Shown: piece by piece, positions 1-64,000 of the stretch
Layout: every line of letters starts with the position of its first letter
Position numbering within the stretch: position 1 is the first letter of the stretch
DNA from: Elephas maximus indicus
Taxonomy: Eukaryota > Chordata > Mammalia > Proboscidea > Elephantidae
NCBI RefSeq assembly: GCF_024166365.1
Contig: NC_064822.1
Span: forward strand, 142,172,823 to 142,236,822
DNA: 64,000 nucleotides
Direction: 5' to 3'
Translations under genes and position numbers: made by a program
Notes under the pieces: model-generated
Seen by the model: only the letters and a program-made list of their open reading frames with translations
The model's database searches: none
What the model was told of the DNA's origin: nothing

Positions 1-1189
1 TAAGTATTTCATTTTACACTTAATTTTTTTGACAATTTTCCTATGTACATTATCTCAGTTGAACATGCACACTCAGACACACAGAGACCACACCCACACA
101 CACAGAATGTAAAGCATGGAATATCGCAGAAAAGACTGTGTATCAGGCAACATTCACCTTTGTAACCAAAGGATTTCATTAGCAAGATAGAGCAAATGGA
201 TAGTTAATGATCATTAATGGACTTTGCTCTGAATGCTGCTTATATCAACAAGGTGAAGGGCAATCAATAAAGCTATTATGTTTGCTGGAAATACATGGTC
301 CTAGTTTGAAGATAAGAATTTGGCTCTCTGGATATTTTCTTCTCAGAGAGTGTTAGCACTGGGAGTCATGACCAACTTAATAAGCCAGAAGAGAGTAAGT
401 GGTAATCCTAAGGGATCAGTGAATATCTACTTTACTTTTTATATGGATACTCTCCTGGAGAGCTCTATAGACACTTTTATTTGGATCTGAAGTATTTACA
501 TGTCAAATCCTTTTTTAACAGAGGACAAGTAACAATAATAACTATCATTCTGTGAGCATGCATGGGTAATGTATTGGAAGAAGAATAAAGCTCTATCTTT
601 GTTGTATTAATTTGATTAAACACACACTACAAGTGCTCCACCAAAGATTCAAAATCCAAAGTGTCTCTTATCTAGTTACAGATAGGTTAGACTGGTGGTT
701 GAACCTTGAAAAATCTAGGTTGAAAATGATCTAGTATTAAAATGTAAATTTTGCATTTCAATGGAATATTACCTCTTCATATGGATTCCCAAACCTGTCT
801 GTAGCTTAAAAAAAGGTTTAATTTAAAAAACAAAAATGTTTATGGAAATGAAGTCTTGTGCTACAAAGCAACTGTCTTCAAGAAACTCACTGTTATCATT
901 ATTTTTACCCACTTATTTTCATAAAAAACTAGTTCTCAGATTCTGCATACAGATAGCTTTATGTAAAATATATAAACATTTGTCCAAATTGGTACAGAAA
1001 TTGCATAAATATGGCAAATTAAGATTGCATTTACAGCTGTGCATGTACAATGCTGTGCAAATTATCACAAAATTACAATTTTAAAAATTATTCAAAGCGG
1101 TATCCAAGCAATTAGTGAAAAAATACCCATGCATAATTTAAATATCAGTTTCAAAACAAAATTTAAAATGTCTTCAGTAAAAGTTCACA
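1..1189. other. Downstream flank, nothing identified
   Basis: AT-rich sequence past the likely 3' end. A short CA/GA-rich patch lies at about 66-110. I saw no gene, SINE or LINE copy and no convincing open frame. Confidence 0.5.
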
Positions 1190-3266
1190 CATTTAAAATA
1201 GTTTTATTCATTTTATTTGTATATGTCAAAATACATTTTTATTTTCAAAATAGTGGGTTTTGCAACTAGTTTCATGCAGAAACAAGGTCTGCTCAATACT
1301 ACCAATAAAATCAATATAGCACAGTAGCTGTTCAGTTTTAGATACAAAGAATAAATAACCTAAGTACAAAACACTAAAATATTAGAAACATGTATTTAAT
1401 CATTCTTCACAGGCATCCAAACTTCACAAATATAATTCTTAGCATGCCTAACTGTTGTGCAACCAAAACATGTTGCAGTCATTCAAACTGATCAATTATC
1501 TGTATATTTTACCTCTGCAATAAGACCATGGAAATTCTCTATATTCAGACCCACCATTCATACAATCCAAATAAAACCAAAAATAAAACTTCCACAACTA
1601 TCCTTGTACCTTTAAAAATCAAGAATCCTGAGCTTGGTAGTAAGAGCATAACCTTATATCTTCATAAAACCAATCAGGAGAAAGAGGATTTAAAATCCTG
1701 CTTACCAAAACACCCTTACCCAACCCTCAAGTAATCTAATGTAGGCAGTAGAACACAATGACCTTTTAAAATGAAGGGGTACAAATTCACATTTAATACA
1801 GTATACAATACAATCAATAATACAATTAGCTACTTTAAGCTTTACAATGTACAATTTATTCAAATGGCTGAACTGTTCAGTGGTTTTTAAGGAGACAGTT
1901 ATGTGCCAGAAAGATGTAATATTTTTTGCATGGTTTAATGAAAATATAAAAGCTATTTGTCCAAATAAAAGCCATCTTCACTATGTACTCGGTTTTGCTT
2001 TTTAAAAAGGCCACTGAAATGTATAAAATGGTCTGAACATGATGGTGGTATCAAAGTTGATGCCTCTTCACATGGCAATAACAGTGCATTTAACATTAAC
2101 TCCCAGGTTAAATCTGCAAATGATTTCATAGCATTACTTTGGCTAGCACAACAGTTTTAGACAGCACTCAGATAAATACAGGTATGTGAAATGTGAACTA
2201 ATTATCTTATGCAACTTTAATTACGGCTGAATACTATCAAATGAAAACTGGAAATAAAAGTAAAAGCACTTTACAGTAGAAATCTTTTGTAAAGGTAGGG
2301 CTCCATATAATGTATAACTTTTAAAGACTTTACATCACATTGTTCGCAAGTTTTGTTTTTAACACTATTATGGAGTAGCCTACTTTGCACTAACAGACGT
2401 GTGAAATAAGGAAATAGTCAAGCATGCCATGTGGTGATCTAAAAATCAAAACAATACACTTATTTATATATACAGCATCACTCAGTACCTGCTAAAACGA
2501 ATGTGAAGATTACAGAATCTAACATCTTATACTACAATAATAATAATAAAAAAGTGACCAATGAAGGCAGAAAATAGGACTTAAAAGAATCTAATTTCAA
2601 TTGACTTTAAAGCATTCATATAAGAAATAAATGCATATTGCACAAACAGTGAAAGCAAACGTTCCACCAAGCAATTCAGTTTCAGGTGGGAGACAACACA
2701 GCACTAGCTAATACATTTATTTCAGAAGAGCAGGTGTTCTTTTCTGTAAATGAAAAAGTTGTGAAAACATAGAAATGTCTGCCACATGAAGAGTTAGAAG
2801 GAAAAAATACAAACCCAAGCTTAAGATGTAAAGCAAAAAAATTAAATATAGAAAAACTGGAAACCGTGGCACATCAAAAAATGTTGAATAACTGTCTTCT
2901 GTGAGAGCTGAAAGTTCTTGTTGACACAAAAGTATTTATGTACAACTAAGGCTTACTGGTTAAATATCTGAGGCATATCTGGCCTTGAACACTTTCCTTA
3001 TATGCTGGAGCTGTAAACAAGTTTTCTCAGTCATTTAAAAAAAAAAAAATCTTCTCAGCAGCTGCATTAACATGAAACAATGGTCTTGATTTAAAAAAAA
3101 AACAAAAACCCAAAATTAAACAAAACAAAACCCTAGATAAGAGGGCATTTGGCAGGATATCCGAAAATGACAGTCTCCAAGGATTCTTCCCAGGTTTCCA
3201 GTGACTGCCATTTATGGTCCACTGGGTTACTAATATGTGCAATTCCATGACTTGCTGCTTTTTTAT
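1190..3266 (-). other. PPP1R12A: PPP1R12A 3' UTR
   Basis: The stretch after the stop codon is AT-rich and free of the SINE, L1, L2 and MIR copies that crowd the introns, as expected for a conserved 3' UTR. Human PPP1R12A has a 3' UTR of about 2 kb, which would end near 1190-1250. No coding segment was seen here. Short AATAAA-like signals elsewhere (for example 1855-1860 and around 2714-2719) could give shorter ends. Confidence 0.7.
1203..1243 (-). terminator. Cluster of AATAAA poly(A) signals
   Basis: Three AATAAA hexamers on the minus strand at 1203-1208, 1212-1217 and 1238-1243 lie about 2.05 kb past the stop. A GU-rich stretch (AAATGTGTGAAC at about 1183-1194 on the minus strand) follows, as expected just downstream of a cleavage site. 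This is the best candidate for the distal PPP1R12A 3' end. Confidence 0.55.
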
Positions 3267-3353
3267 TTATTTGGAAAGTTTGCTTATAACTCTGATCAAG
3301 GCCCCATTTTCATCCTTTAGCCTCTGGTTGTCTGCCTTTAGATCTGGTAACAT
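3267..3353 (-). CDS. PPP1R12A: PPP1R12A last coding exon: leucine zipper and stop (1003-1030)
   Basis: 28 codons, MLPDLKADNQRLKDENGALI then RVISKLSK, followed by TAA at 3267-3269. The acceptor is CTCATAG before ATG. This is the C-terminal leucine zipper through which MYPT1 binds cGMP-dependent protein kinase I alpha, linking nitric oxide signalling to smooth muscle relaxation. If a preceding exon whose length is not a multiple of three were included, this zipper would be read out of frame. Confidence 0.97.
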   Translation of the reverse strand: MLPDLKADNQRLKDENGALIRVISKLSK

Positions 3354-3874
3354 CTATGAGGGGAAAAATAGAAGAATCTTTTACTTCAATAAAAAGATAA
3401 AATATTACTATTAACAAACATTATATTTCACTACAAGATGCATGAATGAGATTTGTCAGTCATATATATTTCTAGGGGCTAAAACATGTATGAGAAAAAA
3501 AATCAAACTTTGATATTGTGAAGCTAATTTAAAAAATAACTCACTGAAAGGTTGATTCTTTGAAAGTATCAATAAAAATTTACTAAATCACTTGATATTA
3601 TGACTCACAAACACACTGTATTAGAACAGCCAAGAAAATGAAACCTGTGTTTGTTAGGATAGGCTTAGAGGGAGTTGCTATCAGTATCTAAACAAGGCTT
3701 TTTGCTTTATGTATGTCAGAGCTAAAACCACAATACTTAACTGTTTTTCCTATAACCACAAGTCTATTTAGAAACTTTTAAGGGGGTCAGAGTTGTTCTA
3801 AATTATTAAAATTTCTTAAGGGATTCATACAGTCCCAAAGTTTAAGTGCCTAGTACAACATCTGATATAAGATA

Positions 3875-4064
3875 CCAAACTCAAACCAAACCCACTGCTG
3901 TCAAGTCGATTCTGACTCCTAGTGACCTCACAGTGTTTCCAAGGCTGTAAATCTCTACAGAAGCGGACTGCTACATCTTTCTCCCATAGAGCTGCTGGTG
4001 GTTTTGAACTGCTGACCTTTTGGTTAGCAGTTGACTGTCTTAACTACTGGACCACCAGGGCTCC
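3875..4064 (-). mobile_element. AfroSINE
   Basis: Minus-strand copy: the tail-side sequence (ctgctgtcaagtcgattctg) is at the left and the tRNA-like head (accaccagggctcc) at the right. It has the longer internal form with 'ctacagaagcggactgctac'. It is flanked by an imperfect duplication, tgatataagata at the left and tgatataagaca at the right. Confidence 0.93.
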
Positions 4065-5166
4065 TTGATATAAGACAGGTGCTCATTAAATGGTAGCAAA
4101 GCAATTATTATTATTGGAATAGTAAAAAAATAATTTATAAGTTAGAGTAGTAAATCTGCAGTTATAAAATCATCCAAGCATTAAAAATACTGGTTAGTAT
4201 TTGAATCAAATAGAAAAAGATACCCTCACATCTTCAGAACAATGGAACTCAATTTTTTTGTGGTTTTACAACAAATTGAGAAGATAGGAATGTTACAAGT
4301 TAACTGGACTTTTTACTAAGAATGTATTCTGCCTGGTTTGCTGGGAAATGATATAGCTTAAATTTTGGACATTAAAAAATTTTGTTCTATCTCATAGGGA
4401 AAAAGGGCATTAAAAAGTATTTAGGTATACTAGAACCAGTTTAATTTAGAGAAATGTAAATAGTTATTACCTGTTTTCTTAAAGATAATTTATTCTTCCT
4501 CTTAAGAATCCAGTTTCCAAAATATCTATTCCTCCCTTTAGCTTTCAAAATGTTCTAGATTATCTTCTAGCAAACTTCTACTTACAAAACTACCCTAGGC
4601 AAAATGTTTATTTAAGGAAGAGTTTAATTCTATTGAAACCAATCAATTCTTAAGTGTTGAGAATGTTTAATTATAAAATATAATAATCTGAAGTTTACAT
4701 TAAGACTCTATAGGATTTTTTTTTTATTTATCTCTGTAATACAGAACTAAATATAAACTTAGATGGTTCCTACTGAAAATATTTTGAAAAATAGATAATA
4801 CATGTTTAATTTTCAGCTTCAAAATATACTAACTGTATGTAAAAAATATATTGCACTGTTTATGTTCCATTTTCGTTCTAATAAAAAACTTTTAAATAAT
4901 AGCCATAATTTTAAGCTCTAAAATATCTGTAGAGCCAAACAGGTATACAAGCTTTGCAAAAGTGCAGACAAGTCTTAATTCCTAAATCATTCCCTAACTT
5001 TACCGTAATTTATAAGTCTAACATTCTGAGAAGCCATGCATTATTAAATAGTTATATGGTAAGCTCCAGATACAATGGCATTAATTTGTCAAAGTGGGCT
5101 CAGACTAGGTTACTTCTACAAAAACACCCGCCTGGCTCTACCAAGAAGAAACGATGAAGCTGTAAA

Positions 5167-5301
5167 TCATAGGTTCACAGAGTGCAGTTGTCCAGAGAAC
5201 CCTGAGTGCTTAACTACCACTCTTGTTAAGGCCCTATTCTCAGTCAGCAGTTGCTCATTCAACTCTCTCAGAGTTTGAATTTGCTTTATTTGGTGCAGTT
5301 T
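5167..5301 (-). CDS. PPP1R12A: Candidate alternative leucine-zipper exon of PPP1R12A
   Basis: Behind a strong acceptor (TATGTTCTGATTCCTGTAG) comes an open segment in the phase left by the 986-1002 exon. It reads [30 protein letters not shown] and continues to TGA at 5167-5169, 44 codons in all. Leucines at positions 11, 18 and 25 are seven apart, with Leu14 and Val28 on the other core position. N-x-x-L-x-x-EN-x-AL-x-RV matches the canonical last exon (NQRLKDENGALIRV), and the shared codons differ mainly at silent positions. An internal donor (GTG then GTAGTT at 5217) could instead make an 84-nt in-frame cassette, 5218-5301. It may be a diverged terminal exon or a relic. No transcript evidence is available here. 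Confidence 0.6.
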
Positions 5302-6363
5302 CTACAGGAATCAGAACATAAAGAAATAAGAACAAAAGAAAGAAAATGGAAAACAGTACAATAAAAATAAAGAGAATCACAGGTAATGAATATAAGAAGA
5401 AAAAAAATAAAGTTTTAAAAGAATATTCCAAGAAATTTAGAAAAGTAAACAGTATATTCCTAAAATTCCATTTCAAACAAAACAGTACATAAGCAAATAA
5501 TACCCAAAAGATTTGTTCCCAATCTTCAAAACCATCCAAAAAAAATAGTTTGATAATGAACCAAACAATTCTATAATAAAACATTTACATATTGAAGTTC
5601 AAATTCTATGGGCACAATTTCCTATGCATTAGTTCATTAATTCATAATGGAATAAAGAGGTTTTATACAAGACAATGTGGTAAGAGGTAATCATTTAATT
5701 ATGCCTTTTTTTCTCTGCAAAGTGTTCCTTTCCACATTCAAAACAAACTATCTCCACAGGTAATACAGAGGCCAATAATATATAGCTCTTCCTGTGTACT
5801 CCTCTAATGTCCTTTCTTTTCAGAGGAGAACACTTACCTTATATCGATCCCCCTATTTACTCTCCAAAAAACATAGGAAAAATATGTGGAAATATAAACA
5901 ATAAAAAATAACTTTAAAATACTACTTAGCTTAGCAATTCTACCTAAGACAGGTTCTGCTAGTTTGCTGCTTTTTAAAAGAAAACATAGGAAATATATTT
6001 AGGATTTTGTAATAATTTTAAAACAGATCAACATCAAACGGACATTACTAATGCTAAAAGGAGAAAAGGGATAGAATGATTGGTAACAAAAATGAGACAA
6101 AAATCCCAAATCTTGTATCATCCCTATTGTCTAATTTCTTCTACATGTGAACTTCAAAAGTGCTACACAAATTATCAAAATGATTTGAGTTTCAAATCCT
6201 CTCCCAACTCACAGCTCACCTAAAATCAGAACTTAAGAAGCAGAAGATACAGATAATTTACAAATTAGGCAATCAACTTTGAGAACAATTAAGGTAAACA
6301 TAGCATTATAGAATTTAAATTAATACACAGCACTCTCTCTTATAAACAGCATGGTTTACTTAC

Positions 6364-6414
6364 TTTGAGCTCTTCTTCCATTTCAGATATTCTTCTTTCT
6401 AGAGCTCTTCGTTC
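6364..6414 (-). CDS. PPP1R12A: PPP1R12A penultimate constitutive exon (986-1002)
   Basis: 17 codons, ERRALERRISEMEEELK, in phase 0 at both ends. The acceptor is TTGACTAG and the donor is AAA followed by GTAAGT. In vertebrates a short alternative exon between this exon and the last decides leucine-zipper-positive versus -negative MYPT1. It was not located with confidence in the 3 kb intron that follows. Confidence 0.95.
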
Positions 6415-7774
6415 CTAGTCAATACAAGGTACTAGTATTAATTATAAAATTATTACATTCTTAAATTTTCTTCTATATTGTGAAACTGTGATACTTTAGA
6501 ATCATTGATCAAATCAGGAGCAGTACAGAAAAAAGATGTGATGCCAGTGACGTGTAAAGAGCTTTCCAAAATTTGAGAGAAATAAATTTGAAGATTTGTG
6601 TTTTTGTTACTTTCTATAAACTGTTTATTTAAAGGTTTCACTTTCTGATTCTACATAACATGTTCAAACTGTATTTTTACTTCACATAAAATTTAGGAAT
6701 AAAGTAAATCAATACTCAAGACTGAAGAGTATATAGAAAAGGAAAAAAAAAAACCTCACACAAAGATGCAATTACATTACAGTGACAGAAGCAGAAAAGC
6801 AGAGAAGCAAACGTGCCTAAAATATGTGTACTTTAAAATTTCAAAAGGATCTAAGAAATTCTCATCCCCTCCACCAATATTTACTAGTCGCATATATGCA
6901 ATAAACTTTATAGCTTTGTATTTAAGTCGGTACTAGGTGTAGCATCAGTGCAGTGAAATTTAATGAAGAAGCAACTGCAACATTTATTTTAAACTATATA
7001 TCTCCTCAAAGAGTGACAGGCAAAGGCAACATACAACAGATTATTGCAGCAGGTTCTACTGTTCCCCCTTAAGTAATAAGCAGTCTAAGGTGTTATGCAA
7101 AAAGTGCAGCAGTAATTGATGTGATGTAAAACTTTGGTTAGGTCATACCGCCCAGAAGATACTGACTCTTGCCGGTCACCTTTCAGATATAAACCATTTA
7201 AATTTAGTTTAATCACACTGAAACTATTTTCAAGACATTTCTTTCCCAGATTAATAATTAATATTGATATTTAGTAAAATAGTTCATTCACTGTAAATGT
7301 TAATATTTTTAGGGTACGTGATTTTAAAAATAGATAGAATCCTACTCAGTCTCTTAAGTACCATGTTATTCTAATATTGGCATGCTTAAACATTATTACA
7401 TATACAAAGATGTCATTTTCTATACATACCCTTTCCTTTCTCCTCGTTAATAATATAGCCATGACAAATTCACATAAATCATTGCATTTCTCAAAATACT
7501 AGCATAGATAGTATCATATTTGATACTTTTAACTTTGTGAGGTTTCAGAAATAGCTTATTTCCTGACTGACAAATAACCCCTACTAGCCTTATTTTATTA
7601 GGTTTCTTCAAGATTTTTAACTACGTAGTGGTAAAGTAAGGCAAGAATATTACACCAAATTGACCAATATCCTATTGGCTCAATGACATCTATTTGACAA
7701 CTGTAAAACTGCAGGTAGTTTCTGATGTTTGGCCAATTCATTAACATTAAAAAAACATATGTTTAAAATACATG

Positions 7775-7870
7775 TACATTGCTTAGCCCAGTGCCTGCCT
7801 GGTACACAGACAGTGCTGGAAAAAAATCAGCATTTTTATTAATGGTTTTATTAATAATACCATTATTATC
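7775..7870 (+). repeat. MIR 3' part
   Basis: The segment 'gcttagcccagtgcctgcc' followed by 'tggtacacag' and a run of TATTATTATC at the end is the typical 3' half of a mammalian-wide interspersed repeat. It is diverged and ancient. Confidence 0.6.
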
Positions 7871-8503
7871 ATCTTAAATTAAAAGTACATTACTACATTG
7901 TGATTTATCTGCACCTGACAGGCAGATAAAGTGAAAATTGGGTGAAAATGTCAGAATATGAACAAGTGTGTGTATACATTTAGAAAAAAGAGAAGGGCAG
8001 ATACTACTAGGGTTGATTTTAATTCTTTTGCTATAAGAAAAAATATTCTTGAAAAGATGTGAGCACTTGTGTCTCAAAAATAAATATTCTGATTAAGTAT
8101 ATTCTATACTATCGATGTCTTTCATTTCAACCATTAGTATGACTTTATTTCTAATTTTGTTATTTCCGAATATTATGGGGATAAAATTCAACAAGTTATA
8201 TTGTGAAAAGATACAACAAGCAACATTAAACTCAATAAAATAATAAATGATTCTAAAATTTTAGCAATTAATAGCTATAGTGATAATTTTTAATGGCCCA
8301 GAATACTAATTTTAAAAACATGCTGAAATAATAATAAAGCTGGTAGCTATTGCAGGGTAGAATTTAGTAGATGATATAGGCATTAACAGACTGTAATTAT
8401 TTTTATACTGCATTTTTAAAAATAATTTCTCCTTTTTTTAGTAAAAAAAAAACAAATTGGTTATTTTAAAAATGCAAAGGGAGAAAAAGGTTTTTATATC
8501 AAC

Positions 8504-8682
8504 TAAAAAACCCAATGCCGTAGAGTCGATTCCAACTCATAGTGAGTCCATAGGATTTCAAAGGCTATAATCTCTAAGGAAGCAGACTGCCCCATCTTCC
8601 TCCCATCAAGTGGCTGATGGTTCAAACTGCCAATCGTTTGGGTTAGCAGCTGAGCTCTTAACCACTGTGCTACCAGAGCTCC
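8504..8682 (-). mobile_element. AfroSINE
   Basis: Minus-strand copy from 'aaaaaacccaatgccgtaga' at the tail side to 'gctaccagagctcc' at the head. It has the longer internal form with 'aaggaagcagactgccccat'. The B-box region (GTTCAAACTGC complement) is still visible. Confidence 0.92.
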
Positions 8683-8740
8683 TTCCACAAAACAATTAAA
8701 GGGGGAAAATGACTATTTACTCAATAAGATAAACACTTAC

Positions 8741-8788
8741 CCTTTTTTCCATTTCCAATAGTGACCTATCAGCAAATCTTTCTTGTCT
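8741..8788 (-). CDS. PPP1R12A: PPP1R12A exon: coiled coil (970-985)
   Basis: 16 codons, RQERFADRSLLEMEKR, in phase 0 at both ends. The acceptor is ATTACAG and the donor is AGG followed by GTAAGT. It continues the charged coiled coil without a break. Confidence 0.95.
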
Positions 8789-11700
8789 CTGTAATATAAT
8801 AAATTATAAAAGGGATATAAGTGCAATAAAGAATAAAGATGGGGGGCAGCGTAACACAGTAACTCCCCTTTAATGTGCATTAAAAGAAATCACACGTAAA
8901 AGTAGTTGAAACAGCAAATGTTTTATATATATATATATACACACATATGTATGTATACATATACATATTCTACCACAATTAAAGAAAATCAAAAGCTACT
9001 TAAAAAAATCACACTATTCAGATGGAGTAGTTAACACACAAGTATGAGTAAAGAAAAGAGAAAAGAGGATTTGTGTTGAAATAACAGTGAAAGAAAGGAT
9101 GTTTAGAAATAGAATGGTCTCCACAGCTCTCATCTTATGGTTTGTATATTACTTTCTTCAGGTCTTTACATAGTTTTGCTGGGGTTAGCGGTGAGTGAGA
9201 GCTGTGGAACAAAAACAAAAACATCCTAGGTTTTCCTTACATACTAAGCTCTGGCCTCTTTTCCTACACCACCAGCAGGAGTGGCTAATCTGAATGGTCA
9301 GACTGCAGAACCTTGATTAGAATGTGTTTATTACCAGACTGACTAACTTTCCATCTATGCATCCAGACCAATAAACTGGTCTTTTTGCCCTGTCCCACAG
9401 CTATCTTAATTCTGCTCAATTCTCTATGGTTTTCTTTTCTAATCACCCATGTTCCAGAACTGGTAAGAGGGCTTGTTTCTATTTTCACTTGTAAAAAGAC
9501 CTAGCTATATAGCTTTTCTTCTTGTATGACCTCAGAGCCCTCATTTTTTCTCCTGCTTGCTGTACCGTGAAAGCAGCTCAAAGTTGATAAGGCCATGAGA
9601 TTTTGGTTTAGCTTTAGTGACATGGGAAAGCCTCTGGAGTTTTAAGCTACACTGTTGTACTCTCTACCAGAGAGCTCTGCATCTGGGTGTTTGGCACAGG
9701 CCCAGTTTAAAACAAGTGGTATTTTACTTCTTATTTACCCTGACCTTTGTACATAGATCTCCTTAGGATTCCTGGCCAATCTGCCAAATATGAATTCATC
9801 AAATAGCTCATTCTGTAACAGCCAATTTACTGAGTAACCAGTTTTACCAATTCACCAAAAACTGCTTTTGACAACTTCAACAAGCATGCTCCTTTGCGGC
9901 TACTGACCACAGAGGACACTTAAAAAAATATTTCACCATTAACTAACCAAAATTTCAGTGTTAAATATGGTAATTTTTTTGGCTTATGATTGCCTTTTTC
10001 CCCCCAAGTATTTCTTTATATACTAATTTTCTCTTTTGCATTCATTTTTTGATTCTTCTTTCACAATTTCTTTTTAAGGTTAGTCTATATTAAAATTAAA
10101 AAAACAATCATGCACAGGTATCTGTACTTCTTTGTTACTTTAAATGGCTTTATGCTTTTGTATTTACTTTCTTGGGAAAAATAAAAGTTGATGTATCCCA
10201 ATTGCTTCTTGTTAAAAATCAAATTCTGAATTTGAAATATGATGGCACTGATTCAGCTAATTCTGGTTTCTTTTACAATTTAAATGTATATTTTAACTGC
10301 TAGAAATATAAAACAAAGACTGTCCTATGCCATTTGAGAATCTATAAATGAATCCTAAAAAGGTTTAAAAGGCTGAAAAATTTGTAAATGACATTCAAAA
10401 GCACCTGAAAGAAATCAGAAATAGCTAAAACAATGCTATCACATATGAATTAATACAATTTTATATGTGGGTATTTTTCAATATAGAACATTTTAGCATT
10501 TTTAATATTCATTTGCCAATTTCCTAGGTAGAAAATCAAACTCAGTTTAGTTAATATTTTTACCGAGTTATTAATATTTTTGTTAAACATTCCAGTTAAT
10601 GCTGTTAAAATCACAATCAGTAAATCTGGTGAACTGGTCATTCGACAAAGTGGTTATTCAGAGAACTGTTTTCTGGTGAACTTGTCTATTTCCCTTCTTG
10701 GAAACTACATATGGAGGAGGGTGGCTGGGCTAGGGCAGGATTCAGAGATTCTGGGATTCATTGACTAAATACTATCAAATAGACCCAAGCCTCAAGATTA
10801 ATTTCTGGGAGTATGATAATTCTCCATTGGAAAAATTCCACGCAACTATCAAAACTGCCACCACTAACACATATTCCTGAATAGCTATGTATAAGCAGTC
10901 ACTATTTAAAAAAAGAAAAAAGGATTCGCAGTAGACTTAAATACATAGTAGAAATACTCTGAAGTTGAACAAAAAGTTTAATGTTCATCAGTTTTACTTT
11001 TCTGTGTATCTCTAAAAGTTTTAAATAGCATTTACATAGTTTTTCTAAGATATCCACTAGAATTTTGGCACAGTTTCTACTGCTTTGTTACATAATAGTC
11101 GTTAACAAATGGACAGCTAAGTACAAATTCAACATATAGAACGGATTTAAAAAACCACGGGGGGGAAAAAGTATAAAAGAATGGCCAAAAGAAGTATGCA
11201 GAGTCCCATTCACAGAACTGGAGATGCCATTTTAGACCAGTGCTTTCAAGCTGGACTCTTAAGACTAAAAAAAAAAAAATCAAATCTTAAGACCAGTGCT
11301 ACGGAAATGTATTTATGTTAGAAAGCCCCACGTTAAAACTAAACAATTTTTTTTTTTAATTGTAGGATCCCTCAGAGTCTTTAAAATATAAACAGACCCT
11401 GTAAAATCTCCCAGATGTAAAATATGTAGCATTTCCCAAGTTTCTTTGATCACTAAGCTTTTTCGGGGATGGTAGGTAGGGGAAGAAAGGAGGGAACATG
11501 CCTATTATCTATCTCCCAGAATTGGTGTTCCATGAAAAAAGAGCTTGGGAAACAAATGTTCTACACATCCTAGATCATATGCACATGGTCATGAGTTTTG
11601 CTTGGGTATCCTAATTTTATTGTCTAAAATTGCCTCTTATAGGCTATTATATAGGTAGAGGAAAGAACATTAAGATGAAAGGTGTTGTGATTAAAATTAT

Positions 11701-12125
11701 CTTCCTCCAGTACTGGTATAGCAAATAACAATATCTGAATAAACAAAATATTCATAATAAATAGAAATTATTATAAAGAAATTTTTGACTATAAGTAGAT
11801 TCTGTATAGATGTTATTAATGCCTTGCTATATTTGGTATGTTGGAAATAAGCATTTAAACAAATCCTTCATGTACTACAACATAGGTTTTAAAAAGCTTA
11901 AAAATATCCTGACTTTCACTATAAGGCTATATTTTTGTATTTTTAAGTACTACAGAAAAAAATTAATGAGATTATCAGTAAGCTGCATTACCTACGAATA
12001 AGCTATTATCAGTAACTAAACTTATGGTTAGAACTAATATTAGAGAAAATGCCAGTGAAATTTTTAAAACAAGATAAGCGAGATCCATTACCTTTAGAGT
12101 AACAAAGAAAAAAAAAGGTACAAAC
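8789..12125 (-). other. PPP1R12A: PPP1R12A intron, mostly unique
   Basis: Apart from the TA/CA tract and short A/T runs, I recognise no interspersed repeat, gene or RNA in this 3.3 kb intron. A pyrimidine-rich stretch around 10010-10080 and a GGGGGG run at about 11159 are minor features. Confidence 0.55.
8919..8970. repeat. TA/CA microsatellite
   Basis: An alternating purine-pyrimidine tract: (TA)n, then CACACA and imperfect TATGTATACATA. No other function is suggested. Confidence 0.85.
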
Positions 12126-12230
12126 CTGGGTGGCCTTTTCCAATTGCAATTTAAGATCTGTTAGTTCCATGTTTGTGTCATGTAGCTGTGCCTTTAGCTT
12201 TTCATTTTCAGCCAGGATTTGTTCATAAAG
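12126..12230 (-). CDS. PPP1R12A: PPP1R12A exon: coiled coil, first part (935-969)
   Basis: 35 codons, LYEQILAENEKLKAQLHDTN then MELTDLKLQLEKATQ, with regularly spaced Leu and Ile typical of a parallel coiled coil. It is in phase 0 at both ends. The acceptor is TTTTTATAG and the donor is CAG followed by GTTTGT, which is weaker than its neighbours. This begins the C-terminal dimerisation region that ends in the leucine zipper. Confidence 0.96.
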
Positions 12231-12280
12231 CTATAAAAATTAGAGTAGAATAAGAAATTACTTTTCTGTTAACATTTTAT

Positions 12281-12478
12281 GGGAGACCTTGGGTGATGTA
12301 AACAATTAAGCGTTTGACTACTAGCCAATAGGTTGGTGGTTCAAAACCACCGGGGGTGCTTTGGAAGACAGGCCTAGTGATCTGCTTCTGGAAGGTCACT
12401 GGCTGGAAACCAGATGGAGTAGTTCTACTCTGCACAAATGGGGTCACCATGAGTCGGAATCAACTTGATGGCAACTAT
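12281..12478 (+). mobile_element. Diverged AfroSINE variant
   Basis: Plus-strand copy starting 'gggagaccttgggtgatgta' in the head and ending near 'gagtcggaatcaacttgatg'. The middle carries an extra segment (tgcttctggaaggtcactgg) typical of a longer SINE subfamily. It lies 50 bases upstream of the coiled-coil exon's acceptor in plus coordinates. Confidence 0.85.
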
Positions 12479-12555
12479 CTAAAACATTTTAAAGAAGCTT
12501 CCCGTTGACATTTTGCAACATTAAGACAGAAAGACTAATATAACAGACGAGTTAT

Positions 12556-12941
12556 TAAAACCAACTGCTGTAGAACTGATTCCAACCGAAGTGACCCCTG
12601 TGTGTCAGAGAAGAGCTGCACTCCATATGGTATTCAATGGCTGATTATTTGGAAACAGATCACTAGGCTTTTCTTTCAAGGAGCCCTGGTGGTGTAGTGG
12701 TTAAGAGCTCAGGCTGCTAAGCAGAAGGTCGGCAGTTCAAATCCACCAGCTGGTCCTTGGAAACCCTACGGGGCAGTTCTACTCTGTCCTATAGGGTTGC
12801 TATGAGTTGGAATCGCCTCAATGGCAATGGGTTTGGTTTTTTGCTTGGTTTTCTACCGAGGTGCCTCTGGGTAGTCTTGATCCTTCAACCTTTTGGTTAG
12901 TAGTTGAGTGCATTAACCATCTGCATCACCTAGGGACTCCA
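12556..12941 (-). mobile_element. Older AfroSINE-related copy, split by a younger one
   Basis: The minus-strand older SINE starts at 'aaaaccaactgctgtagaac' and ends 'atcacctagggactcc'. It is cut in two by the plus-strand copy at 12680-12850. The distal half carries the 'gaggtgcctctgggtagtc' segment of the variant also seen at 34053-34266. Confidence 0.82.
12680..12850 (+). mobile_element. AfroSINE nested in an older SINE
   Basis: A near-consensus plus-strand copy, 'gagccctggtggtgtagtgg' to 'caatgggtttggttttttgc', with good A-box and B-box sequence (GGTCGGCAGTTCAAATCC). It is inserted inside the opposite-strand older copy, which fixes their relative ages. Confidence 0.93.
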
Positions 12942-13589
12942 TGGATATTAAAGGACACATTAAAAGTATTTTTTTAATGCTTTGTGATTTCAAGCAGAAG
13001 CTGTTGATCATGCAGGTATGTCCCACACAACCTCTTAAAATATAGCTACAACTTTTTAAAAATTATAAAGAAAAATCTGACTTTCCAGGGTATCTTAAAA
13101 CAAAAACAACAACAAAAAGATTACCTGATAAAAGGGGAGCACATACCTGCACAGCAACTATCGGCTGGAGCTGAGGAGCCATTATGATCTTTATATGGCA
13201 TCAGTGAGCTTTTCTGCTCATCACCCCCTCTTGTATACCCAAAACTGAGTTAAAGTATCAGTTGCATTTATTATTAAGCTTGTATTGCTTATAGTAAAGT
13301 TATGAAAGGAATGTGAAATATTTCAGGTCCAGGATCAAACTAAATACTTTCTCCTTTCCCAGTTTTCCTTCTCCCCCTCTTTAATAACATTTAAATCTCA
13401 ACTTCTTTTTTCCTCATTGGTGCAATCATCTGTCATCTAGACTTTTCTAATAACCAAATTATTTTCCCTGACTTCCCTTTATTTTAAACAAAGAAGAGTT
13501 AACTTTTCAAAATGAAAATCTCGCAGTTTTCATATGCCAACCACTCCATTACCCCATCACAATTAAAAAACCCTTGAACGGCCATCGTT

Positions 13590-14225
13590 CTTAGCATATT
13601 CTTAAAATGGTCTGTAAGGTTATGCATGGCCTGGTCCCAGTCTACATATTCAGCTGCAATCTCACATCACCATCTTCTCTGCTCTATTAGCCATATTGAA
13701 ATTTTAATTCCTCCGATGTATCATGCACTTATCCACCACCAGGTCTAGACTTTTGCAGTTCACACCACTTAGAACACTTTTCTTTCTCATTTTTGTCAGT
13801 TAAGTATTAATGATTCTTCTGTTCTTGACTCAAGCCTCACTTTCTTAGGAAATTCATCTCTAGCCATCAAGTTGATCCTGACTCATAGCAACCCTATACG
13901 ATACAGTAGAACTGCCTTGTAGTTGCCAAGACTGTAATACTTATGGAAGCAGATTGCTACATCTTTCTCCCACAGAGTGGCTGGTGGGTTTGAATCACTA
14001 ACCTTTCGCTTAGCCACCAAGTGCTTATCCACTACGCTACCAGGGCTCCTTAATCTATCTCTAGGCCTCATTAATTTCCTTTTACATATACTTCTATAAG
14101 ATTTTATGATAATGTCTGTCTCAAGAGAGTAAAGACAATCTCTCTATTTCTACCTGCCCATGAGTATCTCACTACTGAGCACAATTCACTGTTCAGTTCT
14201 TTACTGAATGGATGAATGGCTGAAT
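13590..14225 (+). repeat. L2 3' end, interrupted by a SINE
   Basis: 'gttatgcatggcctggtccc' through 'gatgaatggctgaatcc' follows the order of an L2 LINE 3' region: free text of the type 'catggcctggcccctgccta', 'ttctgttcctc', then 'tgaatgaatg' at the end. The AfroSINE at 13862-14049 is inserted within it. Confidence 0.75.
13862..14049 (-). mobile_element. AfroSINE inside L2
   Basis: Minus-strand copy from 'gccatcaagttgatcctgac' to 'gctaccagggctcc'. The flanks 'catctctag' at the left and 'atctctag' at the right fit a target-site duplication. Confidence 0.92.
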
Positions 14226-14816
14226 CCTATTCCAATATAAAGTTCCCTTTCCTTCTCCTGATATAGGCACTTGGCCTATTAAGAAAGTGGATAATCCAAC
14301 TAGCTTCCTGATACCTGGGAACATGTGTAAATACAAACTTTATTAGGTTTATTCCAAGCACATAAAATTAAGAATCCTGATAGTCAGAATACTACATTTT
14401 TGAGTTTTGGGGGTTTATTCTTTAATTATTTCTATCTTTAATAGCATTTAACTACCACAAGTATTTCTGTCACCTAGGAAAAACTATATTCTCTATTTGG
14501 CTGCTTCCTATTAACAAGGAGATAAAGAAATATACATATGCCATCTACTGTATGTCCCTTTTCAGCTCAATTCTCAGTAGTTTTGCCCTAAGACACTTAA
14601 ATGTGAAATAAGAAAGTCTCGAGTACATCTCTCTTCCCTTAAAGAAAAATAAACACAGCTATTTATATTTTACTTACCATTACTTGCCAAAAACTGAAAA
14701 TGAAGTAATTTCAAAATGCTGATTCATTATGAGTTTCTAGGAATAATATTCAAACAAATATCTCGATACAAAAAATAAGTTACTTTTAATTAAATATAAC
14801 TAAATAATCCAAATAC

Positions 14817-14952
14817 CTTTTTAAAATCAGTTGGATCCTCTTTTTCTAGCCTGCTACTGTAAGGTTTTCTTTCTTCTAAGTAACTGTATGATCCAGAGCG
14901 ACCCAGCAAGGAATCATACCGATCACTCGCTGATGTGGAACTGGTTTCATAT
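14817..14952 (-). CDS. PPP1R12A: PPP1R12A exon with Ser910 (889-934)
   Basis: Completes Arg889 and reads YETSSTSASDRYDSLLGRSG, SYSYLEERKPYSSRLEKEDP and TDFKK. The Ser in RSGSYSYL is human Ser910, the third NUAK1 site. The acceptor is TTTGAAG and the donor is AAG followed by GTATTT. Glu and Pro in KEDPTD differ from human Asp and Ser. Confidence 0.97.
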
Positions 14953-15415
14953 CTTCAAAAGATGAGTTTATCAAAATCTTTATTATAAGCTTTCACAATT
15001 TTCATTAACATGCATCCCAGTATAGACTAACTTGATGTTCCAAAATAGTAGGTAACACTTAGTTACCTCCTTTGTTATGTAATCGATATTTTGGCAATAC
15101 ATAATAAATGAAAAGCTATTTTTAACAGTACTAATTTGCATTATTTGAGTAAGTAGCTCAAAATTTCCATATCTGTAAGTCAAACATGGTTTCATAACAT
15201 GATAATCATATTTCAGTAACTTTAAATTGTACACTTCCCCACATTTTAACATCTCTAAAATCAGGACATGGCTTTGAAATGATGGTGTAATTTAGTTTAA
15301 CTGGCAGCACTTTTTTTTTTTTTCTAGAGGTATGTAATACAATGGTGTGTTTTAAAATCAGTAACAGATTTGATGAACTACAGTATATCCAAAGTGATAG
15401 GTATAGGTTTGTACT

Positions 15416-15512
15416 GCCCCATAGGGTTTCCTAGGAGCACCTGGTGGATTTGAACTGCTGACCCTTTTGGTTAGCTGATGCAGCTCTTAACCACTATGCC
15501 ACCAGGGTTTCC
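15416..15512 (-). mobile_element. AfroSINE lacking its tail half
   Basis: Only the head half is present, from 'gccccatagggtttcctagg' to 'gccaccagggtttcc'. It is bounded on both sides by the perfect 11-bp repeat aggtttgtact (15405-15415 and 15513-15523). A SINE with its 3' side missing but clean duplications is unusual. Confidence 0.9.
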
Positions 15513-15949
15513 AGGTTTGTACTAAACAGAAATAAATGAGAATTTTTTATAATCTTGTTCTCAGGTCAGATCATCTTTCCTGATAAATGCTATTGCCTTG
15601 GCATTTCAATTCAGTAGATCATCAGTATATAAAAATTTGTTCTTGGTCTTACAGGACGTTGGTTAACAATTATCAGAATGAGAAGTGAAATGGAGATTAG
15701 ATTCAAGAATGTATTAGGAGGTCTCTGAAAAGATGACTGATGCTCAGTTAGAGGATACTTTTTAGAGTATCTTCATTGTCTTTTTTTTTTTAATCAAAAG
15801 CATGCAAAGAGATTCATCTAAATATCTATAGATTTTTATTACCAAAATAATTCTATCAACTTATAAAGTTCTTATATTTGTAGTAACATTTTTTTAGCCA
15901 AGAATAAAAATGAGATAAAGGTTAATTAAAAAAAAAAAGTGAAACATAC

Positions 15950-15966
15950 CTTGAGATGGAATCCGT
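15950..15966 (-). CDS. PPP1R12A: PPP1R12A 17-nt microexon (884-889)
   Basis: Only 17 nt, reading TDSIS plus two bases of Arg889. The upstream acceptor is CTTTCTTTCAAG and the donor is CAAG followed by GTATGT. It is needed to keep frame and numbering: with it, later residues fall at Ser910 and the protein ends at 1030. It is too short to be found by a reading-frame scan; placement rests on the splice signals and on matching both flanking exons. Confidence 0.92.
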
Positions 15967-16899
15967 CTTGAAAGAAAGAAAAACACAGTCACACTAAATT
16001 TTTATGCTTTCATTAAACTATTGACTTATGATTGATAGTTTAATGTTACAATACTATTTTTAGACTATTAAACAAACTTATCTATTCACTGTATATTCTT
16101 TAATGTGGTTGTTCTAAAAAAGAGATTCTAAAACACAGATCTACTGTGTATTTTTACATGCACAATACCATACAATAGATATTTGGAAATTTATGAACAT
16201 CCTTTGACTTCCTATAAATTCTTATATACATTATTTTATAATTAGAAGAAAAAATGAGAGACTAAGAAAAATATCCATTTCTCAGCATTAGAAAGCAACA
16301 CATTCAACATTAAGAAATGCCAAGTTTAGAATGTCGCATCTCAAAGCAGCTATTTTATATCTCATTTTTCTGTTTCTGAGGCATAAAATGAGAGGCAAAC
16401 AAAAGAACACCTAAGATATTTTATGTATAACACATACACATACTTTGTCTAAAACTTCTTTTTTGGAAATACAACTCTACATTTCTTTAAGGTTGAGAAA
16501 TTAAGGGGCAGGAAATGATGGTTAAGCTAATTTTCTCAAGCAAGTGGTATGCTATGTTTAAGTTCCAGTAACTCTTCTCATCCAAATGATGAAATGATTA
16601 ACAGGGCAAAAGAGTCTTAATGGGGCCAAAGTAGTTTTTTTGGTGTTCTTTGCCTCTTTCTCCTGAAGTACTCAGTGAATTTATAACCTTCTGTAAGGTA
16701 ACGATTCGAAATTGGTTTGTCAAATTCCTGAATTTAGGTATCTGTATTTTCCCATTATATTTGTATTTTTTATGTGTTCCTTTGGGACTGTTTAAAGTCG
16801 ATTTGGGACTAAAAATGTTTTACTAAAGTCTGCTTACATTTCATTTGCAAAACCAACTGTACCCTTGTTCACTGTGTTTTACAATTTTTTTCCTAAAAA

Positions 16900-18270
16900 G
16901 TAAAACTCTGCTCTTAATTTTTCTGATTTTAAAGTAATGTAAACTCATATGAAAGTATTATAGTATAAAGAGTTCCTCTGTAATTCCTCATCCCTTTACC
17001 TCCTGGATAAGCATTGTTAACCTTTTTATGTACACATAATAATATGATATGAACACACAAAACACCCACCTATGCAATACATTTTGTTTATTTTCTACTA
17101 ACAGATACATAGACTGTTTTCAATTTTTTGCTTTATGAGCACTGCTACTATGAATCCCTTGTAGATTTATCTTTGTATACTTCAGTTTTATTGGGAATAA
17201 ATTTCTAGAAGTGGAATTGCTAAGGAAAAAGGCATAAACGTTGGCCTGAGACTGGAAGAACTAGTTGGTGCCCGGCTATAACCGATGACTGTCCTAACAG
17301 GAAACTCAGCAGAGAATCCCTGATGGAGCAGGAGAACAGGGGGATGCAGACCTCAAATTCTCGTAAAAAGATCAGACTTAATGGTCTGACTGAGACTAGA
17401 AGGACCCCAAAAGTCACAGTCCCTGGACCTTCTGTTAGCCCAAGACTGGAACCATTCCCAAAGCTGACTCTCCAGACAGGGATTGGACTGGACTATAGGA
17501 CAGAAAATGATACTGGTGAGGAGTGAGCTTCTTGGTTCAGGTAGACACATGAGACTATGTGGGCAGCTACTATATGGAGGGGAGATGAGAAGGCAGAGGG
17601 GGACAGGAGTTGGCTGAGTGGACACAGGGAATATAGGGTGGAGAGGAGGAGTGTGCTGTCTCATTAGGGGGAGAGCAACTAGGAGTACATAGCAACCTGT
17701 ATAAAAATTTTCGTATGAAAGACTGGCTTGATTTGTAAACTTTCACTTAACGCACAATTTAAAAAAAGAGAGAGAAAAAAAAAAAGGCATGAACATTTTC
17801 TTCATGGTTCTGATTCACATTGCTAATTGATCTTGAAAAGGCTGAACTTAGTATAGCCCTAAAACCTTATGTGAGAATGCCTAATTCCATACTAATCATG
17901 CCAAATCTGGGCATTAACCTTTGCCAATTTCACTTTTGTTTTACTTATCACGTGTTTGATTATTAATAAGATTAAATATATTTTCAAGATTACTGATCAT
18001 ATGCATTTCTTCTTTTGTATTCTTCTCCATTTATTTATTTGCTAAGTCTTTTATATAATATGGATATTAATCTTTCAAATGCTATAAAAAAGAACTAAAA
18101 TTATTTACTTTAAACTGAGCAAATTTATGTCTCAATTTAATAAGGGTATCTTCTGCCATATTCCAACATATATATTTTTATATAACCAAATCTGTTCATT
18201 TTTTCTTATTGATTTCTTGCCTTGGTATCCTATTGACTTATTACTAATGTTCTTTGTATATTGAGTCTTA
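16900..18270 (-). mobile_element. Ancient L1 (L1M type) 3' region, minus strand
   Basis: 'taaatttctagaagtggaat' followed by 'ttgctaa' and, beyond the insertion, 'gcatttcttcttttgtattc' and 'tattaatctttcaaatgc' are in the order of the reverse complement of old L1 sequence. It is diverged and broken by a younger L1 at 17239-17781. Confidence 0.65.
17239..17781 (+). mobile_element. 5'-truncated afrotherian L1 nested in old L1
   Basis: It matches the 3' end of the large L1 at 59600-60113 (shared 'gatgcagacctcaaattctc', 'agcccaagactggaaccatt' and 'tgtctcattaggg'). It ends in an A-rich tail and is flanked by aaaaaggcataaac (left) and aaaaaggcatgaac (right), a 14-bp duplication with one difference. 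The insertion splits the L1M copy. Confidence 0.88.
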
Positions 18271-18409
18271 CCATCCAATAGATAGATTAATGAAAGCAAA
18301 TCACAGTAACCAAAGCAACAGAAGTCCCATTTTTATAGTGAGCAATGATATCATGACAAAGTAATTCAAATTATCTGTGATAAAATTTTACCTTAATTTT
18401 CTTTTAATT

Positions 18410-18569
18410 GGAGCCCTGGTGGTCGAGTGGTTAAGCGTTTGGCTGCTAACCAAATGGTCGGCAGTTCAAATCCACCAGCCGCTCCACAGAAACCTTATGG
18501 GGCCATTCTACTGTCCTATAGGGTTGCTGTAAGTCGGAATCGACTCGACGGCAATGGGTTTGGTTTACA
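18410..18569 (+). mobile_element. AfroSINE
   Basis: A young-looking plus-strand copy, 'ttggagccctggtggtcgag' to 'gacggcaatgggtttggttt', with an intact B-box. The sequence tttcttttaatt occurs on both sides as the likely target-site duplication. Confidence 0.94.
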
Positions 18570-18811
18570 GGTTTTTTCTTTTAATTTATATTGCTAAGGC
18601 AGATAGCTTCAGCTTCATATACAATTGTGAATTTTCAAAAACTTTAGGCATCTTACAATTTACTTTTTCTTTAAGTGCAAGAGGTACATGCCAGAAAGCC
18701 ATCTCTCAATATGATTAACTTGGATTATAGAAACTACACAGAAGTTTGTTATCAAATATTTTTGAGGTAGTAATAAAACTACTTCAGGAAAAGCACAGAA
18801 GAATTTTCAGT

Positions 18812-19425
18812 ATGTTGTATTTAAGTTTTGCCGTTAAAATTAGATATGTGCTATGTTTTTTATAGTATGGTTAACTAGAACATCGTTTCTATGGAGAAAA
18901 GTATTCTTTTCATAGAGAAATAAGGACTGATGCTACTGGTTTCCAAAAGTGAGCAGCACACTTACACAGCAAAAACATTCCTCTAGTCTACTGCAGCAGA
19001 CATTGGGCTTTACCTTCTTAATCTCCATTCTTCCCCTTCCTCACTATGTAGCAGTCATTAAGACTAGGTGGGAGAGTATGTTGCCCACTCGGTAACAATA
19101 TGGCTGCAATATTTTGATGATGGTTCCTGACTGGCCTAAGCTGGTTAATATAATCTCACCCTCATGAGGGAAGCCAGCCTGAGGATAAAGCTGATGCAGA
19201 GGGTTGTGTAATATAACTGGAGCCCAATAAATTCTCTTTATTATTTAATCCAGTTTGGTTTTTCTTTTACACACTGAAAGAATGCTAAATAATCCTCTAT
19301 TTAAAATAAACAAAAACTAGTTAAGTTGTGCGGAACTAAGAACACTTTTCTCCATAGAGACAATGTTCTACTTAACCATAATGTATCGCATGCGTAATTT
19401 TAACAGCAAAACTTAAACACAACAT
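18812..19425. mobile_element. Putative DNA transposon with long inverted ends
   Basis: The two ends, 18812-18906 and 19340-19425, are reverse complements of each other over about 90 bases at roughly 80 percent identity by eye. Examples are 'tatggttaactagaacatcg' and 'tttctatggagaaaagt'. They enclose about 430 bases with no open frame. This is the layout of a non-autonomous cut-and-paste element. The family is not recognised and no clear target duplication was found. Confidence 0.6.
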
Positions 19426-20442
19426 CCAACATGCTTTAAGGAAGAACTAATTTGAAGTTGTAACTTTGGAAGCTGCAAAATATTTTCCCTCCCACTCTAG
19501 CCTGGTGGGAGGTGGGGGTCTGTGTGATAAGTAAGTGAGAAGTGTCAGCTGGAGTTTACTAACTTTCCTCCTTCCTCTTGTTTACCTTTCCACTTAGAAA
19601 GGAAGAAGATGGACAAGTTTATAGAAAATATGAAATATAGGAAATAAGGGACAGAGTCGAATTGGGGGAGTGCTGGCAAGTAACGGTAAAAGGTCTTAAA
19701 ACTGACAAAACTTTAACCATGTAAATAATTTATCCTTGGAAATAATATATTCCTCAATCTGTCTCTCTGGCTACCTAAGATAAAATAAAAATGCCTTTTG
19801 GGTCAAGACAGGCAAACTTGGCCCTAAAAATAACATCCAGTTACATAGCACAGGTATTAACCAACCTCTGGCCACTTCTGGACATTAATGTAGATCCCTA
19901 CTGATGAAAAGGAAATCTAACAGCTAAGGAGCCCCAAGTCAAAATCAAGAAGATAAACTTAACATGACCAAAACGCCATTTCAGGCTAGATAGTGCTGGG
20001 TTTATATGGCAGACTAGAACTAATTCAATGCTGTACAGCTTACCCCCACACAGATGGAGTTCCTTAAAGAATTTTAGCTTTTTGCACAACCCAATGGGGA
20101 AAAAGAAACTTCTACTACTGCCTAGCTATTCAAGCTTAAGTCATTTAAACTAGCGTTAGGTCCTTCATTAGTACTGAGAAAAAAATGGCTTTCTCAGAAG
20201 ATTGTTGTGAAGATCAGCTGTGATTATGAATGTAAAAGCCCTTCGGAGACTCTAAATTTCTGAACAGATGTAAACACAGTTAAAGACGTCTATCATCTGC
20301 TCTAGCACACAGTTTCACCAACTACAGAACTAAAATGTGGGCCTGGAAATGTGTCCACTTCTTCTGAATAGACTTTAGGTATTTTCCTTTGGTTAAGGGT
20401 ACTACTATCTTTCTGGTTTTTTCTTTCCAATTTTGAATAATA

Positions 20443-20630
20443 ATTTACACATAGTAAACTACATCCATATAAAGTGTACAATTTGATGGATCTGGCAGTT
20501 GTGCATATCCATAAAACCACAATTACAATTAAGATCCAAAACATTTCCATTACTTCTAAAATAGTTTTCATGTTCCTAATAGTCCCTCTATCTCTGATTT
20601 CCAAGCAAACCACTGATACTGTATCCCCAG
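20443..20630 (-). repeat. Ancient L1 3' end fragment
   Basis: 'aaagtgtacaatttgatgga', 'gttgtgcatatccataaaacc', and 'tccaaaacatttcc' follow the reverse complement of old L1 3' UTR sequence, the same type as at 62975-63530. Confidence 0.65.
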
Positions 20631-20742
20631 CATGTAGGTTCAAGTTTCAGTAACTGTTTTGAATATGCATAAATGAATATAATTAAAAAGTAGTCCTAGA
20701 AATATATGAATACTTCTAAATACAAAAAGTAATGCTATTTAC

Positions 20743-20808
20743 CTCAGTCTCTCTCTTATTGGATCCCTCTTCTGTATCTGATTGTTGTTCTTGTTCATTT
20801 TCATCACT
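20743..20808 (-). CDS. PPP1R12A: PPP1R12A exon (862-883)
   Basis: A 22-codon exon reading SDENEQEQQSDTEEGSNKRE then TE, acidic and in phase 0 at both ends. The acceptor is CTATTTTAG and the donor is GAG followed by GTAAAT. The final Glu is a CAG-to-GAG type difference from the usual Gln. Confidence 0.95.
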
Positions 20809-21507
20809 CTAAAATAGATTGTCAATATATTTTAGAAAAGTAAACATAAATTTCAAACAGGTGGTATTTGAAAACTTTAGGGCTTTTCTAGTTTAAAACG
20901 ACTAGAGAAAAATCTACCACACCATGGAATCAAAAGAAAATTTGATTTTTAAGTAGAAGCTTTTCTATCTTATGTAAACTGAATTTGTTGCCATGGCATA
21001 GCTAAGTAGATTAGCATATATGGTGGAGAAAGACCACCTACATGACAAATTGGCTTAGGAAACACATTCATATGGGGAATAGAATGCTGGAGGCTTGGCA
21101 TGAGAAAAAGAGAAGATATTCTACTTTAAACTGTAAATAATAGTGATACTACACTATACTTTAGAGTATAAGTACTATTTAGCTGTTCAACTAATAACAA
21201 GGCATCAAAAAGAATATGAAATTCACTGTTTTAAATAAGAAAAGCTAGATTCTATAAGCTTGGCACGATTTCTGTAAGAGTCCTACTATGTTTGGGTGAC
21301 TCATCCATCTAAAAACTTCTTCGAAGTTTGGAGCACAACAAATAGAAAAATCAAGGGTTCAACAGGCTACAAGCCTAGAAGCCCAGACTATGGGACGATT
21401 CTACAAGAAGGCCTTGAAAATCTCAACAAGTCTAAATAGGTTAAAGGAAAAGAAAAGAGAAATTTGCATTTAAACATACTATAAAAATACCACAGGTTTT
21501 AAACTAG

Positions 21508-21720
21508 ATAAATCTAGTTTCAAATATTGGTATAGCTACTTTTAGCTGTGTGACTTAAGAAGAATTATTTTAAAATTTCTGAGCCATAATTTCCTCATCC
21601 ATAACGTGGGGACAGAAACTTAAACACTATTATTCTGAGTATTAGAATCAATTCATGTACCATTTTGGTACCTAGCAAAATGGTGATATGTGAAGTTATT
21701 CTGTGGACAGGAGATTTCAA
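21508..21720 (+). repeat. MIR
   Basis: 'gctgtgtgacttaagaagaa', 'ttctgagccataatttcctc' and 'atccataacgtggggacag' are the classic central order of a MIR element (loss of consensus is moderate). Confidence 0.75.
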
Positions 21721-22749
21721 TAATGATAATGGTGACAATGATAACAGTAATATTAATTCCATGCATGAACTGTATTTATGTATTGGAATTTCGTGAGGAA
21801 ACACACTAATGTAGTAAAAAACAATAAAGTGGGGGAGGCTCAGAATTCCTGAAAGGTTATAACTGAAAAAAGGAACATAAAAATACAGTAGAGGAAAGGG
21901 CTGCCTAACCACACATCGCCCTTTGGCAGTGCCCTTGACTCTTTTTTTTTTGCATGTTGTATGATATAGGTTCAAACACGTGGCTATGAAGGGGAAAGGA
22001 GATGAGTGCTTTAAAGGCTGACTAGAATTTAATTCAGTGCTGGCTCAAATTAAGATGGTTATTGCCAATATGGATCTCAGGAATGATCCTTACAATGCTG
22101 GGTATGTAGATAACTTCAGAGAGTACAGTTTTGAAAGCAGAACTGGTCTAAATAAAATTGGAGGAAAAGTACTAAGTAAAGCTTTGGTCATGAAATTGCC
22201 AACACACATGGGTTCTTAATAAAAAATAAGATGAGATAATTTTAAGTAGTAAGAGTTACTATGCTAGGGTGCTAAGACTGTGAGGTCTTAAATAATACAG
22301 GAGTTGGGGAAGTGGGTGGGGATTTAACTGAAACAATGGATACTTGGGGGTCATTATTCTGGTACTGTTGCATATGCCTGAACATTTCTATATTAAAAAT
22401 TAAAAGAGAAATAATAGGAAAAAATCGAGGCTAAAGAAGAAAAACTATGTTGGCCCTTCTGTGCTTGAGTGTTGTATTGAAACAGCATGAATTTCACACT
22501 AACAGTGCTATACTATAGCTCTGTTTTCTTCTGCATATGAATAGCAATGTCAGACACACAAACAGGGATCAGGATAAACGTTAAATTTAATAGAATTAAT
22601 TATTGTAATTTGATAAGTAAAGCACTGCTTCTATTCAGTGTCCCCTGAAATAAAAAAAATTGTTATGAAGATCTTATGATGATATTTATGAAACCAGGAA
22701 ATAAATGTACAGCAACTTTCTTTCAAGAATCTCTAAGATAAAGACAGTT

Positions 22750-22797
22750 TACCCAATGCTGTCGAGTCAATTCCGACTCATAGTGACCCTATAGGCA
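22750..22797 (-). repeat. AfroSINE fragment
   Basis: Only the tail-proximal 48 bases remain ('tgctgtcgagtcaattccga', 'gtgaccctatagg'). The head is missing. Confidence 0.8.
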
Positions 22798-23071
22798 GTT
22801 TAGCCATTATGAAATAATCAATATACTCTGAGCTGCAACTATTATTGTTTTTATTTCAAAATCGCATCAGAACTCCTAATTTTAAGTAGTACCAAATATC
22901 TAAGTAGCAGTTAACTATTCTTATAAAGAAAAACTTTTCTGATTTAACAACTTTTGATTTAGAAAACGTAACGATGGTTTAAAGAATCTGAGGCATATAA
23001 GAAGTTACTAGTATGTACTCCTAGAAACATTAAGTATACTATCAAGTAGTGATATTTTAAAAGGTTCTCAC

Positions 23072-23193
23072 ATCTTGTGTCCAAAATGAAACTCCAGTAG
23101 ATCTTCTTTTCTCTCTTGGTCGCCGTCGTTCTCTGATTGATTTAGTTTGTGATTTATCTTCTCCTTCTTTTTCCTCTTCTCTTTTTTCTCCTT
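23072..23193 (-). CDS. PPP1R12A: PPP1R12A exon with ROCK site Thr853 (821-861)
   Basis: Completes Glu821 and reads GEKREEEKEGEDKSQTKSIR, then ERRRPREKRRSTGVSFWTQD. RRST-GVSFW is the second ROCK site, Thr853, whose phosphorylation reduces myosin binding; the preceding Ser852 is a known PKA/PKG site. The acceptor is CTCAACAG and the donor is GAT followed by GTGAGA. It ends in phase 0. Confidence 0.97.
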
Positions 23194-23274
23194 CTGTTGA
23201 GGATTACAATTAGCCACATGATAGCACTGTATCTTGACAGAAGTTTATAAGGTAAATGTAAACTCAATTCTAAG

Positions 23275-23520
23275 CCAACTTCCTTTGTGAAGCCCACTCA
23301 GATTCTCTAATTGAAATTAATTTTTGCTTGTCTCAGTGCTCCTATACACTGTAAACATTCTTATGTCGCTCACACCAAAACTACATCTATCTGTACTTCC
23401 CATTAGAACATTCTTGAGGATCAATACAGGAACTAATCATCTTCATTTTCCTAGTGCCTAACATAAAAATGTTACATAAAAGACACATTTAGTACTAATG
23501 TTTGTTGAACAGAAAATAAC
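23275..23520 (+). repeat. L2 3' end
   Basis: Ends with the L2 order 'tagtgcctaacataaaaat', 'cacatttagtact' and 'tgtttgttgaacag', preceded by a 'cctttgtgaagcccactcag' block. It is diverged. Confidence 0.6.
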
Positions 23521-24103
23521 TGAATCTTGTGAAAGGAGAGAGCTTCAGTTATTAATGTTTGCTAGCGAGACAGTTACTATAACCAAACTTAATACTTAAA
23601 GACAAAAAGTACAGTTAATGATGGAACAGCTAGTAGGCACCAGACAAAATTAAGTTTCTGCTTCTACTATTGCCAGTCCTCGCTCAGCAACAGAACAAGG
23701 GCAGTATTCATTTAATTTCTATTAGTATCAAAGTTCAAATCCTTTTCTTTTAGAAAAAATATTTATCTTTTATTTAAAACAAATCAGCATAAAATATGTT
23801 AGTCTTAAAATCTGTTTCCTTCCTGGAACAATTAAAATGTGTTTAGGCATATAAAAAAAAAAAAAAAAAGGTGAATATTAGGGCTTTTGAATATGCTACA
23901 AAAGGTGTATATGGAACAAAAACAATATTAAAAATAATTTTTTGAAAGCTACTATATTATTAGCAAAGCATCACAGCAAAAGAAAACCCAAAATAGTAGA
24001 AGAGGGATTATTGTTTTTGGAATTAGTTTACAGCAGAGATCTAAAACTCAAACCCCTCTAGTGGCCACCTCCATAATATAAATGGTAGTATGGGCCAAAA
24101 AAA

Positions 24104-24275
24104 TGGAAACCCCGGTGGCATAGTGCTTAAGTGCTACAGCTGCTAACCAAAGGGTCAGCAGTTTGAATCCGCCAGGTGCTCCTTGGAAACTCTATGGGGC
24201 AGTTCTACTCTGTCCTATAGAGTTTCTATGAATCGGAATCGACTCCACAGCACTGGGTTTGGTTTTTGTTGGTTA
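24104..24275 (+). mobile_element. AfroSINE, left half of an inverted pair
   Basis: Plus-strand copy from 'ggaaaccccggtggcatagt' to 'actgggtttggtttttgttg'. Its tail faces the tail of the minus-strand copy that begins a few bases later. Confidence 0.94.
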
Positions 24276-24280
24276 TGGAC

Positions 24281-24452
24281 CAAAAAAAAAAAAAAAAAAA
24301 CCCAAACCCGTTGCCGTTGAGTCCCACTCACAGCAACTCTACAGGACAGAGTAGAACTGCACCATAGGGTTTCCAAAGAGTGGCTGCTGGATTCAAACTG
24401 CCAACCTTTTGGTTAGCAGCCAAGCTCTTAACCACTGTGCCACCAGGGCTCC
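24281..24452 (-). mobile_element. AfroSINE, right half of an inverted pair
   Basis: Minus-strand copy starting with an A run and 'cccaaacccgttgccgttga' and ending 'tgccaccagggctcc'. With 24104-24275 it makes a tail-to-tail inverted repeat of about 170-base arms. Confidence 0.94.
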
Positions 24453-25386
24453 ATGCCAGGAGGGTGCTACTCAAAGAGTGAGGGGCTGCTACTCCTTGTT
24501 CCAGACGATTGCTGACACGTAAGAATTCAGAGCCAGCACCGTCAATCTTCCAACTTTTCAAAAGAAGCCAGAAGTCTGGACTTTTATGTGAATACCCCTA
24601 ATTTTTCTATGTGAATATCACATAATTTTAATTAATTTTTTATGAACATTATGCATGCCTCACAGAGTGGTTTAAAAAACAAAAACATCTCAATGATCAA
24701 CAATAGAAAAACCAGTAGGAAATTAGGAAACTCTTATTTTCTCATATTTACCCTACATAAATTTTTTTTTAATTATTGATAATAACATGAGTAATACAAT
24801 GGAATCTAGCTTTTAAAATACAAAATGCCTATAATCAGGAATAATTTTATATAGTACCCATGTCCGATTTAAAGTAGGAATTAGAATTTAAATAATAAGT
24901 TTACATCAAAAACACCAATGTATCGCTGAGAAAAATCTACTTCTCAAGGAATATGCATGAAAACAACTTTGTTTTACCAAGGACAGTACATGTCTTAAAT
25001 GATTTTCATTTAAAACTATCTTATAAAAAACATTTAAAAGATATAATCTACACAGTAGGCAAACAATAGCTTAAGGCATTTGAAAAATATTACATTAATG
25101 AACCACTCCTAGAAATAATCATTCACCAGTTCTTTCTTATTGACTTTTTTGTAGGTGGTCATGAAGATTTTTGTGACGTCTTAAGTTGTAATGATACACG
25201 TTATCAAGTCCAGTCCACATCATTTTCTATTTTTTTCATACTTAACCATCATATTTTTTTTATTTAGGTAGAGTGAGTCACAGTGCAGGTTGCTGTCACA
25301 GTTTCTGCTGAACTATTAATTAGGAAGAGCCAATTCAAAGGATTATTTAAGAGAAACAAAGTGTTTTCAAAATTTGGTCTTCTTAC

Positions 25387-25555
25387 CTCTTTCGTTTTCT
25401 TTTGTTAATCCTCTGGAGTAAGCAGAAGTTATACCTACAAGACTATTTGGCCTGTTTAGTTGACTTGAAGTGTAGAGTGAACTGCTCATGGTAGAAAGTG
25501 AAGAAGATGGAGTGGTTGAACTTGAAGTTGATGCTGGTCTGTAACGCTGGTAAGT
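25387..25555 (-). CDS. PPP1R12A: PPP1R12A exon (765-821)
   Basis: Reads TYQRYRPASTSSSTTPSSSL, STMSSSLYTSSQLNRPNS and ends SRGLTKENER plus one base of Glu821. The acceptor is TTCCACAG and the donor is GAGAG followed by GTAAGA. It is a Ser-rich low-complexity segment. Small differences from human (Ala for Val in RYRPAS, Thr for Ala in SLYTS, Leu for Ile in RGLTK) look like ordinary species variation. Confidence 0.97.
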
Positions 25556-25800
25556 CTGTGGAACATCAAAATTAAAACCCATTTGAAATATTAAACACAG
25601 TTAAAAACAAACAGAACACGTAAGTCAATAAAGAAAAGGTATTTACTGTTCTAATTAAGCCACAGTAATTCGGATTTCCAGTTAAAGTATTTTCAAGCAC
25701 TCTCTGTATGGTGTGCTGGTATACAAATCCCTTGTATATGGAGAAACACAAGAAAATATTCTTAACATCTGACCTAGCTGTATTGCTGGTGTACTATTAC

Positions 25801-26001
25801 CTCATCATATGTTCTGGAGTATTTCTGTTTATATTCATCTTCCCTAGATGTTTCTGACTCCTTCTTTTCTTCTTGCTTCTCTTTATCCTGTTTTTCTTTT
25901 TCCTCTTTCTCTTTTTCTTCATTTTCTTGTTCTCTGGTTCGGGTAGAGCGACTTCTTCCTATTGTTTTTTCAGCCTCTTGAAGATCAGTCAATGTCACCC
26001 C
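25801..26001 (-). CDS. PPP1R12A: PPP1R12A exon: charged Glu/Lys-rich helix (698-764)
   Basis: Encodes 67 codons beginning GVTLTDLQEAEKTIGRSRST, followed by a highly charged EKEKEEKEKQDKEK run and ending KYSRTYDE. It continues directly from Thr696-Gln, so GVTL is the C-terminal flank of the ROCK site. The acceptor is TTTGCAG and the donor is GAG followed by GTAATA. It is in phase 0 at both ends. Confidence 0.97.
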
Positions 26002-26109
26002 CTGCAAACAAAAAGAATTTAATTATGAGGTGCATTAAAACTTGTTTCAAAGGAAAGGAATATTTTAGAAGGAGATTATTAAAGGTCAAATACTGGTTTG
26101 CAAACTAAG

Positions 26110-26480
26110 AAACAGATTTTCTACCCAGCAAGTCACATTCATTCAATCAGGTATCACTCACTACAAGCAAGCACAATGACAGGTACTGGGAAAGATATAT
26201 ACACATGTAAGAAATTGTCTCTACATGCAAAAAAAGAAAAATATAGTATCAGAGATGACAGAAATGCCACATGAATATGTAATGCTCTCAAGAAGTTCAG
26301 AGAAGGACACATATATTACATTTTATGTATTTATGTTTTTATATATGTGTTTCTGTATATACACACATCATAATTATTAAGGCTTACAGAGGAGAATCCA
26401 TCAAAGAAATCATTTTTGAAGATTATGCCTTGAACAGGTTAGATTTCAAGATGTAAAAGGTACAAAGAAAAGAAGTATGT
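26110..26480 (+). repeat. Possible L2-like remnant
   Basis: 'attcaatcaggtatcactca' then 'gcacaatgacaggtactggg' resembles the L2 region that reads 'tgccaggcactgttctaggt' in better copies. It is weak and very diverged. Confidence 0.35.
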
Positions 26481-27053
26481 TAAGATACTAGCAAATAGTT
26501 CAGCTTTAAAGCTAAGTAATGATTAGGATTAAATAGCTGAAACTGGACTGTGGAGATCCTCAACGGTAGGAAGGTAAAGACAGATATCATGGCAAAGAGG
26601 AGGTAAAGAAGTAATAAGTAGCCTGAGTAACATTTTTCTCATACTTACACATTAGCTGTTTGATATTAATAATATAAAAAGAGGCCTATCCTCTACCACT
26701 CCCTGCCCACCTCCAAATATTCACAGAACTTTTAATAATAAGTATTAGACATCATATATGATTAATTCATTTTAACACTTTTAAACACTCTGTGTTATGC
26801 ACTATATTAGGAATGAGGATATAAAATAAATATTCAAAGAAACACAAAGGCATACAGCTAATGATACAAAAAATAACAGTAAAAGTGCAACCATGTTGTT
26901 ATATACAAAAGGTGATGGAAGGATTACTAAGGTAAGCTTTATCTTTTGAGATTTGCTCACACTATATAATGACATCAATATTTTCATAGGACAGTGAAAA
27001 GTAAGAAGGAGAAAAGTAATTTAAGTTTTAAATATTATACATATTAAATATAC

Positions 27054-27144
27054 CTGTGTTGATCTTCTAGACTGTCTTGCTTGTCTAGATCTTGCTTTTC
27101 TTTGGGATTCTGACTCTTCATCCCTAACAGGAGTGAGGTATGAT
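27054..27144 (-). CDS. PPP1R12A: PPP1R12A exon with Ser668, Ser695 and inhibitory Thr696
   Basis: Completes Arg667 and reads SYLTPVRDEESESQRKARSR then QARQSRRSTQ. The RRST Thr is number 696 in human numbering, the main ROCK/ZIPK inhibitory site. The Ser just before it (695), Ser692 and Ser668 are known PKA/PKG sites. The acceptor is TACTTTAG and the donor is CAG followed by GTATAT. The intron on its 5' side is about 7.3 kb. Confidence 0.97.
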
Positions 27145-27754
27145 CTAAAGTAATAAATAAATATTGTTAGTTGGAGATAAAATACTTACGAATACAATTA
27201 TATATGAATATGTGTGAATGAAACACACAAGTTTAGTATTTTTAATGGGTTTTAAGAAAAAGAGTCTTCAGAAATTAGTTGTGTCCACTGTGAAATTCAA
27301 CAATGCACTCTAGTAATCAATTTCTTTTTGGACTGGAACTAATCATATTAACGTATATTTTTCCAGTTCTTCCTACTTTTTTTTTTTTTAAATCATGTAA
27401 TCTTGAGGAATACACTTTTAAAAAAGGACTTAACAGAATCTAAGTTTAAAGATTTTAGCTCTATTGAAAGAGGTACAAGCATTTCATTTAGCAAAATCAC
27501 AATTTACTAGGATGGATTGGAAGTAAAAACATTTTTTTGTTTTGTTGTTTTGATTCAGGAAGTTTTTTTCCCCAACAATGTCAGTGAAAACTAGTAATTT
27601 AACCTCTTCTTTGAAGCAACATTCAATGTTAATTCTTAAGTTTGTCCTAAACTTGAGCTAAAATTTACCTATTAATCATATTCCTGCAATGGGTTCTGTT
27701 CTATTGTTTTTTTTACAGCCATACTGAAAAAGAACTTTAAATTCCCAACAGTAT

Positions 27755-28200
27755 TTTCAAATATTTGAAGAGAGGTATCGAATTCCTTTCTAAATCTTTT
27801 ATTCTCTAAGATAAGTAGTCCTAGTTCCTTCCATCACCCTGCTAAGCCCCTTTTTTGGTTCCGTGAAACATCAACCTAGATGACAAGTGATGGTATCTGG
27901 CTAACCTCTAGCATCTGTCAATGTCTTCTTCCAGTACACCATTAGAACTGAATGCAACATTCAGATTACGAGATGACAGGTGAGGAGGGAGTGCTCCCTT
28001 GTATTCTTGTCATTATTAATGATGTTTTTGGTAGACATCACATCTTGTTCTAAAAATTGAAGCTTTTTTTTTTAAAAATACATGAACTATTTGTAAGCCA
28101 GCATCTTACTGTTGAGTGATTTTCTGATATGAAGAAATGTACTTGGCATGTATCTTTAGTAAATTTCATCAGATTATGGTCCATTCCTGTCACAGAATGT
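27755..28200 (+). repeat. Possible CR1/L3-like LINE remnant
   Basis: The order of 'taagtagtcctagttccttc', 'catctgtcaatgtcttcttcc', 'actgaatgcaacattcagat' and 'gtaagccagcatcttactg' resembles ancient L3/CR1 3' sequence. The identification is from memory and tentative. Confidence 0.4.
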
Positions 28201-29461
28201 GCACAGTTTCAAAAGCATACAATCTATGTCAAGAGTTAAATAGCTGATAAAACTGTCAAACAGGCAGACAAGACAGAACTGGCAAAACACTGGAACTTCC
28301 CTTCAATAGCCAGTATTACTTGAAAGTTCAATCATTATACTTTATCTAATTATATTACTATCTAGCTCATATTTCTCAGAAAACACAAATTTAATAAATC
28401 AATTTTCTATGTTGTTTATTAAATTTATTGAGTTTATACTACCGTACCCCTCTCCAAACCTCAAGCAATGGTCTAGTAAGTTCTTTATTCAAATGCTACC
28501 TTTAAAAAGGCTCTTTTGTTATGTTTAGTGCTCAATTTGTAATTCATTCTGCTCTTTAGCCTCCCTGATACTATTCATAACAAACTTCTGAATTTATCCT
28601 GCTTTTTAATACCTTATTGTCTATGTTTTGTATGTCCTTTAAAACTCTTGAGTTCACAGAATTCAACCATATCTTCAAGCTCCTTAGAAGCATTAACAAT
28701 TTCTTCAGAATTCTATTTAGAGCGGTCACATTCCTTTTAAGTACACAGGAACTCATCTCTTTCCCTCCACACTCCTGAATTTTCTGAAATCTGTCCCTCT
28801 AAAACTAGAATGCACAACTCATTATTCCTAGCACTCACCTCCTTATATAATTAACTACTGTAAGATGACAATGCCATTTCCTACTAAACATCGTAGTTGC
28901 CTTCATTTCCTCAATTAGCTCTTACCTTATTGGCTATAATTAGTTCCAGAGGGCTGGTTCCCCTTGTTGCTTCTACTATAATTAGAGATGAACTGTGAGC
29001 AAGGTAAAGTCAAGAAATTCTCAAGTTTTTACTTGAATTGAGCCACCCAGCAAATTCAAAGAAAGATGAAAATTCCACTACTACTATATTTTGACTTAAG
29101 TTTGTTTTTATGCCCTTGTTTGAGAAAATATCACCTGTTTCCTCTAGCTGGTTGAGTAACTTATGGTAATGTCTCATGAAGATATAACTTTTTTTTCTCT
29201 TTTTAATTTCATCCATATGTCCTCTACCATGTTTTCACCTCTGTGTTTCTAGGACATCCTGAAAGATTGTATCTTTTTGCTGTTAGACTAGCACTATATT
29301 TATGCCATCAACAAGGCATTTCATTGAAGAGCTCCACTTACCAAATTTGGTTTCTACTAAAATATTAGTACTGCACTAAGTCCATAACCTAAAATTTTAA
29401 TTTATTTATTTTTTAGTTATATTCCTAATTGTTACTTTAACTTGTTCTCCTAAAAATACAA

Positions 29462-29485
29462 GGTGGGGGGTGGGGGGGAGGGTGG
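29462..29485 (+). repeat. G-rich tract, possible G-quadruplex
   Basis: Runs of 6, 7 and 3 G with further GG on either side within 24 bases, separated by single T or A. It lies on the non-template side of the intron with respect to PPP1R12A (the transcript carries the C-rich complement). Confidence 0.7.
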
Positions 29486-30584
29486 AATCCACTTGATCAC
29501 ATACATTGGTTATCAATCTTTCCTTAGTTTGACTTTCCCTTAGTTGAGATTCTGCTACATATGGCTTCATCGGTACCAATGCACAGATCCAAGGAGGGAA
29601 GTACAATTGGTAGGGCCAGCCCTCTTTTCCATGATATTCATGCTGCACTAAGGCTGATGCTTCTCTCTTCTTCCATTGTTTTATATTCCCATTCTGTTTA
29701 CATATCAGCTCTCTTTGGATTTTAAGCTTTTTATTTAGAGAAACTTCCTAGTTTTTACAACAACTAGAGTAATTTTCTGGAACAAGTAACTTAAAGAGAG
29801 AAAGAGAATAACTGATCATCTTTCTGAATGTTTAAAAAACATTAACTCTGGGGTATGATATAAGGGGCATAACTGACACAGAAGTTGATTAATAAATTTG
29901 GGAAATGCTACACATTCCAGCCTCCTCTAAGAAAATCTCAGTAACATACTAAAGGATCTGAGAAGAATCAAGGGAAGAAACCTGTTTTTGTTAAACTTAG
30001 CATTTCACAAAAATATTTAAGTAAGAAATTCTTTTTTTTTTGGTGGAACACCTATTAATACAAGGTACAGAGGTGTACCTTGCAACATCAATTCAGAAAA
30101 TATGTTCTCAGTGGCTAATTTTTATTCATTCATTTAAAACTTATGTACCTACTGGACCTGCCATGCAAATGATTTCTTTTTTGGACTTCCACCAGATGAA
30201 AAAATAAATAAATAAGTATAAGTAGATGAAACCTAAACATGATAGCCAATCTGGTTAAAGAAAATTTATAGCAGGCCAGATGGCTCCACCTATCACTTCA
30301 GCATTTCATAAGCTGCTCTGAAAACAAGTATGAACATGCACTATTGAACTCTGGTTTCTTCTCTGTATGACCAAAGTTTTCGTATTTAGTTTAGAACAGG
30401 AAAAACCAATATGAACCTTGTGTTGTCACTTCCCTGTTTTACTCCGATGGCAGATAGCATTTATCAACCATTGCACTCTCTCTTAACGAGCCTGGATTCT
30501 TTTTCAACAATTTCAAGTTACTATGCAAGTTAATAAATTGATTTATCATACCTGGTTTAACATAAAAAAAAAACATATGCAGGT

Positions 30585-30762
30585 AAAAAAAAAAACAAAA
30601 AAACAAACAAACAAAAACCCACTGAGTGGGTTCTGACTCATAGTGAGCCTATAGGACAGAGGAGAACTGCCCCATAGGGTTTCCAAGGACTGGCTACTGG
30701 GTTTGAATTGTTGACCCCTGGTTAGCAGTCATAGCTCTTAACCACTAAGTCACCAGGGCTCT
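30585..30762 (-). mobile_element. AfroSINE
   Basis: Minus-strand copy with an expanded A/ACAAA tail ('aaacaaacaaacaaaaaccc') and head 'gtcaccagggct'. Flanks tatgcaggt (left) and tatgcaggt (right) are the target-site duplication. Confidence 0.94.
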
Positions 30763-31004
30763 GTATGCAGGTTAAACCAAATCTGTTAATATGCAGGCTA
30801 AGGGGATGAAAATTACTAGTTGAAAGATTTATAAAATCCATTCATTATAATTTTCCATACATTTGCTCCAAATTAGCCTAAAAAATTCTAGCGTATCAAT
30901 TTGTAATATACAATATATTTCCTCTAATTGATTGCTGCCATCTGATACTTCCTTTTTCTCCTCTGGGGTCCTTACCTTAAGCAGACCTCAAAGAACAGTA
31001 TATA

Positions 31005-31170
31005 ACAAACCAAAAAACAAAACCCATTGCCATCAAGTTGATTCTGACTCATAATGACCTTATAGGACATGGTAGAATGCCCCACAGGGTTTCCAAGGAG
31101 CAGCTGGTGGATTTGAACTGCCAATCTTTTGGTTAGCAGTCAAGCTCTTAACTACTGTCACCAGGGCTCC
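31005..31170 (-). mobile_element. AfroSINE
   Basis: Minus-strand copy, 'aaacccattgccatcaagtt' to 'ctgtcaccagggctcc', only about 240 bases from the previous copy and in the same orientation. Confidence 0.94.
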
Positions 31171-33182
31171 AAGAATAGGATATAGAGGAGTAAGATAATT
31201 TACATATTTTTTTAATTCCAAAGAATTGATTATCAAAAAGACAGCAGAATATACTGGCCAGTCCGTCATATTGGATCTCTTTCTTATAGCTATCCAGGGT
31301 ATACAGTTTTACTCTTAGTAGGCTTAGATGGCTTACTATTTTCTGATCAGAGGTTTTTTTTTTTTTTTTTAATTAAGGCTATTTTTCAATAAATGCAATT
31401 ATTCTATGGTTTATTTCACTGACATTCATTAATTCAAATGTTTATTTATAATATCTACATTTCGGTTAGTCAAGAAAATTACACCTTAAACTGAACAGCC
31501 ACACTTGTTTCCCATGCAGCATTTTTCCTTCCAGAGTGAAGGAAATGGGAGCTGGCTGAGTCAAAGAGTGGTTACACTAAAGCAATAGTTCCATGTGAAT
31601 TCACTCTACAAGTACAAAATTATTAGTAAGGTATTGTTTTGCATTATGAAAAGACGATGGAGGATTAGGAGTATTTAAATAGGAAAAGAATTTGCTATAT
31701 GCTCCACTATTTAAAGGTAGCTTCTCCTATCTACTGCCAGTGAAAAATTAAACCAAGAAAAATCCTAACCAACAAAAACAGGATATCCTGATTAATAAAA
31801 ATAGGAAAATTTGAGAATACTGTGGAATTTAATAGTGTGCATGGTAACTTTGCATAATACCCTCTGGTACATATGGTATAAATATACTGCTTTTCCTTCT
31901 TCGGCCAAAATGTATTCTTGAATCATTATATATACATTTTTTGGAAAATTTTCAATCACGTATTTCAGGACCATTAATGAAATTTAACTAAAAGACAAAC
32001 AGAAGAGGCCAACAATGTGTTCAAAATTGCAAACAATTATTTCACGTGGAACCAAACACAAACATTAATATTACTGCAAACATCACTGAAACAAAGACAA
32101 GCAAAATCTCTGTACAGACCAGAAAACATGTCGACAAACACATTTTGTTTCTCATGCTCTTAGAACCTGCTCTGTCCTAACAATATCTCCAAATGCATCA
32201 TTTTCAATCTTTAATGTCTCCCCGTCAATTCTAAAAAGTTGATTCAACTCCCTCCGACAGAACACAAAAATAAAGAACACGGAGGTTAAGTATCATAACT
32301 TGTTCTGTAAGAACTGATGATTCCGGGGCAACATTCATTAGGATTTAATTGTCACTGGAGAAATTTTTAAAAGCATGGAATGCTAAAGACAAAGATTTTT
32401 TTAAAATTAAAAATTACGTAACTAGAACACCTCAATTTACAGAAAAGGAAATTTTAACCCAGAGAGGATTCTGATCAGGGAATATGGCAGAAAAGGAGTA
32501 AAAAACCAAGGACTCCAAACCCTTCCTTCCTTCAACTCCCCTGAAAGAAAAACAAAGCCTTTAAACTTATTTTTAGTAGAAGAAAATGATAGATGCCTTA
32601 AAATCCTTTTATTTCTGTTGGTTGTATAGTCTTATTGAAAGTACCACGAAGACCTAGAACTGGTTTAAATTTATAGGGAAAAAAAAAGGGATGAATAATG
32701 AAAATGATATGACCAACACTAGTAATTCAAATCAAAAAGTGCTCAAAATATTAATTTTGAGTCTCTAACTTGCACTGGTGTTACAGAAATATCATTGTAT
32801 GTTACTATAAAAATAGAAATGAAATATAAATATTCTGATAGAAACTAAAGATGTAATAATAGAAAGAAAATATTTAAAATTGTAGTTTTAAGAGTCCCAA
32901 CAAAATCGGTATTGAAGATTTGGCCTTTATAACAGTAACTTGTTACTTTTCATATACTCACCACAAATATTTACTGTAAGGCTGCTACTAACATAGGTCA
33001 GGCATTTTGCTAGGCACCAGAGACAAAAGATGAGTATCACTTGGTATATCAACAATATGTGCCAGAAATAAAAGTTAATCTGGTTGATATTTTAGTAAGT
33101 AAATGATTTACACTGAATTTCTGAAGATTTTCTTCTTTTTTAAGAGAAAAAAAAAAAAAAAAACCTCAACCCTAGGGACTAT

Positions 33183-33316
33183 GCATCATATAGCAGAAAG
33201 AGCACTGAACTGATTCTCCTGCAATCTTGGGTCTAGCCTCAGTTTTCACACTAAGTAACTGTACTTAACATCTCTGGGTCTCAGTTTCCTTATCTGTAAA
33301 GCAAGGATATCACAAA
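33183..33316 (+). repeat. MIR
   Basis: 'gcagaaagagcactgaactg', 'taagtaactgtacttaacat', 'ctctgggtctcagtttcctt' and 'atctgtaaagcaagg' follow the MIR core order closely. Confidence 0.85.
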
Positions 33317-33507
33317 AAGTAATAGGCAATTTCCTTTCCACATCTGTGATTCCATACCAACAGTCAGTTGCAGGAAAAAGTGAGCAATGCTCTTAAATGC
33401 CTTTAAGCACATAAAATAAATTCATAGATTCTTTTTTTCCTTTTCAATCAATGAGTGCCTACTGTGTACCAGTATAAAACTAAGGGAATGTATTCAATAA
33501 AATTAAG

Positions 33508-33704
33508 GCATTCTGGTAAAGGAGTGGTTAAGCGCTCAACTGCTAACCAAAAGGTTGAGGGTCGAATCCACTAGCTGCTCTGTGGGTGAAAGACGTGGCA
33601 GTCTGTTTTCCATAAAGACTACAGCCTTGGAATCCCTACGGGGCAGTTCTACTCTGTCCTACAGGGTTGCTATGAGTCAGAGTCGACAGCAGTGGGTTTG
33701 GTTA
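33508..33704 (+). mobile_element. AfroSINE variant with extra internal segment
   Basis: Plus-strand copy from 'aggcattctggtaaaggagt' to 'cgacagcagtgggtttggtt' with an inserted segment 'gtgaaagacgtggcagtctg'. It is flanked by about 50-bp imperfect direct repeats that begin tactgtgtaccag. Confidence 0.9.
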
Positions 33705-34052
33705 CTGTGTACCAGAATTAAAAATAAGTGAATACATTCAACAAACAAAATTAATTGGCTTAAATACATGCACCGAAGCTTTGCCTTAACAATATAATCT
33801 TAAAATGAATTTCTCAAAAAACCAACTGCAATAGTTTAATATCTATCATGTTTCTTAAAAATATGGGGGACCCAACGAGAAGAATGATAAAACCTGTTTT
33901 TTATACATGCTACGTCTAGTGTTCGTGTATGTTTAGGTCTTCATTATAAAAAAAATGTTTTGAATTAAAACCATCACCAAAAAACTAAAATGGCTAAGAA
34001 GACACCTATCTCACTCACTGCCTATAAACAAAAACATCACTCTGTCAGAAGT

Positions 34053-34266
34053 GGATTGTTGTTGTTGTTAGTTGCTCTCAAGTCAATTCCAAGTTACAGC
34101 AACCCCATGGGTGCAGAGTAGAACTGCTCCACAGGGTTTTTAAGGCTATGACTTCTCAGAAGCTGATCACCAGGTCTGTCTTTAGAGGCACCTCTAGGTG
34201 GATTTGAGCTGTCAACCTTTTGGCTAGTAGTCAAGTGTTTAACCGTTTGCACCACACAGGGACTCC
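34053..34266 (-). mobile_element. Older AfroSINE variant
   Basis: Minus-strand copy of the longer variant: GTT-repeat at the left, 'ctctcaagtcaattccaagt', the 'gaggcacctctaggtggatt' segment and 'caccacacagggactcc' head. It ends about 200 bases from the exon at 34462. Confidence 0.88.
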
Positions 34267-34461
34267 AGAGGTGGGTTACCAAGTCTAAATGATAATAATC
34301 CCTACCTATGTCAATTTACATAGCTCTGAGCTGACAAAGATTATTTCATTTATTAGGTCACTGGATAGATGGGTCACCAACTTCATGAGATTAAAAAAAA
34401 AAAAAAGACTTTCATCACTGGGCAAGGTATTATCAGCAGTACTATTAAGACCTTTACACAC

Positions 34462-34638
34462 CTGCGTCTCTCCCTGACCTCTGATGTGGAGGAGACAGTG
34501 CCAGCAGTAGTTGTAGTCAGGGTTGTGGTAGAAGCTGCAGCATTTACAACAGTTGGAGCAACAGGAATGGTCACTGCCGTAGGAACACTGTCCTTTTCTT
34601 TTTCAGTACTATCCTCAGCCCACAAACGATTTGAGGTA
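34462..34638 (-). CDS. PPP1R12A: PPP1R12A exon (608-667), 177 nt
   Basis: Completes Ser608 and reads TSNRLWAEDSTEKEKDSVPT, then an Ala/Val/Thr-rich run (TTTLTTTTAGTVSS) and EVRERR, ending two bases into Arg667. The acceptor is GATGCTCTAG and the donor is CGCAG followed by GTGTGT. It is also a multiple of three with matching phases, hence skippable. It leads straight into the basic phosphorylation cluster of the next exon. Confidence 0.96.
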
Positions 34639-35020
34639 CTAGAGCATCATAAGCAGCAACACAAAAAGAGAAAAGGAAAACAGCTAAACAATGAAAGCAC
34701 TTCTAGAAGCTGAAAACATGTGACTTGACGAATGGATTTTTTTAAAACAGAAGTCCAGACATCTTTCAACCATGAACCAAAAAGCTCACCCACAGCTATC
34801 AAAGAAAGAAACTTACATTTTAAGCAATCTAATAAGAAAAGTTCTTAATTCAGGAACTTAATTTTTTTTCCCCTGGCATGCATAATTACCTCTTTTTGGT
34901 ACCATTTTTTTCTGTAAATAAGGTAAATGAAAAAATCCAGAGCCCCACGATCTAAACAAAAACGCATGCACATACATAAGCACACAGTAGACCTGAACAC
35001 AAAATGGATCTGTGACTTAC

Positions 35021-35188
35021 CTGCTTTGTGTGCCTGCTGAGGAAGAACCCGTTGTAATCTTTGTAGTAGTGCTTGTGCTGGAAAGCAGGCTTTTCTGAAG
35101 CCCAGCTGCAGAGGTAACTGTTGGTGTTGATGTGGTGCTTGGAACACTAGAACTAATCAAATCATCTTGTCTTCTACCAAAGGAGCAA
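35021..35188 (-). CDS. PPP1R12A: PPP1R12A cassette exon, 56 codons (552-608)
   Basis: Completes Ser552, then reads CSFGRRQDDLISSSVPSTTS followed by a Thr/Ser-rich run ending AGTQS. The acceptor is TCCTTTAG and the donor is AGCAG followed by GTAAGT. At 168 nt with phase 2 on both sides it is skippable. A human isoform lacking about residues 552-607 is known and corresponds to skipping this exon, part of the 'central insert' variation of MYPT1. Confidence 0.96.
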
Positions 35189-35878
35189 CTAAAGGAAAGA
35201 GTCATATCTATATAGGATGTGTTTGTATGTGTATTCTACAGTTAATGTTTATACATTATACAGACTCACAAGGCTACGAAAAATATAACATCGTGTTCCT
35301 AAATACACCACCAGCTCCAGCACCAAGAGTTGCATCTACAACTTGCTAGAGTCTAGATATTTAACTAATTTGGTAGTGTATCATTTTACTGCTCCCCCTC
35401 TAAACAAGACTCAAAGGTGATTTGATCTGATATTTCACATTTCTAGAACTATTCCAGACTATATGTTTAGCTGAGCCTGAGAAAAATACTTTGGTTTGGT
35501 TTCACCCAGGGAAAGCAAGACTGATATTTTTGAAGAAAACTGTTTTAGCGATGGGTCAAATCCCTAAGAGTGGCCCATGCCAGTATTATATGTGTTCATA
35601 TGGCTGCTTTCAGAAGAGAAATAATTTATACATTTTTTGTTTCCCCTCCAATATGGTATTACCAACATTCTCATTCAAGGCATTTTTATAGCTCTGAGCT
35701 CCAAGGTGAGCAGAAACCTTCCAGTTCACCAAATGATGACCAGATTAATCACATCATTAACCTATTTCAATTGTTCTTGTCAATTACATAAGCATTTCCT
35801 TTTATAGTATGCTACAATCTAGAATATACCACAAAATATACCGAGTTGAATTAAATATATACTAGAAGGCATCCCACT

Positions 35879-36035
35879 GAAACCTGCTGCCATTGAGTCG
35901 ATTCCGACTCACAGCGACCCTACAGGACAGAGTAGAACTGCCCCACAGAGCTTCCAAGGAGCATATGGTGGAGTTGAACTGGCGGCCATTTGGTTAGCAG
36001 CCAGAGCACATAACCACTACGCCACCGGGGTTTCC
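35879..36035 (-). mobile_element. AfroSINE
   Basis: Minus-strand copy, 'gaaacctgctgccattgagt' to 'acgccaccggggtttccc'. It lies about 200 bases from the donor of the 517-552 exon. Confidence 0.93.
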
Positions 36036-36238
36036 CGAGAAAGGTTTAAGTAGAAGCAAATTTTCATCCATCTTGAAATATATACAGTCTGTGTCTTTAA
36101 ATCAAGTTTTACGTAAGCAACAAAAGATATACTATCTAATAAAAGCATGTTGATGGTAAATTTAGGGGCTCCCAAGAAACAGCCTCATATATTTTATTTA
36201 AAAAATACATAAGAGCTACTTAAAAATTACATTACTAC

Positions 36239-36343
36239 CTTTTATGATAGGTTTGTCCTTCATTAATTGAGCTATTCTTTTTGAGATCATCTTCCCATTT
36301 TCTTCTCGTGTAAGAACTACTTGTTCGCAAACTTGAAGAGTCT
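36239..36343 (-). CDS. PPP1R12A: PPP1R12A exon (517-552), 105 nt
   Basis: Completes Arg517 and reads DSSSLRTSSSYTRRKWEDDL, then KKNSSINEGQTYHK, ending two bases into Ser552. The acceptor is CTTTTTACAG and the donor is AAAAG followed by GTAGTA. The length is a multiple of three with the same phase at both ends, so it could be skipped without frameshift. Ile and Gln in SINEGQ differ from human Val and Ser. Confidence 0.96.
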
Positions 36344-36619
36344 CTGTAAAAAGAATATCCTTTAGATTCTGGTAGATAATTTTAAAATAGAGTTAAGAAA
36401 GCAGTATGTTAATAAAGATTAGTAGAAGTAAAAACTAGTAAAATTCCCTGGGAAAGTACTTTTTTAATGTTTATGAAAATATGAAAGTAATTTCTGTTCT
36501 CAGACTCTACCCCTAAGATAAAATCCTAATTAAGATCCTATATAAGTATTATTTAATGATCACAAAATAATAGATAATTTAAATGTCTATGGCCAGAAGA
36601 GATCGTTACTTTAATCTCA

Positions 36620-36880
36620 GCAGGTCTACTCTATGGAATATTAAGTATTGATGAAAAATAATGTTTACTGAAAATATGTATTAATATAAGACTGCTTATG
36701 GTATGTTAGGTGAAAAAACATTCAAGACACAAAATTGGATACTATAATACGATTAGAACTACATCAAAAAATTCTCAAACTCTATGGGCTAAAAAATCAA
36801 AAGAAACAAACTAAAATGTTGACAGTGGTTAAGTAAGGGCTTTTCTTCCTTCTTTTCTGCAAGAAGTTCAAATTATTTAG
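36620..36880 (+). repeat. Ancient L1 3' region fragment
   Basis: 'actctatggaatattaagta', 'aaaaataatgtttactgaaa', 'aggtgaaaaaacattcaaga' and 'ttgacagtggttaagtaagg' follow the order of old L1 3' sequence. Confidence 0.5.
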
Positions 36881-36889
36881 AGCACATGT

Positions 36890-37090
36890 ACTAGTCTATG
36901 AACATACCAAGTCTACTTCTGCTCAGGACCAAGCACCTGATGTTCTCTCTACTGGGAATAACATCTTCCTATCCATTCTTCCTTTCCATATACCCCATTA
37001 TGTAAATACCATGGGAACTGTTCACAGCGGTAGCCCTAGCTCCTACCAATTAGGAAGTCGCCAATAAATACTTGTTAAATGAATGAATAA
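36890..37090 (+). repeat. L2 3' end
   Basis: Terminates in 'gccaataaatacttgttaaa' plus 'tgaatgaa', the characteristic L2 end. Confidence 0.7.
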
Positions 37091-37259
37091 TGGAAACAAA
37101 TTTAAGATGAAGCTATACACGATGATGAAAACATTAATAAGTAGCATTATTCATTATAGTAAATTAATACATAAATGGTATCCAGACATGAAGTGCTGAA
37201 GAAATTTTCAAACGGTACTTATAAAAATTAATTGCAGGCACCAGTAAAACTTTATTACT

Positions 37260-37420
37260 TAACTAAAGTTCATCCTTCTACTTTAGTACTTGTTATCTTG
37301 CTAACTATTTTTCTATATGTCTCCAACATTAGACAGCGAATGCTATGAGGGAAGAAAGTGTTATGTTACTCATCCTTATTTCTTCAAGGTCTACGAAAAC
37401 GTTCATGTTCAGTAATTATT
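37260..37420 (+). repeat. L2 fragment
   Basis: 'acttgttatcttgctaacta', 'catgttcagtaattatttac' and the 'gcgaatgctatgaggg' segment match the L2 3' order around the 'tagaatgtaagctccatgag' block. Confidence 0.55.
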
Positions 37421-37924
37421 TACTAATAACCTTTTCTTGATAGCAAACAACACTAGGCAGAAACCTTTGCTAGTCCCGTGATAACACTGCTTGATGTGTT
37501 CTAACCATTTTGAAATCCAACAGCATGATGAGGGAAGAGCCATCAGAAAGTTACCACATATATACTAATGATACAGAGAAGACTTAAGATATTTATTTAT
37601 AAAACCACCAGATCATCACTATGGATACTAGAAAATAAATCTACTGAAATAACAGACAAAAGAAATCTCCAGTCGGTAGAACACTAGATCAACTAGCTTT
37701 AACCAATTTATTACGGATACACACAAAACTACAATTTTCTGCTGAAATACAAAGTTACTATGTATCACTCTGTCATACATCTAAGATAGTATGTTGCACC
37801 TGAGAGTGATTCCAACTCTTTACCGGTATAAAGGTCATTTAATGCACGTAAGAAATTAGATCTCTTAAATGGAAATGAGCAGACCAGCATGAAATAAATT
37901 TCCCTTTTTCCTTATCAATAAATC

Positions 37925-38130
37925 AAAATCCAAACTCTTTGTTGTCGAGTTGATTCCAATTCATAGCGACTCTATAGGACAGAGCAGAACTCCCCCATAG
38001 GGTTTCCAAGGCTACAGTTCTTTACAGAAGCAGACTGCCACATCTTTCTCCCACAGAGCAGCTGGTGGGTTTGAATCACCAACCTTTCTGTTAGCCACCA
38101 ATTGCTTAACCACGGTACCACCAGGGCTCC
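37925..38130 (-). mobile_element. AfroSINE, long form
   Basis: Minus-strand copy, 'atccaaactctttgttgtcg' to 'taccaccagggctcc', with the internal 'ttacagaagcagactgccac' segment of the longer subfamily. Confidence 0.93.
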
Positions 38131-39299
38131 CTTCTCTATCCATAGCAGTTTTTAATTCTGACATAATCTAAGGATTAAAGAACACAAGAGTACTTTTTTC
38201 ACCTATTCAAAAGTAAGCAACAAATTATTCAGAAGTTACTGAATGAATTCTTAATGAATCTGAGAGAACTGATTTAGAACGCACCTTATTTTTGTAAAGT
38301 TGAAATTTGGAAGGATTAAAACATTGGAATTGTACCCAGTTGGTACTTTTGTGAGCATTTTCACAGCAGGGCTTGCAAAATGACCAATTGATATGCTAAG
38401 AGTTTCAAAGATCAAATACTTTTGAGTTGTAAAAGGACCGTGGGTATTATCTACCTCTGTGCCAGTTTCTTCATCTAAAATGTTTTCACATTAATAAGGT
38501 AACGGGACATAAAAAGCTATAAATGTAGGAGAATCAATGAAACTCTGTACATACAGTTGTCTTAAATTAAGCCATGCACTTGAAGTAAACCCAATCCTGA
38601 TAGCTTTGCCATAACTGACTAAAGCATGGATAGGAACCTAGGGTAAAGGCAATCATGTATAGGCTCAACACCAGGCAGGCTGATTGCTTGTGAGTTGTCT
38701 TAATGCATCATTCTGCTGTTCCATATTGGATGACAACAAACCAACTCATCTGGCCCTCTTTTTTGGAGGTATGGATGTTTAATGTACATGGACAGTATGT
38801 CAATCCAGTTCATAATGAATGATGCTAACAATACCGTTTTGGTTCACGGTTCTGTATATTTCCAGAGCTCTGTTACACGGTACATAGTAGATGCCCAATA
38901 AATATCTCCTGCATGAATTAATGATTTAGTAAGTCTTATACAGGTTTTGGTGGTTTTATATGCCTTAGTGTTTCAAATAAGTGGTGCTCTACACCACAAA
39001 TTAACCCTCCTCTCTACCTATGCTTCAAAAGTCAGCTGACATTTCACTGCCTCCACAAAGCTTTCTGTGAATGCTCTCAGATTATCCTCCCAAGTTCCCA
39101 TTTGTTGAATGCCTACTATGTTCCAGGTACTGAACTAAGTCTTTTTACGTAGTATCTTTAAAAGTTTAGATCTACGTGTAAACACAGTCTGTCAGAAGTC
39201 TGTAAAATAAAATGCTTTACAATTTATCTTAAAAGATTTTTATGTTATAAATATAGATAATCATGACATCAGATATAGGCATGTAGAGAATATCAGAAA

Positions 39300-39525
39300 T
39301 GCTTGAGCTCAAAAATTCTGGCTTCTCCACTTCGCAGCACACTGTGTGACCTTAGGCTAATTACTTATGCTGTCCCAACTTCCTCCTCTGTAAAATGAGG
39401 GTAATAACAGTACCTACCTGACAGGATCACTGTAAGAATTAAATGTGTTAATGATATAAAAGCACTTATAAAAATGCTTAGCACATAGTGGATGCTATGC
39501 AAGTGTTTGCAGTATCATTATTACA
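39300..39525 (+). repeat. MIR, nearly complete
   Basis: Contains 'cactgtgtgaccttaggcta', 'cctcctctgtaaaatgaggg', 'taataacagtacctacctga' and 'aaatgcttagcacatagtgg' in MIR order, one of the best preserved ancient repeats in the window. Confidence 0.92.
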
Positions 39526-39754
39526 GCATAAGGTGCTTTGCTTAGTTCTATAAAATGGCATTTCTGCTACCCTATATTCATATCTTCAAAAAAATACAAT
39601 ATGTACATTTTTTAAAAGCTAAATCTCTATCTTGAGTTTGGAGAATGCAAATGTAACTTACAGATACTAAGGTACTGCCTTTTTCACTCACTGAGCAAGC
39701 AAAAGGGGAAACCACTTGGAATACCATTACCACCACTGTCATCATAGAAAATAA

Positions 39755-39965
39755 CCTACGTTAAGCACTTAGTAAACTTGTCAAAGCACTTTCAAAGACA
39801 CTATCTCACTTTAGAGTATCAATTCTGTGTGGTAAGCCAGGCAGAAGATATTAGTCCTGTCTTAAAAATGTAAAAAACTTAAGCTCAGAAGTTAAAAATG
39901 ACTTGCCTGTGATCACATTCCAACAGTAAATATCTCTGGTGCTATATAATACAGATTTTACAGTG
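39755..39965 (+). repeat. MIR-family fragment
   Basis: 'tcaaagcactttcaaagaca', 'tagtcctgtcttaaaaatgt' and 'aaaatgacttgcctgtgatc' correspond to the MIR3-like order ending in the 'gacttgcccaaggtcacac' block. Confidence 0.6.
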
Positions 39966-39998
39966 AAAAAAACATAAAGCAAATCATTATGAATTCAC

Positions 39999-40093
39999 CT
40001 GTTTTCTTTCTCTTCAATGTCAGATGTACTGGCTAGTCGTCTTGGTATTGTAGGTGCCACATATGCGAGCCTAGTTCCTTTACTGTCTTTCTC
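39999..40093 (-). CDS. PPP1R12A: PPP1R12A exon (486-517)
   Basis: Reads EKDSKGTRLAYVAPTIPRRL then ASTSDIEEKEN, ending two bases into Arg517. The acceptor is GTTGTGCAG and the donor is AACAG followed by GTGAAT. It begins in phase 0 and ends in phase 2. It is a regulatory low-complexity segment without a named fold. Confidence 0.96.
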
Positions 40094-40529
40094 CTGCACA
40101 ACGGGAAAAAAAAATGAATGAAGGAAAGGTTATTCAACAATGCAGAATTACACAGTCATCAGTTTATAGTATTTTCACAGTTCCAAACTCTAAAATTGAT
40201 GTCCATCAACAATCAAGCACAATTTATTCAAACTAAAGTTTCCTTTTCTTTCCCCTTAGGGTCTAGAATTAGATAATACTTTAACATGAGAAAGGAAGAA
40301 ATATTTCCCTATATTTTAAGATTTTTTTCTGAAACTTCTACAACAGATTAAAGTTATGCAGTGTCGTAAGTGACAACATCCTATTTCTGACAGAGAAATA
40401 GGGTCTCAAATACAGTTCAGTGAGAAGGCCTAATAATATATACAAATTATTCACCACCTTGATACTTCGTGCTTTAAATTAAAACATTAAAATATTCAAA
40501 ACGAAAGTTACTTAAATTATATTATCCAA

Positions 40530-40960
40530 ATCTGGTTGAGAGTGTAGTGACAATAGCACTCTGATATATCCCTGGTATACTGACACAAAGTACCTAAAAA
40601 ACAATTGGGCAATAAATTTATCAAAATTCAAAATATATTAGTTATTTTATGAGAAATTTAGTTTATAAATCTCTGATACAAGGAAACACTTCTAAATAGA
40701 GGAAGAAAACTACACAGGAAAAATAGTCCAAGCATTGAAAATGCAGTAGAAAACTAATATTCCAAATAGATAAAATTGTGCTGAAGGAACTGTGGTACAT
40801 CCTACATGATGCCATATTAATACTGTTTCTCAAAATACAATTTTTAAAACTACTCAATAAGACAAAGTTGCTTGTAATGTGTCAGAGGAAAGAAGCGGGT
40901 GAAGAAAATTTTCAGATACTGGATAAATACAACCTGTAAGAATAAATGTGTTCCTAAACT
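40530..40960 (+). repeat. Possible ancient L1 fragment
   Basis: 'acaattgggcaataaattta' and the surrounding AT-rich sequence resemble the 3' part of old L1 copies. This is tentative; 40094-41298 holds nothing else I recognise. Confidence 0.35.
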
Positions 40961-41298
40961 ACTAAAAACTTACTGAAGCATACTAAATTAAATAAGCTTG
41001 CTCCTTAATTCATTCCACTGTAATATCTCAAGTAAGATAAAGAATTCCTTTAATTCATGATAGTCTCATAATTTACGTTTTGGTTGAATACACCAGATCT
41101 TCCCAGTACCTATGATTCCTTAGAGGTATCTGTTTAAAGTGGATACATCTGGATTATGTTTTAATTCATGAAGTCATGTGAATTAAGTTCATATCTTCTA
41201 GATCTAACAGTACCTAGAAGAATATCCACCAGATTTGATGCTCCTGGAAAACACAGTCTTAGAATTATTATAGAAATTAAGATTGTGAAATAGATTAC

Positions 41299-41514
41299 CT
41301 TTTCTTTATTATCCAAAGAGGAGGAAAGTCTGGGACTTGAAGCTGAGCGCATAACACCTGCAGTGTCTTTTTCTTTCTGAGCCTCTTTAGATGCTGTGAT
41401 TTCAGCAAGTGCACCATAGCTGCCAGTCTTTCTAAGTCCTAACCTCCAAGATGCAGGAGATTCATCTTTCCTTTCTTCTTCTTTGGGAGAGATTTTAGCA
41501 GCTGAGGTTGGGAA
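41299..41514 (-). CDS. PPP1R12A: PPP1R12A exon with NUAK1/14-3-3 sites (414-485)
   Basis: Encodes 72 codons from FPTSAAKISPKEEER to SSSLDNKEK, in phase 0 at both ends. It carries the block PASWRLGLRKTGSYGAL, in which the Ser is human Ser445, and MRSASSPRL, with Ser472. Both are known in human MYPT1 as NUAK1 phosphorylation sites that recruit 14-3-3. The acceptor (AAAAACAG) follows an A-rich, pyrimidine-poor stretch and looks weak; the donor is AAG followed by GTAATC. A related exon-like segment lies about 400 bases upstream in the transcript, which makes this exon a candidate partner in alternative splicing. Confidence 0.96.
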
Positions 41515-41908
41515 CTGTTTTTATTTTATTTTATATTTAAGAAAGAAAAGAAATTATCAAGGCTGATCAGTCCTTAAGTTGGAAAATGAGAAGTTTACAG
41601 ATAATATGTCTAAAATTACAGTTAATAGTTTCAGGGGGAAAAAAAACACTTTTACTGAGTAGGTTAATATCTTAGTAAAAATTGTAAAGATTTACAACTG
41701 AAAAAGGAATATATTACCTCTCCAGAAGTTAGATTTAAGAAAACACACTCCACACTCTATATCACACAGAAAAATTATGATGCAAATACAGAAAACAGAA
41801 ATACGCACACCATCAGGACTTAAAACCATGCATCTCTGGAACCAATATTTATATTAAACTTGTTATGTTGTAACCTAATACAAATCCTTGCATATAAAAA
41901 TGCCTCAC

Positions 41909-42025
41909 CATAGATTTTTCACCCTTATTGGGCACAAGAACAATGCCAGTTTTGCGCAAGCCCTGCCTCCATGATGCAGGATCTACTGATTCCACCACAG
42001 GCATGATAGGAGCAATGAAATCATA
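41909..42025 (-). CDS. PPP1R12A: Candidate alternative PPP1R12A exon, diverged copy of the neighbouring exon
   Basis: An open 39-codon segment beginning YDFIAPIMPVVESVDPASWR and ending VPNKGEKSM. It has a strong acceptor (ATTTCAATTGGCTTTAG) and a plausible donor (ATG followed by GTGAGG). Length 117 nt and phase 0 at both ends mean it can be added, skipped or exchanged without shifting frame. Its core PASWRQGLRKTG matches the canonical exon's PASWRLGLRKTG. In those twelve codons five differ synonymously and only one changes the residue, as expected for an old duplicate kept under protein selection. The Ser445 position is Ile here. I do not recall this exon in standard MYPT1 isoforms. Its use in mRNA is inferred, not seen. 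Confidence 0.72.
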
Positions 42026-42962
42026 CTAAAGCCAATTGAAATAAGACAGGTAAAGAGATAATGATTGAAAGCATGAAAATAGAAAAGGGAAGTTAAGAAA
42101 AAAAACCCACTTTTTCTTTTTAAAAGAATTTTATAATAAAAGTCCAATAGTTGGCTATTGATCCCATCTTCAAAAGTACTGGGAACAAGCCGCAGTTTTA
42201 ACATGAGATAATGTGAAAGAACCCAATAAGGAAATTTCTAAAGCAGTTAAAGGCACACAGAGTAGATACTGCATATGAGTGAACAAACTACTGTACATGA
42301 ATTTTGTTTTTATCCATTTATATAATTTGGCTAAACCATTTTAAATCCAACATAATGAATAAAATTTTTTTAACATTTTCTAATTATAACATTTAATAAT
42401 AATATCATAGCCTTAAGTTTACTCTTTGATTTCCCAACAAATATAAGTTTAAACATTCCAACTAAAAGCTATTTTTATATATATTTATTCCATAAGCTTT
42501 CCAATGGTCCTAAAACTGCAGTATCTGTTATCTTTAACTAGTTCACTTCAACACTTCCAGAGTTTAAATATTCAATCACAGTTAAATATAGATGGGTGAA
42601 TATAGCAACTAAGTAGCTGCTACAAGCATAGGGTTTGATATCTAAAAGACTCTTTCCTTCATATTTTCTACTTCAGCAAAATCACAGTGGTACTGTGGGA
42701 TATTTTAGCTTTGAGAGAAGCACAGTGACATCTGTTGGACACTGCACCAACTGCTAATAACTAATCTGTACCAAACTATTTAATAACGAAAATCTTAGGA
42801 GTTTCTTCTGGCCAAGTGGCCCTGTGAAAAAAAGTCAAGGAGACACCAGGGTCTCTATGGGGATTGAGAAATTTGGGAACCTATTTTACATATACACATA
42901 GTATTCTGTGTAATATGATAAGGTGTTGAGACTACTCAATTTAAAGCTATAGTATTCTAGAA

Positions 42963-43280
42963 CAGGGGTTGGAAAACTTTTACTGTGAAGGGCTAGACTC
43001 TAAGTATTTTAGGCTTTGCAGACCATAGAGTCTCGTTGCAACTACTCAACTATGCTGCTGCAGCACAAAAGCAGCCCTAGATAATACATAAATAAATGAG
43101 TGTGACTGTGCTCTAATAAAATTTTATTTAGGGGCATTAATGTCACAAAATAATAAATATTCTTTTGAATTTTTTCTAACATTTGAAAAAAATTAAAACC
43201 ATTCTTAGTTTTCAAACTGTAACAAAAAACAGGTAGTGGGCTGGGTTTAGCCAACAGCCAAGAGTTTGCCAATTTTTGCT
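42963..43280. mobile_element. hAT-type non-autonomous DNA transposon
   Basis: Starts 'caggggttggaaaactttta', contains 'ggctttgcagaccatagagt', 'gcaactactcaactatgctg' and 'ctctaataaaattttattta', and ends 'gccaatttttgct'. This is the common placental Charlie-like element that begins CAGGGGTTGGCAAACT. Near-identical tctagaa on both sides is the remnant of its 8-bp duplication. Exact subfamily not assigned. Confidence 0.85.
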
Positions 43281-43429
43281 CTAGAAACTTCTCAGCCTCA
43301 CCCTGCCTCCCCAAACTGGAAACAGATGTTTTCCTTCATAATAAAGTAGCCCAGATAATAGCAGATAACATTTACCAAATGTTATAAAAGGAGTTAACAT
43401 TTAAGAAGTGAGGTATTAAACTAAACATG

Positions 43430-43545
43430 TCACATGGATTATCTCATTTAATTCTTACAATGACACAAGAAATACTAGTATTACTGTTATTTTAATGTTG
43501 AGGAAAATGAGGCAGTAACATCAGTTTTGAAATGGACATTCGTTA
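43430..43545 (+). repeat. MIR-family fragment
   Basis: 'ggattatctcatttaattct', 'tattactgttattttaatgt' and 'gaggaaaatgaggcagtaac' match the MIR segment that precedes 'gaaactgaggc'. Confidence 0.7.
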
Positions 43546-43639
43546 CACACTCTAATGGTTGATTACCTTAACTCTGCCTTACATGCATTTAAATTTGAGG
43601 AGTTGTTTATATGTTTAAAAGCACCTTTCCATTTTACTT

Positions 43640-44775
43640 GGTATGAAAACAAACCTTACTGAAATACTTAACTACACCCTCTGCCTGAAACTTCTCTTTT
43701 GACTCATACCAGGATAATATCTTGAATTCCCTATTCTTCTGATCATCTCCTTTCTTGGCCTTTTTTCTTGTTGTTATCAAATTTCCTTGTCCAAGTCCTG
43801 GAACATAAGTGCTCCAAGAGTCTGTTCTCAGATCTCCCATCTTCTTTCCTCTCTTGGGAGTTGGGGGCAGGGTCCTCTCTACTTCATCAGGCTAAACATT
43901 AATTTTATTCAGCTTATTCTTAAATTTGTTATTCTCTAGCCTGGTCTGACTCCTAAATTCCCAGTCCTGAATTTGTTTCTACCTGTAGATTGCACTATCT
44001 AGAACAGTAATTGGGACCTGAAACTCAACATGTCTAAAATCAAACATCTTTACTTCCAAATCAACTTTTTTAACAGCACCAACCACCTTTCCAACCCTCT
44101 GTGTTTCAAACTTGACAATCAAGTTAGACTTCTTTTTTGTCATCTTCCTATATGCATAAATTAGGTGCCAAGTCTCTAAGTCTTTGCCTCTTCTTTATAA
44201 GCCTAATGCCACTTCTCTAGTTTATACTCTCATCACCCTTCTTCTGGGCAACTTCAATGACTTTCTAATAATCCTTCTGTCAATGTGCCTCTCACCTCAA
44301 ACATACCTGTACATTACTGCCAGTATAATATTCTATAAAGAATAATTCTCTCATGGCCTTGTTCAAACATCTTCTATGACTCGCTATGTATTCTTTGCCT
44401 ATTATAAAAGTGTTAACCTAGAAATGAAGACGTTCTACAATTGGTATCTATTTTTCCTGTTTTATTTTGTATATACATACCGTATAATTCACTGAAACCA
44501 GACAATTCATTTTCCTGCAAAATAATCTACTCATTCAAAATATTATCACTACTTTGCTTGCTTCTCTTCCTTCCTTTTCAACAAACTCTACAATCCGTCC
44601 TCTCTTCCAGTTGAAATACTACGTACAAATCCTTTCAAAGTCTACTTTAAATGTTCTGATCCTAGTACCCCAGACCAAATATGATTTCTTCCACTTTTAA
44701 ATTATTGTGTTGCATTTGTACAGCTTTATTAACATACTTCATATACCCACAGCACACAGCAGTCTTTTGTTAAAA
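43640..44775 (+). repeat. Long L2 copy
   Basis: Successive blocks 'ctcaacatgtctaaaatcaa', 'tcaatgactttctaataatc', 'cctgtacattactgccagta' and 'tcatggccttgttcaaacat' keep the order of the L2 3' half. No open frame remains. Confidence 0.65.
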
Positions 44776-45675
44776 AATTATTATGGTTATTAAATCTGAT
44801 TCAATTAACCAGAACACGTAATTCCAAATGAGCTTTTATTTTATCATTCAGTAAAGAAAAACAGTTTATGGATATGCATATCCATACAGCAAAGTAGGTA
44901 ATCTGTTTTAGAGATCCCAACAATATTTATTTTGATCAGAGAGTTATGTAAACTTATTGTTAGTTAAAATTTAAAAGCAAAAAATCTACCTGATGATTTT
45001 ATAGATGATAGCTCCACAAATCACAGGGCCTGATCTTATTGCCACAAAAATAGTTCCGGCTGAAGAGTTAAGAACTTGAGAAGATCATTTAAAGTGAATA
45101 CAACTGTGTCTTTCTCTGTAATTACTATGATTTATTATCGTAAATAAGTGAAATTTATTACGTTTTATGAGCTTTCTTTTTTGGTGATATGTTCCTTGCC
45201 ACTAGTCTCTCTCTCTACCCACCTACCTATCTATCTAGTTTATACACAGTTGGAGGAAGCCAGAGGACTGAAGATAACGCTGTCTAAGTATCAGATGCAA
45301 AGTAGTAAATGGGAACCTAGAAATACCTAGAACTTTTAGCTGCAAAATACTTTAAAATGCATTTGGAAATTAACAGTAAGTTTAAGTGGATTTGTATCTG
45401 TTAGGCCTCTAAAGTTACAGGTAAAATTTTGAAATAAGCTTAAAAATATGTTAAAACGCTATATTAAAGTAGGTAAAGAGTATCAGTATCACTGACCATA
45501 ACAACAGATTCTAAAAGCCATAGAATACTGGTAAAAGGATTCCCCAACATATTAAAAATAATACTGCAAATATTTAGCACACCATGACTTCATTATTTTG
45601 GCTACAAAACCCAGCCAAATAACATTTGGCTAATTAAGAAAGAAACAAAAAACCCTTTAAAAAAAAAAAAAAAAG

Positions 45676-45810
45676 GCTTTCCCTTTCTCACTCTCCTAAT
45701 TACCCCACGAATTTATCAATCATTAGGAAGGCAATTAAAATCCTTTGGTTAAGTTCCTATTTGAGAAAGAATATTGAAGAAAACCTGGTTAGGTAAATTT
45801 ATGAAAGAAA
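45676..45810. repeat. Copy 1 of an unidentified repeat
   Basis: Shares 'ggcaattaaaatcctttggt', 'ctggttaggtaaattt' and flanking blocks with 50228-50390, at roughly 75 percent identity by eye. A poly(A) run precedes both. Family not recognised. Confidence 0.55.
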
Positions 45811-46014
45811 ATCCAGCAACTTTGATGCTACAATGATATAAAACATAATAATGTAATCTTCAAAGTAAGTTATGACACTTGAAATTGAGAAAATGTAGTT
45901 TCTGAATATGCAAATTATAGAAGCAGACGGTTGTTGTTAGATCAATTTAATTACAGAATCAAAGGTAACTCAATATAAATTTTTATAGCAAAGACATTAT
46001 TGGCCCATTAAGTT

Positions 46015-46219
46015 AACCAAACCAAAACCAAACCTAGTGCCATCAAGTCAATTCTGACACATAGGAACCCTACAGGACAGAGCAGAGTTGCCCCATAGGG
46101 TTTCCAAGCTGCAATCTTTACAGAAGCAGACTGCTACATCTTTCTCCCACGGAATGGCTGGTGGGTGCAAGCCGCTGACCTTGTGGTTAGTACCCAAGTG
46201 CTTAACCACCATGCCACCA
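46015..46219 (-). mobile_element. AfroSINE, long form
   Basis: Minus-strand copy, 'taaccaaaccaaaaccaaac' to 'aaccaccatgccacc', with the internal 'ttacagaagcagactgctac' segment. Confidence 0.93.
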
Positions 46220-46544
46220 AAGTATTTGCTTTCAATTAGGGCAGCAGGCATAAATCAAAAAGTAAATTGCCATAATCTGAGCTACACTTGAGAAAAATAA
46301 AACTGACCACAAGTCTGCTGTAATTATTTGAATTTAGTAGAAAAGGGTTTGTATAGCCAAATACCAAAAACAGAGCAATTTTTTTTTTTTTTTTTGCCCA
46401 GATATTCCAGGGAAATGGAGCTTATGGGAACTTTAGATAATCCTATAGTTCTAATGATAATAAATCAAAAGAGCTGAAGATGCAGGCAGAAGTTCAGTGC
46501 TTTCTTAAGAGTTATATGATGGCTCTAGAATTAAATTATACTTG

Positions 46545-46689
46545 ACACAGTGGTTAAGAGCTACGGCTGCTAACTAAAAGGTCAGCAGTTCAAATCTACC
46601 AGCTGCTACTTGAAAGCCCTATTGGAGCAGTTCTATTCTGTCCTATATGCTATGAGTCGGAATTGACTCGAAGGCAATGGGTTTAGTTA
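46545..46689 (+). mobile_element. AfroSINE
   Basis: Plus-strand copy, 'acacagtggttaagagctac' to 'gaaggcaatgggtttagtta', with the first head bases missing or altered. Confidence 0.92.
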
Positions 46690-46759
46690 AGGTAGCTCAT
46701 GGTGACCCTAACTGTGACATTAACAGTCTTCAAAATTCTGCAGATGACCTGCTTTCAAA

Positions 46760-46944
46760 GAAATTAATTTTACAGAGAAGACAGATTAATGGAAACAGAA
46801 CAAACTGAATGGAAATAATGAGAGTGCTGACACATTGTGAAAAATGTAACCAATGTCACGGAATAATTTTTATAAGCATTGTTAAATGGGAACCTAATAT
46901 GCTGTGTAAACTTTCAACTAAAATACAATAAAATATATATATTT
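46760..46944 (+). mobile_element. Afrotherian L1 3' end fragment
   Basis: 'gtgctgacacattgtgaaaa', 'tgggaacctaatatgctgtg' and 'taaactttcaactaaaatac' match, on the opposite strand, the 3' end seen at 63541-64000. It ends in an AATAAAATA-type tail. Confidence 0.7.
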
Positions 46945-47269
46945 TAAATTTCATTTTAAAGCATATTTAATTATGATCATATGAACATGGGCTCTAATTC
47001 AAGAAGACCCACCAGTTCCTGGAACAAAGAAATAACTCATTACATAGTTTCCTGATACATAAACTGTATAATACTGAAACTCATACATCACCACTAGGAA
47101 TTAACATTACTGCTTTCCGAGGGAAAAATTTTAGAGGAAGATTATGCCTAGTAGTATGGACTTAAAAAAATTCTCTAGTTTACCATGTTAAAAAGATCTA
47201 CATTTTGATCACTTGAAGCCAAATCTAGACTAACAATACTGACATGATAGAAACACCATTGGTTTTTAA

Positions 47270-47640
47270 AATCAGTCCTCAAACTCATGCAAATCAAGTA
47301 ATGTCACAGAAGCAACAAAATAAGTCCAAAGGCAAAGACATGACAACTAATGCAATGTACAATCCTTGACTGGACCCTTCCTTGATTTGAAAAAACAAAC
47401 AAAAAGCTAAAAAAGACATTACTAGGAAAATTGGGAAAATCTGAGTATGGTCTGTATATCAGTTAGCATAAATAATATTATATCAAAATTGAATTTCCCA
47501 AGTATGATAATTTTATTGTGGGAATAAAGGATAATGCTTTTTTATTCAGGAGATACATGCTCAAGTATTTAAGGATGAAATGCCATGATGCCTGCAATCC
47601 ATTCCCAAATGATTCAATAAAGAAAAGTGTGTGTGTACAA
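47270..47640 (+). repeat. Ancient L1 3' end
   Basis: 'ggtctgtatatcagttagca', 'gagatacatgctcaagtatt' and 'atgccatgatgcctgcaatc' follow the order of an old L1 3' UTR. Confidence 0.55.
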
Positions 47641-47707
47641 AGAGAGGGAAACGAGTGTGCCCATTAAAGATAATTAAGGGCTGGGGAGGAGAGATCTCTA
47701 TTTAGAG

Positions 47708-48032
47708 AACAAAACCAAACCCGTTGTCTTCGAGTCGATTCTAACTCATGGCAGCCTTAAAAGACAGAGTAGAGCAGCCCCATAGGAAATCCAAGGAACG
47801 GCTGGTGGATTAGAACTGTAACCTTCTGGTTAACAACCGAACTCTTAACCACTGTGACACCAAAAAAACAACCAGTGCCGTCAAGTCGATTCTGACCCAT
47901 AGCGACCAAGAACGGCTGGTGGATTAGAACTGTAACCTTCTGGTTAACAACCGAACTCTTAACCACTGTGACACCAAAAAAACAACCAGTGCCGTCAAGT
48001 CGATTCTGACCCATAGCGACCACCAGGGCTCC
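47708..48032 (-). mobile_element. AfroSINE dimer with a tandem duplication
   Basis: Minus-strand SINE sequence runs from 'aacaaaaccaaacccgttgt' to 'accagggctcc'. Within it, 112 bases at 47797-47908 recur without a difference at 47911-48022 (period 114). The repeated unit spans the head of one SINE and the tail of the next, so a head-to-tail SINE pair existed before the duplication. Confidence 0.93.
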
Positions 48033-48439
48033 TTAAAAAAGGCACAGGTCAGTAAAAAAAAAAAAAAAAATCTAAATCTTTAATCTGGGTTAAAAGATGG
48101 ACAGGTTCTGGAGAAGGAGGGAAACTGAAGTCTTTAAAAAGGTCAACACACTAGTTTGAAAGCACTGCTTTGGTAGAAACAAGGAGGTTACAGGCATGAA
48201 CAAGAGAAAGAGAGAAGAAAAAATGAAACTAACATTTTGGGAGCACTTAGTTACTAGACAGGCTCTCTGTCTTGACCAACGCTTACAATGTTAACTTTCT
48301 CTCTTTGTTTTTGCAAACAAAGACAGTACTAAGTACCTTATTCAGTGTCCACACTAGCAACTGCTGAGGCTAGAAGATGCTCTCTGGTGTGTCTGGCATC
48401 AAAGATTATGCTCTTGCTGTCATACCATAGTTGTATGCT

Positions 48440-48545
48440 TAGAGCTTTGTACTACGAATTAGAAAATCTAGATTTTAGTTCCTTCACTGACTTGTAGTAG
48501 TTAATTTTTGTGCTTAACTTACCTATTTGTGAAACTATCAACATG
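48440..48545 (+). repeat. MIR fragment
   Basis: 'gaattagaaaatctagattt' followed by 'gacttgtagtagttaatttt' and 'acctatttgtgaaac' resembles the MIR order, diverged. Confidence 0.5.
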
Positions 48546-48876
48546 TCCTCTACTGAACAGAGATAAAGGACATAGAATGAGTTTTTTCCAAAAAAGAAGT
48601 AAAAACTACCATGATCATTAGTTCTAAAATTATGAAAATTTTAATTTTTCTGCTATTTACTTTCGTAACTAAGGTAATATTCTAATATATAAAAAAAAGG
48701 AAAGAAAAAAGAATAAAATGTGGTTCAGAGGAAATATCAGTCAAATTACAGACAAAAATATATTCTTACTCTAAAACCTTAAATACTTTTGGAATAAACT
48801 ACAAAAATTTAGAACTACTTTAATGCCTTAGTACAAATGGTACTTGAACACAATAGCAAATATAATTTTGGCTTAC

Positions 48877-49001
48877 CTTTTTAATAGGTGATGTAGGTGT
48901 TGCCTGACCAGACGTCACAGTAGGTGTTGTGACAGCTACAGTAGCTGCTTGTGTACTAGAAGTATTGATATTAGTTACAGAAGTCAATGGTTTTGTCTTA
49001 T
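48877..49001 (-). CDS. PPP1R12A: PPP1R12A exon: Ser/Thr-rich segment (372-413)
   Basis: Reads KTKPLTSVTNINTSS, a long Thr/Ser/Ala/Val run, then TPTSPIKK. The acceptor is TTTTTTAATAG and the donor is AAG followed by GTAAGC. It ends in phase 0. The intron on its 5' side is about 12.6 kb and holds the large L1. Downstream of it come, in order, the candidate alternative exon at 41909-42025 and the canonical exon at 41299-41514; both would join in phase. Confidence 0.96.
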
Positions 49002-49611
49002 CTATTAAAAAACCAAAACAAAACAAAATTAAGATTCAATGGCTGGGAAAACAAAGCTCTGTAAGAGATTTATATTTATTACACTACCTTTCTCCCTAGG
49101 TTTGCGCAGTTTTCCAAAGAAATCTTCCACCTTGAGTTATCACTATTGTAATGCTGCTATACTTTTAAGTACTGAAACACTCTTATTTTTGGAGCAAATA
49201 TAACCTTTCCACCAAGAGTGATGAATTCATAATAATTTATCCAGCTCTGCCATCCAGCTGTACTTATGACTCAGAAAACATTCATAAGATGGCTAACAGG
49301 GTGAAGAGTGTAATACGTTGAAATATATATAGTCAAGGTCAAGGTCAAATTAGTGCATTTAAAAATCACTATAACCTTAGCTCCGAATAAACTGAATGAA
49401 AGCTAAATTCAGTATGAGCTTTTCTGCACTGTTAAATAATACTTCTTTTCATTCAACAGAGGTTATACTATTCAACACAGTTACATACAAGTCATGCATA
49501 ACCTAATTAGACCATCATCCCAGAAAACAAATCTACCTAACCGTGGAGAGTCATTTAACAAACATTTATTGTTTCTATACTTCAGTACTTTTTTTTTTTA
49601 TACTTCAGTAC

Positions 49612-49775
49612 GGAAACCCTCCTGGTGCAGTGGTAAAGAGCTATGGCTAGTAATCAAAAAGTCAGAGTTTCAACCCACCAGGCACTCCTTGGAAACTATG
49701 GGACAGTTCTATTCTGTTCTATATGATCACTAGGAGTCAGAATTAACTCAATGGCAATGGGTTTGGTTTTTGGTT
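49612..49775 (+). mobile_element. AfroSINE
   Basis: Plus-strand copy, 'ggaaaccctcctggtgcagt' to 'caatgggtttggtttttggt'. The target sequence tatacttcagtacgg precedes it and tatactttagtacgg follows it. Confidence 0.93.
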
Positions 49776-49799
49776 TATACTTTAGTACGGTGGATATGG

Positions 49800-49930
49800 C
49801 AGTTAATGTGAAAAACAAAATAACTTTGTGGAGCTTACATTCTGGTGAGAGAAATATGTAATAATGAAGATAAATAAAATATGTAGCATATTACGAGTGA
49901 ATGAAAGGCAATTTGGAATATTATAAAAAA
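49800..49930 (+). repeat. L2-like fragment
   Basis: 'tgtggagcttacattctggt' followed by 'aataatgaagataaataaaa' is the L2 block that reads 'ggagcttacattctagtggg' in better copies. Confidence 0.65.
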
Positions 49931-50084
49931 AAAGCCTAAAAAAAAAAATCGATAGCAACTAATTTAAACAGTAAAAAATTCAACATATTTATTCCTGTTT
50001 CCTCTAGTTTAAAAATTTATTTTATTTTAGTGAAATTTAGAGTGTGTGTATATACATATATGTAAACATTTATGTTTGGTTTAA

Positions 50085-50165
50085 AGAATAATAATGAAAC
50101 AAACACCATGTACCCACCACCCAACTTAAGTAAACATTATCAATATTGTTTAGACTGCCTATGCA
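50085..50165 (-). repeat. Short old L1 fragment
   Basis: 'caccatgtacccaccaccca' with 'acttaagtaaacatta' matches a recurrent stretch of ancient L1-type sequence. Confidence 0.45.
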
Positions 50166-50227
50166 TTTGAGTTCAACGAAGAAGAAAAATTTCAAGCTCT
50201 AGAGGGAAAAACCTCTAAAAAAAAAAA

Positions 50228-50390
50228 TGCTCCCCTTTTCTCACTCCTCGATTACCTCTCAAATTTATAAGTCATTTGGAAAGCAATTAAAATCCTTTGG
50301 TTGAGTTCCCATTTTTATCTGGTTTATGGCAAGAGAAAGAACGCTAAAGAAAAACTGGTTAGGTAAATTTGTTAAAATTCAGCAAAATAG
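50228..50390. repeat. Copy 2 of an unidentified repeat
   Basis: Second copy of the repeat at 45676-45810; it has an extra 'tttatctggtttatggcaa' segment. A following stretch to about 50570 ends with AATAAA then a run of 17 A, so this could be part of a retroposed transcript. Confidence 0.5.
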
Positions 50391-50789
50391 TTATTGTTTA
50401 TGTCAAATAGTTTCCCTAGGCACTAACCCTACAAAAAGCAGTGGGTGGAAGGGAAGGTTTAGAAATTGTCAAACCCAGCTGTAGCCGCTACAGGGAAATT
50501 ACTCTTTCTCAAGTTTGCAAAATAAAGTATGATAAAGCCCTGTTGATATTAAAAAAAAAAAAAAAAAGAGTGAGAGAAGAAACCAAACAACGTTTACATG
50601 GATTAATTCTTGAGAAAGAGTCAAATTTTCCTGGCACAACTAACCACTAGCAACAGGAAGAACAAAATTAACAAAGCACAATGCTTCAAAGGAACATTTA
50701 AAGTTAGCTCAGTGAGAGACTGAGCAGAGGGTGATGGGTATCCTTAAATGCTAAACAGGGGACTGATACAATTTGATAATAGTTACTTA

Positions 50790-50960
50790 TATTTATAGAA
50801 CAGCAGAGTTTAAAGAACTATCCAGATCATATAGTCCAATTCTTGCTTTTCCTTTACAAGCAAAGAAATTTCAACCAAAGGAGGTCAGGCGACTTGCTAG
50901 TTAGGGCAAGACTGATCTAAAATTGAAGTCTTTTGCTTGTTTTAAATAATTCTTCGATGC
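50790..50960 (+). repeat. MIR-family fragment
   Basis: 'atccagatcatatagtccaa', 'ttacaagcaaagaaatttca' and 'aggtcaggcgacttgctagt' follow the MIR3-like order. Confidence 0.7.
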
Positions 50961-51389
50961 CTAATATAGAACAATGAATTGTATAAAACGGGCCAAGTAA
51001 GAAAAAGTTACCTAACAATAACTTAGAAATACCTGAAAGAGATGTCTGGACTTCTGGTTCTTGAATCCTACTACACGAGAAGTAAAAAACATGACATACC
51101 CATTAAGAGACCTGGGTTCATGGTTTGACTTGTAATGATATGCTTTACTATAAGCTGGAGGCCCAGGGAGGAGATTAACTACATAAAAATAACTTTAAAT
51201 ACTTGTAAAAGTATCTGGGTCATTTTAAATTTTAAGGAGATCATTTCATTTTTCATTTTTTGTAAAATGCACAAAGAATACAGCACAAATTTAACTGAAG
51301 TGATAAGCAGGTATCTTGATTACATTTAAATAAGAGCTCAATTTTGTGCAATTATTATATGAAACCCAACACTTATTATAAAATGATTT

Positions 51390-51530
51390 ATCCTTACACA
51401 GCATCCATATAAAGCAGGTATTATTATCCTGACTTTAGAGTTCAGAAATCTGAGATTAAATGAATTTCCTACACATATAATTACATGCACGAACAGGTCC
51501 ATGTTCTTAACACTATGCACATGTTGACTG
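51390..51530 (+). repeat. MIR-like fragment
   Basis: 'aaagcaggtattattatcct' followed by 'gaaatctgagattaaatgaa' resembles the MIR segment before the conserved core. Confidence 0.5.
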
Positions 51531-51734
51531 CAATATACTTTGCTTTATATTTTAAGTAGCATGTCATATAAATAAGTTGTATGATATGCTAATTAAACAG
51601 ATAAACAATGTTTATCTGTTGCTGTAGCCTCCAGTTTTGCCCATATGACTCTCTCATATAAGTAAAAGATATCTTGACTCACCTGATCAGCAATGGAACA
51701 GCAATTGATGAAAAACTTAAACCCCTAAGTGGCT

Positions 51735-51898
51735 AGGGAAACCTGGTGGCATAGTGGTTAAGAGTTCAGCTGCTAACCAAAAGGTCAGCAGTTCAATTCC
51801 ACTAGGCGCTCCTTGGAAACCTATAGGGCAGTTCTACTCTATCCTCTAGGGTCACTATGAGTTAGAATTGACTCAACGACAACTGGGTTTTTTTTTTT
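51735..51898 (+). mobile_element. AfroSINE
   Basis: Plus-strand copy, 'agggaaacctggtggcatag' to 'cgacaactgggtttttt', ending in a T run. Flanks taagtggct and taagtaact may be its duplication. Confidence 0.93.
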
Positions 51899-52136
51899 AA
51901 GTAACTTAGAGTCTAGAAATTTATGTACTACATAAATTCTTTGCATATTAATGAAAAGTAATTTATACTTGTAGGGTTAATAAGCTTCAAGAAAAAAAGA
52001 ATCCAAAACATACCACCCACAACAAAGCTAGCCTATATCTTTAAAGCAACAGGTTTAGCAGTATGTTCCCTGATACCTGGTCCTCGCTTTTTCTGGCAGA
52101 AAATATTTCGCTAAGTAAGAAAAATTAAAATGATTC

Positions 52137-52150
52137 AAAAGTGTAGTTGC
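52137..52150 (+). repeat. Left target-site duplication of the L1
   Basis: aaaagtgtagttgc, matched at 60114-60127 by aaaagtgttgttgc with one difference. It marks the exact left edge of the L1. Confidence 0.93.
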
Positions 52151-53435
52151 GAGAGGTGGGGCCAAGATGGCGGAGTAGTCAGATGCTTCCAGTGATCCCT
52201 CTTACAACAAAGACCAGAAAAAACAAGTGAAACAATTATATTTATGACAAGCTAGGAGCCCTAAACATCAAAGGCAAAGTTAGAAAATGGACTGAGCAGC
52301 AGAAGGGTTGGGGGGGCGACAGTTCAGGAGTGGAGAGGAGTTGCCGGACCTGAATCACCGGGAACCCACCGGCACCATGCCCAGGAGTGACTTTGTTGGG
52401 CTGGTGGTAGCGTTCGGCCACAGTTTCCTCAGGCAGAATCAGCCAGCTGCACAGCCTACTCAATCACCGGAATCAAAGAAGAACGGCACTCTTGGCAAAA
52501 GCTAAGTCCTTGTGTGTATTTTACCACACCCCTAGCCCCCAAGCCAGCTTCAGTGGCTGTTCATTTCCCTGGGTCTGAGATAGGCCCTGCTGAGCACCCT
52601 GAGCCATTCTCCAGGCTTTGAGAAGGAATAAATTCACAACTGGGGAAAAGATAATCTGCCAGCTCCACTAACCTGGGGAGCTCAGGACAGAAGCGGCTCC
52701 TTTCCAGGCATAAATGGTCCACAGACTTTGAATACCTTCCCCCTGGCATGAACCTGTGTGGGCTTATTTCAGGAGCATAGGCCCTTGTCTGCAGACTGCA
52801 ACTGTTTCAGCTGTGTGGTGGAGAGGTGGGTGTTTGATGTTTGACACCGCTTTGCCTATTAAACAGGGTCCTCACCTATCTACATTAGGGGCCTAAGGGC
52901 CGGTGGCTCCCACTCAGATCGCCCAGCCACCTGTGACAGGGGTCCAAGGATAAACTGGAACCTCCCAACTCTTACATTGGGTGCCCATGGTCTGTCTGCA
53001 GAACCCACCCACCTGGGCACTCTAGAGAACAGGGACCCGCTTTCCTTACAGATACTCGGGGTATGGCTGAAAGCCCCCTGATTTGTTAAGAGCGTGACCC
53101 CCTACTGCAACCAGATACCAGTACCTACACCAATTACCCCTGCCCCTCTAAGACTGTAGGACAGATCCTGTACCACAAACTTGATGACCAATTACGTGGA
53201 TACCTAAGCTGAACCCATACTAGGAAAATGAATGGACTCCTATGCTGATACACCTGATAAACAGCTCTAGCCATTTGGTTACAGGACGTTAGAGCTTCAA
53301 AGGCAAAAGTAATCAACCTAGCTCACTCAAGTTATCTATTCAGGCATATCAAAATAAAACAATGCAAGAAACTAGGATACACTACGCAAACATAAAACAA
53401 ACTAATACAATAACTTATAGATGGCTCAGAGACCA

Positions 53436-53607
53436 CCAAACCAAAAACCAAACCCAGTGCCGTCGAGTCGATTCCGACTCAGAGTGACCCTATAAGACAG
53501 AGTAGAACCGCCTCATAGAGTTTCCAAGCAGTGCCTGGCGGATTCGAACTGCCGACACTTTGGTTAGCAGCCAGTAGCACTTAACCACTACGCCACCAGG
53601 GTTTCCT
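53436..53607 (-). mobile_element. AfroSINE nested in L1 5' region
   Basis: Minus-strand, close to consensus: 'accaaacccagtgccgtcga' to 'cgccaccagggtttcc'. The L1 sequence ctcagagac occurs on both sides as the target duplication. Confidence 0.95.
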
Positions 53608-53649
53608 CAGAGACAAAAGTAAATATCAAATCGCATAAAGCAGCAGACC

Positions 53650-54600
53650 ATGATCACTCCAACAAGCACTCAAACTGCAAAGAATCATGGGACCTTCTGG
53701 ATAAAGGTGCCTTCCTAGAATTACAGGATAAAGAACACAAAAGATTAATATACAGAACTCTTCAAGACATCAGGAATGAGATCAGGAAGGAGATCGGGCA
53801 GTATGCTGAAAAATCCAAGAAATACACAGACAAAGCAGTTGAAGAAATTAAAAAGGTTATTCAAAAACAATGAAAAATTTAATAAGCTGCAAGAATCCAT
53901 ACAGAGACAGTAATCACAAATTCAGGAGATTAATAATAAAACTACAGAGTTAGACAACTGAATAGTAAGTCAGAAGAGCAGAACTGAGCAAGTAGAAGAC
54001 AAAATCTGTGAGACTGAAGATGAAGCCTTTGGTACCAATATACTTGAAGAAAATCAGATAAAAGAATTAAAAAAAAATGAAGAAACCCTAAGAATCATGT
54101 GGGATTCTATCAAGAGAAATAACCCACGAGTGATTGGAGTACCAGAACAGGGAGGGATAACAGAAAATACAGAGAATTGTTGAAGATTTGTTGGCAGGAA
54201 ACATCCCCGATATCATGAAAGATGAGAAGGTATTTATCCAAGATGCTCTTCGAACTCCATATATGGGAGATCTTAAAAGAAAGTCACCAAGACATATTAT
54301 GATCAAACTTGCCAAAACCAAAGACAAAGAGAGAATTTTAAGAGCAGCTAGGGATAAACAAAGTCACCTACAAAGGAGAGTCAAAAAGAACAAGCCTGGA
54401 CTACTTCGCAGAAACCTTGCAGGCAAGAAGGCAGTGGGATGACATATATAAAGCACTGAAGGAAAAAACTTGCCAGCTGAGAATCATATATCCAGCAAAA
54501 CGGTTTCTCAAATATGAAGGCGAAATTAGGACATTTCAAGATAAACAGAAGTTTAGGGAATTTGTAAAAACCAAACAAAACTACAAGAAATACTAAAGGG
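53650..54600 (+). pseudogene. L1 ORF1 relic
   Basis: The first part encodes coiled-coil-like charged sequence (for example around 53700-53900: LQDKEHKRLIYRTLQDIRNE then a stop at 53871). The later part, 54188-54442, keeps the nucleic-acid-binding C-terminal domain type (KSPRHIMIKLAKTKDKERIL, RAARDK). Stops and frame changes separate them. ORF1 proteins form trimers that coat L1 RNA; this one cannot be made. Confidence 0.85.
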
Positions 54601-57425
54601 AGGCTCACTGGTTAGAAAATAAAAAATATCAGATATCATCCCAAGACTAGAACACTTGACAGAGCAATCAGATATGAACCCAGATAGGGAAATCACTGAA
54701 AAAAATCAAGACAAAAAAATGCTCAAAACAGGGAAACAGCAATGTCATTATGTAAAAAAAAGAAAACACTAAAACAATCAAGAGGGACTAAGAAATGTAG
54801 TCATAGATATTTCACATGGATAGGAAGGCAAGGCAATATAAAGAAACAAAAGTTAGGTTTAAACTTAGAAAAACAGAGCTAAATATTAAGGTAACCACAA
54901 AGGAGACTAACAATCCTACTCATCAAAATAAAATGCAAGAAAAAATACTCAGTAAAAACAAAATCAACAACAAATAAGAGGAAAACACAGTATATAAACT
55001 ACTCAGCACAAAAAATTAAGTGGGAAAAAGAAACCGTCAATAACACACAAGAAAAGACATCAAAATGATGGCACTAAACTCATAAAAAAAAAAAACTCAT
55101 ACCTATCTAAAATTATGCTGAATATAAATGGACTCAATAGACCAATAAAGACACAGAGAGTGGCAGAATGGATAAAAGAACACGATCTGTCTATATGCTG
55201 CCTACAAGAGACATACCCTAGAGACACAAACGAAAACTCGAAGGATAGAAAAAAACATATCAAGCAAGCAACAATCAAAAAAGAACAGGAGTGGCAATAT
55301 TAATTTCTGACAAAATAGACTTTAAAGTTAAACCCACCACAAAGGATAAGAAAGACACTATATAATAATTAAAGGGATAATACACTGGGAGGATATAAAC
55401 ATATTAAATATTTATGCACCTAATGACAGGGCTGCAAAATACAGAAAAGAAACTCTAACAGCACTGAAAAGTGAGACAGACAGCTCCACAATTATAGTAC
55501 GAGATTTCAACACACCACTTTCTTTCCAGAAAGAAGCTCAATAAAGACATGGAAGATCTAAATGCCAAAATCAACCAACTTGACCTCATAGACACATACA
55601 GAACACTCCACCCAAGAGCAGACAAGTATACCTTCTTTTCCAATGCACATTTAACATTACCTAGAATAGACCACATATTAGGTCACAAAGCAAGCCTTAG
55701 CAGAATCCAAAACACCGAAATACTACAAAGCATCTTCTCTGACCATAAGGCCATAAAAGTAGAAATCAGTAAAAGAAAAAGCTAGGGAAAGAAATCAAAC
55801 ACTTGGGAAGTCAACAATACCCTGCTCAAAAACGCATCAAATTTGGAATAAAGAAATTCATAGAATCCAGTGAGAATGAAAATACTTCCTATCAGAGCCC
55901 TTGGGACACAACGAAAGCAGTGCTCAGAGGTCAATTTGTTTCAATAAATGCACACATACAAAAAGAAGAAAGGGCCAAAATCAAAGAACTATCCCTACAA
56001 CTTGAACAGATAGAAAGAGAGCAACAAAAGAAACCCTCAGGCACCAAAAGAAAGCAAATAATAAAAATTAGAGAAGAATTAAATGAAATAGAAAACAGAA
56101 AAACAATTGAAAGAGTTAACAAGACCAAAAGCTGGTTCTTTGAAAAAAAAAATCAACAAAATTGACAAACTACAGGCCAAACTGACAAAAGAAAAACAGG
56201 AGAGGAAGCAAATAACCTGAATAAGAAATAAGATGGGCGATATTACAACAGACCCAACTGAAATTAAAAGAATCTTATCAGACTACTACAAAAAATTGTA
56301 CTCTAACAAATTTGAAAATCAAGAAATGAATGCATTTCTAGAAACACATTACCTACCTAAATTAACACAATCAGAAGTAGAACAACTAAATAGACCCATA
56401 ATAAAAGAGATTGAAAAGGTAATAAAAAATCTCCCAACTAAAAAAAGCCCTGGCCCAAACAGCTTCCCCAGAGTTCTACCAAACTTTCTGAGAAGAGTTA
56501 ACACCACTACTACTAATGGTTATTTCAGAGCACAGAAATAGCTGGAATTCTCCCAAACTCATTCTATGAAGCCCTGATGCCAAAACCAGGTAAAGACTCC
56601 ACAAAAAAAGAAAATTACAGACCTATATCCCTCATGAACTTAGATGCAAAAATCCTCAACAAAATGCAATCCAATAGAATTCAACAACATATCAAAAAAT
56701 AATTCACCATGACCAAGTGGGATTCATACTATGCAGGGATGGTTCAACATGAGAAAAACAGTAAATGTAATCCACCATATAAATAAAACAAAGGACAAGA
56801 ACCACATGATCTTATCAATTGATGCAGAAAAGGCATTTGACAAAGTTCAATACCCAATCATGATAAAAACTCTCAGCAAAATAGGAATAGAAGGAAAATT
56901 GCTCAACATAATAAAGGGCATCTATACAAAGCGAACAGCCAACATCATTCTAAATGGAGTGAGTCTGAAAGCATTTCCCTTGAGAACAGGAATCAGACAA
57001 GGATGCCCTTTATCACCGCTCTTATTCAACATTGTGCTGGGGGCCTAGCCAGAGCAATTAGGCTAGATAAAGAAATAAAGGGCATCCAGACTGGTAAGGA
57101 AGAAATAAAATTATCTCTATTTGCAGGTGACAGGTTCTTAGACACAGGAAGCTACTGAAACTAACAGAAGAGTTCCGCAGGTTATCAGGATACAAGATAA
57201 ACACACAAAAATCATTTGGATTCCTCTACACTAACAAAAACAACACCGAAGAGGAAACCCCCAAATCAGTACTATTTACAGTAGCCCACAAGAAGGTAAA
57301 ATACTTAGGAATAAATCTTACCAGAGACATAAAAGACCTACACAAAGAAAACTACAAGACACTACTGCAAGAAACCAAAAGAAACGTACGTAAGTGGAAA
57401 AACATACCTTGCTCATGGATCCCCC

Positions 57426-57580
57426 ACCCCAGTGCCGTCGAGTTAATTCTGACTCATAGTGACCATATAGGACAGAGTAGAACTGCCCCCACAGAGTTTC
57501 CAAAAGCACCTCGCGGATTCGAACTGCCAACCCTTTGGTTAGCAGCCGTAGCACTTAACCACTACGCCACCGGGGTTTCC
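57426..57580 (-). mobile_element. AfroSINE nested in L1 ORF2
   Basis: Minus-strand, 'ccccagtgccgtcgagttaa' to 'acgccaccggggtttcc'. The L1 text resumes with 'aggaagccttaacattgtaa'. Confidence 0.94.
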
Positions 57581-58267
57581 TAGGAAGCCTTAACATTGTA
57601 AAAATGTCTATTCTACCAAAAGCCATCTATAGGTACAATGCAATTCCGATCCAAATTCCAATGACATTTTTTAATGAGATGGAGAAACAAATCACCAACC
57701 TCATACGGAGGGGAATGAGGCCCCAGTTAAGTAAGGGATTACTGAAAAAGGACAAAGTGGGAGGCCTCACTTTACCTGATTTTAGAACGTATTATAGCTC
57801 CACAGTAGTCAAATCAGCCTGGTACTGGTACAACAACAGATACACAGACCAATGGAACAGAATTGAGAATCCAGACATAAATCCATCCACATATGAGCAC
57901 TGATATTTGACAAAAGCCCAAAGTCAGTTAAAAGGGGAAAAGACAGTCTCTTTAACAAACGGTGGTGGCATAACTGGATAGCCATCTGCAAAAAAATGAA
58001 ACAAGACCCATCCCTCACACTACGCACAGAAACTAACTCAAAATGGATCAAAGACCTAAATATAAAATCTGAAACAATAAAGATCATGAAAGAAAATAGG
58101 GACAACGTTAGGAGCCTTAATACAGGGGATAAACAGAACACGAAACATAACTAACAATGCATAAATGCCAGAAAAGAAACTAGATAATCAGGAGCTCCTA
58201 AACATCAAACACCTATGCCCATCCAAAGACTTCACCAAAAGAGTAAAAAGATTACCTACCAACAAAA

Positions 58268-58386
58268 AAAAAACCTACTGCCGTCGAGTCGATTCCGACT
58301 CATAGCGACCCTATAGGACAGATTCGAACTGCTGACCTTTTGGTTAGCAGCCATAGCACTTAACCACTATGCCACAAGGGTTTCCT
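58268..58386 (-). mobile_element. AfroSINE with internal deletion, nested in L1
   Basis: Minus-strand; tail side 'aaacctactgccgtcgagtc' jumps from 'cctataggacag' straight to 'attcgaactgctgacc', losing about 45 bases of the middle. Perfect 12-bp duplications aagattacctac lie on both sides. Confidence 0.95.
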
Positions 58387-59170
58387 AAGATTACCTACAG
58401 ACTGGGAAAAAGTTTTTAGCTATGACATTTCCGATCATTGCCTGATCTCCAAAATCTGCATGATACTGCAAAAAACTCAACTACAAAAAGACAAATAATC
58501 TAATTAAAAAATGGGCAAGGATATGAACAGGCACTTCACTAAATAAGACATTCAGGTAGCTAACAGATACATCAGGAAATGCTCACGATCATCAGCCATT
58601 AGAGAAATGCAAATCAAAACTACAATGAATTTCCATCTCACTTCAACAAGGCTGGCATGAATCCAAAAAACACACAATAATAAATGCTGGAGAGGTGGCG
58701 GAGAGACTGGAACACTTATACACAGCTGGTGGGAATATAAAATGGTACAACCACTTTGGAAATCAATTTGGCGCTTCCTTTAAAAACTAGAAATAGAACT
58801 AGCATACGATCCAGCAATCCCACTCCTTGGAACGTATACTAAGAAATAAGAGCCTTTGCACGAACAGATACATGCACACCCATGTTCACTGCAGCACTGT
58901 TTACAATAGCAAAAAGATGGAAGCAACCAAGGTGCCCATGAATGGAATGAACGGGTAAATAAGTTATGGTATATTCATACAATGGAATACTACGCATTGA
59001 TAAAGAACAATGATGAATCCATGAAACATTTCATAATATGGAGGAATCTGGAAGGTGTTATGCTGAGTGAAATCAGTCAGTTGCAAAAGGACAAATGTAT
59101 GAAACCAGTACTATAAGAACTCAAAAAATAGTTTAAACAGAGAAGAAAATATTGTTTTATGGTTACGAGA

Positions 59171-59195
59171 GGGGGGAGGGAGGGAGGGAGAGGGG
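59171..59195 (+). repeat. L1 3' UTR polypurine G tract
   Basis: Six G, then GGG-A repeated, then GGGG in 25 bases. L1 elements of mammals often keep a G-rich polypurine tract in the 3' UTR that can fold as a quadruplex; its position about 0.9 kb from the tail fits. Confidence 0.85.
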
Positions 59196-60113
59196 TTTTC
59201 ACTAATTAGATAGCAGATAAGAACTATTTTAGGTGAAGGGAAAGACAACACAGAATACAGGAGAGGTCAGTCAGCACAACCAAAAGCAAAGAAGTTTCCT
59301 GAATAAATTGAACGCTTTGAAGGGCAGCATAGCAGGGGCAGGGGTTTGGGGACCGTGGTTTCAGGGGACATCTAAGTCAATTGGCATAATAAAATCTATT
59401 AAGAAAACATTCTGCATCCCACTTTGGTGAGAGGTGTCTGGGGTCTTAAATGCTAACAAGCGGCCATCTAAAATGTATCAATTGGTCTCAACCCACCTGG
59501 AGCAAAGGAGAATGAAGAACACCAAAGACACAAGGTAATGATGATCCCAAGAGACAGAAAGGGCCACATAAACCAGAGACTACATCAATCTGAGACCAGA
59601 AGAACTAGATGGTGTCCAAATACAACCAATGACTACCCTGACAGGAAGCACAACAGAGAACCCCTGAGGGAGCAGGAGAGCAGTGGGATGCAGACCTCAA
59701 ATTCTCATAAAAAGACCAGACTTAATGGTCTGACTAAGACTAGAAAGACCCTCGAGGTCAGGGTCCCCAGGCCTTCTGTTAGCCCAAGACAGGACCCATT
59801 CCCAAAGCCAACTCTTCAGAGAGGTATTGGACTGGACTATGGGATAGAAAATGATACCGGTGAAGAATGAGCTTTGTGGATCAAGTAGACACATGAGAGT
59901 ATGTGGCTGGCTCCTGTCTGGAGGGGAGATGAGAGGGCAGAGGAGGTCAGAGGCTGGCCGAATGGACACAAAAATAGAGAGTGGAGGGAAGGAGTGTACT
60001 GTCTCATTAGGGCGAGACCAGCTAGGAGTATATAGCAAGGTGTACACAAATTTTTCCATGAGAGACTGACTTGATTTTTAAGCTTTCACTTAAAACACAA
60101 TTAAAAAATAAAA

Positions 60114-60127
60114 AAAAGTGTTGTTGC
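60114..60127 (+). repeat. Right target-site duplication of the L1
   Basis: aaaagtgttgttgc, partner of 52137-52150. Confidence 0.93.
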
Positions 60128-60554
60128 TATGTTTAGAGGTGATACAGAGAGTTCAGTTAATTTTAGGGCCCAGTTCGGGTTTTAGCAATGATTGCCAATC
60201 CAGTCTTAGTAATGATGACAGTTTTTTCACTCATCAAAAATCTTAATGGTGGAGTTGGCAAACGTTGTGTTTATATATATATTTGCCACAATATAAAAAT
60301 AATAATAAATATTAATGAAAATGGAGTATCTTCTTCTGATAAAATTGTACAGTAAAATGACAGGTTTTATAACTAAGACAATACTGGTGTCAAATGCTAT
60401 TCAGAAGTGCTGAATGATAAGCTAATACAGGCCAAGAAAATAAATGCTATTTAATAAAAGCAATTTGGTAAACAAAATGTATAAAAATGTGGGCCACGGG
60501 GGGGTGGGGGAATGAAGAAATCATACCTTTGATATAAAAAGCACAATTATATAA

Positions 60555-61170
60555 ATTGTTATAGTGCCTTTGTAAAGCAATTTGGTAGAATCTATGAAAA
60601 CTGAAAATGTGTGTACCCTGTAACTCAAAAAATCAATTTGTAAGTACATCCATTAGAAAACCTCTTGCATAGATACGTAAGGAGGTAAGTGCACAGATGA
60701 TCACTGCAGCACTATTTGAATAACAAAAAATTAAAAAGTAATATTCATCAAAGTGAAATGGATATATTTAAAGGAATGCTCTACAGCAGCTAAAGGGATA
60801 AATTATGCAGGTAAATAAAGATATAGATATGAACAGATCTAAAAATTAAATCTCTTGAGTGAAAATGTGGCAGAACAATTCCAAAAATATGAAAATTAAA
60901 ACACAGAACATTATAATAATTACTATACATCCCTTATGAATGTACACATATGATTAAAGAGTATACAAATGGACTAGAGAACTACAGAAAAAAACCCATG
61001 GTAATGATAGTTTTTGGGAAGGAAGGAAAGTGACGTGGACTAGGGCTGGTGGTTAAAGATGACAACCGCAATGTTTTAATTTTATTAGAAGAAAAATCGG
61101 AACAAATATGGCTAAATATAGTTGGAATATGAATTTTTATTATATTATACTTTTCTGTATCTTTAGAATT
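60555..61170 (+). repeat. Ancient L1 3' region
   Basis: 'aaagcaatttggtagaatct', 'gatcactgcagcactatttg' and 'gaaatggatatatttaaagg' follow the old L1 3' order. A different and much older family than the neighbouring full-length copy. Confidence 0.65.
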
Positions 61171-61614
61171 TCTCAGAACAAAGTAAACTTCCCCCCACAC
61201 CCACAAGAAGGTATTTTGATTCAGTCTCAACTTTCTAAAACTTTACTGTGTCTTAGGGAAGAATTCAGACGGTTGCTGGAACTGGCTTCCTGGACTTCTG
61301 GGATTCAGAAGCATTTTGAATTGCTGGAAATCCATTCACACTCTATCTGCACCATCCTAAGGGAGTCCTAAAAGCCTCTGCCCCGATTTCAAGTTTCAGA
61401 ATATAGGTTCAAACAAGTCTCTACGTGATTAAAAAAAAAAAAAAACCAACTACGCCTAAGTATCTAATATTCATTGAAAGATAATTTACTGGCTTGGCTG
61501 ATATCCGAACAAGTAGCACATCAATTTGAAAAGTTAAAAATTTAAAGTATGATCTTGTCTTATTTTATAAAGTATTAAAATTCAATGCTAATTCCTTTAC
61601 CCTTCAAATTTTAC

Positions 61615-61772
61615 CTGTTTCAGCTTCTGATTCTGAGTCATCTTCCTCATCTTCTTCACTAGAGCAGCTAGATTCATCTTTCTTTCCTTCTTCTTCTTCA
61701 TCAACCTTTTCTTGTTCCAGAGATTCAATACAGGATGCATTTTTCTCTGGCTCAATAATCAATGTCTCTTTG
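61615..61772 (-). CDS. PPP1R12A: PPP1R12A exon: acidic region (319-372)
   Basis: The exon completes Asn319 and reads KETLIIEPEKNASCIESLEQ, then a strongly acidic stretch (DEEEEG, SSEEDEEDDSESEAET). This is the acidic segment that follows the ankyrin repeats in MYPT1. The acceptor is TTCCATAG and the donor is ACAG followed by GTAAAA. It ends after the first base of Asp372. Codon bias towards GAA/GAG makes the plus strand TTC-rich here. Confidence 0.96.
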
Positions 61773-61922
61773 CTATGGAAGGAAAAGAGCCTTCAAATGA
61801 TTATAAACATAAAAGGTCAAAAACATATTCATTTTTCACAGATCCACAAAATCAAATAATCCGTGGCTATTATGCCAACTCATTCATAATAACAACAAAT
61901 CCTACTTTAATATCTTACTTAC

Positions 61923-62011
61923 TTCTTAAAAGTCTTCTGTGACTGATTATTGTCCATATTAGCTGTTGATTCAATTAATGGAGATTTCTTATCTCGTTTT
62001 TCACTATGGAG
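61923..62011 (-). CDS. PPP1R12A: PPP1R12A exon: linker after ankyrin repeats (290-319)
   Basis: Encodes LHSEKRDKKSPLIESTANMD and continues to QKTFK, then two bases of the next Asn codon. It starts in phase 0 after TATAAAG. An alternative AG five bases further in (CCATAG) would drop Leu-His and break the frame, so the first AG was chosen. The donor is AA followed by GTAAGTAAG. The segment is a charged linker with no recognised domain. Confidence 0.95.
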
Positions 62012-62686
62012 CTTTATACAAAGTTAAAATAAGAATAAAAAAGGAAAATAAGAACAGCATTGAAATAATATTAATTAGTACAATACAGCATATAAAATAA
62101 GTTTTTCAAACATTAACCAAAAACAAAAGAAACAACATATAAAAGATTTACATTGTATTTGTTAAGAAAAGGGCTTGGTAAAGAAGGAACAGGACTAGAT
62201 AGCTAAAAGCTCCATGCAGGACTAAGTTGGATTTCTTAGATTCCTCCAATTTTTGACTCATTTGAAGAGTCAGGGTCCACTAACCACTTAGAATGGCTGA
62301 TGGAATTTTATTTAGATATCTGCTTCGTAGTTACATAACTCCTAATTTATTCAGCATCTGCTATTACAAATCTGAGGTTTTATTGCAGCTCCAAATTCAA
62401 GTAAACTTTCTTCTGAAATTTCAAAAAACGTGTTATCCTTGGGAACACATACACTATACAAAATATTCATTTTATCAAGGAGAGGAAATAGAATGGGGAT
62501 AAGCAACACAAAAGGCTAAACATCACCAACATCCTTTATTCTTTTATTGCCATTTGATTGTTAGGAATAACTTAAAACTAAAAAGAACAAAATATCATAG
62601 GATTACTTTTTAAATGTCTGAAATTCAAGTAACTATTTAAGCGTATTTGCTAATATAGGCAATTTTTAGATAGTTGTCAAACATAC
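62012..62686 (-). other. PPP1R12A: PPP1R12A intron, nothing recognised
   Basis: AT-rich 675-base intron between the ankyrin and linker exons. I see no repeat or gene. Confidence 0.6.
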
Positions 62687-62761
62687 CAGATTTTGTTTCT
62701 TTTGCAACTCTTCTAAATATCCTAAAATGTCTTCATCTGCTACATCAAAGGCTGTCTGGCC
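62687..62761 (-). CDS. PPP1R12A: PPP1R12A exon: end of ankyrin domain (human residues 265-289)
   Basis: Encodes 25 codons beginning GQTAFDVADEDILGYL and ending KKQNL, the final helix pair of the ankyrin repeat region that helps hold PP1 and substrate. The acceptor is TACCCAG before GGC and the donor is CTG followed by GTATGT. Both ends are in phase 0. This is the most 5' exon visible. Confidence 0.96.
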
Positions 62762-62974
62762 CTGGGTAGGAAATATGGGGAATGGTGGTGGTAAAAAGTC
62801 AATAAATTATACAATGCCTTTGTTTTTGGTGATTCTGTATGATATACATGAAGAGAGGTTAGATAACATTTTTATGGTAGTCTTAAGTGACATCATACAG
62901 ATGACTCTGGGAGATGTAAAAGAAATCCATTTCAGAGAGAAGCAGTTGACATACCTCCCCTTCTTTCTTTCTTT

Positions 62975-63530
62975 TTTTTGGTAACAGCTTTATTAAGAGA
63001 TAATTCGTAAATCTGACAATTTAATGGTGTTTAGTGTATTCAGAGTTGTAAAACCATCACCACAATCAATTTTAGAACATTATTATTATCCCCAAAGAAA
63101 ACATACCCTTTTGCAATCACTCTCCATTCTCCCTATCTCCCCCCACCCCTCCCCAAGTGAGGCAACCATTAATCTACTTTCTGTCTCTAAAGATTTGCTT
63201 ATTCTGGACATTTCATGTAAGTGTAATCATATGTCATCTTTTGTGACTGGCTGCCTTCACTTAGCATACTGTTTTCAAAGTTCACCCAAGCTATAGCATG
63301 TATCAGTACTTCATTCCTTTTTACGATTAATACTCCACTGGATAGATACACCTCATTTTGTTTATCCATTAATCAGTTGATAGACATTTGGTTTTTCTGG
63401 CTCTAAGGAATGATGCTGCTATGAACATTCATGTACAAGTTTTTGTGTGAATGCCTTTTAATTTTTCTTAGGTATATAGCTAGAAGTAGAATTACTGGGT
63501 CATGTGGCAACTCCATGTTTAACCCAATTT
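62975..63530 (-). mobile_element. Ancient L1 3' end
   Basis: Reads as the reverse complement of an old L1 3' end: 'aacagctttattaagagata', 'tctggacatttcatgtaagt', 'gtttatccattaatcagttg' and 'attactgggtcatgtggcaa' in that order. Confidence 0.85.
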
Positions 63531-63540
63531 CTTTCTTTTT

Positions 63541-64000
63541 TTAAAATAATAATATTTCACTGAGTTTTTGGTAGAAGTTTACACAGCAAGTTAGATTCTC
63601 ATTTGACAATTTCCATGCAAATTGTTCAGTGGTATCAGTTACATTTATTACAGTGTATCAACATTCTCTTTGTGTTCTGTTTGTTTGATTCCTTTCCAGT
63701 ACTCTAGTTTCCCTGCCCCCTTATATTCTCATCTTTGCGGTTAGGAAAGTGTTGACCTTTTGGTCTCAGGTTGATGGTTTTTAAGTAGGACACCAATCTT
63801 GTGGGTTATATCTGTTATTTTGTGTGCCACTCTACTATTTCGCTAAAAGGTGATCTCAGGGGATTTAAAGAGTGTTTTAGCGCATTAGTCTCAGGGGGTC
63901 CTCTGTCCTTTACTGTTACAGTTTGTCTGGCTTATTCTTATTTTTATAAGAATTTAAGTTCTCCATATTTTTCTCTCATTCTAGCCAGGACCAAGTATTG
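63541..64000 (-). mobile_element. Afrotherian L1 3' UTR, cut by the window edge
   Basis: On the minus strand it ends with 'tgctgtgtaaacttctacca' and 'aaaactcagtgaaat' before an A-rich tail at about 63530-63545. The same text occurs on the plus strand at 46760-46944. It was inserted in or beside the old L1 at 62975-63530. It extends beyond the right edge. Confidence 0.7.

Follow-up and report, generated by a model that had tools for sequence, protein, structure and literature searches.

Intron 9 of PPP1R12A (MYPT1) contains a short open segment, part of which closely resembles exon 10. The questions raised by this locus are whether the segment is an exon, how it came to resemble its neighbor, and whether it is already known. 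A first-pass annotation of the DNA, based on its letters, had proposed an undescribed exon, arising by an old tandem duplication. The analyses described here cover the 64-kb window, i.e. the whole stretch of DNA under study (64,000 nucleotides), together with searches of the animal's own genome (3.40 Gb, 64 contigs) and of the literature.

Results

Location, reading frame, and splice sites

PPP1R12A is the gene of the window, where it lies on the minus strand; residues 265 to 1030 were mapped by tblastn, using as query the human protein sequence (Table 1). With the 56-residue exon (552-607) taken as E13 and the 59-residue exon (608-666) taken as E14, as in PMC9367544, counting back puts exons 9 and 10 on either side of the segment, which therefore lies in intron 9. 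The intron sequence between the segment and the start of exon 10 at 41514 amounts to 394 nt, in agreement with the ~400 bases given previously for its distance from the 414-485 exon. The segment (42025-41909, minus strand) translates, with zero stops, as YDFIAPIMPVVESVDPASWRQGLRKTGIVLVPNKGEKSM and is bounded by ...ggctttag/TATGAT at its start and TCTATG/gtgaggca... at its end; its description as an open stretch of 117 nt, in phase 0 at both ends, thus holds. A poison exon was considered and dropped, since the segment is in frame and stop-free.

Table 1. Coordinates of the candidate exon, its core, and neighboring features in the window
Feature	Position	Strand	Details	Basis
PPP1R12A exon 9, upstream splice partner	48877..49001	-	residues 372-413	tblastn, site scores
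Intron 9, with the candidate exon inside	41515..48876	-	7,362 nt	numbered by counting back from E13 and E14
AG-free pyrimidine-rich stretch 5' of the segment acceptor	42028..42109	-	82 nt, 77% pyrimidine	
Candidate alternative exon (E9+-like)	41909..42025	-	117 nt, phase 0 at both ends, 39 residues	open frame, splice dinucleotides, site scores
Core PASWRQGLRKTG, homologous to exon 10 core	41945..41980	-		tblastn (41980-41945), codon comparison, repeat pair D1 (74% over 38 nt)
PPP1R12A exon 10	41299..41514	-	residues 414-485, 216 nt, very weak A-rich acceptor	tblastn, site scores
Exon 10 core PASWRLGLRKTG, followed by Ser445 position	41422..41457	-		codon comparison, 12-residue scan
PPP1R12A exon 11	39999..40093	-	starts at residue 486	tblastn, site scores

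When scored with consensus matrices, the segment has a good donor (5.9) and a middling acceptor (-1.2), so that the earlier view of both as good holds for the donor and is generous for the acceptor; the acceptor of exon 10 scores far lower still (-19.0). A scan of the introns (57,196 nt), with cut-offs placed just below the scores of the segment itself, gave three open segments with a length divisible by three that passed at both sites, i.e. the segment, a shorter form using the same donor, and one in another intron. Because the two others score equally on both sites, the splice sites alone are insufficient for the case. By summed splice score at loose cut-offs the segment is fourth of 81 in intron 9; its splice sites are usable, but not remarkable. 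The AG-free stretch preceding the acceptor is long, with an AG-to-AG gap of 84 (fifth of 499 in intron 9), and a branch-point-like TTAAC is present at -68, with further matches at -49, -26, and -17. The RNA of the region does not fold more stably than shuffled sequence (z 0.82; 16 of 20 shuffles do equally well), so no docking structure is argued for.

Other features of the gene were observed in the course of this work. The intron that precedes exon 9 includes an open stretch of 93 nt (59589-59497, minus strand) with acceptor and donor scores of 5.4 and 7.9, respectively, above those of 42025-41909. The acceptor region of exon 10, a constitutive exon, is A-rich (41515-41560, minus strand; ttaaatataaaataaaataaaaacag), its score of -19.0 comparing with -5.6 for the next weakest acceptor scored in the gene with the consensus matrix. 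Intron 9 also contains, at 47791-48022, a SINE-like unit in the form of two tandem 114-nt copies, which are 99% identical, and the 15-nt core of which has nine matching places in the window (≤2 mismatches). We take this unit to resemble AfroSINE, which would fit an afrotherian genome.

Similarity of the segment to exon 10

The core of the segment, PASWRQGLRKTG, has 11 of 12 residues identical with PASWRLGLRKTG of exon 10, with five codons silently different. In nucleotide terms 10 of 36 positions differ (3, 1, and 6 by codon position), changing one residue, so that the coordinates and codon counts of the first-pass annotation (12 codons, five silent differences, and one residue changed) proved correct on recount. 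Beyond the core on the same diagonal, 51 of 81 nt differ and only 3 of 27 residues are identical; the similarity is limited to 12 of the 39 codons, and the two exons are of unequal length (117 versus 216 nt). What stands of the earlier proposal is therefore an old duplication within the gene, but not a clean copy of a whole exon.

Ungapped comparison of exon 10 with the six frames of intron 9 (BLOSUM62) gave a top score of 60, corresponding to the segment; the top score fell to 33 once the segment was removed. When intron 9 was shuffled 300 times with dinucleotides preserved, a score of 60 was never reached (mean 31.3, sd 3.3, maximum 53). The Gumbel estimate for a score of 60, 9e-6, is a rough one, as a single shuffle reaching 53 indicates a heavier tail. 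When 12-residue stretches of the window and four 10-kb PPP1R12B loci were scored, the three copies of the motif gave 67, 66, and 66, and the next place 31. The similarity of the segment to exon 10, with 0/300 shuffles reaching its score, is not due to chance, and a chance pseudo-exon was dropped as an explanation. The similarity is to a neighboring exon that shares both strand and frame with the segment, as expected for an old intragenic duplication of the exon 10 motif.

Selection on the core

The proportions of silent and replacement differences between the two cores (pS 0.76 and pN 0.11) were considered alongside neutral simulations, with 20,000 runs per setting. With one copy drifting to 10 differences, one residue change or fewer was obtained in 5e-5 of runs; with exon 10 accepting silent changes only and the relic drifting, the fraction was 3e-4 to 5e-4. 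The argument that a noncoding relic is unlikely to keep this protein sequence is thus borne out, simulated relics managing it in about 0.005-0.05% of runs. The 12-codon core had been picked for its likeness, and for this reason a simulation was also run in which the whole 72-codon relic drifted and any 12-codon stretch was allowed; 2, 2, 2, 1, and 0 of 1,500 runs succeeded at divergences of 0.20, 0.28, 0.35, 0.42, and 0.50, respectively. The silent-biased divergence and the simulations support protein-level selection on the 12-codon core, as had been proposed, in a manner unlike that of a neutral relic. The other 27 codons of the segment have no detectable relation to exon 10 and no sign of selection; given that 51 of 81 nt and all but three of 27 residues differ outside the core, nothing shows selection on them.

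Age of the duplication and copies elsewhere in the genome

The PPP1R12B counterpart of exon 10 is located at C23:11096192-11096380 in the same genome, the gene being named by its exon-by-exon likeness to PPP1R12A. The exon 10 cores of PPP1R12A and PPP1R12B differ by 8 nt and one residue, and those of PPP1R12A exon 10 and the segment by 10 nt and one residue. Because the segment core has diverged at least as much as the cores of the paralogues, which split early in vertebrate history, the duplication is old. Its age would be comparable, as an order of magnitude, with the paralogue split; with silent sites close to saturation and a core of just 12 codons, this gives an order and not a date. SWRxGLRKTG is common to exon 10 of PPP1R12A, exon 10 of PPP1R12B, and the segment. 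By contrast, the segment has Q where both exon 10 copies have L, and Ile after RKTG where both have Ser (the Ser445 position). A second copy of the motif is absent from PPP1R12B in the 39.7 kb around its exon 10 (60 nt of which read N), where the best other place scores 27; the copy thus either postdates the split or has disappeared from PPP1R12B.

The segment is present once in the 3.40-Gb genome; the sole other match, on contig C8 (E 6.57), contains a stop and was set aside as a probable chance hit. A search with the peptide of exons 10 and 11 gave PPP1R12A exon 10 and PPP1R12B exon 10 as the matches among the best candidates scored, and with only these two there is no retrocopy usable as transcript evidence. 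No match in the genome peptide searches was assignable to PPP1R12C (three weak matches, E 3.9 to 8.0, were left aside). The SWRxGLRKTG DNA pattern was found at at least eight places in the genome, i.e. the segment, PPP1R12B exon 10, and six much-alike G-rich places, a list that is incomplete in that PPP1R12A exon 10 fits the pattern yet was missed, perhaps through stretches of N. The six G-rich places share a nearly identical 26-nt match, and apparently represent one dispersed repeat family, not the motif. One degenerate pattern had no matches in viral and prokaryote contigs; Pfam has no model matching the peptide of either exon 10 or the segment, and there was no match to the segment in the PDB.

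Relation to human exon E9+

A human exon, E9+ (Ensembl PPP1R12A-223), has been described in intron 9, in frame (Saldanha et al. 2022, PMC9367544). Its inclusion is predicted to lengthen the human protein by 32 residues (PMC9367544); the resulting isoform exceeds full length, and so would hold both E9+ and exon 10. The same work reports RNA-seq support for E9+ in one of the study's data sets and annotation in rat, and that it 'seems to be' conserved in some vertebrates; E9+ is without EST/mRNA support, was undetected by RT-PCR in HUVEC and saphenous-vein smooth muscle cells, and was at <1% in platelets (PMC9367544).

Human E9+ and the segment are alike in lying in intron 9, in being in frame, and in keeping the downstream reading frame; from position and frame, it can be inferred with some confidence that the segment is the orthologue of E9+. 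They differ in that E9+ adds 32 residues and the segment would add 39. The last 32 residues of the segment would start at MPVVESVD, where there is no AG in this genome, and exon boundaries may differ between species. No acceptor in this genome gives a 96-nt exon at the donor of the segment, nor does any open 96-nt segment in intron 9 pass loose thresholds, which the acceptor of exon 10 itself would also fail.

With E9+ already in print for the same intron, the earlier description of the exon as undescribed is probably wrong. The strings 'duplicat,' 'homolog,' 'Ser445,' and '14-3-3' are absent from the main text of PMC9367544, and in the literature searched no title or opening of an abstract describes the exon as a copy of exon 10. 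That literature has no joint mention of PPP1R12A and 'unannotated exon' and does not contain the motif strings looked for; the PPP1R12A passages of further papers name no exon in intron 9.

Discussion

The segment is probably a genuine PPP1R12A cassette exon, used on occasion, added in frame, and likely orthologous to E9+. It would have originated by an old duplication of part of exon 10 itself, or of an ancestor of both exons. When included, the segment would be joined in frame between exons 9 and 10, so giving a MYPT1 with 39 extra residues and a second WRxGLRKTG element just ahead of the canonical one, in the order ...PASWRQGLRKTGI..., then ...PASWRLGLRKTGS... Addition, rather than exchange, is proposed because full length is exceeded in the human isoform.

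Other explanations for the segment merit consideration. It is unlikely that it is a dead relic of an exon duplication, which is not spliced and has kept its open frame and motif by luck: the likeness of just 12 of 39 codons, and the two other open intron segments that equal its scores on both splice sites, would be consistent with such an origin, but simulated relics with 10 nt differences seldom retain 11 of the 12 residues, and an unconstrained relic would be hardly alignable at this silent divergence. It also appears rather unlikely that the segment is functional in intron 9 without being the orthologue of E9+, with E9+ being another, lineage-specific exon and the segment unlisted. The difference between 39 and 32 residues and the failure to find an open 96-nt candidate in intron 9, at the thresholds used, point in that direction. 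By contrast, the shared intron and frame, and the reported conservation of E9+ in some vertebrates and its annotation in rat (PMC9367544), argue for orthology, as does the divergence of the core, which is at least like that of the 12A/12B paralogues, such that human should share the segment unless it has been lost.

A further proposal is that the segment and exon 10 are mutually exclusive, in which case an isoform without Ser445 and Ser472 would escape that part of NUAK/14-3-3 control. The two are homologous neighbors, both in phase 0, 394 nt apart, and the acceptor of exon 10 is by far the weakest scored (-19.0 versus -1.2 for the segment), making a switch conceivable, though not favored. However, the published human E9+ isoform is longer than full length (PMC9367544) and so would include both exons, the homology is confined to 12 codons of exons that are 117 and 216 nt in length, rather than being exon-long, and the branch-point-like matches found within 60 nt upstream of exon 10, at -43 and -53, are far from the upstream donor, giving no sign of a steric block. 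In addition, three papers on duplicated or mutually exclusive exons, two of them surveys in human, do not name PPP1R12A in their main text. Mutual exclusivity is thus considered unlikely.

As an added cassette exon, the segment may be of interest with respect to regulation by phosphorylation. Ser445, in the context RLGLRKTGS*YGALAEI, is phosphorylated by NUAK kinases (PMC4109838). In the extra copy, Ile replaces the Ser445 equivalent (RKTGS), and the copy would therefore not become a 14-3-3 site; it may be that the serine-less element competes for, or spaces out, whatever recognizes the element. We infer, rather than observe, the identity with E9+, the use of the exon in this animal, and any effect on NUAK/14-3-3 control. 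The proposal that the exon is an old vertebrate splice switch, adding a serine-less NUAK/14-3-3 element to MYPT1 such that control of the phosphatase differs in specific cells, is accordingly a speculative one. MYPT1 sets the strength of relaxation in cells and smooth muscle, and if this rarely studied exon does hold a copy of the Ser445 element that lacks the serine, this would provide a direct, testable reason for its existence and would explain the apparent conservation of E9+ despite its scant use in the cells examined so far.

Comparison can be made with tandem duplicated exon substitution and mutually exclusive exons. As in the cases treated in PMC9741552 and PMC5740500, the PPP1R12A locus has neighboring homologous exons, apparently of old origin, with conserved residues. 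By contrast with the exon pairs described there, however, the homology here extends over 12 codons, the exons are of unequal length, and the human isoform adds rather than substitutes.
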